A stretch of DNA of 36,747 nucleotides from positions 1 through 36,747 of IMG/VR virus record IMGVR_UViG_3300010430_000241, one strand, 5' to 3'. This document shows positions 1 through 36,747 of the stretch, piece after piece. The notes under the pieces are model-generated. The model did not search any database, was not told the DNA's origin, and saw only the letters and a program-made list of their open reading frames with translations. This DNA is from a virus. A program made the position numbers and the translations under genes. Numbering within the stretch: the stretch's first letter is position 1; each line of letters begins with the position of its first letter.

Positions 1-1920
1 GTGCAAGAAGACCAAAATTATAATGAAATACTTGAAGCAGAATTGAAGGATAATGGAGAAATGATCAAATGGGAAGATATGTCCATGGAAGACATATTCC
101 TAGAGGGACTCAGTTCATTGGGTGAAGCAGATTATAAAGAAGTTATTTCTGAATTTGACTCAATAGCTTGGATAGAAACTAACCGTACAATTAAGGGTAG
201 ACCATTTAGTTTTGATAAGAGAAATTATCTACTTGATATCTATAGAGATGAATCTAGACACTTGATAATTTATAAGGGTCGACAAGTTGAAATGACTGAG
301 TTTGCAATCAATTGGTGTTTATGGAAATTATGGAAACATCCATATACTGCGGCACTTCATACGTTCCCACGTGACAAACAGGTGTTGCGCGTTAGTAAAC
401 AAAGGATACAGCCTGCAATTAAAGATAGTAAAAAATTGACTGCATGGAAGTCACCTGAAAGTGATCAAAGAATGATCAAATTTGAGAAAATGGCTAATCC
501 AGATACAGGACTTATTCCTTACAACTTCTTGGTTATGGGAGGTACATGGGAGGGTGCTGGTGGTGAAGCTGGGGATGCCGCTCGTGGACTTACTATAGAT
601 TTCACAGTATATGATGAACGTCAGGATCATCCCAATGATGTTGAGGCAGTAGTTGGTGAAGCTATGTCCCATAGTGAATTCAAAAAGTCATTAACATTAG
701 GAACCCCTAAATTGCCAGGCACCCAATTTGATGAGGAATGGGAATCTAGTACGAAACAATTCTGGATGAATACTTGTGAACATTGTGGCATGGTACAGAC
801 CATGACAATGGAAAATATACTTAAATGTGATGAACATAAAATAGAATTAATTATTGCAGGTGAGGATCAAGAATACTATTATGGATGTCGTAGATGTTTC
901 AAACCTATTAATAGAGTAGATGGATTTTGGAAAGAAACTAATCCTCAACGTAGAGCACCATATAGTGGATATCATATTAGTCAACTTATAGTATCATGGA
1001 TCAGCGCTCAAGAGATAATGGATAAATACATATCTGTTAAATATACTAAGCGTAAATTCTTTAATGAGGTTCTTGGGCTTGCATATGGTGGAGATGATAT
1101 ACCTATTACGCAAGAAGCCATGAATAAACTATACAAGAATGATTATGGATTGTATGATCATGAGAATGAAAAACTCTATGTCGGTATTGACTGGGGTAAA
1201 ACTTCATGGATTTGGGTACAGAAAAAGACTGAAAATGGTATACAGCCAATAATGATTGATTACTGTGATGATAAGAGAACTAATAAACATGCATCTATCT
1301 TTGCACAGAAATTGAAACCATATGCTCAATACATCAAGTGCGTTGTAAACGATGCTGGACCGGACATTACGAGACATCAAACGTTGGGCGAAGAGCTGGT
1401 TAAAATTGGGATTCACGCACCTGTATACGCCTGTTACTACGCCCAGCCACCTGCTAAGGTTGATACGAAATTCAACGACAAGGAAGGTATTGTATCTGCA
1501 GGTAGATCTGAGTATATTGAAATGGTATCGAAAGAAATTGAAACGGAACAATTAATACTTCCAGGTAAATTGAAAGATACTCCTATTATGACATTGGTTG
1601 ATACTCACTTTACTTGCCTAAGTTCAGAACGTATTAAAAGAGACAATGGACAAGAATTTATTATTTATCATAACTCCGGAGATGATCATTTACTACATGC
1701 TAAGATATATTGTAATGTAGCTATGATGTCAGATGTGGATTTACAGCATGTCGGTAGTAGTGCTTCTAATTTCCAGAATAATAACAAAGCTAATATTCAA
1801 AGTACATCAAATAGATCGAAAGATTTATATGGATTATTGAAAACAACTATAAAACCTAAGAAACAGGCCGCAAATTCAGTACAATTTGGCAGGTCTAATA
1901 GAAGGAGGGGTCTACGTTAA
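1..1920 (+). CDS. terL: Terminase large subunit (DNA packaging ATPase/nuclease)
   Basis: This is the packaging motor that pumps DNA into the prohead through the portal and cuts the concatemer. The ATPase domain shows a deviant Walker A-like loop, KGRQVEMTE, at about residues 92-100, a Walker B strand FTVYDE near 201-206 and a coupling-type TLGTPKLPG near 232-240. A four-Cys zinc ribbon (C259, C262, C296, C299) is inserted between the ATPase and nuclease domains, as in GpA-like large terminases. The RNase H-like nuclease domain begins at VGIDWGK (Asp397), with later acidic residues in NDAGPD and SGDDHLLHAK. The frame opens with GTG at base 1, so its ribosome binding site is outside the window and a slightly longer protein cannot be excluded. 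The stop codon overlaps the portal start (TAATG). At 639 residues the length suits a large terminase. No small terminase gene is visible here. Confidence 0.9.
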   Translation: MQEDQNYNEILEAELKDNGEMIKWEDMSMEDIFLEGLSSLGEADYKEVISEFDSIAWIETNRTIKGRPFSFDKRNYLLDIYRDESRHLIIYKGRQVEMTEFAINWCLWKLWKHPYTAALHTFPRDKQVLRVSKQRIQPAIKDSKKLTAWKSPESDQRMIKFEKMANPDTGLIPYNFLVMGGTWEGAGGEAGDAARGLTIDFTVYDERQDHPNDVEAVVGEAMSHSEFKKSLTLGTPKLPGTQFDEEWESSTKQFWMNTCEHCGMVQTMTMENILKCDEHKIELIIAGEDQEYYYGCRRCFKPINRVDGFWKETNPQRRAPYSGYHISQLIVSWISAQEIMDKYISVKYTKRKFFNEVLGLAYGGDDIPITQEAMNKLYKNDYGLYDHENEKLYVGIDWGKTSWIWVQKKTENGIQPIMIDYCDDKRTNKHASIFAQKLKPYAQYIKCVVNDAGPDITRHQTLGEELVKIGIHAPVYACYYAQPPAKVDTKFNDKEGIVSAGRSEYIEMVSKEIETEQLILPGKLKDTPIMTLVDTHFTCLSSERIKRDNGQEFIIYHNSGDDHLLHAKIYCNVAMMSDVDLQHVGSSASNFQNNNKANIQSTSNRSKDLYGLLKTTIKPKKQAANSVQFGRSNRRRGLR

Positions 1921-3452
1921 TGGGACATCATGTTGAACTTAATGGAACATCGGTCGGGGTATTCGATCCAAGTACAGGAAAGGTCCAATACCACAATGAA
2001 ATATTTGAAGAAAAGGTAAGTGAGATCATAGCAGGCCAGAGTGCTGGTCAAGATTTCACTCAAGCATTCGCACGTGTACGTGTAGTATATAAGTGGGATA
2101 GAAACAGGGCTAGAAACAATGATACAATATTTGCTGAATGGAAGGGAAATCCACTTATGGCAAATAGAGTACGCATTCTGAATTCTATGATATTTGGTCG
2201 AGGATTTTCATACACATATGATAAGACCACAAAGGAAACTATAGATAGGTTCTGGCGAATCAACAAACTATCGAAGAAACTCAACAAATTAGGAGCGGAT
2301 TCTCAGCTATATGGTGAAGTATTTATGGCACTTACTCCACAGCGTTCTGGAGATGTTTTAGTTACCATCTATGAATCTGGAAATGTCGAAATAGATACTC
2401 ACCCATCATCTGTTGATCTTATAAACTTCTATGGAGTAGCTTACAGAGATGAAGAAAAATCAGAAGATGTTTATTTGAAATTCAAACCACTCGACACATA
2501 TCTTATGGAATATGAGATGCAACAATCAGTGGTCGGAAATGCAGTCAGAAAAGTTCGAAGTGCATTAGGATTAGGTTCCGTAAGACTTTCGGGATTTGAT
2601 GGAATAATGGTACACCTTCCATTTAATAATTCAAGTGCAGAAGCACATGGTACAAGTGATTTCAGACAAGCTTATCCATATTTAAATGATTATTCAGAAT
2701 TCTTAAGTGATCGCTTAGATATTCATCATAGATATGCTAGTCCAGCTTATGATATCACAATAGATACAGAAGATCCTCAGAAAATACAAGATCGTATCAG
2801 CGAATTAGTGAATTTTAATCATGGAGATAATCCAGTACACAATAATAAGGAAACATGGAAGATGTTAGAATGGTCTGGTAATACTCCAGATTCACAAGAG
2901 GATGCTGGAGAATTAAAGGGCATGATTTGCGCTGGTATGAGTATGCCAGAACATATTCTCTTTTGTAGAAGTGATGGTGATAATGATGATGCAACAGATT
3001 ATGCACTCAATAAGCTGGCAGAGGATAGACAAGATAGCTATGGTGATATGTTTACTGATATCCACAAATTCGTGGGAATTGTTGGAGGAATTGAGCCATC
3101 TGCTATAGATGCAGGTAGATTGATATTCCCAGAAGTATCAACAATGTCTGAGAAAGTTAAAGCAGAAACTTATGTACTTAAAGTTGGCGCTAAGATTGTA
3201 TCACGTGAAACAGCGGCATATAATTGTGGTCATGATTGGGATCTTGAAAGTGAACGAATACTCGAAGAAATTAGGGTTTTAGGAGATCCGCGTGAGAGTT
3301 CAAGCGTACAGGGTACTCAAGATGGACGTGATAATACGAGACTTAATTCAGGTCAAGATGGTGCCAATACAGATAGTACACCCAACCCAAACACAGTTCA
3401 AACAGATTCAGTAGCTCAGGGATCTGATCGTAGGCAGTCAAGAAGTGAATAG
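1920..3452 (+). CDS. Portal protein
   Basis: This is the dodecameric ring at the capsid vertex through which DNA enters and leaves and on which the neck and tail are built. The call rests on position directly after the large terminase, the 510-residue length, and a portal-like pattern: a mixed N-terminal region, a central stretch with FYGVAYRDEEKSEDVYLKF and IMVHLPFNNSS, a helical segment rich in aromatic and acidic residues (SDFRQAYPYLNDYSEFLSDRLD), then a polar tail. The last 55 or so residues are rich in Gln, Ser, Asn and Gly and look disordered, as is common for portal C-termini. The start codon overlaps the terminase stop (TAATG) and a GGAGG lies 8-12 bases upstream within the terminase frame (aagGAGGggtc), so translation is probably coupled. 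No single motif is diagnostic; a distant portal family is the likeliest reading. Confidence 0.8.
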   Translation: MGHHVELNGTSVGVFDPSTGKVQYHNEIFEEKVSEIIAGQSAGQDFTQAFARVRVVYKWDRNRARNNDTIFAEWKGNPLMANRVRILNSMIFGRGFSYTYDKTTKETIDRFWRINKLSKKLNKLGADSQLYGEVFMALTPQRSGDVLVTIYESGNVEIDTHPSSVDLINFYGVAYRDEEKSEDVYLKFKPLDTYLMEYEMQQSVVGNAVRKVRSALGLGSVRLSGFDGIMVHLPFNNSSAEAHGTSDFRQAYPYLNDYSEFLSDRLDIHHRYASPAYDITIDTEDPQKIQDRISELVNFNHGDNPVHNNKETWKMLEWSGNTPDSQEDAGELKGMICAGMSMPEHILFCRSDGDNDDATDYALNKLAEDRQDSYGDMFTDIHKFVGIVGGIEPSAIDAGRLIFPEVSTMSEKVKAETYVLKVGAKIVSRETAAYNCGHDWDLESERILEEIRVLGDPRESSSVQGTQDGRDNTRLNSGQDGANTDSTPNPNTVQTDSVAQGSDRRQSRSE

Positions 3453-3462
3453 GAGGCATGGA

Positions 3463-3687
3463 ATGGGAGAACAAGATGGTAAACCGAATATTGAAATTAT
3501 TGCAGATGATCCACAGTTAACATCGTATGTAGTTAAGTCATCAATCAAGTTTCAAGTAGGTGTGACAGTAGCTATTGCAATCGTTGCGGCGATTCTCACC
3601 TATAAAACTGGATCTGCGGACAATGTTGCAGTAGGTTCACTAATCACACTAGCAACTGGACTTGGGATGGAATATAAAACTAAATAG
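3463..3687 (+). CDS. Small membrane protein of unknown function in the packaging module
   Basis: This 74-residue protein has a charged N-terminus (MGEQDGKPNIEIIADDPQ), a strong hydrophobic segment (VGVTVAIAIVAAILTY), a short polar turn (KTGSADN) and a second moderately hydrophobic stretch (VAVGSLITLATGLGM), so one or two membrane helices are expected. I chose the ATG at 3463 because AGGAGG at 3451-3456 sits six bases ahead; the in-frame GTG at 3445 would place that site inside the gene. The gene starts 10 bases after the portal stop and ends just before a hairpin terminator, so it closes the terminase-portal transcript. It resembles small holin-like proteins in size, but a better holin lies in the lysis module and membrane proteins are unusual between portal and protease genes. 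Function unknown. Confidence 0.65.
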   Translation: MGEQDGKPNIEIIADDPQLTSYVVKSSIKFQVGVTVAIAIVAAILTYKTGSADNVAVGSLITLATGLGMEYKTK

Positions 3688-3702
3688 CACCGAACATAGA
3701 AA

Positions 3703-3729
3703 GAGCACCCTCAATTAAGATGGGTGCTC
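3703..3729 (+). terminator. Hairpin terminator after the portal/membrane-protein genes
   Basis: An 8-bp perfect stem (GAGCACCC / GGGTGCTC) with an 11-base A/T-rich loop follows the small membrane-protein stop by 15 bases. The downstream bases (AATCTGTATTTAT) are T-rich but not a clean T run, so termination may be partial. Confidence 0.65.
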
Positions 3730-3960
3730 AATCTGTATTTATATGAAGATGCAGAACGGGCGCGATAATATTGTTACTCTGGTAACCACCATTCCCTAAG
3801 GTAATGTGACTATTGGTCCTTTGTGATATTTCTTCTTCTTTTTTTATTTAAGTTACTTGAATTTATTTGGTTTTGATCTTCTTCTGTTGATTAGTCTGTT
3901 GCAAGCTTGCTTGCGAAACAGCGGCGAAAATTTGATTTTCGTTCGACTTTCCCTGTTCCC

Positions 3961-3994
3961 TTGACCTTATCCTTTGACCCCGTTGCCTTTGACC
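3961..3994 (+). repeat. Three direct copies of TTGACC
   Basis: TTGACC occurs at 3961-3966, 3974-3979 and 3989-3994, each preceded by C/T-rich bases (CCCTTGACC, CCTTTGACC, CCTTTGACC), with start-to-start distances of 13 and 15. Each copy resembles a sigma-70 -35 box (TTGACA), but no good -10 box follows at 16-18 bases, so protein-binding sites are as plausible as promoters. Confidence 0.4.
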
Positions 3995-4095
3995 TTCATG
4001 CTTCAAATCGATTCTTTATTGTTTGCTTATTCGTTTGAGGGACTGTTAATAATAGGCGATTCGAGAGGCAAGAAAACTGCCGATATTTCTATCAT

Positions 4096-4124
4096 TTTAT
4101 TGTGTTGGTTGCGATTACTATAAT
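4096..4124 (+). promoter_or_regulatory. Possible promoter for the head gene module
   Basis: A perfect TATAAT at 4119-4124 lies 17 bases after TTTATT (4096-4101), a weak -35 match, and about 57 bases before the protease start. Because a terminator closes the previous transcript, a promoter is needed somewhere in this gap. If late transcription uses the phage-encoded sigma-like factor, the real element may look different. Confidence 0.35.
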
Positions 4125-4181
4125 CTTCGCGTATATTCGCACACATGGTGCGTATGAAAATAAAAAGGAGGGAGGCAACTT

Positions 4182-5384
4182 ATGCCAGATGATATTAAAG
4201 ATCTATTAAGAATTTCAGAACAACTGGGCATCACGGGTTCAGTTATTGGTATTGAAGATGAACAATCAATAAATATACCAATTGATGAGCGATTAGACAT
4301 AGACCAAATTGTTGTAGATGGTGACACTAAGCCAGTATTTGTTATCGTAGAAACAGTAAGATCGGATACAGCATCACGTAACGGTCGATTATTTACTGAA
4401 CGTTCGGTAATGGATATACACAATCAGACTCCTGGAACAATGGGGTATCTTGGACATCCTGATCCATCTAGGGTCGGATTTGAATTTCGTGATCCACAAT
4501 CTATCTTTGTAGGTTCGATCTTAGAGACAGAGGGTGGAATTTTACGTGCAATATCTAAGGCCTACATTTTCCCTGAATCGCCGCTGAGGCAATGGGTACC
4601 AGCATCAATCGCCGCTGGAAATCCAATTGGAGTTTCAGTTTTCGGAGATGGTCAAGGTAGACCTGATCCAATCTCGGGTAATGTTATCATTGAGAGGATG
4701 CATAACCTAGAATCAATAGATTGGACCAACCCTGGCACTCAAGGAATGCTAAATTCCGAATCACTAAATGTCGTAAATGAAATGGACCAAAATGGTCAAA
4801 ATAATCAAGGAGGTAGTAAGGATATGGAAGTTGGAGTAAAACTCGACACTATTACAATTGCTGAATTAAAGCAAGCTAATCCTACAATCGTTGACAACAT
4901 TATTGCTAATATCTCGATTGCAGAATTACAGCAACACAATCCAAAAGTTGTAGAGAAAATCCAAGATGAAGTTAAAGTTTCTGAGATTTCACTTACCCTT
5001 AATGGTGAAGAAAAGAAAGTATCATTGAAAGATGTACAATCTCATATCGACGCAAGAGATATCGTAATCAAAGAAATGACAAATGATAAGATTGCAACTG
5101 AAATGGCAGGTCTTGTTGAAACTAAGATTACTGAGCTAGTTGAAGAAGATTATCGTGATGCTGTTAAAAATCGCGTAACAAAGAACAATTATGCTGATGA
5201 AGCATCTTTAGTTGCGGCTATTAATGAAGAAGTGACATTTATTGCTGAATTAGCTGGTAATATGGGTCCTGACTTTAAGAAGCCAAAAGGTAATCCACAA
5301 CGTAAAAATACTGGCGACGATGCATCTGCGATTGCTAATGGCATTTTAGCAGGTCTTGGCGTTAAAACAGGTAAGGAGGCATAA
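4182..5384 (+). CDS. Prohead protease fused to a scaffold domain
   Basis: The N-terminal ~200 residues are a prohead maturation protease of the T4 gp21-like/S78-like serine type: the conserved His is in GYLGHPD (His92), the nucleophile in IGVSVFG (Ser152), and a SIDWTNPGTQG segment (Asp180) fits the usual third catalytic position. A Gln/Asn/Gly-rich linker (about 200-213) leads to a charged, helical C-terminal half (about 215-400) ending in an Ala/Gly/Lys-rich tail, typical of a capsid scaffold. The protease cleaves scaffold and head proteins inside the prohead and is then itself degraded. The start has AAGGAGGGAGG eight or more bases upstream. The stop lies three bases before the decoration-protein gene. 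An internal in-frame start (4824) probably yields free scaffold; see the separate entry. Confidence 0.85.
   Translation: MPDDIKDLLRISEQLGITGSVIGIEDEQSINIPIDERLDIDQIVVDGDTKPVFVIVETVRSDTASRNGRLFTERSVMDIHNQTPGTMGYLGHPDPSRVGFEFRDPQSIFVGSILETEGGILRAISKAYIFPESPLRQWVPASIAAGNPIGVSVFGDGQGRPDPISGNVIIERMHNLESIDWTNPGTQGMLNSESLNVVNEMDQNGQNNQGGSKDMEVGVKLDTITIAELKQANPTIVDNIIANISIAELQQHNPKVVEKIQDEVKVSEISLTLNGEEKKVSLKDVQSHIDARDIVIKEMTNDKIATEMAGLVETKITELVEEDYRDAVKNRVTKNNYADEASLVAAINEEVTFIAELAGNMGPDFKKPKGNPQRKNTGDDASAIANGILAGLGVKTGKEA
4807..4813 (+). promoter_or_regulatory. Internal ribosome binding site for nested scaffold
   Basis: AAGGAGG lies ten bases before an in-frame ATG at 4824, inside the protease gene and exactly at the junction between the protease and scaffold halves. 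A strong Shine-Dalgarno site at a domain boundary is unlikely to be chance, although the Gly-Gly codons of the linker contribute to it. Confidence 0.6.
4824..5384 (+). CDS. Nested capsid scaffold protein (internal start in the protease gene)
   Basis: Translation from the internal ATG gives a 186-residue protein, the same frame and C-terminus as the protease. It starts MEVGVKLDTITIAELKQ and contains two similar segments, ITIAELKQANPTIVDNI and ISIAELQQHNPKVVEKI, followed by charged helices (KDVQSHIDARDIVIKEM, ETKITELVEEDYRDAV). It ends in a basic, Gly-rich and Ala-rich tail (KKPKGNPQRKNTGDD). This layout matches phages where scaffold is made in excess from a start inside the protease gene, as lambda Nu3 is made inside gene C. 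The evidence is the ribosome binding site, the start at a linker, and the composition; no protein data are available. If the internal start is unused, all scaffold would carry the protease domain. Confidence 0.55.
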   Translation: MEVGVKLDTITIAELKQANPTIVDNIIANISIAELQQHNPKVVEKIQDEVKVSEISLTLNGEEKKVSLKDVQSHIDARDIVIKEMTNDKIATEMAGLVETKITELVEEDYRDAVKNRVTKNNYADEASLVAAINEEVTFIAELAGNMGPDFKKPKGNPQRKNTGDDASAIANGILAGLGVKTGKEA

Positions 5385-5387
5385 TTT

Positions 5388-5789
5388 ATGGACAACTATA
5401 GATTAGGTGAAGGTAATTTAGTATCATCAGGTGAGCCAACATTCAACCCAGATGACCAATTCTTTCTAATTGCTAATGGAGCAATCAGTAAAGGAACATT
5501 TATCCAACTAGAAGGTTCAGCAGATGGTGAAGTTGAAACTGCGGCAGACAATGCGGCGGCTCCAATTGGTATTGCATTCTCTGATTATGCAGATAATGAG
5601 AGAGTTACTGCTGATACTAGAGCATATGCTTCTGTTACAGCTGTTGGAGCAGTAACACGTGGTGCTAAATTAGGTGTTGCGGCTGGTGGTCTTGTTAAGA
5701 CTTATGCATCAGGTGCATCAGTTGGTACTGCATTAAATACAGCGGCAGACACAGAAGAAGTACGTTTTGTAGTTAACATTCAAGTCTAA
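5388..5789 (+). CDS. Capsid decoration/head-fibre-like protein
   Basis: A 133-residue, beta-rich protein with no Cys, rich in Ala, Gly, Thr and Val. The pattern GAISKGTFIQLEGSADGEVETAADNAAAPIGIAFSDYADNERV is that of DUF2190-like capsid decoration proteins: a 'property list' beta fold where a value is imposed, shown as reusable, and then corrected. The position between the scaffold and the major capsid gene is the usual place for lambda gpD-like or DUF2190 proteins, which bind capsid threefold or pseudo-threefold sites and stabilise the expanded head. The start has AAGGAGG seven bases upstream. The family call is from pattern memory and moderate; the structural role is more certain. Confidence 0.65.
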   Translation: MDNYRLGEGNLVSSGEPTFNPDDQFFLIANGAISKGTFIQLEGSADGEVETAADNAAAPIGIAFSDYADNERVTADTRAYASVTAVGAVTRGAKLGVAAGGLVKTYASGASVGTALNTAADTEEVRFVVNIQV

Positions 5790-5808
5790 TTAATGGAGGT
5801 ATATGAGC

Positions 5809-6675
5809 ATGGGTAATCAAGCAATCGATTATAAGAACTTAAGAATTTCTGAATTACACACTCGAGCTGATTTTGCATCTATCATGACTCAAGTAATTAA
5901 TCCATTACTTTTGTCTGGTGTAACTGAGGAACCATCGCTTTTTGAGCAAATATTCAGAACATTCCAAGTAGGTAAATCTACTATTCAATTCCCATTCCTA
6001 GACGGTTTGGTAGTTGGTAAAATTACAGAAGGTGAAGAAATTCCATTCACTTATATTGGTTATGGAATCAAGACTATTACTGTAGAAGATTATGGTATTA
6101 GAGTTGGTTTTACACGTCAACAAATCCGTGAGGATGAACTTGATTTAATGAGATATACAGCCGAAGAGGTTGGTCGTGCTCATACTAGAACTAAAAATAT
6201 GGTTGCATTCGCGGCTCTTGAAGCTGGTGCAGGTAACTCTGCGGCGGCGGCAACTCCTGGCACATTAGCTCTTGTTGACATTCGTGCGGCTAAATTGGCT
6301 GGCTCAAAATTCGTAGAAGCTAACACAGGTATCTTCCGTCCAGTACAATTTACACATCTGATTGTAAATCAAGAACAACATGATGATCTATTACCAGTTG
6401 ACAATAATACTATTCCACCAGGAATTGTGTTAAATTTCGAAACTGGTGAAATCAGTGGTGTATTAGGTTTACGTTTAGTAATAACTAACTGGATTACTGC
6501 TGGTGTTGCATTAATTTTGCGTGCACAGGAGAGACTGTTATATCTTGTACGTGAATCGATCTCAATTGACAATGCTGAAGTTTTTGCAACGGCGGCCGAA
6601 GAAATTCGTACGATCGAAGCATTTGGTTTTGCAATTCTTGACTCGAATCACGTATATAAAATTACGGGAGCATAG
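5809..6675 (+). CDS. Major capsid protein
   Basis: This 288-residue protein follows the protease, scaffold and decoration genes, the standard slot for the shell subunit. It has an N-terminal helical arm (RISELHTRADFASIMTQVINPLL), a beta-rich extended-loop region (FPFLDGLVVGKITEGEEIPFTYIGYGIKTITVEDYGIRVGFTRQQI), a spine helix with DELDLMRYTAEEVGRAHTRTKNMVAFAAL, and a beta-rich C-terminal A-domain, which fits the HK97 fold. An alternative ATG lies six bases upstream at 5803, but GGAGG at 5795-5799 is only three bases from it and nine from 5809, so I prefer 5809. The Ala-Ala runs are coded almost only with GCGGC (see findings). Exact family not recognised beyond HK97-like. Confidence 0.82.
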   Translation: MGNQAIDYKNLRISELHTRADFASIMTQVINPLLLSGVTEEPSLFEQIFRTFQVGKSTIQFPFLDGLVVGKITEGEEIPFTYIGYGIKTITVEDYGIRVGFTRQQIREDELDLMRYTAEEVGRAHTRTKNMVAFAALEAGAGNSAAAATPGTLALVDIRAAKLAGSKFVEANTGIFRPVQFTHLIVNQEQHDDLLPVDNNTIPPGIVLNFETGEISGVLGLRLVITNWITAGVALILRAQERLLYLVRESISIDNAEVFATAAEEIRTIEAFGFAILDSNHVYKITGA

Positions 6676-6687
6676 GAGGAATAGAAG

Positions 6688-7059
6688 ATGCCAGAAACTA
6701 ATAAAGAAAAAGCAACTACTCCAGCTGAAAAGCCGGAAGTTAAGCCAACTGCTAAACCTACTGCTAAAAATCCAATGGATGAAAAGCAATATTGTCATCT
6801 GATTACAATGGTACGTAGAGGCACATTCACAGACCGTAAAGGTCGTGTATGGCGTGGAGGTTCAAAACCAAAACATGTGCCAGCAATTTACAAAGGCGCA
6901 CTCAGTGAACGCCAAATCCATACGGATTTAAACCAAGAAGCATATCTTGAAAAGAATGATGACATCAGATGGATGGTAGATAACAATGAAATGACAATTT
7001 CTACTATCGATAAGCAAAAAGGTGAAAAATTCGAGCAACCAAATATCGAAGTTGAGTAA
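6688..7059 (+). CDS. Small head protein with Pro/Lys/Ala-rich N-terminus (unknown)
   Basis: A 123-residue protein whose first ~30 residues are low-complexity and basic (KPEVKPTAKPTAKNP), probably an extended arm, followed by a compact domain with MVRRGTFTDRKGRVWRGGSKPKHVPAIY and an acidic end. It sits between the major capsid gene and the first connector gene, where minor head proteins or neck-associated proteins are often found. The start is set by AGGAGG nine bases upstream. I do not recognise the family. The flexible arm plus compact domain would suit a capsid-binding or vertex protein, but this is inference from position only. Confidence 0.6.
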   Translation: MPETNKEKATTPAEKPEVKPTAKPTAKNPMDEKQYCHLITMVRRGTFTDRKGRVWRGGSKPKHVPAIYKGALSERQIHTDLNQEAYLEKNDDIRWMVDNNEMTISTIDKQKGEKFEQPNIEVE

Positions 7060-7072
7060 GGAGTGATGATTG

Positions 7073-7495
7073 ATGGCTGTTTCATTGGAAGATATTAAAG
7101 CCAGAGTACAGCATTTAGTCGATCGCATGAACAATCTCATAGCCGATGATCAAACAATTGATATCGATATCTGCGTATCACGTGCAATTGCTGATGCGCA
7201 GGTCGATATATCATCATTAGACCCTGATAGCAAGTTATTTTTAGCACTTGAGATCAGGGTCATGTACTATGTAGTATACGAAGCACGATTTACTATCATG
7301 CTAGATTTCCGCATAGATACAGGTAATGAAGGTCGTGAAATCGATAAGACTAAGAGACTGGATAATCTTAAAAAGACGATGGATGATTTAGATCGTCAGT
7401 ATAAAGTAGCAATTAATGCCGCTAGATCAGTATCTGGTATAGTGTCACTTAGTGGGCGTGATACTGTAGATCTAGGAGATATTAGTACAGGATGA
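7073..7495 (+). CDS. Head-tail connector (adaptor) protein
   Basis: A mostly helical 140-residue protein with acidic and hydrophobic helices (LEDIKARVQHLVDRMNNLI, CVSRAIADAQVDISSL, FLALEIRVMYYVVYEARFTIML, DKTKRLDNLKKTMDDLDRQY). This four-helix arrangement right after the capsid genes is typical of gp6/gp15-like adaptor proteins that dock under the portal. I start it at ATG 7073, nine bases after AAGGAG; a TTG three bases upstream is an unlikely alternative. The stop overlaps the next start (ATGA), so the two are probably coupled. No sequence motif is diagnostic. Confidence 0.62.
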   Translation: MAVSLEDIKARVQHLVDRMNNLIADDQTIDIDICVSRAIADAQVDISSLDPDSKLFLALEIRVMYYVVYEARFTIMLDFRIDTGNEGREIDKTKRLDNLKKTMDDLDRQYKVAINAARSVSGIVSLSGRDTVDLGDISTG

Positions 7496-7965
7496 TTCTT
7501 AGTACTGCGGAACGTACTCAACTGGATAGAGATATCAGAGAATCAATCGTTAGTTATGGATATGAAGTCATATTAGTTGATAAAGTTAAACCAACTGATA
7601 CATCAGCTTCATGGAATCCTGTATTTAATGAGGTAATTGGCGATTATCAGTTTAACATACGACAGAATATTCCTGCAGGTCTTTATAATGACACTTATAG
7701 AGATCAAACACGTGATGTCGAGGTATCTGGATTTGAAAATATGGGTAGGACATTATGTAGTATACCATATAAATACATGTTAAATGATGTACTAACTGAT
7801 ATTCCAGTTGAATTAACAACTATTGTAATCTTTGAACATGATTTGACAACCCACTATCAGATTACTGATTATAGATTTAACAATGGTGAACATCGTACTA
7901 GATTATTAAGAACAGACGGTGATGACAAGATCATTGATGCTGTAAAGGTGGCGTTAGGGATATGA
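7492..7965 (+). CDS. Head closure/neck protein
   Basis: A 157-residue, mixed alpha/beta protein with a C-terminal beta-rich half (IPVELTTIVIFEHDLTTHYQITDYRFNNGEHRTRLLRTDG). It is second in the series of four small genes between capsid and sheath, matching the head-closure or stopper position. The motif-like stretch 'hYxIxDYRxxNGxHRT' suggests the beta-barrel seen in stopper proteins, but I cannot place it in a named family. The start overlaps the connector stop (ATGA); the stop overlaps the following gene (ATGA-type at 7962). Confidence 0.55.
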   Translation: MILSTAERTQLDRDIRESIVSYGYEVILVDKVKPTDTSASWNPVFNEVIGDYQFNIRQNIPAGLYNDTYRDQTRDVEVSGFENMGRTLCSIPYKYMLNDVLTDIPVELTTIVIFEHDLTTHYQITDYRFNNGEHRTRLLRTDGDDKIIDAVKVALGI

Positions 7966-8441
7966 GAATAAACTTTAATACAGGTAGGGTACAATCCCGG
8001 GTCCATGGTGTCGATCGTACTATCCGAAATTTAGCATACAATAATCAGAATGTACTACGCGCGGCACAAGAAGGTTGTGTCATGGCGGCGAGACATTTAA
8101 AATTCAAAATACAAGCAAAATTCGGTAAGTATCAACAAGGATGGGCACCACTATCAATAGCTTATAGATTTAGGAAATTAGCCAAATATGGTACCACTGG
8201 TAAACCTCTAATCGCAGAAGGTAAGATGCAGTCTTCATTTTATATTAGAGAGCCACAGAACAAGCGGATCACTGCATCAGTTGCGTCTGATGATCCAAAA
8301 CTTAGATTTCATGTTAGTCCAGGTACTGGGTCTCCAGTTCCTAAACGTGATCCTGTATTTCCAACAGTTGAGGAAGAAGAAGATGCAATGCATAAGATCA
8401 TACGGCGTAGAGTTGGACGCGCTGTGAATGGGAGGGGATAG
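7962..8441 (+). CDS. Tail completion protein (HK97 gp10 / Mu gpG-like)
   Basis: A 159-residue basic protein. The N-terminal part has 'vhGVDRTIRNLAYNNQNVLRAAQEGCVMAARHLKFKIQAKFG', the helix typical of HK97 gp10-like and Mu virion-morphogenesis proteins. The middle has KYGTTGKPLIAEGKMQSSFYI, equivalent to the 'pL..TG.L..Si' signature, and then a PVPKRDPVFPTVEEEE segment equivalent to the 'pxRPFLxPA' segment of the family. Members finish the tail end that joins the head. The gene overlaps its upstream neighbour and is followed at three bases by the next gene. Confidence 0.7.
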   Translation: MRINFNTGRVQSRVHGVDRTIRNLAYNNQNVLRAAQEGCVMAARHLKFKIQAKFGKYQQGWAPLSIAYRFRKLAKYGTTGKPLIAEGKMQSSFYIREPQNKRITASVASDDPKLRFHVSPGTGSPVPKRDPVFPTVEEEEDAMHKIIRRRVGRAVNGRG

Positions 8442-8443
8442 AT

Positions 8444-9076
8444 ATGGGAATCGCAGATAAACCTATATTGCCAGCAATTGATTTTAATTTTGAGATGTCT
8501 ATACTCAAACAATTGGGTGACAGATTAAATGATAGTGCGATTGAGGCTCTATATCCTATTCTAGACAGAGATAATCTTGTAATAGCAATTGCATATCCGG
8601 AAGATTTTACAAAATTCCAAAAACCATCTATCATTCTGCAGAAAATGAATTGCATGATAGATAAAATAGCTCTCGGCAACTTCTTAGGTGTTAGAACAAA
8701 TGCTAATGAGGAAGTCGAAGATGTTCACGGTGTGGCCTATAAGATGAATTATCAATTTATAATTAATACACGTAATAATACAGATAAATGTTTATTACAT
8801 GCACTGGTTCTCGACCACTTCTTAACGAAGAATAGAATTGATAATACAGGTGATTTTACATTATATGATTTCACTGGAGATGTACATACACCAGTCGAAA
8901 TAGGTACTATCCAATTATTGTCTGGATTTGATGGAGTTTCACTTGCGAGCAATAATAACAATGATTACGCAGGAACGATTTCATTCGATTCTCATGTAAT
9001 ACAAACCGATGTTCCCACACAAAGTTTCGTTGATCTTGCGTTGGGGTATGACATCAATTATACTATAACGTTATAA
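8444..9076 (+). CDS. Tail terminator/neck-type protein
   Basis: A 210-residue protein directly upstream of the sheath gene, the standard place for tail terminator proteins that cap the tube and sheath. The N-terminal helix (FEMSILKQLGDRLNDSAIEALYPIL) is followed by an alpha/beta region (LVIAIAYPEDFTKFQKPSIILQKM), as in terminator folds. The C-terminal half is unusually long and beta-rich (FDGVSLASNNNNDYAGTISFDSHVIQTDVP). AGGGGATAG upstream provides a ribosome binding site. Family not recognised; the role is by position and shape. Confidence 0.55.
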   Translation: MGIADKPILPAIDFNFEMSILKQLGDRLNDSAIEALYPILDRDNLVIAIAYPEDFTKFQKPSIILQKMNCMIDKIALGNFLGVRTNANEEVEDVHGVAYKMNYQFIINTRNNTDKCLLHALVLDHFLTKNRIDNTGDFTLYDFTGDVHTPVEIGTIQLLSGFDGVSLASNNNNDYAGTISFDSHVIQTDVPTQSFVDLALGYDINYTITL

Positions 9077-9088
9077 AGGAGGTAAACA

Positions 9089-10150
9089 ATGCCAAATAAA
9101 ATTATTGGTTCGAGTGAGATAGTCTCCGGCGTCATTCAGCCAAGTCCTGGTATTAAAAGAGTTTATATTATTGGTGCCAAAGGTACGGCTGGTTCTATGA
9201 CAGATCTACAGTCAGAGCTTACAATCAGCAAGGATGATGCCGAAGCAAAAATCGGTACTGGTACAACGATACCTGATCTCGTGGAAGCTGTTATAAATAA
9301 TGGTGGTCGTGAGATATATCTAACCACTATCGACACAGTTGAGGTAGAATTAGATGATAAGTACAATGCGGCACTAGACTTAATCTCAAATGATGATGCT
9401 AGACAATCAATTATTATACTTGATATTGCGGCTGAGGCTACAGTTACGGTAGCTATTAAAGCATGGCTGTCATTAATGGAGACAGCAAATAGACATCGTT
9501 ATTATATTCCAGGAATTGTGGCAGGAGACGATACAATCCCAGAGCACAAGACTGCGGCATTAGCATTTGCTGATAAACGTATTATTTATCCAGGTACTAC
9601 CACTCTTGAGGCTGGTGGCGGTGATACATCAGGTACAATTCAAGCCGCTCGATTTGCGGGTATATTCGCATCAGAAACTGCAGATCCAGCATTGCCACTT
9701 AATAGTGTAGTAGTTCAAGGTCCAATTGGTCTCAAGGATGTAATTACTACAGTTGTAGCAGATGATTTGGTTGATAATCAGGTCACAGCGATGATAGCCA
9801 ATGGTGGTAACATTGAAATATACCGTACGGTTACAACATCTACAGATGCTAATTACGAGGCATTCACTACTGTATTGACTGAGGATTATACACTCGATAG
9901 AGTATTAACTAGACTTAAGACTGATTTCAAACGAAATAAGAAATCTGATAGAATACTTAATGCTATTAGAGATTCTGTTATTGATGAACTATTGACTGTT
10001 GAAAGCTTAGAGATAATTGAAGACTTTGATCAAGATTCAGTTGTAGTTAGGGCAGATCCTCAGGATAGCTTCGGCGCACTTGTTGATTATGCAATCAATA
10101 TTGTTACACCACTCTATACGCTTACTGTTAAGCAGAATCTTACAATTTAA
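9089..10150 (+). CDS. Contractile tail sheath protein
   Basis: A 353-residue sheath subunit; the sheath contracts to drive the tube through the cell envelope. The N-terminus has 'SGVIQPSPGIKRVYIIGAKGTAGS' and NNGGREIYLTTID, which match the sheath signature of a GVYVxE-type start and 'G....y.v.v'. The C-terminal region (YTLDRVLTRLKTDFKRNKKSDRILNAIRDSVIDELLTVE, then VVRADPQDSFGALVDYAINIVTPLYTLTVKQNLTI) carries the helix and the final beta strand that link neighbouring subunits. It is short for a sheath, near the minimal core (T4 gp18 is 659), so it probably lacks surface domains. AAGGAGG lies eight bases before the ATG. The following tube gene supports the call. Confidence 0.88.
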   Translation: MPNKIIGSSEIVSGVIQPSPGIKRVYIIGAKGTAGSMTDLQSELTISKDDAEAKIGTGTTIPDLVEAVINNGGREIYLTTIDTVEVELDDKYNAALDLISNDDARQSIIILDIAAEATVTVAIKAWLSLMETANRHRYYIPGIVAGDDTIPEHKTAALAFADKRIIYPGTTTLEAGGGDTSGTIQAARFAGIFASETADPALPLNSVVVQGPIGLKDVITTVVADDLVDNQVTAMIANGGNIEIYRTVTTSTDANYEAFTTVLTEDYTLDRVLTRLKTDFKRNKKSDRILNAIRDSVIDELLTVESLEIIEDFDQDSVVVRADPQDSFGALVDYAINIVTPLYTLTVKQNLTI

Positions 10151-10161
10151 GGAGGTCCAGC

Positions 10162-10590
10162 ATGAAGAAACTTAATATGAATCTCCAGCTATTTGCTGGA
10201 CAAGGTGTTAAATTAACAACATCGGATGACATATTTATCGAGGTAAATAACGTCCGAGTTGCTGGTGTACAAAACTACAATGTTGATTTTACATCTAATA
10301 ATAAACGCCATGATGCATTTGGTCAACGCGATGGTATTGGTTGGTCAGAATCTGAGCAAGAATATACTATTACATTGACTAGACTTTATCTAGAAGATAC
10401 AGCCATCAATGATGGTCTTGACTTCTATGATATCGTTAATGAACAATTTAATATTGTTATCGACAAAAATGGCAAACGTACAACTTACTCAACATGTTCA
10501 ATACAAGGCATTAGAGAAGTTGGCGATCTTAAACAATCAGTTATGGAAACATTGACTGTACAAGCACTTACTCGAACAAAAACTAGCTAA
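10162..10590 (+). CDS. Tail tube protein with MNLQLFAG leader
   Basis: A 142-residue tube subunit directly after the sheath. The fold pattern is right: beta-rich, with IFIEVNNVRVAGVQNYNVDFTSNNKR at the start and QSVMETLTVQALTRTK at the end. The N-terminal MNLQLFAGQG is a short leader often seen on capsid or tail proteins of Firmicute phages. Tube hexamers stack to form the conduit for DNA. AAGGAGG lies seven bases before the ATG. Confidence 0.82.
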   Translation: MKKLNMNLQLFAGQGVKLTTSDDIFIEVNNVRVAGVQNYNVDFTSNNKRHDAFGQRDGIGWSESEQEYTITLTRLYLEDTAINDGLDFYDIVNEQFNIVIDKNGKRTTYSTCSIQGIREVGDLKQSVMETLTVQALTRTKTS

Positions 10591-10612
10591 TTAAAATGAA
10601 GGAGGTACTGTT

Positions 10613-11101
10613 GTGATTAAACTATCAAGTTTGAGACGTGACGTGCCTCCTCACTCTATGCACGAATTCAAGGATGGGAACGGGAAACCAATTTTTGAAT
10701 TTGCTATCGTTCTATTAAATATGGAACAGATTCGTAGATGTGGGGAGCAGGTCGTATTATTTAACAAGAATAATGAGGTTGATGATCCAAATTATAGTGA
10801 GGTAATATTTAATATTAACCTAGTATATCATTGCATGAGACAGCCAGATAATTTAGACATGCATATAGCAAATGGGATTGATGAGATCCAAGAATTCCTT
10901 AGTGAAGGTCGTATGAATTATATAGTAGAGCAATACTATCTACTTGAGGCCGTTCATTCTCCAAAATCACTAGAACTATTGACAAATGAGGAGATGGAAG
11001 AGCTAAAAAAGCTTATCGGGCAGATCCAATTGAGCAATTTAAGTACCATATCGCAAGCACATTTAAAGTCCTTCCTTCATCTACAGAATTTAAAAGGATG
11101 A
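10613..11101 (+). CDS. Tail assembly chaperone, short form (gpG-like)
   Basis: A 162-residue protein between tube and tape measure, where tailed phages carry the chaperone pair. It starts with GTG, nine bases after GGAGG. It is mostly alpha-helical and acidic, with VDDPNYSEVIFNINLVYHCMR and EEMEELKKLIGQIQ. These chaperones coat the tape measure and recruit tube subunits. The frame ends AAT-TTA-AAA-GGA-TGA, which holds a T_TTA_AAA slippery heptamer (11089-11095) just before the stop; the -1 frame then leads directly into the next gene. The expected products are this short form and a fused long form. Confidence 0.78.
   Translation: MIKLSSLRRDVPPHSMHEFKDGNGKPIFEFAIVLLNMEQIRRCGEQVVLFNKNNEVDDPNYSEVIFNINLVYHCMRQPDNLDMHIANGIDEIQEFLSEGRMNYIVEQYYLLEAVHSPKSLELLTNEEMEELKKLIGQIQLSNLSTISQAHLKSFLHLQNLKG
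11089..11095 (+). promoter_or_regulatory. -1 programmed ribosomal frameshift site, T_TTA_AAA
   Basis: The heptamer T-TTA-AAA is in the correct phase (X_XXY_YYZ) with respect to the upstream gene. A -1 slip at codon 161 makes the ribosome read AGG and then ATG ACA GAC, the frame of the next gene, giving a 241-residue fusion (161 + Arg + 79). The stop of the upstream frame follows four bases later. I see no strong hairpin immediately downstream; a 5-bp pairing TGACA/TGTCA (11099-11103 with 11131-11135) is weak. The bases ahead of the downstream ATG offer only AAAGG directly adjacent, a poor ribosome binding site, so frameshifting is favoured over independent initiation. Confidence 0.7.
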
Positions 11102-11337
11102 CAGACGAAGATTGGCTATGGCTATTCATTTGTCAACAAGTCAAGCACGATATGGAAGAAGAGCGAACATGTGGAGTCTGCCTGAGCAAATCAGAAGATG
11201 ACGATAGATGTATCAAATGTGGAGGATTGATTGGTAATACAGGCAAGAATCCAAATTTTGATCAAAACAGATTTGACAAATTAAAGGAAGGTGGTGACAT
11301 AGATGCCACAGAGAGAGCGGATAGAGATAGCAATTGA
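11098..11337 (+). CDS. Tail assembly chaperone, frameshift extension (gpGT-like) with zinc ribbon
   Basis: This 79-residue frame is most likely expressed as the C-terminal extension of the preceding chaperone by a -1 frameshift. It starts TDEDWLWLFICQQ, a 'dW' helix typical of the T part of G-T fusions, then has CGVC (Cys41-type pair) and CIKC eleven residues later, a four-Cys zinc ribbon, and ends in an acidic, charged tail. The start ATG overlaps the previous stop (ATGA) but has no useful ribosome binding site. The last 35 bases overlap the tape-measure gene, so translation of the three is interlinked. In other phages the T part binds the tape measure and tube. Confidence 0.68.
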   Translation: MTDEDWLWLFICQQVKHDMEEERTCGVCLSKSEDDDRCIKCGGLIGNTGKNPNFDQNRFDKLKEGGDIDATERADRDSN

Positions 11338-13447
11338 GGCATATGACCAAGCAAGTGCGGTATATAATCAAGTAATTCATAATACTCAAACTATGGCTGG
11401 TAGAATGAATCAGTCATTTATGAGCATGTCGAACTCGTTGGGTAGATATAATCAGAGTATGAGATGGTTTAACCGTACTGCAATTGTGGCAGTATCAAAA
11501 TTCGCCTATGAAACTGGTAGGTATATCAATTCAGCAATCAAAGACTATGCGGATTTAGAGAGACAACATGCAAAGACAATGGGTGCACTTGCATCTAAGT
11601 TCGACAAAACTAATGAAGCACAGAAAAGATTCATACAAGGCTCAAAGGAACTTCGTGAGAGTGCTATACAACAAGCATTTACTGGACCAACTGGACAAGG
11701 ATCACTGTATACACCTGCCCAAATTTCACAAGCTCATACAGCACTTGCAAAAGCAGGTGTAGAAGACCCAGCGGCAATTGCTAGAATAACACCTAATATT
11801 CTTAAATTTGCTGGCGGTAATGATATATCTCCAGAAAAAGGTGCAGAATATGCAATTAATCTAAGTAAGATGTGGAATATACCATTAGAGGATATTGGTA
11901 CATCATTAGATATGGTTACCAAGTCGGCTGATATGTCAACCATTAATATTGATCAACTTTTCCAATCAATGAAATATGCAGGTCCTATAGCTAATTCACT
12001 TAATCGTGATCTAGAAGAAACTCTAGCATTGATTGTAGAACTTGGTAATAAAGGTATTAAGGGCTCAATGGCTGGTACTGGCATACAGGCTATGATTACA
12101 AAGATTATGTCTCCTATTGGCAAAGGTGAGTCTGGCATGGCATCAGCACCATCTGATTATTCTAGAGAAATATTCCAAGCATTCAGTCAGGAGATCTTGA
12201 CACCAGAGGGTAATTTGAAGCCTCTAGAAGAAGTTATGAATATGTTCAATGAAGTAGCTATGACTCTTAATGACCAAGAAACTGCATGGTTTGCACACAA
12301 GCTAATTGGTTTACGCCAAATGAAGGCAATATTGTCATTGTCTACAGGAGGTAGTGAATTAGGTGTTACGGCAGAACAAATTGTAGATTCTCAGGGTGCG
12401 GTTGATCTAAAATGGGATCAAATGATTAATTCGGCATTTGGTAGAGGTAGAGCATACGATGTAGTCAAGGAAGCAGTGCGAACTGATATTGGCGCTAGAC
12501 TTGAGCCAGCTACAAATGCTATGTTTGATGAATTAATTGCGTTCTTACAAAATCCACAAACATATACAATTGATTATACTAAGCTTAGAACAAAATTTAA
12601 GGAAGCTGGTGGAAATATAGCAGAAAGGTATGGAGATGATGCAGGTGCAATGGCAGAAGAAATATTTGACCTACGAGCTAAAGCAACAGTTGGCGGAATT
12701 GCCAATCTCCCTCTTATTGGTGGAATTGGCGGTGGTGTTGTTGATCTATTGGAGGGTGACTTCATTGGTGCTGTTCAATCAGTAAGAGATGGTTTTGATA
12801 AGACAACAGAAAATATTAATCAATTAGATCCAGAATTACAAGAGATGGCAACAGGTATTAGAAACGTTGTAACAGCTCTAACAGTATTGGCAACACTCAA
12901 TATAGGAACCAAAATCCTTGAAATGGTAACACGTGCATTAGGAACTATTACTGGTGTTGCAAATATGAATGTTGCGGCAGGTAATGTTATAGTTGGTGGT
13001 GCTGGTGGTGGTCTTGGTCCTTATGGCAATACAGGTACAGGTGCTCTTGCGGCATCAGGCGCATTGGGTGGATCGTCATCTTGGGCTACAATGGGCCTAA
13101 GTGGTGCACTTGCTATTGGCGGTACTGGAGCATTGATGTATGGCCTTAATAGAATGCAAGAAAATAATCCAATGGCTACGCGTCATTTTAATCGTATGGC
13201 TTATGATGTTAGAAATAATGCTGGTCTTGCAGATTTCAATGCAGGTATGGCTAATAGTATGGCTAAGGTATTAAATGATAAAGTGACACTCCAACCACCA
13301 AATGTGAAAGTTGAAGTAAATGTTGACCAAAATGGTAAATATTCAACTACTACATTTATTGGTGACCAAAGTATGATTAATAGTGCAGAACAACGGTATG
13401 ATATGATAAGTTCACGATATGGCGATGGTGCCAGACAATTAGAATAG
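11303..13447 (+). CDS. Tape measure protein
   Basis: A 714-residue protein that sets tail length and passes to the cell with DNA. The N-terminal part is a long series of helices (QASAVYNQVIHNTQTMAGRMNQ, then RWFNRTAIVAVSKFAYETGRYINSAIKDYADLERQHAKT), typical of TP901-like tape measures. The central part has SKMWNIPLEDIGTSLDMVTKSADMSTINIDQLFQSMKYAGP with the conserved 'a..g.s.ee..a....l...G.kGS.aGT.l' pattern (GNKGIKGSMAGTGIQAMITKI). Two hydrophobic regions follow: ATVGGIANLPLIGGIGGGVVDLL and the Gly/Ala-rich stretch near 550-610. At about 0.15 nm per residue the tail would be near 100 nm, an inference. No peptidoglycan hydrolase domain is seen. The start overlaps the chaperone by 35 bases and has AAGGAAGGTGG upstream. 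Confidence 0.88.
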   Translation: MPQRERIEIAIEAYDQASAVYNQVIHNTQTMAGRMNQSFMSMSNSLGRYNQSMRWFNRTAIVAVSKFAYETGRYINSAIKDYADLERQHAKTMGALASKFDKTNEAQKRFIQGSKELRESAIQQAFTGPTGQGSLYTPAQISQAHTALAKAGVEDPAAIARITPNILKFAGGNDISPEKGAEYAINLSKMWNIPLEDIGTSLDMVTKSADMSTINIDQLFQSMKYAGPIANSLNRDLEETLALIVELGNKGIKGSMAGTGIQAMITKIMSPIGKGESGMASAPSDYSREIFQAFSQEILTPEGNLKPLEEVMNMFNEVAMTLNDQETAWFAHKLIGLRQMKAILSLSTGGSELGVTAEQIVDSQGAVDLKWDQMINSAFGRGRAYDVVKEAVRTDIGARLEPATNAMFDELIAFLQNPQTYTIDYTKLRTKFKEAGGNIAERYGDDAGAMAEEIFDLRAKATVGGIANLPLIGGIGGGVVDLLEGDFIGAVQSVRDGFDKTTENINQLDPELQEMATGIRNVVTALTVLATLNIGTKILEMVTRALGTITGVANMNVAAGNVIVGGAGGGLGPYGNTGTGALAASGALGGSSSWATMGLSGALAIGGTGALMYGLNRMQENNPMATRHFNRMAYDVRNNAGLADFNAGMANSMAKVLNDKVTLQPPNVKVEVNVDQNGKYSTTTFIGDQSMINSAEQRYDMISSRYGDGARQLE

Positions 13448-13457
13448 GAGGTATAAT

Positions 13458-14273
13458 ATGACTTTACAGCTCGTTCGGATTGGCGATTATACCTTTCCAC
13501 ATAATCCAAGAACATCAATGGGTAAATTAGAACGTAAATATGTTCGACATGCATATCCAGGTACTACCTATGAAGAATATGAAGATCTAGGACTTGGTAA
13601 GAGACAAATCACATTAACTGGTGAATTTTTCGGTGAAACTTATTTGACTGATTATCATAAGCTAGAAACATTTTTTAGTCTTGGCGGTGTTAGTACCTTT
13701 TATCATCCAATACATTTTAATGTTCAGCATGTGTGTTGTTTAAGTCTGGATGCAAGTGTATCTAATACTGGACAAGAAGTAGTATATACTCTAGTACTTG
13801 GAGAACATAGACAAATACAGGCATTAACAGAGATCACTGCATCTGAGCCTGCTATTGATCCCGAAGATGCGGCAATTAGACAATTAGGTACACTCAGAAA
13901 TGGAGATACTGGTTCTGCTGTCGTAGAACTCCAAAATGCACTTATTAATAATGGATTTACATTACCATTATTTGGTGCTGATGGAATTTTCGGATCTGAA
14001 ACTGAAAATGCGGTACGTCAATATCAATCAGCCAATTCATTATCTATAGATGGTATCGCTGGTCCAATTACATTGACTGCTCTAGGTGTTGAATACTATG
14101 GTGGCGCTGGCAGAAATGGCGAAGAAAAACAAACATATATAGTCAGATCGGGCGATACTCTAGTACGGATTGCTTCTAAATTTGATTTAACATGGCAACA
14201 AATAGCTGAGATTAACAATATAGCTGATCCTAGAGCCTTACAGGTCGGGTCGACATTGGTGGTGGAAATCTAA
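13458..14273 (+). CDS. Baseplate/tail protein with peptidoglycan-binding and LysM domains
   Basis: A 271-residue protein with three parts. Residues 1-120 form a beta-rich tail domain (LQLVRIGDYTFPHNPRTSMGKLERKYVRHAYPGTTYEEYEDLGLGKRQITLTGEFFG) like the N-terminal region of gpU/XkdP-type proteins at the tail tip. Residues 143-210 are a PG_binding_1 domain (LRNGDTGSAVVELQNALINNGF ... DGIFGSETENAVRQYQ). Residues 225-271 are a LysM domain (YIVRSGDTLVRIASKFDLTWQQIAEINNI ... VGSTLVVEI). Together they tie the baseplate hub to cell-wall glycan. The Cys pair at 93-94 is odd for a virion protein but may be buried. The stop overlaps the next ATG (TAATG). Confidence 0.82.
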   Translation: MTLQLVRIGDYTFPHNPRTSMGKLERKYVRHAYPGTTYEEYEDLGLGKRQITLTGEFFGETYLTDYHKLETFFSLGGVSTFYHPIHFNVQHVCCLSLDASVSNTGQEVVYTLVLGEHRQIQALTEITASEPAIDPEDAAIRQLGTLRNGDTGSAVVELQNALINNGFTLPLFGADGIFGSETENAVRQYQSANSLSIDGIAGPITLTALGVEYYGGAGRNGEEKQTYIVRSGDTLVRIASKFDLTWQQIAEINNIADPRALQVGSTLVVEI

Positions 14274-15349
14274 TGGATGTAAGAATAACAACTTCGGACA
14301 ACAAAATATATCAGGTTAATAGAGCTGAGGAATGGTATATAGAGAATGATGTTATGACCGATGCATCAGAATTTAATGTAGTATTATCCAATCATGATGG
14401 TGCATATTCCGGACTAATCAGGCGATTTGATCGTATTGAGATTATTATTAATGAAGAGGTTATAATATCTGGACTAATTGATCAAGTTGCCTATGATAGT
14501 TCTCAGGGCGGATCTAAAATGAGACTTAGTGGTCGTGATGATATTGGAATATTGATTGATAATGACGCATTGCCAATTACCACATCAAGTTTTAATACAA
14601 ATAAGTATATTACTGACAAATGTGATGAATATGGTATACGAAGTAGTATACCTACTTCATTGCCTTCAACACCTAGACTAATAGTCGGAACTGGAGAATC
14701 TGAGATATCAGTTATTAACAATTTAGCATTGTTTCATGAGAAATCAGTTATATTTGATAATGATACATTAATTGTAGATGATCTTGATATGAATGCCGAT
14801 CCAACTTATTTGTTTTCATATGCTACAGGAATCGGTATCAAAGATGCTATACCACTAAAACGTACAGAAATTGTAGAAGATGGCTTACAGCTTGCTAGTG
14901 AAATTATCATACATGGGTCTATTAATGGTGGTAAAACAAAAGCACAGGGTACAGCAACAAATCCAGCACTTACTAGTATTAATATCAAGAAGCGTAAAAC
15001 CATTAGATCTTCCAATAACGATTCTGTATCTAAATATTCTGCTAGTGCATTAGATCAAGTTCAACGTAAGTTTAGAGAAGGTATAAAAATTACATCATAT
15101 ATATTTGACACAGAATATGCAATCAAGCCCAACCGTACTGCTAGACTTATAGACTTAACTCATAAGATTAATTCTGTATTCTATATTAGTTCTGTTAGAT
15201 ATCAGAAATCTATTAATGAAGGTTCAATAATTATAATAAATATGATCCCAGCAGATGTTTCATTTAATGTTATGTGGTCAAGCAATAATACGAGTGTTGT
15301 ACAGCCCGAGACTAAATCATTAGAAGAATTATTGGCGACGAGGAAGTGA
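14273..15349 (+). CDS. Baseplate hub protein (gpD/XkdQ-like)
   Basis: A 358-residue protein in the position of the hub protein that links the tube to the spike. The sequence starts MDVRITTSDNKIYQVNRAEEWYIENDVMTDASEFNVVLSNHDGAYSG, then FDRIEIIINEEVIISGLIDQV, the beta-strand pattern of the gpD/XkdQ hub fold (two tube-like barrels followed by a late-control-type middle region). The middle contains SGRDDIGILIDNDALP, an expected 'srD....l.d....p' motif. The C-terminal strands (INSVFYISSVRYQKSINEGSIIIINMIPADV) fit. It overlaps the LysM protein by one base and precedes the spike. Confidence 0.72.
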   Translation: MDVRITTSDNKIYQVNRAEEWYIENDVMTDASEFNVVLSNHDGAYSGLIRRFDRIEIIINEEVIISGLIDQVAYDSSQGGSKMRLSGRDDIGILIDNDALPITTSSFNTNKYITDKCDEYGIRSSIPTSLPSTPRLIVGTGESEISVINNLALFHEKSVIFDNDTLIVDDLDMNADPTYLFSYATGIGIKDAIPLKRTEIVEDGLQLASEIIIHGSINGGKTKAQGTATNPALTSINIKKRKTIRSSNNDSVSKYSASALDQVQRKFREGIKITSYIFDTEYAIKPNRTARLIDLTHKINSVFYISSVRYQKSINEGSIIIINMIPADVSFNVMWSSNNTSVVQPETKSLEELLATRK

Positions 15350-15353
15350 TGTT

Positions 15354-15851
15354 ATGAATAATACCATACTTAAGCGACAAGCAGAAAGAAATAGGGATAT
15401 CGTCCAAAACCAAAATACCCAATATAAACGCAATCAAATTGCAACTGCAGAGGGTGCCTCAAGCGATGGGAAAACTGTTTCCATCGCTAATAATTTTGTA
15501 GGAGACTATGATGCAACCAATTTTGAACCATATGGATTAGCATCTGGATTATTAAGCGGCTTATTAGTAGCATTGACAACCATTAATGAACAGCGTAGTG
15601 GAATAGTCGGTGTAGATCCGAATCATCCAGATCGTCCAGATGTAAATCCTGGTGAGGTTATTATTTATTGCAATGGAGATCAGCGTATTAGTCTCCTAGT
15701 AGATGGAACATTGATTGTTGAAGATGGTAATCATACAATTACTATGGGTTCTACAACATTTAGTTTGGTGTCATCATGGGGTACAACCATTAAATTTAAC
15801 TCTGATAATACTGCATCTATTATTGACAAAGATGGGACAAGGAGGCTCTAA
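15354..15851 (+). CDS. Baseplate spike protein (gpV/Mu gp45-like)
   Basis: A 165-residue spike candidate. The C-terminal half carries the sequence GEVIIYCNGDQRISLLVDGTLIVEDGNHTITMGSTTF, the repetitive 'GEv.lys..G..i.l..dG.i.i.........g' beta-helix pattern at the needle of contractile-tail spikes. The N-terminal part has a charged helix (LKRQAERNRDIVQNQNTQYKRNQI), not the usual OB fold, so the OB domain is reduced or absent. It follows the gpD-like hub and precedes the gp25-like wedge protein, the standard arrangement. AGGAAGTGA supplies the ribosome binding site. Confidence 0.65.
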   Translation: MNNTILKRQAERNRDIVQNQNTQYKRNQIATAEGASSDGKTVSIANNFVGDYDATNFEPYGLASGLLSGLLVALTTINEQRSGIVGVDPNHPDRPDVNPGEVIIYCNGDQRISLLVDGTLIVEDGNHTITMGSTTFSLVSSWGTTIKFNSDNTASIIDKDGTRRL

Positions 15852-15852
15852 T

Positions 15853-16215
15853 ATGGCAGATATGCGACTTGACAATGATGATGACCTTGCCGTAACAGCG
15901 GCAGGTGATATTAGATTAGTTAGCAGTGAACAAGAAATAATCCAAATGGTCAACTTGGCTGTACGAACACGTATTAATGATGTTGAGTTTGACTTAGAAT
16001 ATGGAAATGAATTATTCAGCAAGAAATTGAAATATGTTGATACTAGCATACCAACAGTTAGTCAAGATTCAAAAGATGCAATAAATAAACTTGATATTAT
16101 TGATTCAATTGAGAATGTAGATGCTATTAGGGATGGTGCAGGTGTATTCCGTATCATATATGCTGTAACTACAACTTCGGGATTGATTGTCAATAGTACT
16201 ATACCATTACCATAG
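15853..16215 (+). CDS. Baseplate wedge protein (gp25/gpW-like)
   Basis: A 120-residue protein with MADMRLDNDDDLAVTAAGDIRLVSSEQEIIQMVNLAVRTRINDVEFDLEYGNELFSKK, the clear signature of gp25-like baseplate wedge proteins ('D...d..G.l..v.G..a..q.....L.t..ge...d...G'). It joins sheath and wedge. I chose ATG 15853, seven bases after GGAGG; upstream in-frame codons belong to an overlapping frame of the spike gene and give no credible start. It begins two bases after the spike stop. Confidence 0.82.
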   Translation: MADMRLDNDDDLAVTAAGDIRLVSSEQEIIQMVNLAVRTRINDVEFDLEYGNELFSKKLKYVDTSIPTVSQDSKDAINKLDIIDSIENVDAIRDGAGVFRIIYAVTTTSGLIVNSTIPLP

Positions 16216-16229
16216 AAAGGAGGAATTAG

Positions 16230-17306
16230 ATGCCCTTATTAATAAGAGATTATGAAACAATGGTCACTGCTGTACTTGAAAGAATTATTACAGCAGATGT
16301 TGGTATTACTAATACATCACGTGGTACCATCACCAGAGCTTTTGTTGAGTCTGTAATATCAGAAGTAGACATGGGCTATTATCAATTAAATTATGTTAAT
16401 CTAGCAAATAGAATTGATACTGCTATTGGAGATGATCTAGATGCAGTCGTTGCGATCCTGAATGTTATTAGAGATAGTGCAACTACAGGTAAGACTACTG
16501 TTAAGCTATCACGTGGAGACGCGGCCTCTCAAAACTATCCAATCAATGCTGGTTCTCTTGTATCAACTAGACAAGATTCTGAGGGAAATGTAATTGAATT
16601 TGAAGTAGCAAATGATTATGTCCTAAATATTGGCGAATCAGAAATTGATGTAGAAGTATCATCTGTAGTGGCAGGTCAGGTAAATTTACCAATAGGAGCT
16701 ATTAGCGTAATTGTTACACCAATTAATGGTATAACTACCGTAACCAATGAAGCGATTGTCAGTTTGGGTTCAGATAGGCAGACCGACGATTCACTAAGAG
16801 ATGAAGCCAAAAATGCATTTGAAGCCGCAGGAAACGCGACCTATGAGGCTGTACGAAGCGCTCTTCTTGCTGTTGATGGTGTTTCGGCTGTTACAATAAC
16901 CGATCTACACGCTGGCGTAGGTACAGCACAGGGATCTATTACTACTGAGCAGACACCAGCACCATCTGATGTGGTTGATGCTATTGACGCTGTAGTATTT
17001 GATAAAGTATCACTAGGAATTGATTTTACTGTGGTATATCCAACTACGCAAGATCAAGATATCACAATGACAGTTAGTGATATTACACAAAACTCTGTAA
17101 TAGTTGATGCAGTAAATGAACATTTCCTAACATTGGCTGGTGGACAAACTCTCATAGTCAGTCAATTAGAATCAAAGATTATATTAGCATTCAATGATCC
17201 TATATTCGATATCAGTATAACCGTACCAGCCGCAAATGTAACTCCTGGCGATGTAAATATTGTTTTAAGAGCTGGTGTAATCACCATAAATGGGGTGATT
17301 CAGTAA
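16230..17306 (+). CDS. Baseplate wedge protein J (gpJ/XkdT-like)
   Basis: A 358-residue baseplate J protein. The sequence has the expected 'DVGITNTSRGTITRAFVESVISEVDMGYYQLNYVNLANRIDTAIGDDLDAVVAIL', then 'GDAASQNYPINAGSLVSTRQDSEGN', which is the 'G....ip.Gt.v.t.....f' motif, and 'GQVNLPIGAISVIVTPINGITTVTNEA', followed by 'DDSLRDEAKNAFEAAGNATYEAVRSALLAVDGVSAV'. Each is typical of the family. J forms the periphery of the baseplate wedge and triggers sheath contraction. AAAGGAGG precedes the ATG by seven bases; the stop overlaps the next start (TAATG). Confidence 0.87.
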   Translation: MPLLIRDYETMVTAVLERIITADVGITNTSRGTITRAFVESVISEVDMGYYQLNYVNLANRIDTAIGDDLDAVVAILNVIRDSATTGKTTVKLSRGDAASQNYPINAGSLVSTRQDSEGNVIEFEVANDYVLNIGESEIDVEVSSVVAGQVNLPIGAISVIVTPINGITTVTNEAIVSLGSDRQTDDSLRDEAKNAFEAAGNATYEAVRSALLAVDGVSAVTITDLHAGVGTAQGSITTEQTPAPSDVVDAIDAVVFDKVSLGIDFTVVYPTTQDQDITMTVSDITQNSVIVDAVNEHFLTLAGGQTLIVSQLESKIILAFNDPIFDISITVPAANVTPGDVNIVLRAGVITINGVIQ

Positions 17307-17941
17307 TGGCTAATACTAATCCAGCACAACAAATAATCGAACGAATGTCTGAGGTATTAAATGGCGGTGAAACAACTACTGCCATTATGGAGGCATTAGG
17401 TGAAGAAATAAAGCTATTTAACGATAATGTTGATTATGTTTATTCTACGCGTGGGGTACTTACCTGTGAGAGTGCTGATTTAGATAGTAAATTCGGTACA
17501 CTTACAAATATACCAAGAGAAGTTGGTGAATCTGATACTGATTATATCGAACGTATGGTCGGTACTCTAAATACTGCATCTGGTGGTACTCATGAGGCTA
17601 TTAGGATAGCGGCGGCAATTGCACTTGGTGTAGATGCATCTAGTCAATTCGCTAGAGACAGAATTATACCAATCAATTCATGGCTATATACTGGAACATT
17701 ACCAAATTCTGGTCCAGGATATGCTGTTTGTTATATTGAGTGGGATAGTACAGTATTAGGTGAATTTGATGGTGAGTCTACTAGATTAGCAATAGAAGAT
17801 TCATTAACTAGAGCAAAAGCACTTGGTGTTAGATTATATGTTGTTATTGATTTTAAGATTGTGACCTATACAGATCTTGAAACATTAACATATACTGAAT
17901 TAGAAAATCTAGCATACACAGAATTAGGGAGGTTGATTTAG
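17306..17941 (+). CDS. Baseplate protein I (gpI/YmfQ-like) with C-terminal YTxLExL repeats
   Basis: A 211-residue protein directly after J, the gpI position. The middle has REVGESDTDYIERMVGTLNTASGGTHEAIRIAAAIALGV, which fits the usual pattern of these proteins ('P.E...d.d...Rr..v....... g.t...i..i.....g') that connect the baseplate wedge to the receptor-binding protein. The C-terminus consists of three 8-residue repeats, TYTDLETL, TYTELENL, AYTELGRL, a short tandem array also found on tail proteins of other Firmicute phages. The next gene's ribosome binding site lies inside the last repeat. The start overlaps the J stop (TAATG). Confidence 0.7.
   Translation: MANTNPAQQIIERMSEVLNGGETTTAIMEALGEEIKLFNDNVDYVYSTRGVLTCESADLDSKFGTLTNIPREVGESDTDYIERMVGTLNTASGGTHEAIRIAAAIALGVDASSQFARDRIIPINSWLYTGTLPNSGPGYAVCYIEWDSTVLGEFDGESTRLAIEDSLTRAKALGVRLYVVIDFKIVTYTDLETLTYTELENLAYTELGRLI
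17864..17935 (+). repeat. Three 24-base tandem repeats coding YTxLExL
   Basis: Three in-frame 24-base units at 17864-17887, 17888-17911 and 17912-17935 encode TYTDLETL, TYTELENL and AYTELGRL. The units are similar in protein but diverged in DNA, so they are old or selected at the protein level. The GGGAGG of the third unit serves as the ribosome binding site of the following gene. Confidence 0.75.
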
Positions 17942-19666
17942 ATGTCTGATATACATGTTGGTACCACCAATCGGGAGCTACAAAGACCGCAAGATCTATT
18001 ACAAACAATTAGTTCGCAAAAGATGTTCATCGACAATATTGAACTACTTGATGATATATTGGGTGATGAAAATAATTCTGGACTACCGATTGGGGCAGAG
18101 GGTAAAACATCATTAATTGAAACTATTATAGCAACATATGAACGTATTAAAAATGCACAATTCTCATCGGATTTAGTAGCTTATTATGGTAACACTAAAC
18201 TTGTTGACGATGGACAGGATGAAACGCTATGGGTAGGGTCTGCTACGACAGTGTCAGCAGACACTTCTGACAAAGTATTAGGAAAACAAAGCGTTACATT
18301 CCCGACTATTATAGGTTCTGTGTCTGCTTCGCTTAATAATATATCATTAGATTTAACAAAATTAAACAATGGTGAAGATTCTCCGCTTACTGATTACATT
18401 GTGAATGAGCTGGGATTTGATGATTTCAGTGTGATTACTGTTTTGTCATTAAGGCTATCGAGTGCGACCACATTCGATTTTGCAAATCATTTAACCGCTA
18501 ATTTAACACCAACGAAAAACGGATTCCAACAACTTAATGTAGAAAAAACGAACCTTGCGGCTGTGGGATCTGGTGCTGACTTGGCAGATATACAGTCGAT
18601 TAATATTTTAGTTACCGCAACGGCCGTAACAAATGTAAATGTTCAATATATCCAACTAGTAAAAAAAGATCCTACACTATCTATACCTAACCCGTTACAG
18701 CGATTTGGGGTTGTTGATTTCGACATTAATAGTGGTGATTGGTTTGTGGGCAAAGAGTTTGGTAAAATTAAACTCAAGTTATTAAACATTGACACTACGA
18801 AAACTAATGTGCTACAAAGCCTAAATACTTATAACGATTTTAAAGGGTCTATAAGTTCGACATCTCCTGGGGTTACAAGTGATACTGCTTATATTACATT
18901 AATAAACGATGACGATAATCAAGTGTATGCAGTTATAATAAATGACACGTTAAGATTAACTGTTATAGAGAGCGCTATAACTGTACAAAAAACAATCGCA
19001 TTCCCTATATCAGATGGGGATAAGGTTATTTTATCTCTGGAAAAATCAGGACAAGACCTTGTTGCTACCGCGTACAAAAATGGCGATATAAATAATTCGG
19101 TTTCCATCAAGAATACTACAATTTTAAATGGTCTTAACTACGCCATAGGTGCGAATAGTACAATAGACGGCGTAGACATAGAATTTTCATCTATAGCAGA
19201 AATACCATTCGTGGCTAGAGCAGGACGAGCCGATATCGCTGATAGTTTAGTGGAACAACCGTATCTAAGAGTTACAAATTCAGGAGCTCAAAGCATTCCT
19301 GACATTACATTGACACCTTTGATACTAGATACGGCAATAGTTGATAATAGAGGTCAGCTTGATTCCTCTAGGGTTTATATAAGAGAAACCGGCAAATATC
19401 ACTTAAACGCCCACATCGGCTTTGTTGCTAATGTCACAGGGTATAGAAGAGTTGCGATAAGGTTGAACGGTACCACTATCATAGTGCTTGATACAAGACT
19501 AGCAGTAAGCGGAACCACAACGGATTGTAATGTCTCCAGAACTATCCGATTGAGTGCAGGTGATTATTTAGAGTTACTTGCGGGCCAAACTAGCGGCGCA
19601 CCTCTAAATACCGCAGTAAATGCAAATTTAAATCCTGAGTTTACAGTGGAAAGGACGGGTGGGTAA
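17942..19666 (+). CDS. Receptor-binding/tail fibre protein with C1q-like head
   Basis: A 574-residue protein after gpI, in the place of the receptor-binding protein. Residues 1-80 (HVGTTNRELQRPQDLLQTISSQKMFIDNIELLDDIL) are a helical anchor that should dock on the baseplate. The middle (about 100-440) is beta-rich, with alternating polar and hydrophobic residues, like lectin-type domains. The last ~130 residues (SIPDITLTPLILDTAIVDNRGQ ... GKYHLNAHIGFVANVTGYRRVAIRLNGT ... RTIRLSAGDYLELLAGQTSG) match the C1q/TNF-like jelly roll found at fibre tips. From about 18190 on, codon use looks different from the neighbours (more TCG, ACG, AAC and GTT), suggesting a swapped receptor-binding region. The start follows the previous stop directly. 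Confidence 0.75.
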   Translation: MSDIHVGTTNRELQRPQDLLQTISSQKMFIDNIELLDDILGDENNSGLPIGAEGKTSLIETIIATYERIKNAQFSSDLVAYYGNTKLVDDGQDETLWVGSATTVSADTSDKVLGKQSVTFPTIIGSVSASLNNISLDLTKLNNGEDSPLTDYIVNELGFDDFSVITVLSLRLSSATTFDFANHLTANLTPTKNGFQQLNVEKTNLAAVGSGADLADIQSINILVTATAVTNVNVQYIQLVKKDPTLSIPNPLQRFGVVDFDINSGDWFVGKEFGKIKLKLLNIDTTKTNVLQSLNTYNDFKGSISSTSPGVTSDTAYITLINDDDNQVYAVIINDTLRLTVIESAITVQKTIAFPISDGDKVILSLEKSGQDLVATAYKNGDINNSVSIKNTTILNGLNYAIGANSTIDGVDIEFSSIAEIPFVARAGRADIADSLVEQPYLRVTNSGAQSIPDITLTPLILDTAIVDNRGQLDSSRVYIRETGKYHLNAHIGFVANVTGYRRVAIRLNGTTIIVLDTRLAVSGTTTDCNVSRTIRLSAGDYLELLAGQTSGAPLNTAVNANLNPEFTVERTGG

Positions 19667-20321
19667 TGTGATTAAAATCCCATATCAAAACGTAAATGTC
19701 AATAAGTTTCACCAAGAGTTGATTAATTTGGGAATAACGCCAGATGCAGTATTGCCTATTTCAGAGTCAACATGTAAGATAAGATTCAATGATATTTTTG
19801 AATATGAACTCAAAGACGAGGAAGGAAATATAACAGGCTGTAAGTACAAAGAACGTATAGAAGTTATAGTCGATAAAGGTCTAGAAACAGAACACACAGA
19901 AACCAAAGATATCGACTTTGATTATGGCAAATTTATAGCCGATATACAGGTAGTTGTGGACGCGCATGATCAATTGTCAATTATCAAATCAGAACAGATT
20001 AGATTGATCAAAGATTCTTGTAATCAAGCAATATATGATGGCTTTGAGTACGAAGGACACTGGTACACATATGACTTAAAGGATCAATCAAGATTTGGAT
20101 TAATTAAATCAGATATCGATGACCTACCACCAGATTCAGTTGTTGGTTGGGGAGTCAAAGACCAAGAAGAAGAAATAGTACATGATATAGAATCATTCAA
20201 AGCACTATATAGACATGCACTATATGTCCATATGAAATTAATGATTGATAGGTCCAGAGAGCTAGAAGATCAAATTAAAGCATCTAATAGTCTTGACGAA
20301 ATAAGGTCAATAGTATGGTAA
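19659..20321 (+). CDS. DUF4376-like tail protein (fibre-associated)
   Basis: A 220-residue protein. The C-terminal half has LIKDSCNQAIYDGFEYEGHWYTYDLKDQSRF, the sequence type of DUF4376 (a 'C...I..GF......Y..d..dQ' motif) seen on proteins next to phage tail fibres. The start is uncertain: GTG at 19659 overlaps the fibre stop by eight bases, and GTG at 19668, 12 bases after AAGGA, is possible. The C-terminus is a charged helix (YRHALYVHMKLMIDRSRELEDQIKASNSLDEIRSIV). The role in fibre assembly or structure is inferred from context. Confidence 0.6.
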   Translation: MGNVIKIPYQNVNVNKFHQELINLGITPDAVLPISESTCKIRFNDIFEYELKDEEGNITGCKYKERIEVIVDKGLETEHTETKDIDFDYGKFIADIQVVVDAHDQLSIIKSEQIRLIKDSCNQAIYDGFEYEGHWYTYDLKDQSRFGLIKSDIDDLPPDSVVGWGVKDQEEEIVHDIESFKALYRHALYVHMKLMIDRSRELEDQIKASNSLDEIRSIVW

Positions 20322-20764
20322 AATTCTATATCATAGCTTACAAAGGAGGCGATGTCGTAGGAGACATCGTCAAATCCTTTGATGGAGAATATAGCCATGT
20401 TGGCCTATTATATCCAGATATGATCCATATTGCTGATGTAAACTATAACCAAAGGTTTAAGCGTAGGCATTTCAATGCTAAATTTGGTACATATGACATC
20501 ATCCCAGTGTGGCTCGATGAACATGCGGCAAACAACTATATTAGACTTAAGTTGGGTTCATGGTATGATATAACAGGTATTGCATCATTCTTCTCTGATA
20601 AATTTAAGCAGGATGAAAGTAAATATTACTGTTCAGAGATTTTACGTGATCTTATATTGTTTGCTGGAGACTATCCTATACTTAATGTTTATCGTGACAA
20701 ACCTATAAAACCAAGTGAATTGGTCATAGCTGTTAAAGGAGGTAATTATGATAAGCAAATTTGA
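20315..20764 (+). CDS. Permuted NlpC/P60-like (YiiX-type) cysteine hydrolase
   Basis: A 149-residue protein with the permuted NlpC/P60 signature: His first in DGEYSHVGLLYPD (His28), then Cys in KYYCSEIL (Cys106). The 'W-Y-D' segment KLGSWYDITGIASF precedes the Cys, as in YiiX/poxvirus G6-like proteins (family C92-like). It would act on peptide or lipid amide bonds; in this context a role in the cell wall or in virion entry is inferred. No signal peptide or transmembrane helix is seen. It overlaps the preceding gene by seven bases and the papain-like gene by 17. Confidence 0.7.
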   Translation: MVKFYIIAYKGGDVVGDIVKSFDGEYSHVGLLYPDMIHIADVNYNQRFKRRHFNAKFGTYDIIPVWLDEHAANNYIRLKLGSWYDITGIASFFSDKFKQDESKYYCSEILRDLILFAGDYPILNVYRDKPIKPSELVIAVKGGNYDKQI

Positions 20765-21800
20765 GCTACCACGGGTAACTGGTAAGACTGATGGATTTCA
20801 GTATGATTATCCATTCTGTCCATATGTTGGATTAGCACAAAACAGAGAGATCCAGGAAGTCAATGATTCCCAAGGTGAATTCTCGGCACTCTTCATTCGT
20901 GAGATGATGATAGAACATTATGGTTCTAATGGAATGGGTGAATGCGATCTCACACAATGCGCAGAAATTGTTAAAAATATTGGTGTATGTGAAGAAGAGA
21001 TGTTACCATATTCATTAGCAGATGAACCATTTATTCCAGTGACTAACAGTATGATGGAAAATGCATCAAATTATAAAGTCAAGGATTATTTAACATTTAC
21101 AAATTGGCGTGATGCATTTCAAGCAATGGCAATATATAATAGTGCACTCTATATTGGACACCTTGTTACATCTCAACATTATAATTGCAGGAATATAGGA
21201 TATCTAGACGGACCAACTGGTGCACTTGATTTACTTGGGGCACATGCCGCTAATATCACTGGATTTGACTTGATTGCTAATGAAATGACTTATAAGAGTT
21301 CATGGAAAGGTCAGGGCGATGAACATGGATATTTAACAATGTCGTTAGATTGGATGAAATGGAAAACAGCTGATTTTGGTATGACATGGTGGAGTGAACT
21401 GGTTATCTTTCTTGATGAGAGAAATACATCAAAGATCGTCAAATTGCAAATTGGTAACCCTGAGATCAGCATTGATGGTGAAGTAGGCATAATGGATACA
21501 CAACCAACAATCAAGAATGGACGGACGTTTGTTCCAATCAGATTCATCTCACAGGCATTAGATGCTGAGATATCATGGGATCCAGAAGAGCGGAAGGCTC
21601 AAATAATCTATGGTGAGGATGTTGTAACACTCATTGATGGGTCAGCAACAACATTTGTAAACAATAACATAGTTATGTTGGATGCACCTACATTCATTCA
21701 AGATGGTCGATTAATGGTTCCATTACGGATGTTAGCAGATACATTTGGTGCTAATACACATTGGGATTATCACAGTAGAATAATTACAATTACAAAATAA
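20748..21800 (+). CDS. Papain-fold pseudopeptidase with copper-amine-oxidase-N domain
   Basis: A 350-residue protein with two domains. Residues 25-205 follow the C1A papain fold: SQGEF (41-45) aligns with 'QGxxGSC', GVCEEEMLPY (79-88) with the usual 'GxxxExxyPY', GAHAANITGFD (164-174) with the catalytic His strand, and YKSSWKGQGDEHGYLTMS (182-199) with 'NSWG..WG..GY'. The catalytic Cys is a Leu (48) and the active-site Asn is a Ser (184), while His166 remains, so hydrolysis is unlikely. Residues 230-350 are a copper-amine-oxidase-N ('stalk') domain (TIKNGRTFVPIRFISQALDAEISWDPEERKAQI, then a second unit), common on cell-wall proteins of Firmicutes. A wall-binding or host-recognition role is inferred. 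AAAGGAGG precedes the ATG by seven bases. Confidence 0.8.
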   Translation: MISKFELPRVTGKTDGFQYDYPFCPYVGLAQNREIQEVNDSQGEFSALFIREMMIEHYGSNGMGECDLTQCAEIVKNIGVCEEEMLPYSLADEPFIPVTNSMMENASNYKVKDYLTFTNWRDAFQAMAIYNSALYIGHLVTSQHYNCRNIGYLDGPTGALDLLGAHAANITGFDLIANEMTYKSSWKGQGDEHGYLTMSLDWMKWKTADFGMTWWSELVIFLDERNTSKIVKLQIGNPEISIDGEVGIMDTQPTIKNGRTFVPIRFISQALDAEISWDPEERKAQIIYGEDVVTLIDGSATTFVNNNIVMLDAPTFIQDGRLMVPLRMLADTFGANTHWDYHSRIITITK

Positions 21801-21809
21801 ATCACTAAT

Positions 21810-21840
21810 GACACCCAGCTAAAGTTAATCGTTGGGTGTC
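21810..21840 (+). terminator. Hairpin terminator between pseudo-papain and holin genes
   Basis: An 8-bp perfect stem (GACACCCA / TGGGTGTC) with a 15-base loop begins nine bases after the pseudo-papain stop and is followed by TTACTCTATTATT, a loose T-rich run. It probably reduces read-through into the lysis genes. Confidence 0.65.
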
Positions 21841-21884
21841 TTACTCTATTATTAAAGTAAATTTATTGTTGGCAGGTGATAAAG

Positions 21885-22277
21885 TTGTATAAATTGGTGG
21901 AAATTACAAAGAGTCCGATGTTAGAACATCTGACTAATATGTCGGTTGTGGCAATGGCATCCTCACCCTCTGAAATGTTAGAATTATCAGAGCAATATGG
22001 TTTACCAGCTGTCGCATTTTGTATACTATTATATTATGTACTTAAAAGTCAAGAGAAGCGTGATTCCTTCTATAGAGATCAGACAGCTGTACATAATGAG
22101 TTCGTGCAAAGTATTACTGTACAACTCACCAAACTCGCAGAGTCGGTTGAAAAATCGACTCAAAATTGTACCGAGTGTCATGGACATATGATGCAAGTTA
22201 AGCAAGATATGGCTATAATTAAAGATCGTGATCTATATAATCATATCAATACTAAAAAGAAGGAGGATGCATCTTGA
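21885..22277 (+). CDS. Holin (BhlA/UviB-like)
   Basis: A 130-residue protein with a single transmembrane helix (GLPAVAFCILLYYVLKSQEKRD) and a charged, coiled-coil-prone C-terminal region, the BhlA/UviB holin arrangement (a TM near the N-terminus followed by a 'YVLK..e.R...' motif). Holins form pores that release the endolysin at the lysis time. The first 45 residues before the TM are polar and longer than in typical BhlA. The start is uncertain: TTG at 21885 follows AGGTGA by five bases; GTG at 21876 and ATG at 21918 are alternatives. The last two bases overlap the endolysin start. Confidence 0.7.
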   Translation: MYKLVEITKSPMLEHLTNMSVVAMASSPSEMLELSEQYGLPAVAFCILLYYVLKSQEKRDSFYRDQTAVHNEFVQSITVQLTKLAESVEKSTQNCTECHGHMMQVKQDMAIIKDRDLYNHINTKKKEDAS

Positions 22278-22951
22278 ATAAGATAAAGAACGGGATTATA
22301 CAGGGCGATGAGATATTTGGGATACCATTTAGGACAGACTTAATTCCTAAGAGTAATAAAACATCTAGGCCAGGTATTAAGATAACTCCATCTAGTGGTA
22401 CCGCACATAATACAGGCAATCGTAAACGTGGGGCCAATGCTAAGATGCATACCGAATATGTTGATCATACATCGCAGTATGTGTCATGGCACATCACAAT
22501 CGACGATAAGGAAATCATCCAAGAACTACCATTAGATGAGATGGCATTTCATGCTGGTGATGGCAGAAATGGTCCAGGCAATAGAACATCTATTGCAGTT
22601 GAGATCTGTGAGCATGAGGGCATTGATTGGGAATTAGCCAAAGAGAATGCCGCAAAATTCTTCCACTTCTTATTTGTGGTAGGAATAATAGATTCAGTAG
22701 TGCCACATCAGAAATGGTCTGGTAAATATTGTCCACATCGTATATTAGATGAGGGGTGGGACAAATTTACAGCATTAATTAAACATATTGAAAAGACATT
22801 TGCCCCATTGGATGATATATCACCATGGGCAATTGATGGTCGTGAATATGTTATGTTGCATGGTATATCAGATGGCACTAGACCAAAGGACCTGCCAACA
22901 CGTGAGGAAATATGGTCTATGTTATATAATCATTATAATACACATAAATAA
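22274..22951 (+). CDS. Endolysin: N-acetylmuramoyl-L-alanine amidase with SLH-like tail
   Basis: A 225-residue amidase (Amidase_2 fold) that cuts the bond between muramic acid and the peptide stem. Zn/catalytic residues match T7 lysozyme in spacing: His45 (TAHNTGN), His145, Lys151 and Cys153 in VPHQKWSGKYCPH (T7: His122, Lys128, Cys130). SWHITID near 71-77 fits the 'yH..id' strand. The C-terminal SPWAIDGREYVMLHGISDGTRPKDLPTREEIWSMLYNH is one SLH-like motif, a cell-wall binding element. The start is TTG at 22274, seven bases after GGAGG and overlapping the holin stop (TTGA). The gene follows the holin as in a typical lysis cassette. Confidence 0.85.
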   Translation: MNKIKNGIIQGDEIFGIPFRTDLIPKSNKTSRPGIKITPSSGTAHNTGNRKRGANAKMHTEYVDHTSQYVSWHITIDDKEIIQELPLDEMAFHAGDGRNGPGNRTSIAVEICEHEGIDWELAKENAAKFFHFLFVVGIIDSVVPHQKWSGKYCPHRILDEGWDKFTALIKHIEKTFAPLDDISPWAIDGREYVMLHGISDGTRPKDLPTREEIWSMLYNHYNTHK

Positions 22952-22964
22952 TAGGAGGTAAGTT

Positions 22965-23249
22965 ATGGTAGATGGAAATATAAAACATCGTGTTATATTA
23001 AGTAATGGAGTAGCAGAGGTAATAAATTTTCAATATAACATCAATGAAATAAATATTGTTCAAGATGGAACAGCTAATATTGCAGTTAAACTTGATACGG
23101 CACCATCAGCAGTAGATGATGATGAATCACTTTTATTATCGACTGGTATTGTATCAATATCAATGCGTAAAGTTGCTGGATTTAAACAGGTGCATCTATT
23201 ATCTGATGCAACAACAACAATTATATGGGATGCACCAACAATAAGATAG
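22965..23249 (+). CDS. Small beta-rich virion-type protein (unknown)
   Basis: A 94-residue protein of alternating beta-type sequence (HRVILSNGVAEVINFQYNINEINIVQDGTANIAVKLDT) with no Cys. AGGAGG sits six bases before the ATG. It lies just before a 251-residue structural-type protein and both follow the lysis genes. I do not recognise the family; a small head or tail accessory protein is the likely role. Confidence 0.55.
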   Translation: MVDGNIKHRVILSNGVAEVINFQYNINEINIVQDGTANIAVKLDTAPSAVDDDESLLLSTGIVSISMRKVAGFKQVHLLSDATTTIIWDAPTIR

Positions 23250-23259
23250 GAGGTATTAT

Positions 23260-24015
23260 ATGCTTCAAGCTAGCGGTTTGTCAGATTATTTTGAACAGCT
23301 TGCACAGGGTAAGGTTGCTAATAGATCAAGCATATATAAATTTGGTAGGGTTATATGCCTTGGTGCATCAATTAGAATTCCAATGTGGGATGGAAATGCA
23401 AATTATATATTTCCTGTAACTGCTAATACAGTAACGGTAACGTCTGATGACATTGCAGATGCTCCAGCAGGAATAGGAGCAAGAAGTGTTCATATATATG
23501 GACTTGATGAAAATTGGGAAGAAATAAATGAGATAATCACATTGGGTGCCACAAGTACAAAAACATTTATTAGAGTTTATAGGGCACACGTTGAAGAATC
23601 TGGTACGAGTGATTTTCCATATGATTCAACAAAGATAGGTAATAATAAAGGAACGATTACCATAACTCATAATGGGACCACATCACCAATTGCAGTAATT
23701 CTGCCAGGACTTGGTCAGACTCTTATGGCTATATTTACTATACCTGTAGGCTATAAAGCATTAATGTGGGCTGCTGGTACCAACAATGGTAAAAATAATG
23801 ATGCAATTGGACATTTATATAGCAGAGATAATACTATTGTAAATGCTCCATGGAGATGTCGTGGTATTCGTGACATGTATAGAAATCTAGTTAATAAAAC
23901 ATGGCGTATACCTAGAGTCTACACAGAGAAGACAGATATATTATTTGCAATATCAAGTACAAATGGAGACACTGTATCTGGTACATTTGAACTAGAAATG
24001 GTTAAATTAACTTAA
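23260..24015 (+). CDS. Virion structural protein (unknown, beta-rich)
   Basis: A 251-residue protein with FGRVICLGASIRIPMWDGNANYIFPVTANTVTVTSDDIADAPAGIGARSVHIYGLDENWEEINEIITL, the pattern of capsid-, head-fibre- or tail-associated proteins known from marine and environmental phages (an 'aG.Garsv.i.G.d.nw..i.e.itl.g' segment). It follows the 94-residue protein with AGGAGG seven bases before ATG and is the last gene before the convergent terminator. A role in the virion is inferred; the exact place is not known. Confidence 0.6.
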   Translation: MLQASGLSDYFEQLAQGKVANRSSIYKFGRVICLGASIRIPMWDGNANYIFPVTANTVTVTSDDIADAPAGIGARSVHIYGLDENWEEINEIITLGATSTKTFIRVYRAHVEESGTSDFPYDSTKIGNNKGTITITHNGTTSPIAVILPGLGQTLMAIFTIPVGYKALMWAAGTNNGKNNDAIGHLYSRDNTIVNAPWRCRGIRDMYRNLVNKTWRIPRVYTEKTDILFAISSTNGDTVSGTFELEMVKLT

Positions 24016-24047
24016 TCTATATTAATCATCTACGACTATAGACCAAC

Positions 24048-24088
24048 AAAGAAAGAGCCAGCTCATAATAAACGGGCTGGCTTTCTTT
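24048..24088. terminator. Bidirectional terminator between the two convergent operons
   Basis: GCCAGC (24057-24062) pairs with GCTGGC (24076-24081), extended by AAAGAAA (24048-24054) with TTTCTTT (24082-24088), leaving a two-base GA bulge. In the + direction it is followed by CTATTT; in the - direction the stem is followed by CTTTCTTTG. It closes both the late + transcripts and the replication - transcripts, whose last stop is at 24148. Confidence 0.75.
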
Positions 24089-24147
24089 CTATTTAAATCG
24101 ACTTTCATTGATGTGTGCCGATGTTGATAAAGCAACCAAGGTCGAAC

Positions 24148-25320
24148 CTAGATTAACAGCATATCAAGACAAGGTGCAAATTGATCATAGCGTTCGAAGA
24201 TACATTCATTAGCTGATTTATCATCTCTAAATTTTATGAAACGCGCGGATCGAAACATTCCTTTTTTGGTCGCTTCCATGGCTGTAATTTCGATGACTTT
24301 GCCGATCTGACAATCCATTGAAGCAAACATCTGCTGTCTGAGTCCATCGGAGATACCACTATTGACTGTACCCATTTCAATTAGCTCACCATCCTCATAC
24401 ATTCCAACCTTGATCGATCGGAATAGATTTTCATTCTTACCAGTACCATTCATGTCAAATCCGGTAATAACTACATCTGCAGTGATTTCCTTCTTGGCTT
24501 TTACCCAATTGTTAGCTGGTTTTTTGCCTGGAATATATTTACCTAATGTGTCTTTTAACATAAGTCCTTCGCCACCAGTTGATACCACCTGACTAAATTT
24601 TTGCCTTGGGTCACCAGTAAATACTTGTGATATTCTAATATGATCACTTGGGTGATTACGATTTTCACGACTAATTGTTATTTTTGGATCTACTCTCATA
24701 TAGGTATTGATACGATTGCAAGCATCATGTCCTAATAACATAATAATCTCTAATATTGCACGTCTGAAATACCAAGGTTGATCACAGATATTGATCCCAT
24801 TCACTGAGCGTAGGTCATATACTAGATAATCCAACCAACCCATCTCTTGTTGTCTTGCAATTGCCTTATCTACGGTACATCCCATAATCTTTGTTACATC
24901 GTCTGATGTCTTATTTGGATAATACAGCTCTCCATGTATATCTACTGAAATATCATGTACATCCTTCAATTGCTTGAAGAATAGTGTAATATGTGGCACA
25001 TGTGTTGATTTCTCAACAGGTTGTCCCTTAGTCTCCTTTGCTGTTGATAATGATCTAGAATACATATGTTGGTCGTCACAAATATAGCTAAATCCATCTT
25101 CCTTAATCTCGGCAATCCAATATAAATTATAGTACATTGTTTGCATTATAGCTTCAACCTGATATTGTAGATGTGTCGGTATAGATACACCTAGTTGAAA
25201 TAATACATCATAGTTCAATATATTTGTTGGTGTACTAGTATGAATTGTTGTTTGCATCTGCTGTACTATTTCTTTTAATTTCTTTTCTTTAGTATGTGTT
25301 GCTCCCATTGCTAAAATCAT
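24148..25320 (-). CDS. ATP-dependent DNA ligase
   Basis: A 390-residue ligase that seals nicks during replication and repair. Motif I is AEIKEDGF with adenylated Lys73; motif III is VDIHGELY (Glu131); WLDYLVYDL is motif IIIa; motif IV is GGEGLMLKD (Glu251, Lys256); motif V is WVKAKK (Lys274, Lys276). The C-terminal part (ADVVITGFDMNG...) fits an OB fold. There is a short N-terminal extension before the adenylation domain, about 60 residues. The start ATG overlaps the RNase H stop (TAATG), and GGAGG lies ten bases upstream. It is the last gene of the replication operon. Confidence 0.85.
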   Translation of the reverse strand: MILAMGATHTKEKKLKEIVQQMQTTIHTSTPTNILNYDVLFQLGVSIPTHLQYQVEAIMQTMYYNLYWIAEIKEDGFSYICDDQHMYSRSLSTAKETKGQPVEKSTHVPHITLFFKQLKDVHDISVDIHGELYYPNKTSDDVTKIMGCTVDKAIARQQEMGWLDYLVYDLRSVNGINICDQPWYFRRAILEIIMLLGHDACNRINTYMRVDPKITISRENRNHPSDHIRISQVFTGDPRQKFSQVVSTGGEGLMLKDTLGKYIPGKKPANNWVKAKKEITADVVITGFDMNGTGKNENLFRSIKVGMYEDGELIEMGTVNSGISDGLRQQMFASMDCQIGKVIEITAMEATKKGMFRSARFIKFRDDKSANECIFERYDQFAPCLDMLLI

Positions 25321-25889
25321 TAAAATCCATCCTCCAGTCTTAATAAATTGTCCATTGCTAACGGACTAATTCTGATATCCAATTTAGTACATGCCGCTAT
25401 TAGCCAAGAAATTTTGAAGAATTCATCTCTGCGCTTGTAATTACAAAGCATATCAGCCAATTCATTGTATTTATTATGTGGATTACCAGCATCCTTGCTA
25501 TGACCACGAACATGTTCCCATTGAATATTGTAAAGATCCATTTGCTTGACCATAAGAAAATCTTCCCATAAATCTCGATTAGGTACGGGTTCCTTTTTAC
25601 TGTTTTTCCAGCCTTTTGTTACCCATTTGTCGAGATATGATGGATGAGTATATCCATTATAAACATATCCACTATCAGTTACAACATAAAGTCCAGACCC
25701 TATAACACAACTATTGATTGCCGCCAGTACTGCTGTCATCTCCATTCGATTATTGGTCGTATCATCAGCGAAGCCAAAATCGATATCTACAATAGAGCCG
25801 AAAGGCTGGTCAAGTTCAATGAACGCCCAGCCTCCCAATCTATTTTGTGAATTTGCAGAACCATCTGTATAGAATATTCTCTGACTCAT
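25320..25889 (-). CDS. Ribonuclease H (RNase HI type)
   Basis: A 189-residue RNase H. Catalytic residues are Asp9 (FYTDGSA), Glu50 (NNRMEM), Asp72 (VTDSGYV) and Asp146 (YNELADML), with the His loop in HVRGHS (His127/His130). The enzyme removes RNA primers from RNA-DNA hybrids. The RNase H domain covers about the first 150 residues, and a ~40-residue helical tail follows (ISWLIAACTKLDIRISPLAMDNLLRL), longer than in E. coli RNase HI (155). The start lies on the HAD stop. The gene supports replication with the ligase and polymerase in the same operon. Confidence 0.88.
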   Translation of the reverse strand: MSQRIFYTDGSANSQNRLGGWAFIELDQPFGSIVDIDFGFADDTTNNRMEMTAVLAAINSCVIGSGLYVVTDSGYVYNGYTHPSYLDKWVTKGWKNSKKEPVPNRDLWEDFLMVKQMDLYNIQWEHVRGHSKDAGNPHNKYNELADMLCNYKRRDEFFKISWLIAACTKLDIRISPLAMDNLLRLEDGF

Positions 25890-26395
25890 TATTCTACAAG
25901 CACCGCATCATCTGCGACCATATGTTCTACTACATTGATGATACGTCCTTCAGCAAGCTCATTTCTAATATGAAATGCGATTGTAGTTGGAGCATGTAGT
26001 AATTTAACCATTATTTGTACCGCTACATCCAATAGTATATCATCATATTCTTCCCATCCATATGCTCTATCGTCAACATACATATGAGCGTAGATTTTGC
26101 GTGAATCATAATCCCACGGTGCAATATTTTCATTGATTGCCGCAAATTCATCGAAGATATCATTTTCCCTTAAAAATTGTATTGCATTATCTAGACCTTC
26201 ATTCTCTCGACAAGTATTTAAAACAATGTCAAGGTTATTTGCCTTCAAGAACCTAATGAAATTGACTAAGTGTTTGCGAATTGGTCCACATTTTGGGTAA
26301 CATTGATTTCCATCATCATTGAATATCAATGAGCAAGGACCATCAAAGTCCATTGCTATTATTGGATTTACTGCATTATCATTAATTTGTAACAT
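25889..26395 (-). CDS. HAD-family phosphatase (BT0820-like)
   Basis: A 168-residue haloacid dehalogenase-type phosphatase. Motif I is AMDFDGPCS (Asp16, Asp18), motif II NTCREN (Thr61), and the last motif RKIYAHMYVDDRAYG (Lys100, Asp108, Asp109). The 'RKIyAd.YIDDr' stretch is typical of the BT0820-like subgroup. It may act on nucleotides or on polynucleotide 3' or 5' phosphates; the substrate cannot be told from sequence. AGGAGG lies eight bases before the ATG and the 40-codon gene upstream ends on the ATG (TAATG). Confidence 0.8.
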   Translation of the reverse strand: MLQINDNAVNPIIAMDFDGPCSLIFNDDGNQCYPKCGPIRKHLVNFIRFLKANNLDIVLNTCRENEGLDNAIQFLRENDIFDEFAAINENIAPWDYDSRKIYAHMYVDDRAYGWEEYDDILLDVAVQIMVKLLHAPTTIAFHIRNELAEGRIINVVEHMVADDAVLVE

Positions 26396-26517
26396 TATTG
26401 CTTCCTCCTAATAGTAGTTTTGCTTCCTGCTCTTCTTATATTTGTTATCTTGGCACCGAATACGTTCTGTATCATAATAATGTTCATTTCTTGCCAAGGC
26501 TGTTTCGAACTACTCAT
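26395..26517 (-). CDS. 40-residue basic peptide (small gene)
   Basis: A 40-codon frame that fills the gap between the HIRAN and HAD genes. It starts at ATG 26517, overlapping the HIRAN stop region (AATGAGTAG), and its TAA overlaps the HAD ATG (TAATG). AGGTGG lies six bases before the ATG. The product starts MSSSKQPWQEMN and ends in a strongly basic stretch (KITNIRRAGSKTTIRRKQ), seven positive charges in the last 18 residues. Both junctions are the same kind of coupling seen across the operon, which argues that it is a real gene. Nucleic-acid binding is possible, but the function is unknown. Confidence 0.55.
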   Translation of the reverse strand: MSSSKQPWQEMNIIMIQNVFGAKITNIRRAGSKTTIRRKQ

Positions 26518-26899
26518 TTGGTGCCACCTGATTAATTGCTATATGGCAATATGGTCTATTTTTATGTAGTCCAATTTTGAACTTGTCATTTTCATATCTT
26601 ATGCATGCTGTAAATTCAACTCCAGAATCCATCATTGGTGCTAGAATCTCAGCATAATCCTTGCCAATATAACCGATCTGTTTTAATTGATTGTCCTGAT
26701 CTTCCATGTCATAGTGCATTACCATAACCGCATTAACATCATATTTGTTAGTTGGCTCACGTTTCAATATAATTGCTGGTGGGAAACCATTGGCTTGAAT
26801 TTTGTCTATCATCTCACTGATATATTCCCTTCTACTAGTACCATTTTCATTCTTGAAAGTTACACCTACTACGTTTACCGCTAAATCTTTTACTGACAT
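26510..26899 (-). CDS. Stand-alone HIRAN domain protein
   Basis: A 129-residue protein that is just a HIRAN domain: VVGVTFKNENGTSRREYISEMIDK, then LKREPTNKYDVNAVMV (the 'REP.N.YD..AV.V' signature) and IGYIGKDYAEILAPMMDSG. HIRAN domains bind 3' ends of single-stranded DNA in the helicase HLTF; here it is not attached to a helicase, so it may guide replication or repair partners to DNA ends. AGGAGG lies upstream and the gene starts 14 bases after the polymerase stop. Confidence 0.85.
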   Translation of the reverse strand: MSVKDLAVNVVGVTFKNENGTSRREYISEMIDKIQANGFPPAIILKREPTNKYDVNAVMVMHYDMEDQDNQLKQIGYIGKDYAEILAPMMDSGVEFTACIRYENDKFKIGLHKNRPYCHIAINQVAPNE

Positions 26900-26913
26900 C
26901 TTGTTTCCTCCTT

Positions 26914-29886
26914 TTAATAGTTAAATTCTTTATATTTTAGGTCGCCTCCGATTAATTTTACGAAGTCGATTATCCTATTATTTAGCCCGATCGTTTGTGG
27001 GCACTTCATTTCGATTACTGTTCCACGTACAATACATGTAAATATTACCTCAGTCAATCCTTGATGTTCATAGAACATCTTATTTAATTCTAGTATATCT
27101 TCATAATTTATTGAATTTGGTAAGTAGATGTGACATTCTGGACAATCTCTAATACCATCATTTGTCATTGGTCTAATATATAAGCCCTCAAGCGATGGTT
27201 TACCATGATAGGGCTTGCCAACCCTACATTTCATTGCTACTGGTACATTTAAGTCACTAATATATTGATGAAATGTCTTCCATAGATCCGGAAATACCGT
27301 ACAACTATATTGCATAAACTCTGTTTCTACTGTAATAAAGCCCATCTTCTTGCCTTTGTTGCGACCATCCTTTGTAATAGTATGCTCATGTTTATCTACC
27401 AGATATCCTGCAATATAAACCTCAGTTCCTACTTGGAAATCAGCAATATCTTCATCTTCAAGTGAATTCCATCGATACATCTCATCACGATACCTGTCAA
27501 TTGGATGCGCCGATATAAAGAAACTAAGTACTTCATTTTCCCATTCTGCATATGTGATTGGATCTTCTTCAATCTCTTCTAAAGATGCTAGTGGTGCGTT
27601 TATCCGTATTAACTGCATTACATCATCATATGTCGGATAATAATCACCAGCTACACGCTTCTTTTTGCGCTTCCACTTATTAATTTTATCATTAATCTCT
27701 CTACATCCAGCCGCCATGGTCATTCTATTTGGGAATTTGTGTACTCCAGCTTGCAATAAGTCATCAAATGCGCCACACTTAACCAGCGCTTCTACTGCAG
27801 TTCCATTAACCGCGCCGCCAGCGACCCTTAATCTAAAGTCTTCAAATGAGATATATGGTCCATTCAAGTCTATATCTTTCAGGATTGCCTCAACTGTCTT
27901 AGGTCCGATACCAGATATAGCTTGCATACCAAATCTAATAATATTCTTATCTGTCATAGTAAACTTGGTTGCACCTGATGATACCAATGGTGATAATAGA
28001 TTAATCTGTTCATTATTTCTGGTCATATCTTTAATAACAAGCATCTGTTTCTTTGGTTTATTGCCAACAATCAATGAATTTAATTCTGCTGTATAAAAAC
28101 AATCTGCATATTTAGATTTAGCTATTGCACCACGTCTCATATTTTCTGCATATTCAACAGCATGAGCGCGGTTGAATCCATATCTACCAAACGTTCTGAT
28201 TTGATCCTTTGCAATTTGAATAATTGAATCTTTTTGCTGTGGAGTTAGACTCTTGGTTGTGAAATTATGTTCCCTAGCCGCATCTCCTAACCATTCTAAT
28301 TCACTGTCGATTAGAGCCATATTCTTTTTACCAACTGCCTTACGTAGAATATCTGCACGCCCAAGTGAACATCCTGTCATTTGTCTAACACGATAAATAA
28401 TTTGTTCTTGGAATACCATAATACCAAATGTATCTTCTAGATATTCAGCTTCCTCAGGAAAGAGATATACTACCTTATCTTTACCAGATTTACGGTCGAT
28501 CAGATGCTGTACCATAGTCTTACCATCAATTTCTGCATCCAAAGGTCCTGGCCTATATAATGCATTTCCCATTATTATATTCAATTGTGATTGCATACCT
28601 ATTTCTGGTAATAAATCATAATCAACCATTTGTGGTATAAAGCCCATCGATTCTGCTATACTATCTGCATCATAAAGATCTTTCATTAGTTGCGTAAATC
28701 CACCAGATTCGCACTGAAATATTGATTTTGTATTTCCATCTCTAAATAACTGTTTTACATCATGATCTCCTAGAGGTGTTGATTTATATGCAAATTCAGG
28801 ATCATACCAGTGCTGTACTAGCTTCTCTGCGTCAAAATTAACATCTACAGTTCTAAGGCCTAATGCATCCAATTTAAGGTATCCAAAATCTTCTGCACGC
28901 ATCATATCAAATTGCATCGCGGTCACATATTTACCACTACTATCTTTATAATAGATTAATGGCACATTTTCGCTCAACACCTTAGGTGATATAATAACAC
29001 CAGCGGCATGGACTGATGGACTCTTCTTGAGACCATATAGTCTCTTGATAACATTTATTACTCTATCGCCATCCCACTTTGATAGGAAAGTGAATCTTAC
29101 TGAACATAAAGGATTAGGATCAGTCTTGATTGCGGCAAATTTCTCCATCTGTTCATCGTTTAACATATCAATGAATTTGTCATTATCAAATAATTGACCA
29201 TATGTTTGCTTATCTGCTATAACCTCAATATCTGGATACGATATATTATGTACCGCATTTATAAAATCTTCATTGTCTAGTAATTCTTCAAGGTCACAGC
29301 CTTCACCAAATGTATCTTTGACTTCATCTATGACCACTTCTGCGACTCTGGCTGATTTTAATACGTCACTTACTACTGAATTAGCACCAAAAGTCTGAAA
29401 TGTGATTATCTGGGAAACCTTATCTGCACCATTCTTCCATGCAATATAATCTACTACAATATGGCGATAGCGTTGGGATATATCAAAATCAATGTCTGGA
29501 GGGGCTATTCGTTCTGAGTTTAAGAATCTCTCGAAAATTAGCTTATATTCAATTGGACAAAATTCATGGATACCAATGGCATAACATGCTATAGACCCAC
29601 CCACAGATCCACGGCCTGGTCCTAATGGGATTACTCCATATTCGGGCAATTCATGACCGCGCAACTCACAGAATTCCTTAACACGTTTCTCATCTCTACA
29701 GAAGTCATGAATGTCCCATACATTTAATATATAATCTTGAAAATTGTTTTCCTCTATAATTACACGTTTTTCGACTTCATATCTCTTAACTACTTCATCA
29801 TTCTGTTGCCAATTCGGTCCGTATTTCTCAACGAATCCCTTCTCGACTATGTGCATCAGGAATCTGCCTTGTTTGTTTATTTCCAT
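26914..29886 (-). CDS. dnaE: DNA polymerase III alpha catalytic part (DnaE-like, no PHP)
   Basis: A 990-residue C-family replicative polymerase without the PHP domain. It begins where DnaE normally passes from PHP to palm (NFQDYILNVWDIHDFCR), then LGPGRGSVGGSIACYAIGI, the catalytic PDIDFD (Asp131, 133, 135), HAAGVIIS (293-300) and FGYLKLDALGL (Asp340). The fingers and thumb follow (RPGPLDAEIDG, EEAEYLEDTFGIMVFQEQI, GCSLGRADILRKAVGKK, YGFNRAHAVEYA), then a helix-hairpin-helix (ISGIGPKTVEAIL) and an OB fold (VYIAGYLVDKHEHTITKDGRNKGKKMGFITVE). No DEDD exonuclease is fused. The C-terminus has an extra CPEC segment. The start has GGAGG eight bases upstream and overlaps the 219-residue gene by 59 bases. 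The PHP part is a separate gene, 30719-31720. Confidence 0.9.
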   Translation of the reverse strand: MEINKQGRFLMHIVEKGFVEKYGPNWQQNDEVVKRYEVEKRVIIEENNFQDYILNVWDIHDFCRDEKRVKEFCELRGHELPEYGVIPLGPGRGSVGGSIACYAIGIHEFCPIEYKLIFERFLNSERIAPPDIDFDISQRYRHIVVDYIAWKNGADKVSQIITFQTFGANSVVSDVLKSARVAEVVIDEVKDTFGEGCDLEELLDNEDFINAVHNISYPDIEVIADKQTYGQLFDNDKFIDMLNDEQMEKFAAIKTDPNPLCSVRFTFLSKWDGDRVINVIKRLYGLKKSPSVHAAGVIISPKVLSENVPLIYYKDSSGKYVTAMQFDMMRAEDFGYLKLDALGLRTVDVNFDAEKLVQHWYDPEFAYKSTPLGDHDVKQLFRDGNTKSIFQCESGGFTQLMKDLYDADSIAESMGFIPQMVDYDLLPEIGMQSQLNIIMGNALYRPGPLDAEIDGKTMVQHLIDRKSGKDKVVYLFPEEAEYLEDTFGIMVFQEQIIYRVRQMTGCSLGRADILRKAVGKKNMALIDSELEWLGDAAREHNFTTKSLTPQQKDSIIQIAKDQIRTFGRYGFNRAHAVEYAENMRRGAIAKSKYADCFYTAELNSLIVGNKPKKQMLVIKDMTRNNEQINLLSPLVSSGATKFTMTDKNIIRFGMQAISGIGPKTVEAILKDIDLNGPYISFEDFRLRVAGGAVNGTAVEALVKCGAFDDLLQAGVHKFPNRMTMAAGCREINDKINKWKRKKKRVAGDYYPTYDDVMQLIRINAPLASLEEIEEDPITYAEWENEVLSFFISAHPIDRYRDEMYRWNSLEDEDIADFQVGTEVYIAGYLVDKHEHTITKDGRNKGKKMGFITVETEFMQYSCTVFPDLWKTFHQYISDLNVPVAMKCRVGKPYHGKPSLEGLYIRPMTNDGIRDCPECHIYLPNSINYEDILELNKMFYEHQGLTEVIFTCIVRGTVIEMKCPQTIGLNNRIIDFVKLIGGDLKYKEFNY

Positions 29887-30487
29887 TCAATTGTCCTCCG
29901 AGTTTGTTAAATATATCATCAATTTTACTGCCAGTACCATCCAATGATGGTTGAATAACTATTGACAAGACATCATCCCCACCTAGCTTTTCCCATATCG
30001 GCTGTAAATGATCAGGCCTGTTGTTATACATTTTCTCCAGCACAACTGTTCGATATCTCTCATGGCTTTGTGCCTGTTTAGTACAATCTGTGCTAATAGA
30101 CATATAACCCATAGTCTTTATTGCGAATTCTGAATATTTGATACGCCATTGGTCTAAATCAACCACATCATTATTCTTAACATTCATAATCTGATTAATC
30201 TTGCCACATACCTCACTATATACCTCTTTGGTTGTACACTGAATATGCAAGATCTTGTTTGTTAGGTGTTGCTTCCGTTCTCCGATCTGAAAGACATTAA
30301 CGAGTAGGTCTTGTTTGATTGGAACGCCATTTCGCGCTATTGGTGTCGATGGTCGACGCGGTTCTGGTGTTTCAATGTCTGATTCAACCAATTGATTTGT
30401 CGAGGGTTCTTCTGGTAATTTAATATCTCTAAGATTCACTGTTGGCCTCCGTTTCTTTTTGAACAAACCTGACATTATGTTCATCAT
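29828..30487 (-). CDS. Unknown protein between PHP and polymerase genes (219 aa)
   Basis: A 219-residue protein with a basic start (SGLFKKKRRPTVNLRDIKLPEE), a Pro-rich and charged linker (EPSTNQLVESDIETPEPRRPSTPIARNG), and a more compact C-terminal part (DLLVNVFQIGERKQHLTNKILHIQCTTKEVYSEVCGKINQIMNV...). I do not recognise the family; no nuclease, GIY-YIG, HNH, LAGLIDADG or intein motif is seen. AAGGAG lies seven bases before ATG 30487. It overlaps the upstream gene and the polymerase by 59 bases each. Its place between the two halves of the split DnaE suggests a partner of the polymerase, which is inference. Confidence 0.6.
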   Translation of the reverse strand: MMNIMSGLFKKKRRPTVNLRDIKLPEEPSTNQLVESDIETPEPRRPSTPIARNGVPIKQDLLVNVFQIGERKQHLTNKILHIQCTTKEVYSEVCGKINQIMNVKNNDVVDLDQWRIKYSEFAIKTMGYMSISTDCTKQAQSHERYRTVVLEKMYNNRPDHLQPIWEKLGGDDVLSIVIQPSLDGTGSKIDDIFNKLGGQLNGNKQTRQIPDAHSREGIR

Positions 30488-30728
30488 TATTTCTCTCCTT
30501 ATATGGTATTATATCATGTGTTACACCTGTATTGTCAGTAATAGTCAAATATATATCATCAATACTAAATGTTTCACTAGTATCGTCAACGATTGCTTCG
30601 ATTGATTCTCTTAAGCATTTAATATTATTGTCGTTTATTGCCTTACCCTTATATTGCTGTAGCACCGTTCTGATTTCTCCCTCTATATCTCTATCGTCCG
30701 TTGGTGCTATGGTTATATTTAATCCCAT
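30429..30728 (-). CDS. Unknown small acidic protein after the PHP gene (99 aa)
   Basis: A 99-residue acidic protein with GLNITIAPTDDRDIEGEIRTVLQQYKGKAINDNNIKCLRESIEAIVDDTSETFSIDDIYLTITDNTG, an alpha/beta pattern with no motif that I recognise. Its ATG lies inside the last codons of the PHP gene (overlap of ten bases), 9 bases after GGAGG, so it is almost surely coupled. Its C-terminus overlaps the next gene. Function unknown. Confidence 0.6.
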   Translation of the reverse strand: MGLNITIAPTDDRDIEGEIRTVLQQYKGKAINDNNIKCLRESIEAIVDDTSETFSIDDIYLTITDNTGVTHDIIPYKERNNDEHNVRFVQKETEANSES

Positions 30729-31720
30729 TGTTCCACTCCTCCATTCTCAAACCACTCTGGCACACTGAATTTTGGTGTAAAGATTTCCTTTGATGGTTTT
30801 AACACATTGCCATCACATCTGTTGGCTATAATCATGGTATTTTTAATATATTCATCTTTAAACGATGTTCTCAACTCATTTGCAGACAATATATGATATC
30901 CTTTCCCTTTAAAGCCAAATGTATTAGGGTGGTCAGTTTCCTTATTAAAATTGATTGCTAGGAGATTTGCATGTGCATCCATATCATCTTTATATCTATA
31001 GTGCGCGTCTGTAGCCGCAATAATCGTAATACCCATTGATTCTGCTATGCCTACCTTCTGGTCGTTAACAGTATTCTCATCAGGTATGTCATGATTATGA
31101 TATTCTAATATAAAATCATCACCAAATCTAGACTGGAACCAGTTTAACATTGCCATGGTACCGCCAAAATCTTCCTTGAGTATCATTTGGTCAACTGGTC
31201 CACCAATACAGGCTCCACTCCAGATAATGTCGTCTCCATATTTGTCAATCAATTCCAAATCAATACGTGGCTCATGATAGAATCCTTCATAATATGAGTA
31301 CCACATCAATGAACATAGATTCTGGTAGCCCTTCCAATTCTTCGCCCATGCATTAAGATGATAATATGCCTCACCACGCCTCTCAAATGATTTATAATGT
31401 CTGGAATTAATCATGAGACCATTGTTCCATACCCAATCATCCTGATTATAATCTTGTTTTGGCTGTGCCGCCATATAGAATTCACATCCTATAATATGCT
31501 TCATCCCAAATGCATAAGCCGCCAGTGCTAAATCACCATGTGCCGACATAACGCCATGATCTGTGGCAGTTATGATGCCATGTCCCCGTTCTTCTGCTAT
31601 TTGAATAATATCTTCTTTAACTTTCTTGGGTTCATCATGATCCAGTGTTCTGATCATACCGTCTTTATTAGAATATTCCGTATGTAGATGCATATCCACG
31701 AAATCAATCTTATTCTCCAT
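30719..31720 (-). CDS. Stand-alone PHP domain of DNA polymerase III alpha
   Basis: A 333-residue protein equal to the N-terminal PHP domain of DnaE. All metal-site positions are present: His11 and His13 (DMHLHTEYS), Asp54-His55 (TATDHG), Glu80 (IGCEFYM), His121 (YYHLNAWAKN), Cys171 (SGACIGG), His208/His210 (EYHNHD), Asp238 and His240 (ATDAHY). An intact set suggests Mn/Zn-dependent 3'-5' proofreading activity. The protein ends PKFSVPEWFENGG, exactly where DnaE proceeds to its palm, so the split is at the domain border. GGAGG is seven bases before ATG 31720, and the start overlaps the sigma gene by 11 bases. Confidence 0.88.
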   Translation of the reverse strand: MENKIDFVDMHLHTEYSNKDGMIRTLDHDEPKKVKEDIIQIAEERGHGIITATDHGVMSAHGDLALAAYAFGMKHIIGCEFYMAAQPKQDYNQDDWVWNNGLMINSRHYKSFERRGEAYYHLNAWAKNWKGYQNLCSLMWYSYYEGFYHEPRIDLELIDKYGDDIIWSGACIGGPVDQMILKEDFGGTMAMLNWFQSRFGDDFILEYHNHDIPDENTVNDQKVGIAESMGITIIAATDAHYRYKDDMDAHANLLAINFNKETDHPNTFGFKGKGYHILSANELRTSFKDEYIKNTMIIANRCDGNVLKPSKEIFTPKFSVPEWFENGGVEQWD

Positions 31721-32435
31721 ATATTACATCCTCCCAATCTGGCACCGTGTTGTCGATATGGTCATATAACCTTGCTTTCAGTTTCTTCGTGAGTTGTATT
31801 ATCCTTTGCTTAGAAATGTCAAGTTCTCTGGCAGTAGTAGTCTGAGCTTTGCCTTCAATAATAGATTTTAGAATATATTCATCTCTTTCACTTAAATCCA
31901 TATTATTTACCGCCAGCTTCACTGCTAATAGTACACCCTCAATATGTTTGTCACGCTCATTGTTAATTATTTCTTCTTCTGCTGTAGGATATGCTGATTG
32001 GTTGTTTACATTTGGATGCCTTCTTGTATATGTTTCGAATGTCTCTTCATTAGACATGTCATCATATTCCTTCATTAATTGGTATCTCTTATTATCTTTA
32101 ACTTTACTTTGATAAATATATCTGACTCTACTGTCCAAGTGTGATTGAATGAAATTATTATATGTGGCTTGTCCATCAATCTCATATTTAAATTTAGTAT
32201 AATGCCACATCCAATATCTAATGTCTGCTAGTATATCATTCCAGCCAATAATCACTGTGCCGTTGTTATACTTAATAGACCATTTCTTGCAGATCGTCAA
32301 TAATAGTGGCTTAAATATATCGAGGAGGAAGGTCATTCCCTCCTCCTCCAAGACAGCATCTCCAGACTGAACCTTGACTACCGCATCATTAATATTATCA
32401 ATTTTTTCGCATTCGCCTCGTTTCAGTCTAGTCAT
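31710..32435 (-). CDS. RNA polymerase sigma-like factor
   Basis: A 241-residue protein starting at ATG 32435 (or 250 from GTG 32462). The N-terminal half has a sigma region 2-like core (FLLDIFKPLLLTICKKW, WNDILADIRYWMWHYTKFKYE, YNNFIQSHLDSRVRYIYQSKVKDNKRY). The C-terminal part has a region 4 helix-turn-helix (LSERDEYILKSIIEGKAQTTTARELDISKQRIIQLTKKLKARL). Together they match small sigma-70-like factors of phages and Firmicutes that redirect host RNA polymerase to middle or late promoters. I prefer the ATG that follows the dUTPase stop by one base; its ribosome binding site is weak, as coupling would allow. It overlaps the PHP gene by 11 bases. Confidence 0.7.
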   Translation of the reverse strand: MTRLKRGECEKIDNINDAVVKVQSGDAVLEEEGMTFLLDIFKPLLLTICKKWSIKYNNGTVIIGWNDILADIRYWMWHYTKFKYEIDGQATYNNFIQSHLDSRVRYIYQSKVKDNKRYQLMKEYDDMSNEETFETYTRRHPNVNNQSAYPTAEEEIINNERDKHIEGVLLAVKLAVNNMDLSERDEYILKSIIEGKAQTTTARELDISKQRIIQLTKKLKARLYDHIDNTVPDWEDVIYGE

Positions 32436-32436
32436 A

Positions 32437-32955
32437 TTAGTTACCCGTACTTCCGAAGCCACTGCAATTTCGCTGTGTAATGCCTAAATTATCATGGCAA
32501 TTAACTTCTATTATATTTGGTGTACACTTTTTATGAATTACTAATTGTACTAATCTATCACCATGTTTTATCATAATCTTTTTATCACTTAAATTTGCAA
32601 TACAAGCAATCAATTCACCTGTATATCCTTCATCGATTATTGAATCACCAGATATCATTAATTTCTGATTGGTTGATGATCTACATTCTAATCTACCATA
32701 ATAGCCCATAGGCATCCTAACAAATATACCAGTTGGAATGTTGACCATTTGTTTCTTTGGTAACCAGAAGTACGGCATTGTGTCCATACTTGGTGAAGGC
32801 ATGATCCCTAATGCAAAACCATCTGCTTGATGGATTCCAATATGCTCTTGTACTATAGATGGCAGATCATAGCCCACATCACCTTGTTTCTTGACATGTA
32901 TTAAATCAAATTCTCTAGCCTCTTCCGTTCTGAACACCTTCAAATCTTGCATCAT
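32437..32955 (-). CDS. dut: dUTPase
   Basis: A 172-residue trimeric-type dUTPase that keeps uracil out of DNA and supplies dUMP. The five motifs are seen: VGYDL (27-31), RSS (92-94), GDSIIDEGYTGEL (103-115, with Asp108), GDRLVQL (132-138) and GFGSTG (166-171). An insertion of about 15 residues (GIMPSPSMDTMPYFWLP) lies between motifs 1 and 2. Two ATGs lie in a row (32955 and 32952); GAGGAGG is at five or eight bases. It follows the NrdD stop directly. Confidence 0.88.
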   Translation of the reverse strand: MMQDLKVFRTEEAREFDLIHVKKQGDVGYDLPSIVQEHIGIHQADGFALGIMPSPSMDTMPYFWLPKKQMVNIPTGIFVRMPMGYYGRLECRSSTNQKLMISGDSIIDEGYTGELIACIANLSDKKIMIKHGDRLVQLVIHKKCTPNIIEVNCHDNLGITQRNCSGFGSTGN

Positions 32956-34893
32956 CTATTCCTCCTCATGCCAATCTTTACAGACTCTTAATTCTGCATC
33001 ATAATTTCGTCTAGTTGGGTTCCAACATTCTTCAAATGAATAATACCCTATCACTCGATTCATTGCTGTTTTAATTGGTGCTCCACAATCAGGGCATTCT
33101 CTAGACTGTCCGATTATGTTTGTGTGTCCATTTATACATTTACCTGTTCTAAAACAGATCCCAACATGATTAACACCAGATTGAGCACACAATTTAAATA
33201 GTTGATACATCATTTTTGCTGAATGCAGTCTATCTTCAAAGTTCAAATGAACAATACCACCACCTGAAATTATGCTCATGAATCTACCTGCGATATCAAT
33301 TCTATCGAAGATATCAACATCAGCAATTAATGGAACATATTGATTACTATAAAGATTGGTTGCTATGTCATATCCAAATGTTCTATCTTTCTTAACTAGT
33401 GTAACACAAGTTTGTTCACCTGGAATTTCTTCAATGTTATAAGCCCAACCATCTTCTTTGCGATATTCCTTTGTCTTTTCACGCATGAATGAGAATATAT
33501 CTTGAGCAATCTCGGTGCCGTTATCATCTATGATATCATATCCAAGATATTCTACCATTTCCTTAGCACCCGTAATACCAAATGTTGAGAACATCGTATC
33601 CAATGAGAACCAGCCCGTACCGCCGCCTTCACGATCTCCGAAGAACTTGAGATATTTAGGTGTACGATCAATTCTCTTTTGTAAGACATCTATTCTATGA
33701 ATCTTTAATAATCTTCGTGCTGTATCCATTCTGTGTGTTAATAGCTCTTCTATAGACCCCTGACCTGCATTTGAGTCTAATGCTAATCTAGGTAGATTGA
33801 TTGTTACTACTCTATGAGATCCAATATTAACCCCGCCATTTCCAAAGCTATCTGGTGACATATCCATATCATCTAGATCATTCTCATATCTACAACACAT
33901 TGCCAACTTGGATTTCTTGCCAAAATGGATATTGAAATTACCCAAATTCATATTGGTTTCTGCCGCCCACTGTGCGAACTCTTCATCGATGAATTCTTTC
34001 TTATCGCCGATCGTGATGTTCATTGTTACTACTGGAAATCTGTATGGGAATCCAGTAATTGGATCACCATTTTTGAACCACTCACAGAATATCTTCTGTA
34101 ATTCCATGATATAGTCTATATCTGGCTTGCTACCATCAGGATAGAATACGTGACCAAATAGGCTATTTAGACCAGATTCATCATAAATACCGAGATTGAC
34201 GAATGGAGATTCTCCTTCAGATCTTGATGCGTCATTGAAAAGGACAACCAATGATTGATAATCTTGGATGATTTCTTTCCTATGGGCTGGATTTCTAGGG
34301 TCGAGGTTCTCTTTTTGACAGAAATGTGCATACCACATGAAGAAGTCTGATGGTGCTGTTGCTCCTGCAAATTGTCTTGACATATCTCCAATGAGCTTGT
34401 CGACCTGTGAGATAAATGATCGTCTGTGCTTCGCTGGTGTATTAATTGATGGTCCATAAGGTCTCCCTTCCACTACCATGCTTGTTAAACTGAATGCATA
34501 GCAATACGGTAGTTGTAATTTCTTGCCGTGTGCGTCATGGAAGTATAATTCTCCGTCCCAAATCGCCGCAATGTCTCTGTTTGCTTGGTCAATACCATAT
34601 CTCTTCACACCATAATACCATAATGTATGATATCCCAATAACTTCATAGGTCCATTCATAAGATGTGCAGAGTATGTTGTTGGATCTTGTATTTCTGTAA
34701 TATTGCTGTTCTGATCTTGATAGACATCTGATAGTCTATTTTGAAAAAATTCTTTACTTGAATTACCGATATCTAATTGATTGGGTGCAATCCCTGTTAA
34801 TTTTAGTAGATCTAATCCTTTACTACTTTGTGTATATGAATCATATAATAATTTAAATTCTCTCTCTACAGTAATACCAGCTATTCTTGACAT
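32956..34893 (-). CDS. nrdD: Anaerobic ribonucleoside-triphosphate reductase, large subunit
   Basis: A 645-residue glycyl-radical enzyme that makes dNTPs from NTPs without oxygen. The start is set by AAAGGAG five bases before ATG 34893; the frame could open further upstream but this is the sensible start. Features: KLAMCCRYEND with the thiyl Cys, GNGGVNIGSHRVVTINLPRLA, and the glycyl-radical loop RVIGYYS (Gly616) near the C-terminus. The zinc site appears altered: Cys586-xxx-His590 and Cys600-xx-Cys603, where T4 NrdD has four Cys. The N-terminus is short, without a full ATP-cone, as in T4-like phage enzymes. The activator NrdG is the next gene upstream. Confidence 0.9.
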   Translation of the reverse strand: MSRIAGITVEREFKLLYDSYTQSSKGLDLLKLTGIAPNQLDIGNSSKEFFQNRLSDVYQDQNSNITEIQDPTTYSAHLMNGPMKLLGYHTLWYYGVKRYGIDQANRDIAAIWDGELYFHDAHGKKLQLPYCYAFSLTSMVVEGRPYGPSINTPAKHRRSFISQVDKLIGDMSRQFAGATAPSDFFMWYAHFCQKENLDPRNPAHRKEIIQDYQSLVVLFNDASRSEGESPFVNLGIYDESGLNSLFGHVFYPDGSKPDIDYIMELQKIFCEWFKNGDPITGFPYRFPVVTMNITIGDKKEFIDEEFAQWAAETNMNLGNFNIHFGKKSKLAMCCRYENDLDDMDMSPDSFGNGGVNIGSHRVVTINLPRLALDSNAGQGSIEELLTHRMDTARRLLKIHRIDVLQKRIDRTPKYLKFFGDREGGGTGWFSLDTMFSTFGITGAKEMVEYLGYDIIDDNGTEIAQDIFSFMREKTKEYRKEDGWAYNIEEIPGEQTCVTLVKKDRTFGYDIATNLYSNQYVPLIADVDIFDRIDIAGRFMSIISGGGIVHLNFEDRLHSAKMMYQLFKLCAQSGVNHVGICFRTGKCINGHTNIIGQSRECPDCGAPIKTAMNRVIGYYSFEECWNPTRRNYDAELRVCKDWHEEE

Positions 34894-34903
34894 ATTTTCT
34901 CCT

Positions 34904-35374
34904 TTAATAACGGATCTCATATAGTCCACCGTCACGACCTCTCCTCTTAAAGGCCTTTTGGTTTTCTGATGATGGAAATCCGTCTCTTTTTTGATTGTGT
35001 CTATACATACCATATTTAATAAAATCACATATATTTTCAAGATTTGTTCCAATTGATATACGTGTATATCCAGTATATAATGCTATGTTTCTTTTATAGA
35101 TATTTCTGAGTTCTGATGCTAGCAGAAATAGATCAGCATATGATTGGTCAAGTGGTTCTCCGCCTAGAAATACTATCCAATCATTATCGGCAATATTTAC
35201 AGTCTTTACAATATCATCTATTGACATCTCAATGCCATCAAATGATTGTAGTTCTGGATTTTGGCAATCTTTACATCCAATATTGCATCCCTGAAACCAT
35301 ATTGTAGTTACTGCTTCATCCGTGAATGGTTTACCGTTAGTTATATCGAATTTATCTATTCTCGCTATCTTCAT
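34904..35374 (-). CDS. nrdG: Anaerobic ribonucleotide reductase activating protein
   Basis: A 156-residue radical-SAM activase that installs the glycyl radical on NrdD. The 4Fe-4S cluster motif Cys30-x3-Cys34-x2-Cys37 (QGCNIGCKDCQNPEL) and the 'FLGGEPL' motif are clear. Its start overlaps the kinase stop (ATGA), and the NrdD gene starts 10 bases after its stop, so the pair is coupled. Confidence 0.9.
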   Translation of the reverse strand: MKIARIDKFDITNGKPFTDEAVTTIWFQGCNIGCKDCQNPELQSFDGIEMSIDDIVKTVNIADNDWIVFLGGEPLDQSYADLFLLASELRNIYKRNIALYTGYTRISIGTNLENICDFIKYGMYRHNQKRDGFPSSENQKAFKRRGRDGGLYEIRY

Positions 35375-35898
35375 TGGATTGCCTTCTTTATATCAAATAC
35401 AACATCTTGTAATGCCTGATTTCCATTGACTACGATCTTTGGTGAGATTTGTCTGATCATCGGCAATGTGACTTCATTATATTTCTCAAATCTGTTAACA
35501 ATGATTGATAGTATATCATCATTTCTTTTTCTTTGTGATAGTCGATATCCGCAGACCTCCAGATCTGTGTCAACCAAGATAATAATTGGCTCTGAATTTG
35601 TAATGCTCTTTAAGAACAGATATTGATCATAGAATCTTGGAAATCCATCTAATACTATCATATTAGCTGTATTGGATGCCGCCACTATTTTAGTCTGTAT
35701 CTGTGTTCTCATCGCCATTTCATTTGCTAGTCCGCCTCTAGCAAGACTATCCGCTGTATTTGTGTCGATTTTTGCTAATTCTCTTGCAATATCACCTGAT
35801 GATATGTAAATTCCTCCAAGGTCTGTTGAGAGTTGTCTGCCTATGGCTGATTTACCTGATCCAGGTGGTCCTACAATTACTAAAACTTGTGTATTCAT
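35371..35898 (-). CDS. Adenylate-kinase-like nucleotide monophosphate kinase
   Basis: A 175-residue P-loop kinase of the adenylate kinase group. The P-loop is GPPGSGKS (10-17), the NMP-binding part SSGDIARELA, and DGFPRFYDQ the third motif. The lid is very short (YRLSQRKRNDDILSIIVNRFEKYNEVTLPMI), as in short-form AK, UMP or dNMP kinases. It probably helps to make dNTPs together with the reductase and dUTPase, but its exact substrate is not clear. AAAGGAG lies ten bases before ATG. Confidence 0.8.
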   Translation of the reverse strand: MNTQVLVIVGPPGSGKSAIGRQLSTDLGGIYISSGDIARELAKIDTNTADSLARGGLANEMAMRTQIQTKIVAASNTANMIVLDGFPRFYDQYLFLKSITNSEPIIILVDTDLEVCGYRLSQRKRNDDILSIIVNRFEKYNEVTLPMIRQISPKIVVNGNQALQDVVFDIKKAIQ

Positions 35899-35947
35899 AA
35901 TTACTTGCTCCTTTCAAAATCGCCGCATAGTTGTTATAGTGTTTGAG

Positions 35948-35972
35948 CCAGCCATCGTAAAGTGATGACCGG
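35948..35972 (-). terminator. Hairpin between helicase and kinase genes
   Basis: On the - strand RNA, CCGGUCAUC pairs with GAUGGCUGG through nine positions with two G-U wobbles and a 7-base loop. On the + strand the wobble positions become A-C mismatches, so the structure is favoured in the operon's own transcript. No T-run follows, so it is more likely a processing or attenuating hairpin than a strong terminator. Confidence 0.4.
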
Positions 35973-35980
35973 CCCGTAAA

Positions 35981-36747
35981 CTATTGTTCATTGAACATAA
36001 ACTTCGTTTCTCCAATTCTTTGTGTGGGACCGTCCAAATATAAGCTAAATGGTATATCACGTTCACCATGTCTATTCTTATCAATTAATCCCTTAATATT
36101 CCCTACTACAGGTAGTGTGCCCTCATTAATCTCATCTTCTGTTCTACGCTTTAATGTAATATAGTTATCTGCATCTTGTGCTATTTCATATGATCCTGCA
36201 CCATGTTCGGCACGTGCATCATCTTCGATCAGTGCTTGTTTGCTTAACTGCGACACCAATACGACAGCCACCTTGAACTCATTCGCTAATTGCTTCCATG
36301 CCTTTGAGATCAGTCCAAGCTCCTGATATCGCTGTTTCTTAGTGCCAGATATCATTTGCAATTGAACGTAATCGATAAAGATAACTTTAGCTTTGTATTT
36401 CATTATATGTCTACGAGCTATTGACAATGCCTTTGATAAATCATGACCCTGATCTGCAATGTGTAATTTTGATTGTGCTAGTAATGCCGCCGCACCCTCT
36501 ACTGATCTAAGTTCTTCCTGATCTACATGACCAGTACGTAACTTCTCTGATTCTACACCTGAGAGCATCGACATAAATCTAGTCGTACATTGTTCCTTAG
36601 TCATCTCAAGCGATAGCCATAATGAATCTTCCAATTCAGTTTCTGGCGCTGTTATTGAAATATATTCTGCCCAGTTTTGGCATGTTACAGTCTTACCAAC
36701 TGTTTGATTTCCAGCCACTACAGTGAGTGTAGCATCATCTAGTCCTA
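35981..36747 (-). CDS. dnaB: DnaB-like replicative helicase (partial, cut by window edge)
   Basis: The C-terminal ~255 residues of a RecA-like replicative helicase; the frame is open through base 36747, so the N-terminal part lies beyond the window. The GTG at 36718 is an internal codon, not the start, as GLDDATLTV precedes it in frame. Walker A is AGNQTVGKT, then SLEMTKEQCTTRF, Walker B IFIDYVQL, and VVLVSQLSKQALIEDD with the arginine-finger-type GAGSYEIAQDADN segment. It unwinds the fork for the polymerase. The stop is TAG at 35981. Confidence 0.88.
   Translation of the reverse strand, partial: GLDDATLTVVAGNQTVGKTVTCQNWAEYISITAPETELEDSLWLSLEMTKEQCTTRFMSMLSGVESEKLRTGHVDQEELRSVEGAAALLAQSKLHIADQGHDLSKALSIARRHIMKYKAKVIFIDYVQLQMISGTKKQRYQELGLISKAWKQLANEFKVAVVLVSQLSKQALIEDDARAEHGAGSYEIAQDADNYITLKRRTEDEINEGTLPVVGNIKGLIDKNRHGERDIPFSLYLDGPTQRIGETKFMFNEQ

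What the first reader, a model, noticed from the sequence alone, without database searches (positions are those of the whole stretch)
26914..31720. DnaE split at the PHP/palm border, with two unknown genes in the gap
A complete PHP domain (333 aa, all metal ligands present) and a complete polymerase part (990 aa, all three catalytic Asp regions) are separate genes. The break is at the exact inter-domain junction, and both parts have their own strong ribosome binding site. Two unknown overlapping genes (99 and 219 aa) lie in between. Such an arrangement suggests a multi-subunit replicase whose PHP is supplied in trans for proofreading or as a scaffold, and whose intervening proteins may bridge it. 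No intein motifs, intron borders or homing-endonuclease motifs are seen in the gap.
Basis: partly seen in the sequence, partly recalled or inferred. Interest (0 to 1): 0.78.

Follow-up and report, generated by a model that had tools for sequence, protein, structure and literature searches.

The report
Phage DNA polymerase encoded in two genes
This phage encodes its bacterial-type replicative DNA polymerase (DnaE) as two genes, a metal-binding PHP domain and the polymerase proper; the cut is real and shared by a whole phage lineage, but the two genes lying between the halves are changeable passengers rather than conserved parts of the enzyme, and two-gene DnaE has already been reported in other phages.

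Summary
On the minus strand of a tailed-phage contig, DnaE is encoded as PHP (30719-31720, 333 aa, all nine metal ligands) and Pol (26914-29886, 990 aa, catalytic Asp present), cut at the PHP/palm linker, with 99- and 219-aa genes between. It is not an artefact: a second contig is 99.995% identical, and five diverged relatives (about 44% identity) share the replication operon and the same cut. A sixth contig (L023) and the isolated Bacillus phage vB_BpsS-140 have the same cut with NO genes between; the two frames simply overlap. So the split does not depend on the gap genes. Gap content turns over: five relatives carry a ferredoxin-thioredoxin-reductase-like gene, four also a ~134-aa gene; the window's 99/219-aa genes have no detectable relatives. 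PHP-only and Pol-only trees both recover the same eight-member split clade, and the halves diverge in step (r = 0.99). Best reading: in-place fission of DnaE; PHP works in trans, most likely as the proofreading nuclease subunit (no DnaQ found), and the gap genes are passengers. The "bridge" idea is not supported. Split dnaE is already on record for vB_BpsS-140 (2019) and Microbacterium cluster EF phages (2020).

The parts
30719..31720 (-). PHP domain of DnaE as a free gene (333 aa), nine metal ligands intact
   Evidence: Pfam PHP E 1.5e-27; phrog_405 41-330; ligands HHDHEHCDH; family profile aligns to Taq DnaE residues 1-302, E 3e-55
26914..29886 (-). Polymerase part of DnaE as a free gene (990 aa: palm, fingers, HhH, OB-region and C-terminal extension)
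   Evidence: Pfam DNA_pol3_alpha 6e-53, finger 4e-30, HHH_6 7e-17; phrog_405 336-1053; Taq DnaE profile match E 2.5e-126
30429..30728 (-). 99-aa gap gene, orphan, likely passenger
   Evidence: good SD; no Pfam/PHROG match above noise; no convincing relative in phages or in the related records
29828..30487 (-). 219-aa gap gene, orphan, likely passenger; overlaps Pol start by 59 nt
   Evidence: good SD; no relative in phages, plasmids, IMG/VR (close scan) or related records other than the twin contig; AF2 single-sequence model unusable, pLDDT 42
31710..32462 (-). 250-aa sigma-factor/HTH-like gene directly upstream of PHP, overlapping it; syntenic in relatives
   Evidence: phrog_1740 sigma factor E 0.002; syntenic in L039, L040, L068, L070, L071; annotated sigma-70 at the same place in vB_BpsS-140
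32437..36718 (-). Upstream part of the same operon: dUTPase, NrdD, NrdG, adenylate-kinase-like, DnaB-like helicase
   Evidence: Pfam; same order in relatives, partly in L023
24148..26899 (-). Downstream part of the operon: HIRAN protein, 168-aa protein, RNase H, ATP-dependent DNA ligase
   Evidence: Pfam; same order in five relatives

Best explanation
An ancestral phage DnaE gene broke in two in place, in the linker between the PHP and palm domains, and both halves were kept as separate, translationally coupled genes of one replication operon (shown by synteny, junction alignment and congruent trees). The PHP protein most likely still sits on the polymerase, as a non-covalent subunit in the position it has in one-piece DnaE, and supplies the Zn-dependent 3'-5' exonuclease that proofreads (inferred: intact nine-ligand site, no DnaQ found, lock-step divergence). 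Small unrelated genes were later inserted at the new gene boundary, where they do no harm; the window's 99- and 219-aa genes are two such passengers (inferred from their absence or replacement in relatives).
For: Same cut in window, L039, L040, L068, L070, L071, L023 and vB_BpsS-140. No gene in the gap in the last two. Different gap genes in the others. Eight split DnaEs form one clade in the joint tree (SH-aLRT 99), in PHP-only (97) and Pol-only (100) trees, with PHP/Pol distances correlated at 0.987. Active-site residues intact in all ten split PHPs; the HHDHEH[C/H]DH set is the published criterion for an active PHP (PMC12926913), and such a PHP proofreads in M. tuberculosis DnaE1 (PMC5636811). 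No DnaQ (PF00929, TIGR00573) and no second PHP gene in ten records with split DnaE.
Against: No physical association or activity was tested; the complex exceeds the size the structure tool takes. The IMG/VR records may be incomplete, so lack of DnaQ is not proven there, and host DnaQ could be used. For vB_BpsS-140 the authors list a 777-base 'polC-type' gene (PMC6375668) that I could not identify; no DnaQ profile hit was found in that genome. Gap genes sit inside an operon with good ribosome sites, so some role in replication or nucleotide supply cannot be excluded. Whether the Microbacterium split is a separate event is unresolved (AU p 0.53).
Confidence: 0.72

Rival explanations
1. The 99- and 219-aa proteins are dedicated subunits that bridge PHP and Pol.
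For: They lie exactly between the halves, are coupled to them by overlapping frames and have good SDs. Weak secondary-structure likeness between the 219-aa model and the ~134-aa gene of relatives.
Against: Absent in L023 and vB_BpsS-140 with the same split; replaced by other genes in five relatives; L040 even lacks the ~134-aa gene; no sequence or profile relation of 99/219 to those genes.
Confidence: 0.06
2. The PHP protein has left the polymerase and works alone, as a free nuclease or phosphatase, while Pol replicates without it.
For: It is a free gene with intact ligands, and free PHP enzymes exist (established knowledge of the PHP superfamily).
Against: It stays beside pol in every split genome found, is the only PHP gene in each record, groups with the DnaE PHPs of its own clade and diverges in step with Pol. 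In DnaE structures PHP packs on the polymerase core (established knowledge).
Confidence: 0.15
3. The halves are rejoined: by trans-splicing intein, intron removal or programmed frameshift.
For: Inteins do split phage DnaE elsewhere: L057 has a Hint/intein piece at the broken end. In L004 and L023 the frames overlap, so a frameshift could join them.
Against: No Hint match in the window halves; both end at the domain edge with own start, SD and stop; the window gap holds over 800 nt with stops, so a frameshift cannot join them.
Confidence: 0.02
4. Assembly error, sequencing frameshift or decayed gene.
For: The contig is metagenomic.
Against: Second contig identical over 19.8 kb but for one base; same cut in seven other viruses including an isolate; all catalytic residues kept.
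Confidence: 0.01

Closest known systems
Bacillus phage vB_BpsS-140 dnaE_1 + dnaE_2 (PMC6375668; MH884512)
   Same: Same cut at the PHP/palm linker, same neighbours (adk, dut, sigma, PHP, Pol), same clade in trees
   Different: No gene between the halves: the two frames overlap; 35-37% identity
Microbacterium cluster EF (Krampusvirus) phages with two DnaE genes (PMC7302621; e.g. NarutoRun, MortySmith)
   Same: PHP gene (345 aa) and Pol gene (767 aa) separate at the same linker, PHP ligands intact
   Different: Genes 10 nt apart, no gap genes; PHP has an extra C-terminal tail; very distant; whether it is the same fission event is unresolved
One-piece DnaE1 of bacteria and other phages (e.g. Taq DnaE 2HPI, M. 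tuberculosis DnaE1)
   Same: Same domains in the same order, same active-site residues
   Different: Single polypeptide
Split minimal Pol III of group 2.2 jumbo phages (PMC7824862) and palm-internal splits (Cellulophaga phi19:2, Staphylococcus Sextaecvirus, L024)
   Same: DnaE-type polymerase encoded in pieces
   Different: Cut inside the polymerase core, not at the PHP border; the jumbo version has no other Pol III domain
Split-intein DnaE
   Same: DnaE in two genes, sometimes with a gene between
   Different: Intein pieces at the broken ends, as in L057; none here

Membership tests
C-family DNA polymerase, DnaE form | PHP + palm/fingers/HhH domains homologous to DnaE | tested here: met
   Pfam, PHROG and PDB profile matches
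C-family DNA polymerase, DnaE form | Palm catalytic aspartates | tested here: met
C-family DNA polymerase, DnaE form | All domains on one polypeptide | tested here: not met
   two genes; the works-like claim is not affected
Active PHP proofreading exonuclease | Nine ligands HHDHEH[C/H]DH | tested here: met
   criterion from PMC12926913
Active PHP proofreading exonuclease | Zn/Mn-dependent 3'-5' exonuclease activity | not testable with these tools
   needs purified protein
Phages with two-gene DnaE split at PHP/palm (vB_BpsS-140, cluster EF) | Cut in the linker between PHP and palm, genes in one operon | tested here: met
Phages with two-gene DnaE split at PHP/palm (vB_BpsS-140, cluster EF) | Single common origin of the fission | tested here: inconclusive
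   eight-member clade supported; inclusion of Microbacterium neither shown nor rejected
Split-intein gene with homing endonuclease in the gap | Intein pieces at the broken ends | tested here: not met
   no Hint/intein match in the window halves, while the same library finds one in L057

The most novel reading that the evidence does not exclude
A whole phage lineage replicates with a two-subunit C-family polymerase in which the PHP domain has become a separate, dissociable proofreading subunit: a functional counterpart of the E. coli epsilon subunit that arose by fission of the polymerase itself.
Probability: 0.5. Interest if true: 0.5.

Novelty: new variant of a known kind. Interest (0 to 1): 0.33.

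Why it matters
One-piece DnaE makes it hard to separate the structural and the nuclease role of PHP. A natural system with PHP as a free gene would let one add, leave out or mutate the PHP and measure polymerase stability, processivity and fidelity directly. It also shows that the PHP/palm linker tolerates fission and that the new gene boundary can then collect unrelated genes.

Tried and rejected
Intein, intron or homing-endonuclease cause: rejected. Gap genes as conserved partners: rejected. Homology of the 219-aa gene to the ~134-aa gene of relatives, and of the 99-aa gene to small genes in L068/L040: suspected by eye, not supported by hhalign. AF2 of the 219-aa protein alone: pLDDT 42, unusable. 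AF2 of the ~134-aa family: pLDDT 60; Foldseek against PDB and BFVD gave nothing. Close scans with single window proteins found only the twin contig, and one with the vB_BpsS-140 PHP found nothing; two- and four-row alignments were needed. Bacterial genomes: 79 of the 80 best DnaE loci are fused. 'Two independent fissions' was my first reading of the tree, withdrawn after the AU test. Complex modelling not done: the tool takes single chains up to 1200 aa.

Full report
WHAT IS THERE. The window is a 36.7-kb virus record with tailed-phage genes on the plus strand (terminase, portal, capsid, minor tail protein, Baseplate_J, amidase) and a replication and nucleotide operon on the minus strand. Reading along the minus strand the order is DnaB-like helicase, adenylate-kinase-like, NrdG, NrdD, dUTPase, 250-aa sigma-like protein, PHP, 99-aa, 219-aa, Pol, HIRAN protein, 168-aa protein, RNase H, ATP ligase. 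PHP and Pol are the two parts of a DnaE: they match phrog_405 at positions 41-330 and 336-1053 and Taq DnaE. All nine PHP ligands and the palm aspartates are present. The genes overlap by 10-59 nt and each of PHP, 99, 219 and Pol has a good Shine-Dalgarno sequence.

NOT AN ARTEFACT. A second contig (IMGVR_UViG_3300005589_000047, 47.5 kb) is identical but for one base over the 19.8 kb compared. I do not know whether the two come from independent samples, so the diverged relatives carry more weight.

RELATIVES. Alignment-based scans of IMG/VR found five contigs with Pol 43-44% and PHP 42-44% identical and with the same operon order (L039, L040, L068, L070, L071; L071 begins inside NrdD). All have PHP and Pol as separate genes cut at the same place. 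Two more distant viruses, L023 and the isolated Bacillus phage vB_BpsS-140 (L004), have the same cut, but there the two open frames overlap by about 40 nt and no gene lies between. In vB_BpsS-140 adk, dut and a sigma gene precede PHP as here. Its authors list the halves as dnaE_1 (1065 b) and dnaE_2 (2520 b) (PMC6375668). [quoted passage not shown]

HOW COMMON. In a mechanical survey of the loci at hand most DnaEs are one open frame (IMG/VR 99 loci fused; 79 of 80 bacterial loci fused). These loci were chosen by similarity and contain duplicates, so the figures are not frequencies. Other split DnaEs met on the way are cut elsewhere: inside the polymerase core (L024, Staphylococcus phages L011/L012, Cellulophaga phi19:2) or at an intein (L057).

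ORIGIN. In a tree of 49 DnaEs the eight split ones (window, L039, L040, L068, L070, L071, L023, L004) form one clade (SH-aLRT 99). They do so with the PHP part alone (97) and with the Pol part alone (100), and PHP and Pol distances correlate at 0.987. So the PHP gene is the DnaE's own PHP, cut off in place, not a recruited enzyme. The quick tree put the Microbacterium split elsewhere, but an AU test does not reject one clade of all ten (p 0.53). One or two origins remain open.

THE GAP GENES. Five relatives carry in the gap a ~120-aa protein with three CxC motifs (CPC-X8-CPC-X8-CKC), whose best profile matches are ferredoxin-thioredoxin reductase catalytic chains (Pfam 17.3 bits against a cut-off of 22; PDB E 0.017; alignment). 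That is likeness, not membership. Four of the five also carry a ~134-aa protein just before Pol. L040 and L068 have further small ORFs. L023's genome carries an FTR-like stretch far from DnaE, so that gene is not tied to the gap. The window and its twin have no FTR-like gene but the 99- and 219-aa genes, for which nothing was found. The gap is thus a place of turnover. As a guess, the FTR-like protein may serve the anaerobic ribonucleotide reductase (NrdD/NrdG) of the same operon.

HOW IT MOST LIKELY WORKS. Shown: fission at the linker, conservation of both halves and of their linkage, intact PHP site, loose relation to the gap genes. Inferred: PHP binds Pol as it does within one-piece DnaE and provides proofreading. 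In support, no DnaQ-family exonuclease (PF00929, TIGR00573) and no second PHP were found in ten records with split DnaE, and a PHP with this ligand set is the proofreader of M. tuberculosis DnaE1 (PMC5636811). No beta-clamp gene was found either (PF02767), so a host clamp is presumably used. Against: several records may be incomplete, host DnaQ is possible, and nothing biochemical is known.

VERDICT. As a two-gene DnaE it is a known arrangement; the occupied, variable gap is the new variant.

Noticed in passing
L024 7962-11980 (IMGVR_UViG_3300037225_001468): A DnaE broken inside the palm (480 aa with PHP, then 659 aa) with a Clp-protease gene (Pfam CLP_protease E 1.6e-47) exactly in the break.
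   Followed up: partly
L057 5041-12923 (IMGVR_UViG_3300035698_022419): Phage DnaE interrupted by what looks like a split intein (Hint domain at the end of the PHP half) with a 332-aa gene in the gap; by eye the polymerase part seems to hold further inteins.
   Followed up: partly
L039 6070-6444, L040 7552-7917, L068 7081-7431, L070 7769-8140, L071 3830-4201: Small ferredoxin-thioredoxin-reductase-like proteins in phages that also carry NrdD/NrdG; possible redox partner of the anaerobic ribonucleotide reductase.
   Followed up: partly
window 30719-31720: The window PHP has an insertion of about 18 residues (near 88-105) between ligands E80 and H121, absent in its relatives.
   Followed up: no
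window 26510-26899: A free HIRAN-domain protein directly downstream of Pol, conserved downstream of Pol in all five close relatives.
   Followed up: no
L190 (uncultured Clostridia MAG): Bacterial DnaE with PHP and Pol in two overlapping frames; could be a frameshift error in the assembly.
   Followed up: no
L011 4923-8265 and L012 4980-9053 (Staphylococcus Sextaecvirus): DnaE in pieces; in L011 an HNH endonuclease gene lies in the break, and the L012 record joins two pieces as one gene.
   Followed up: partly
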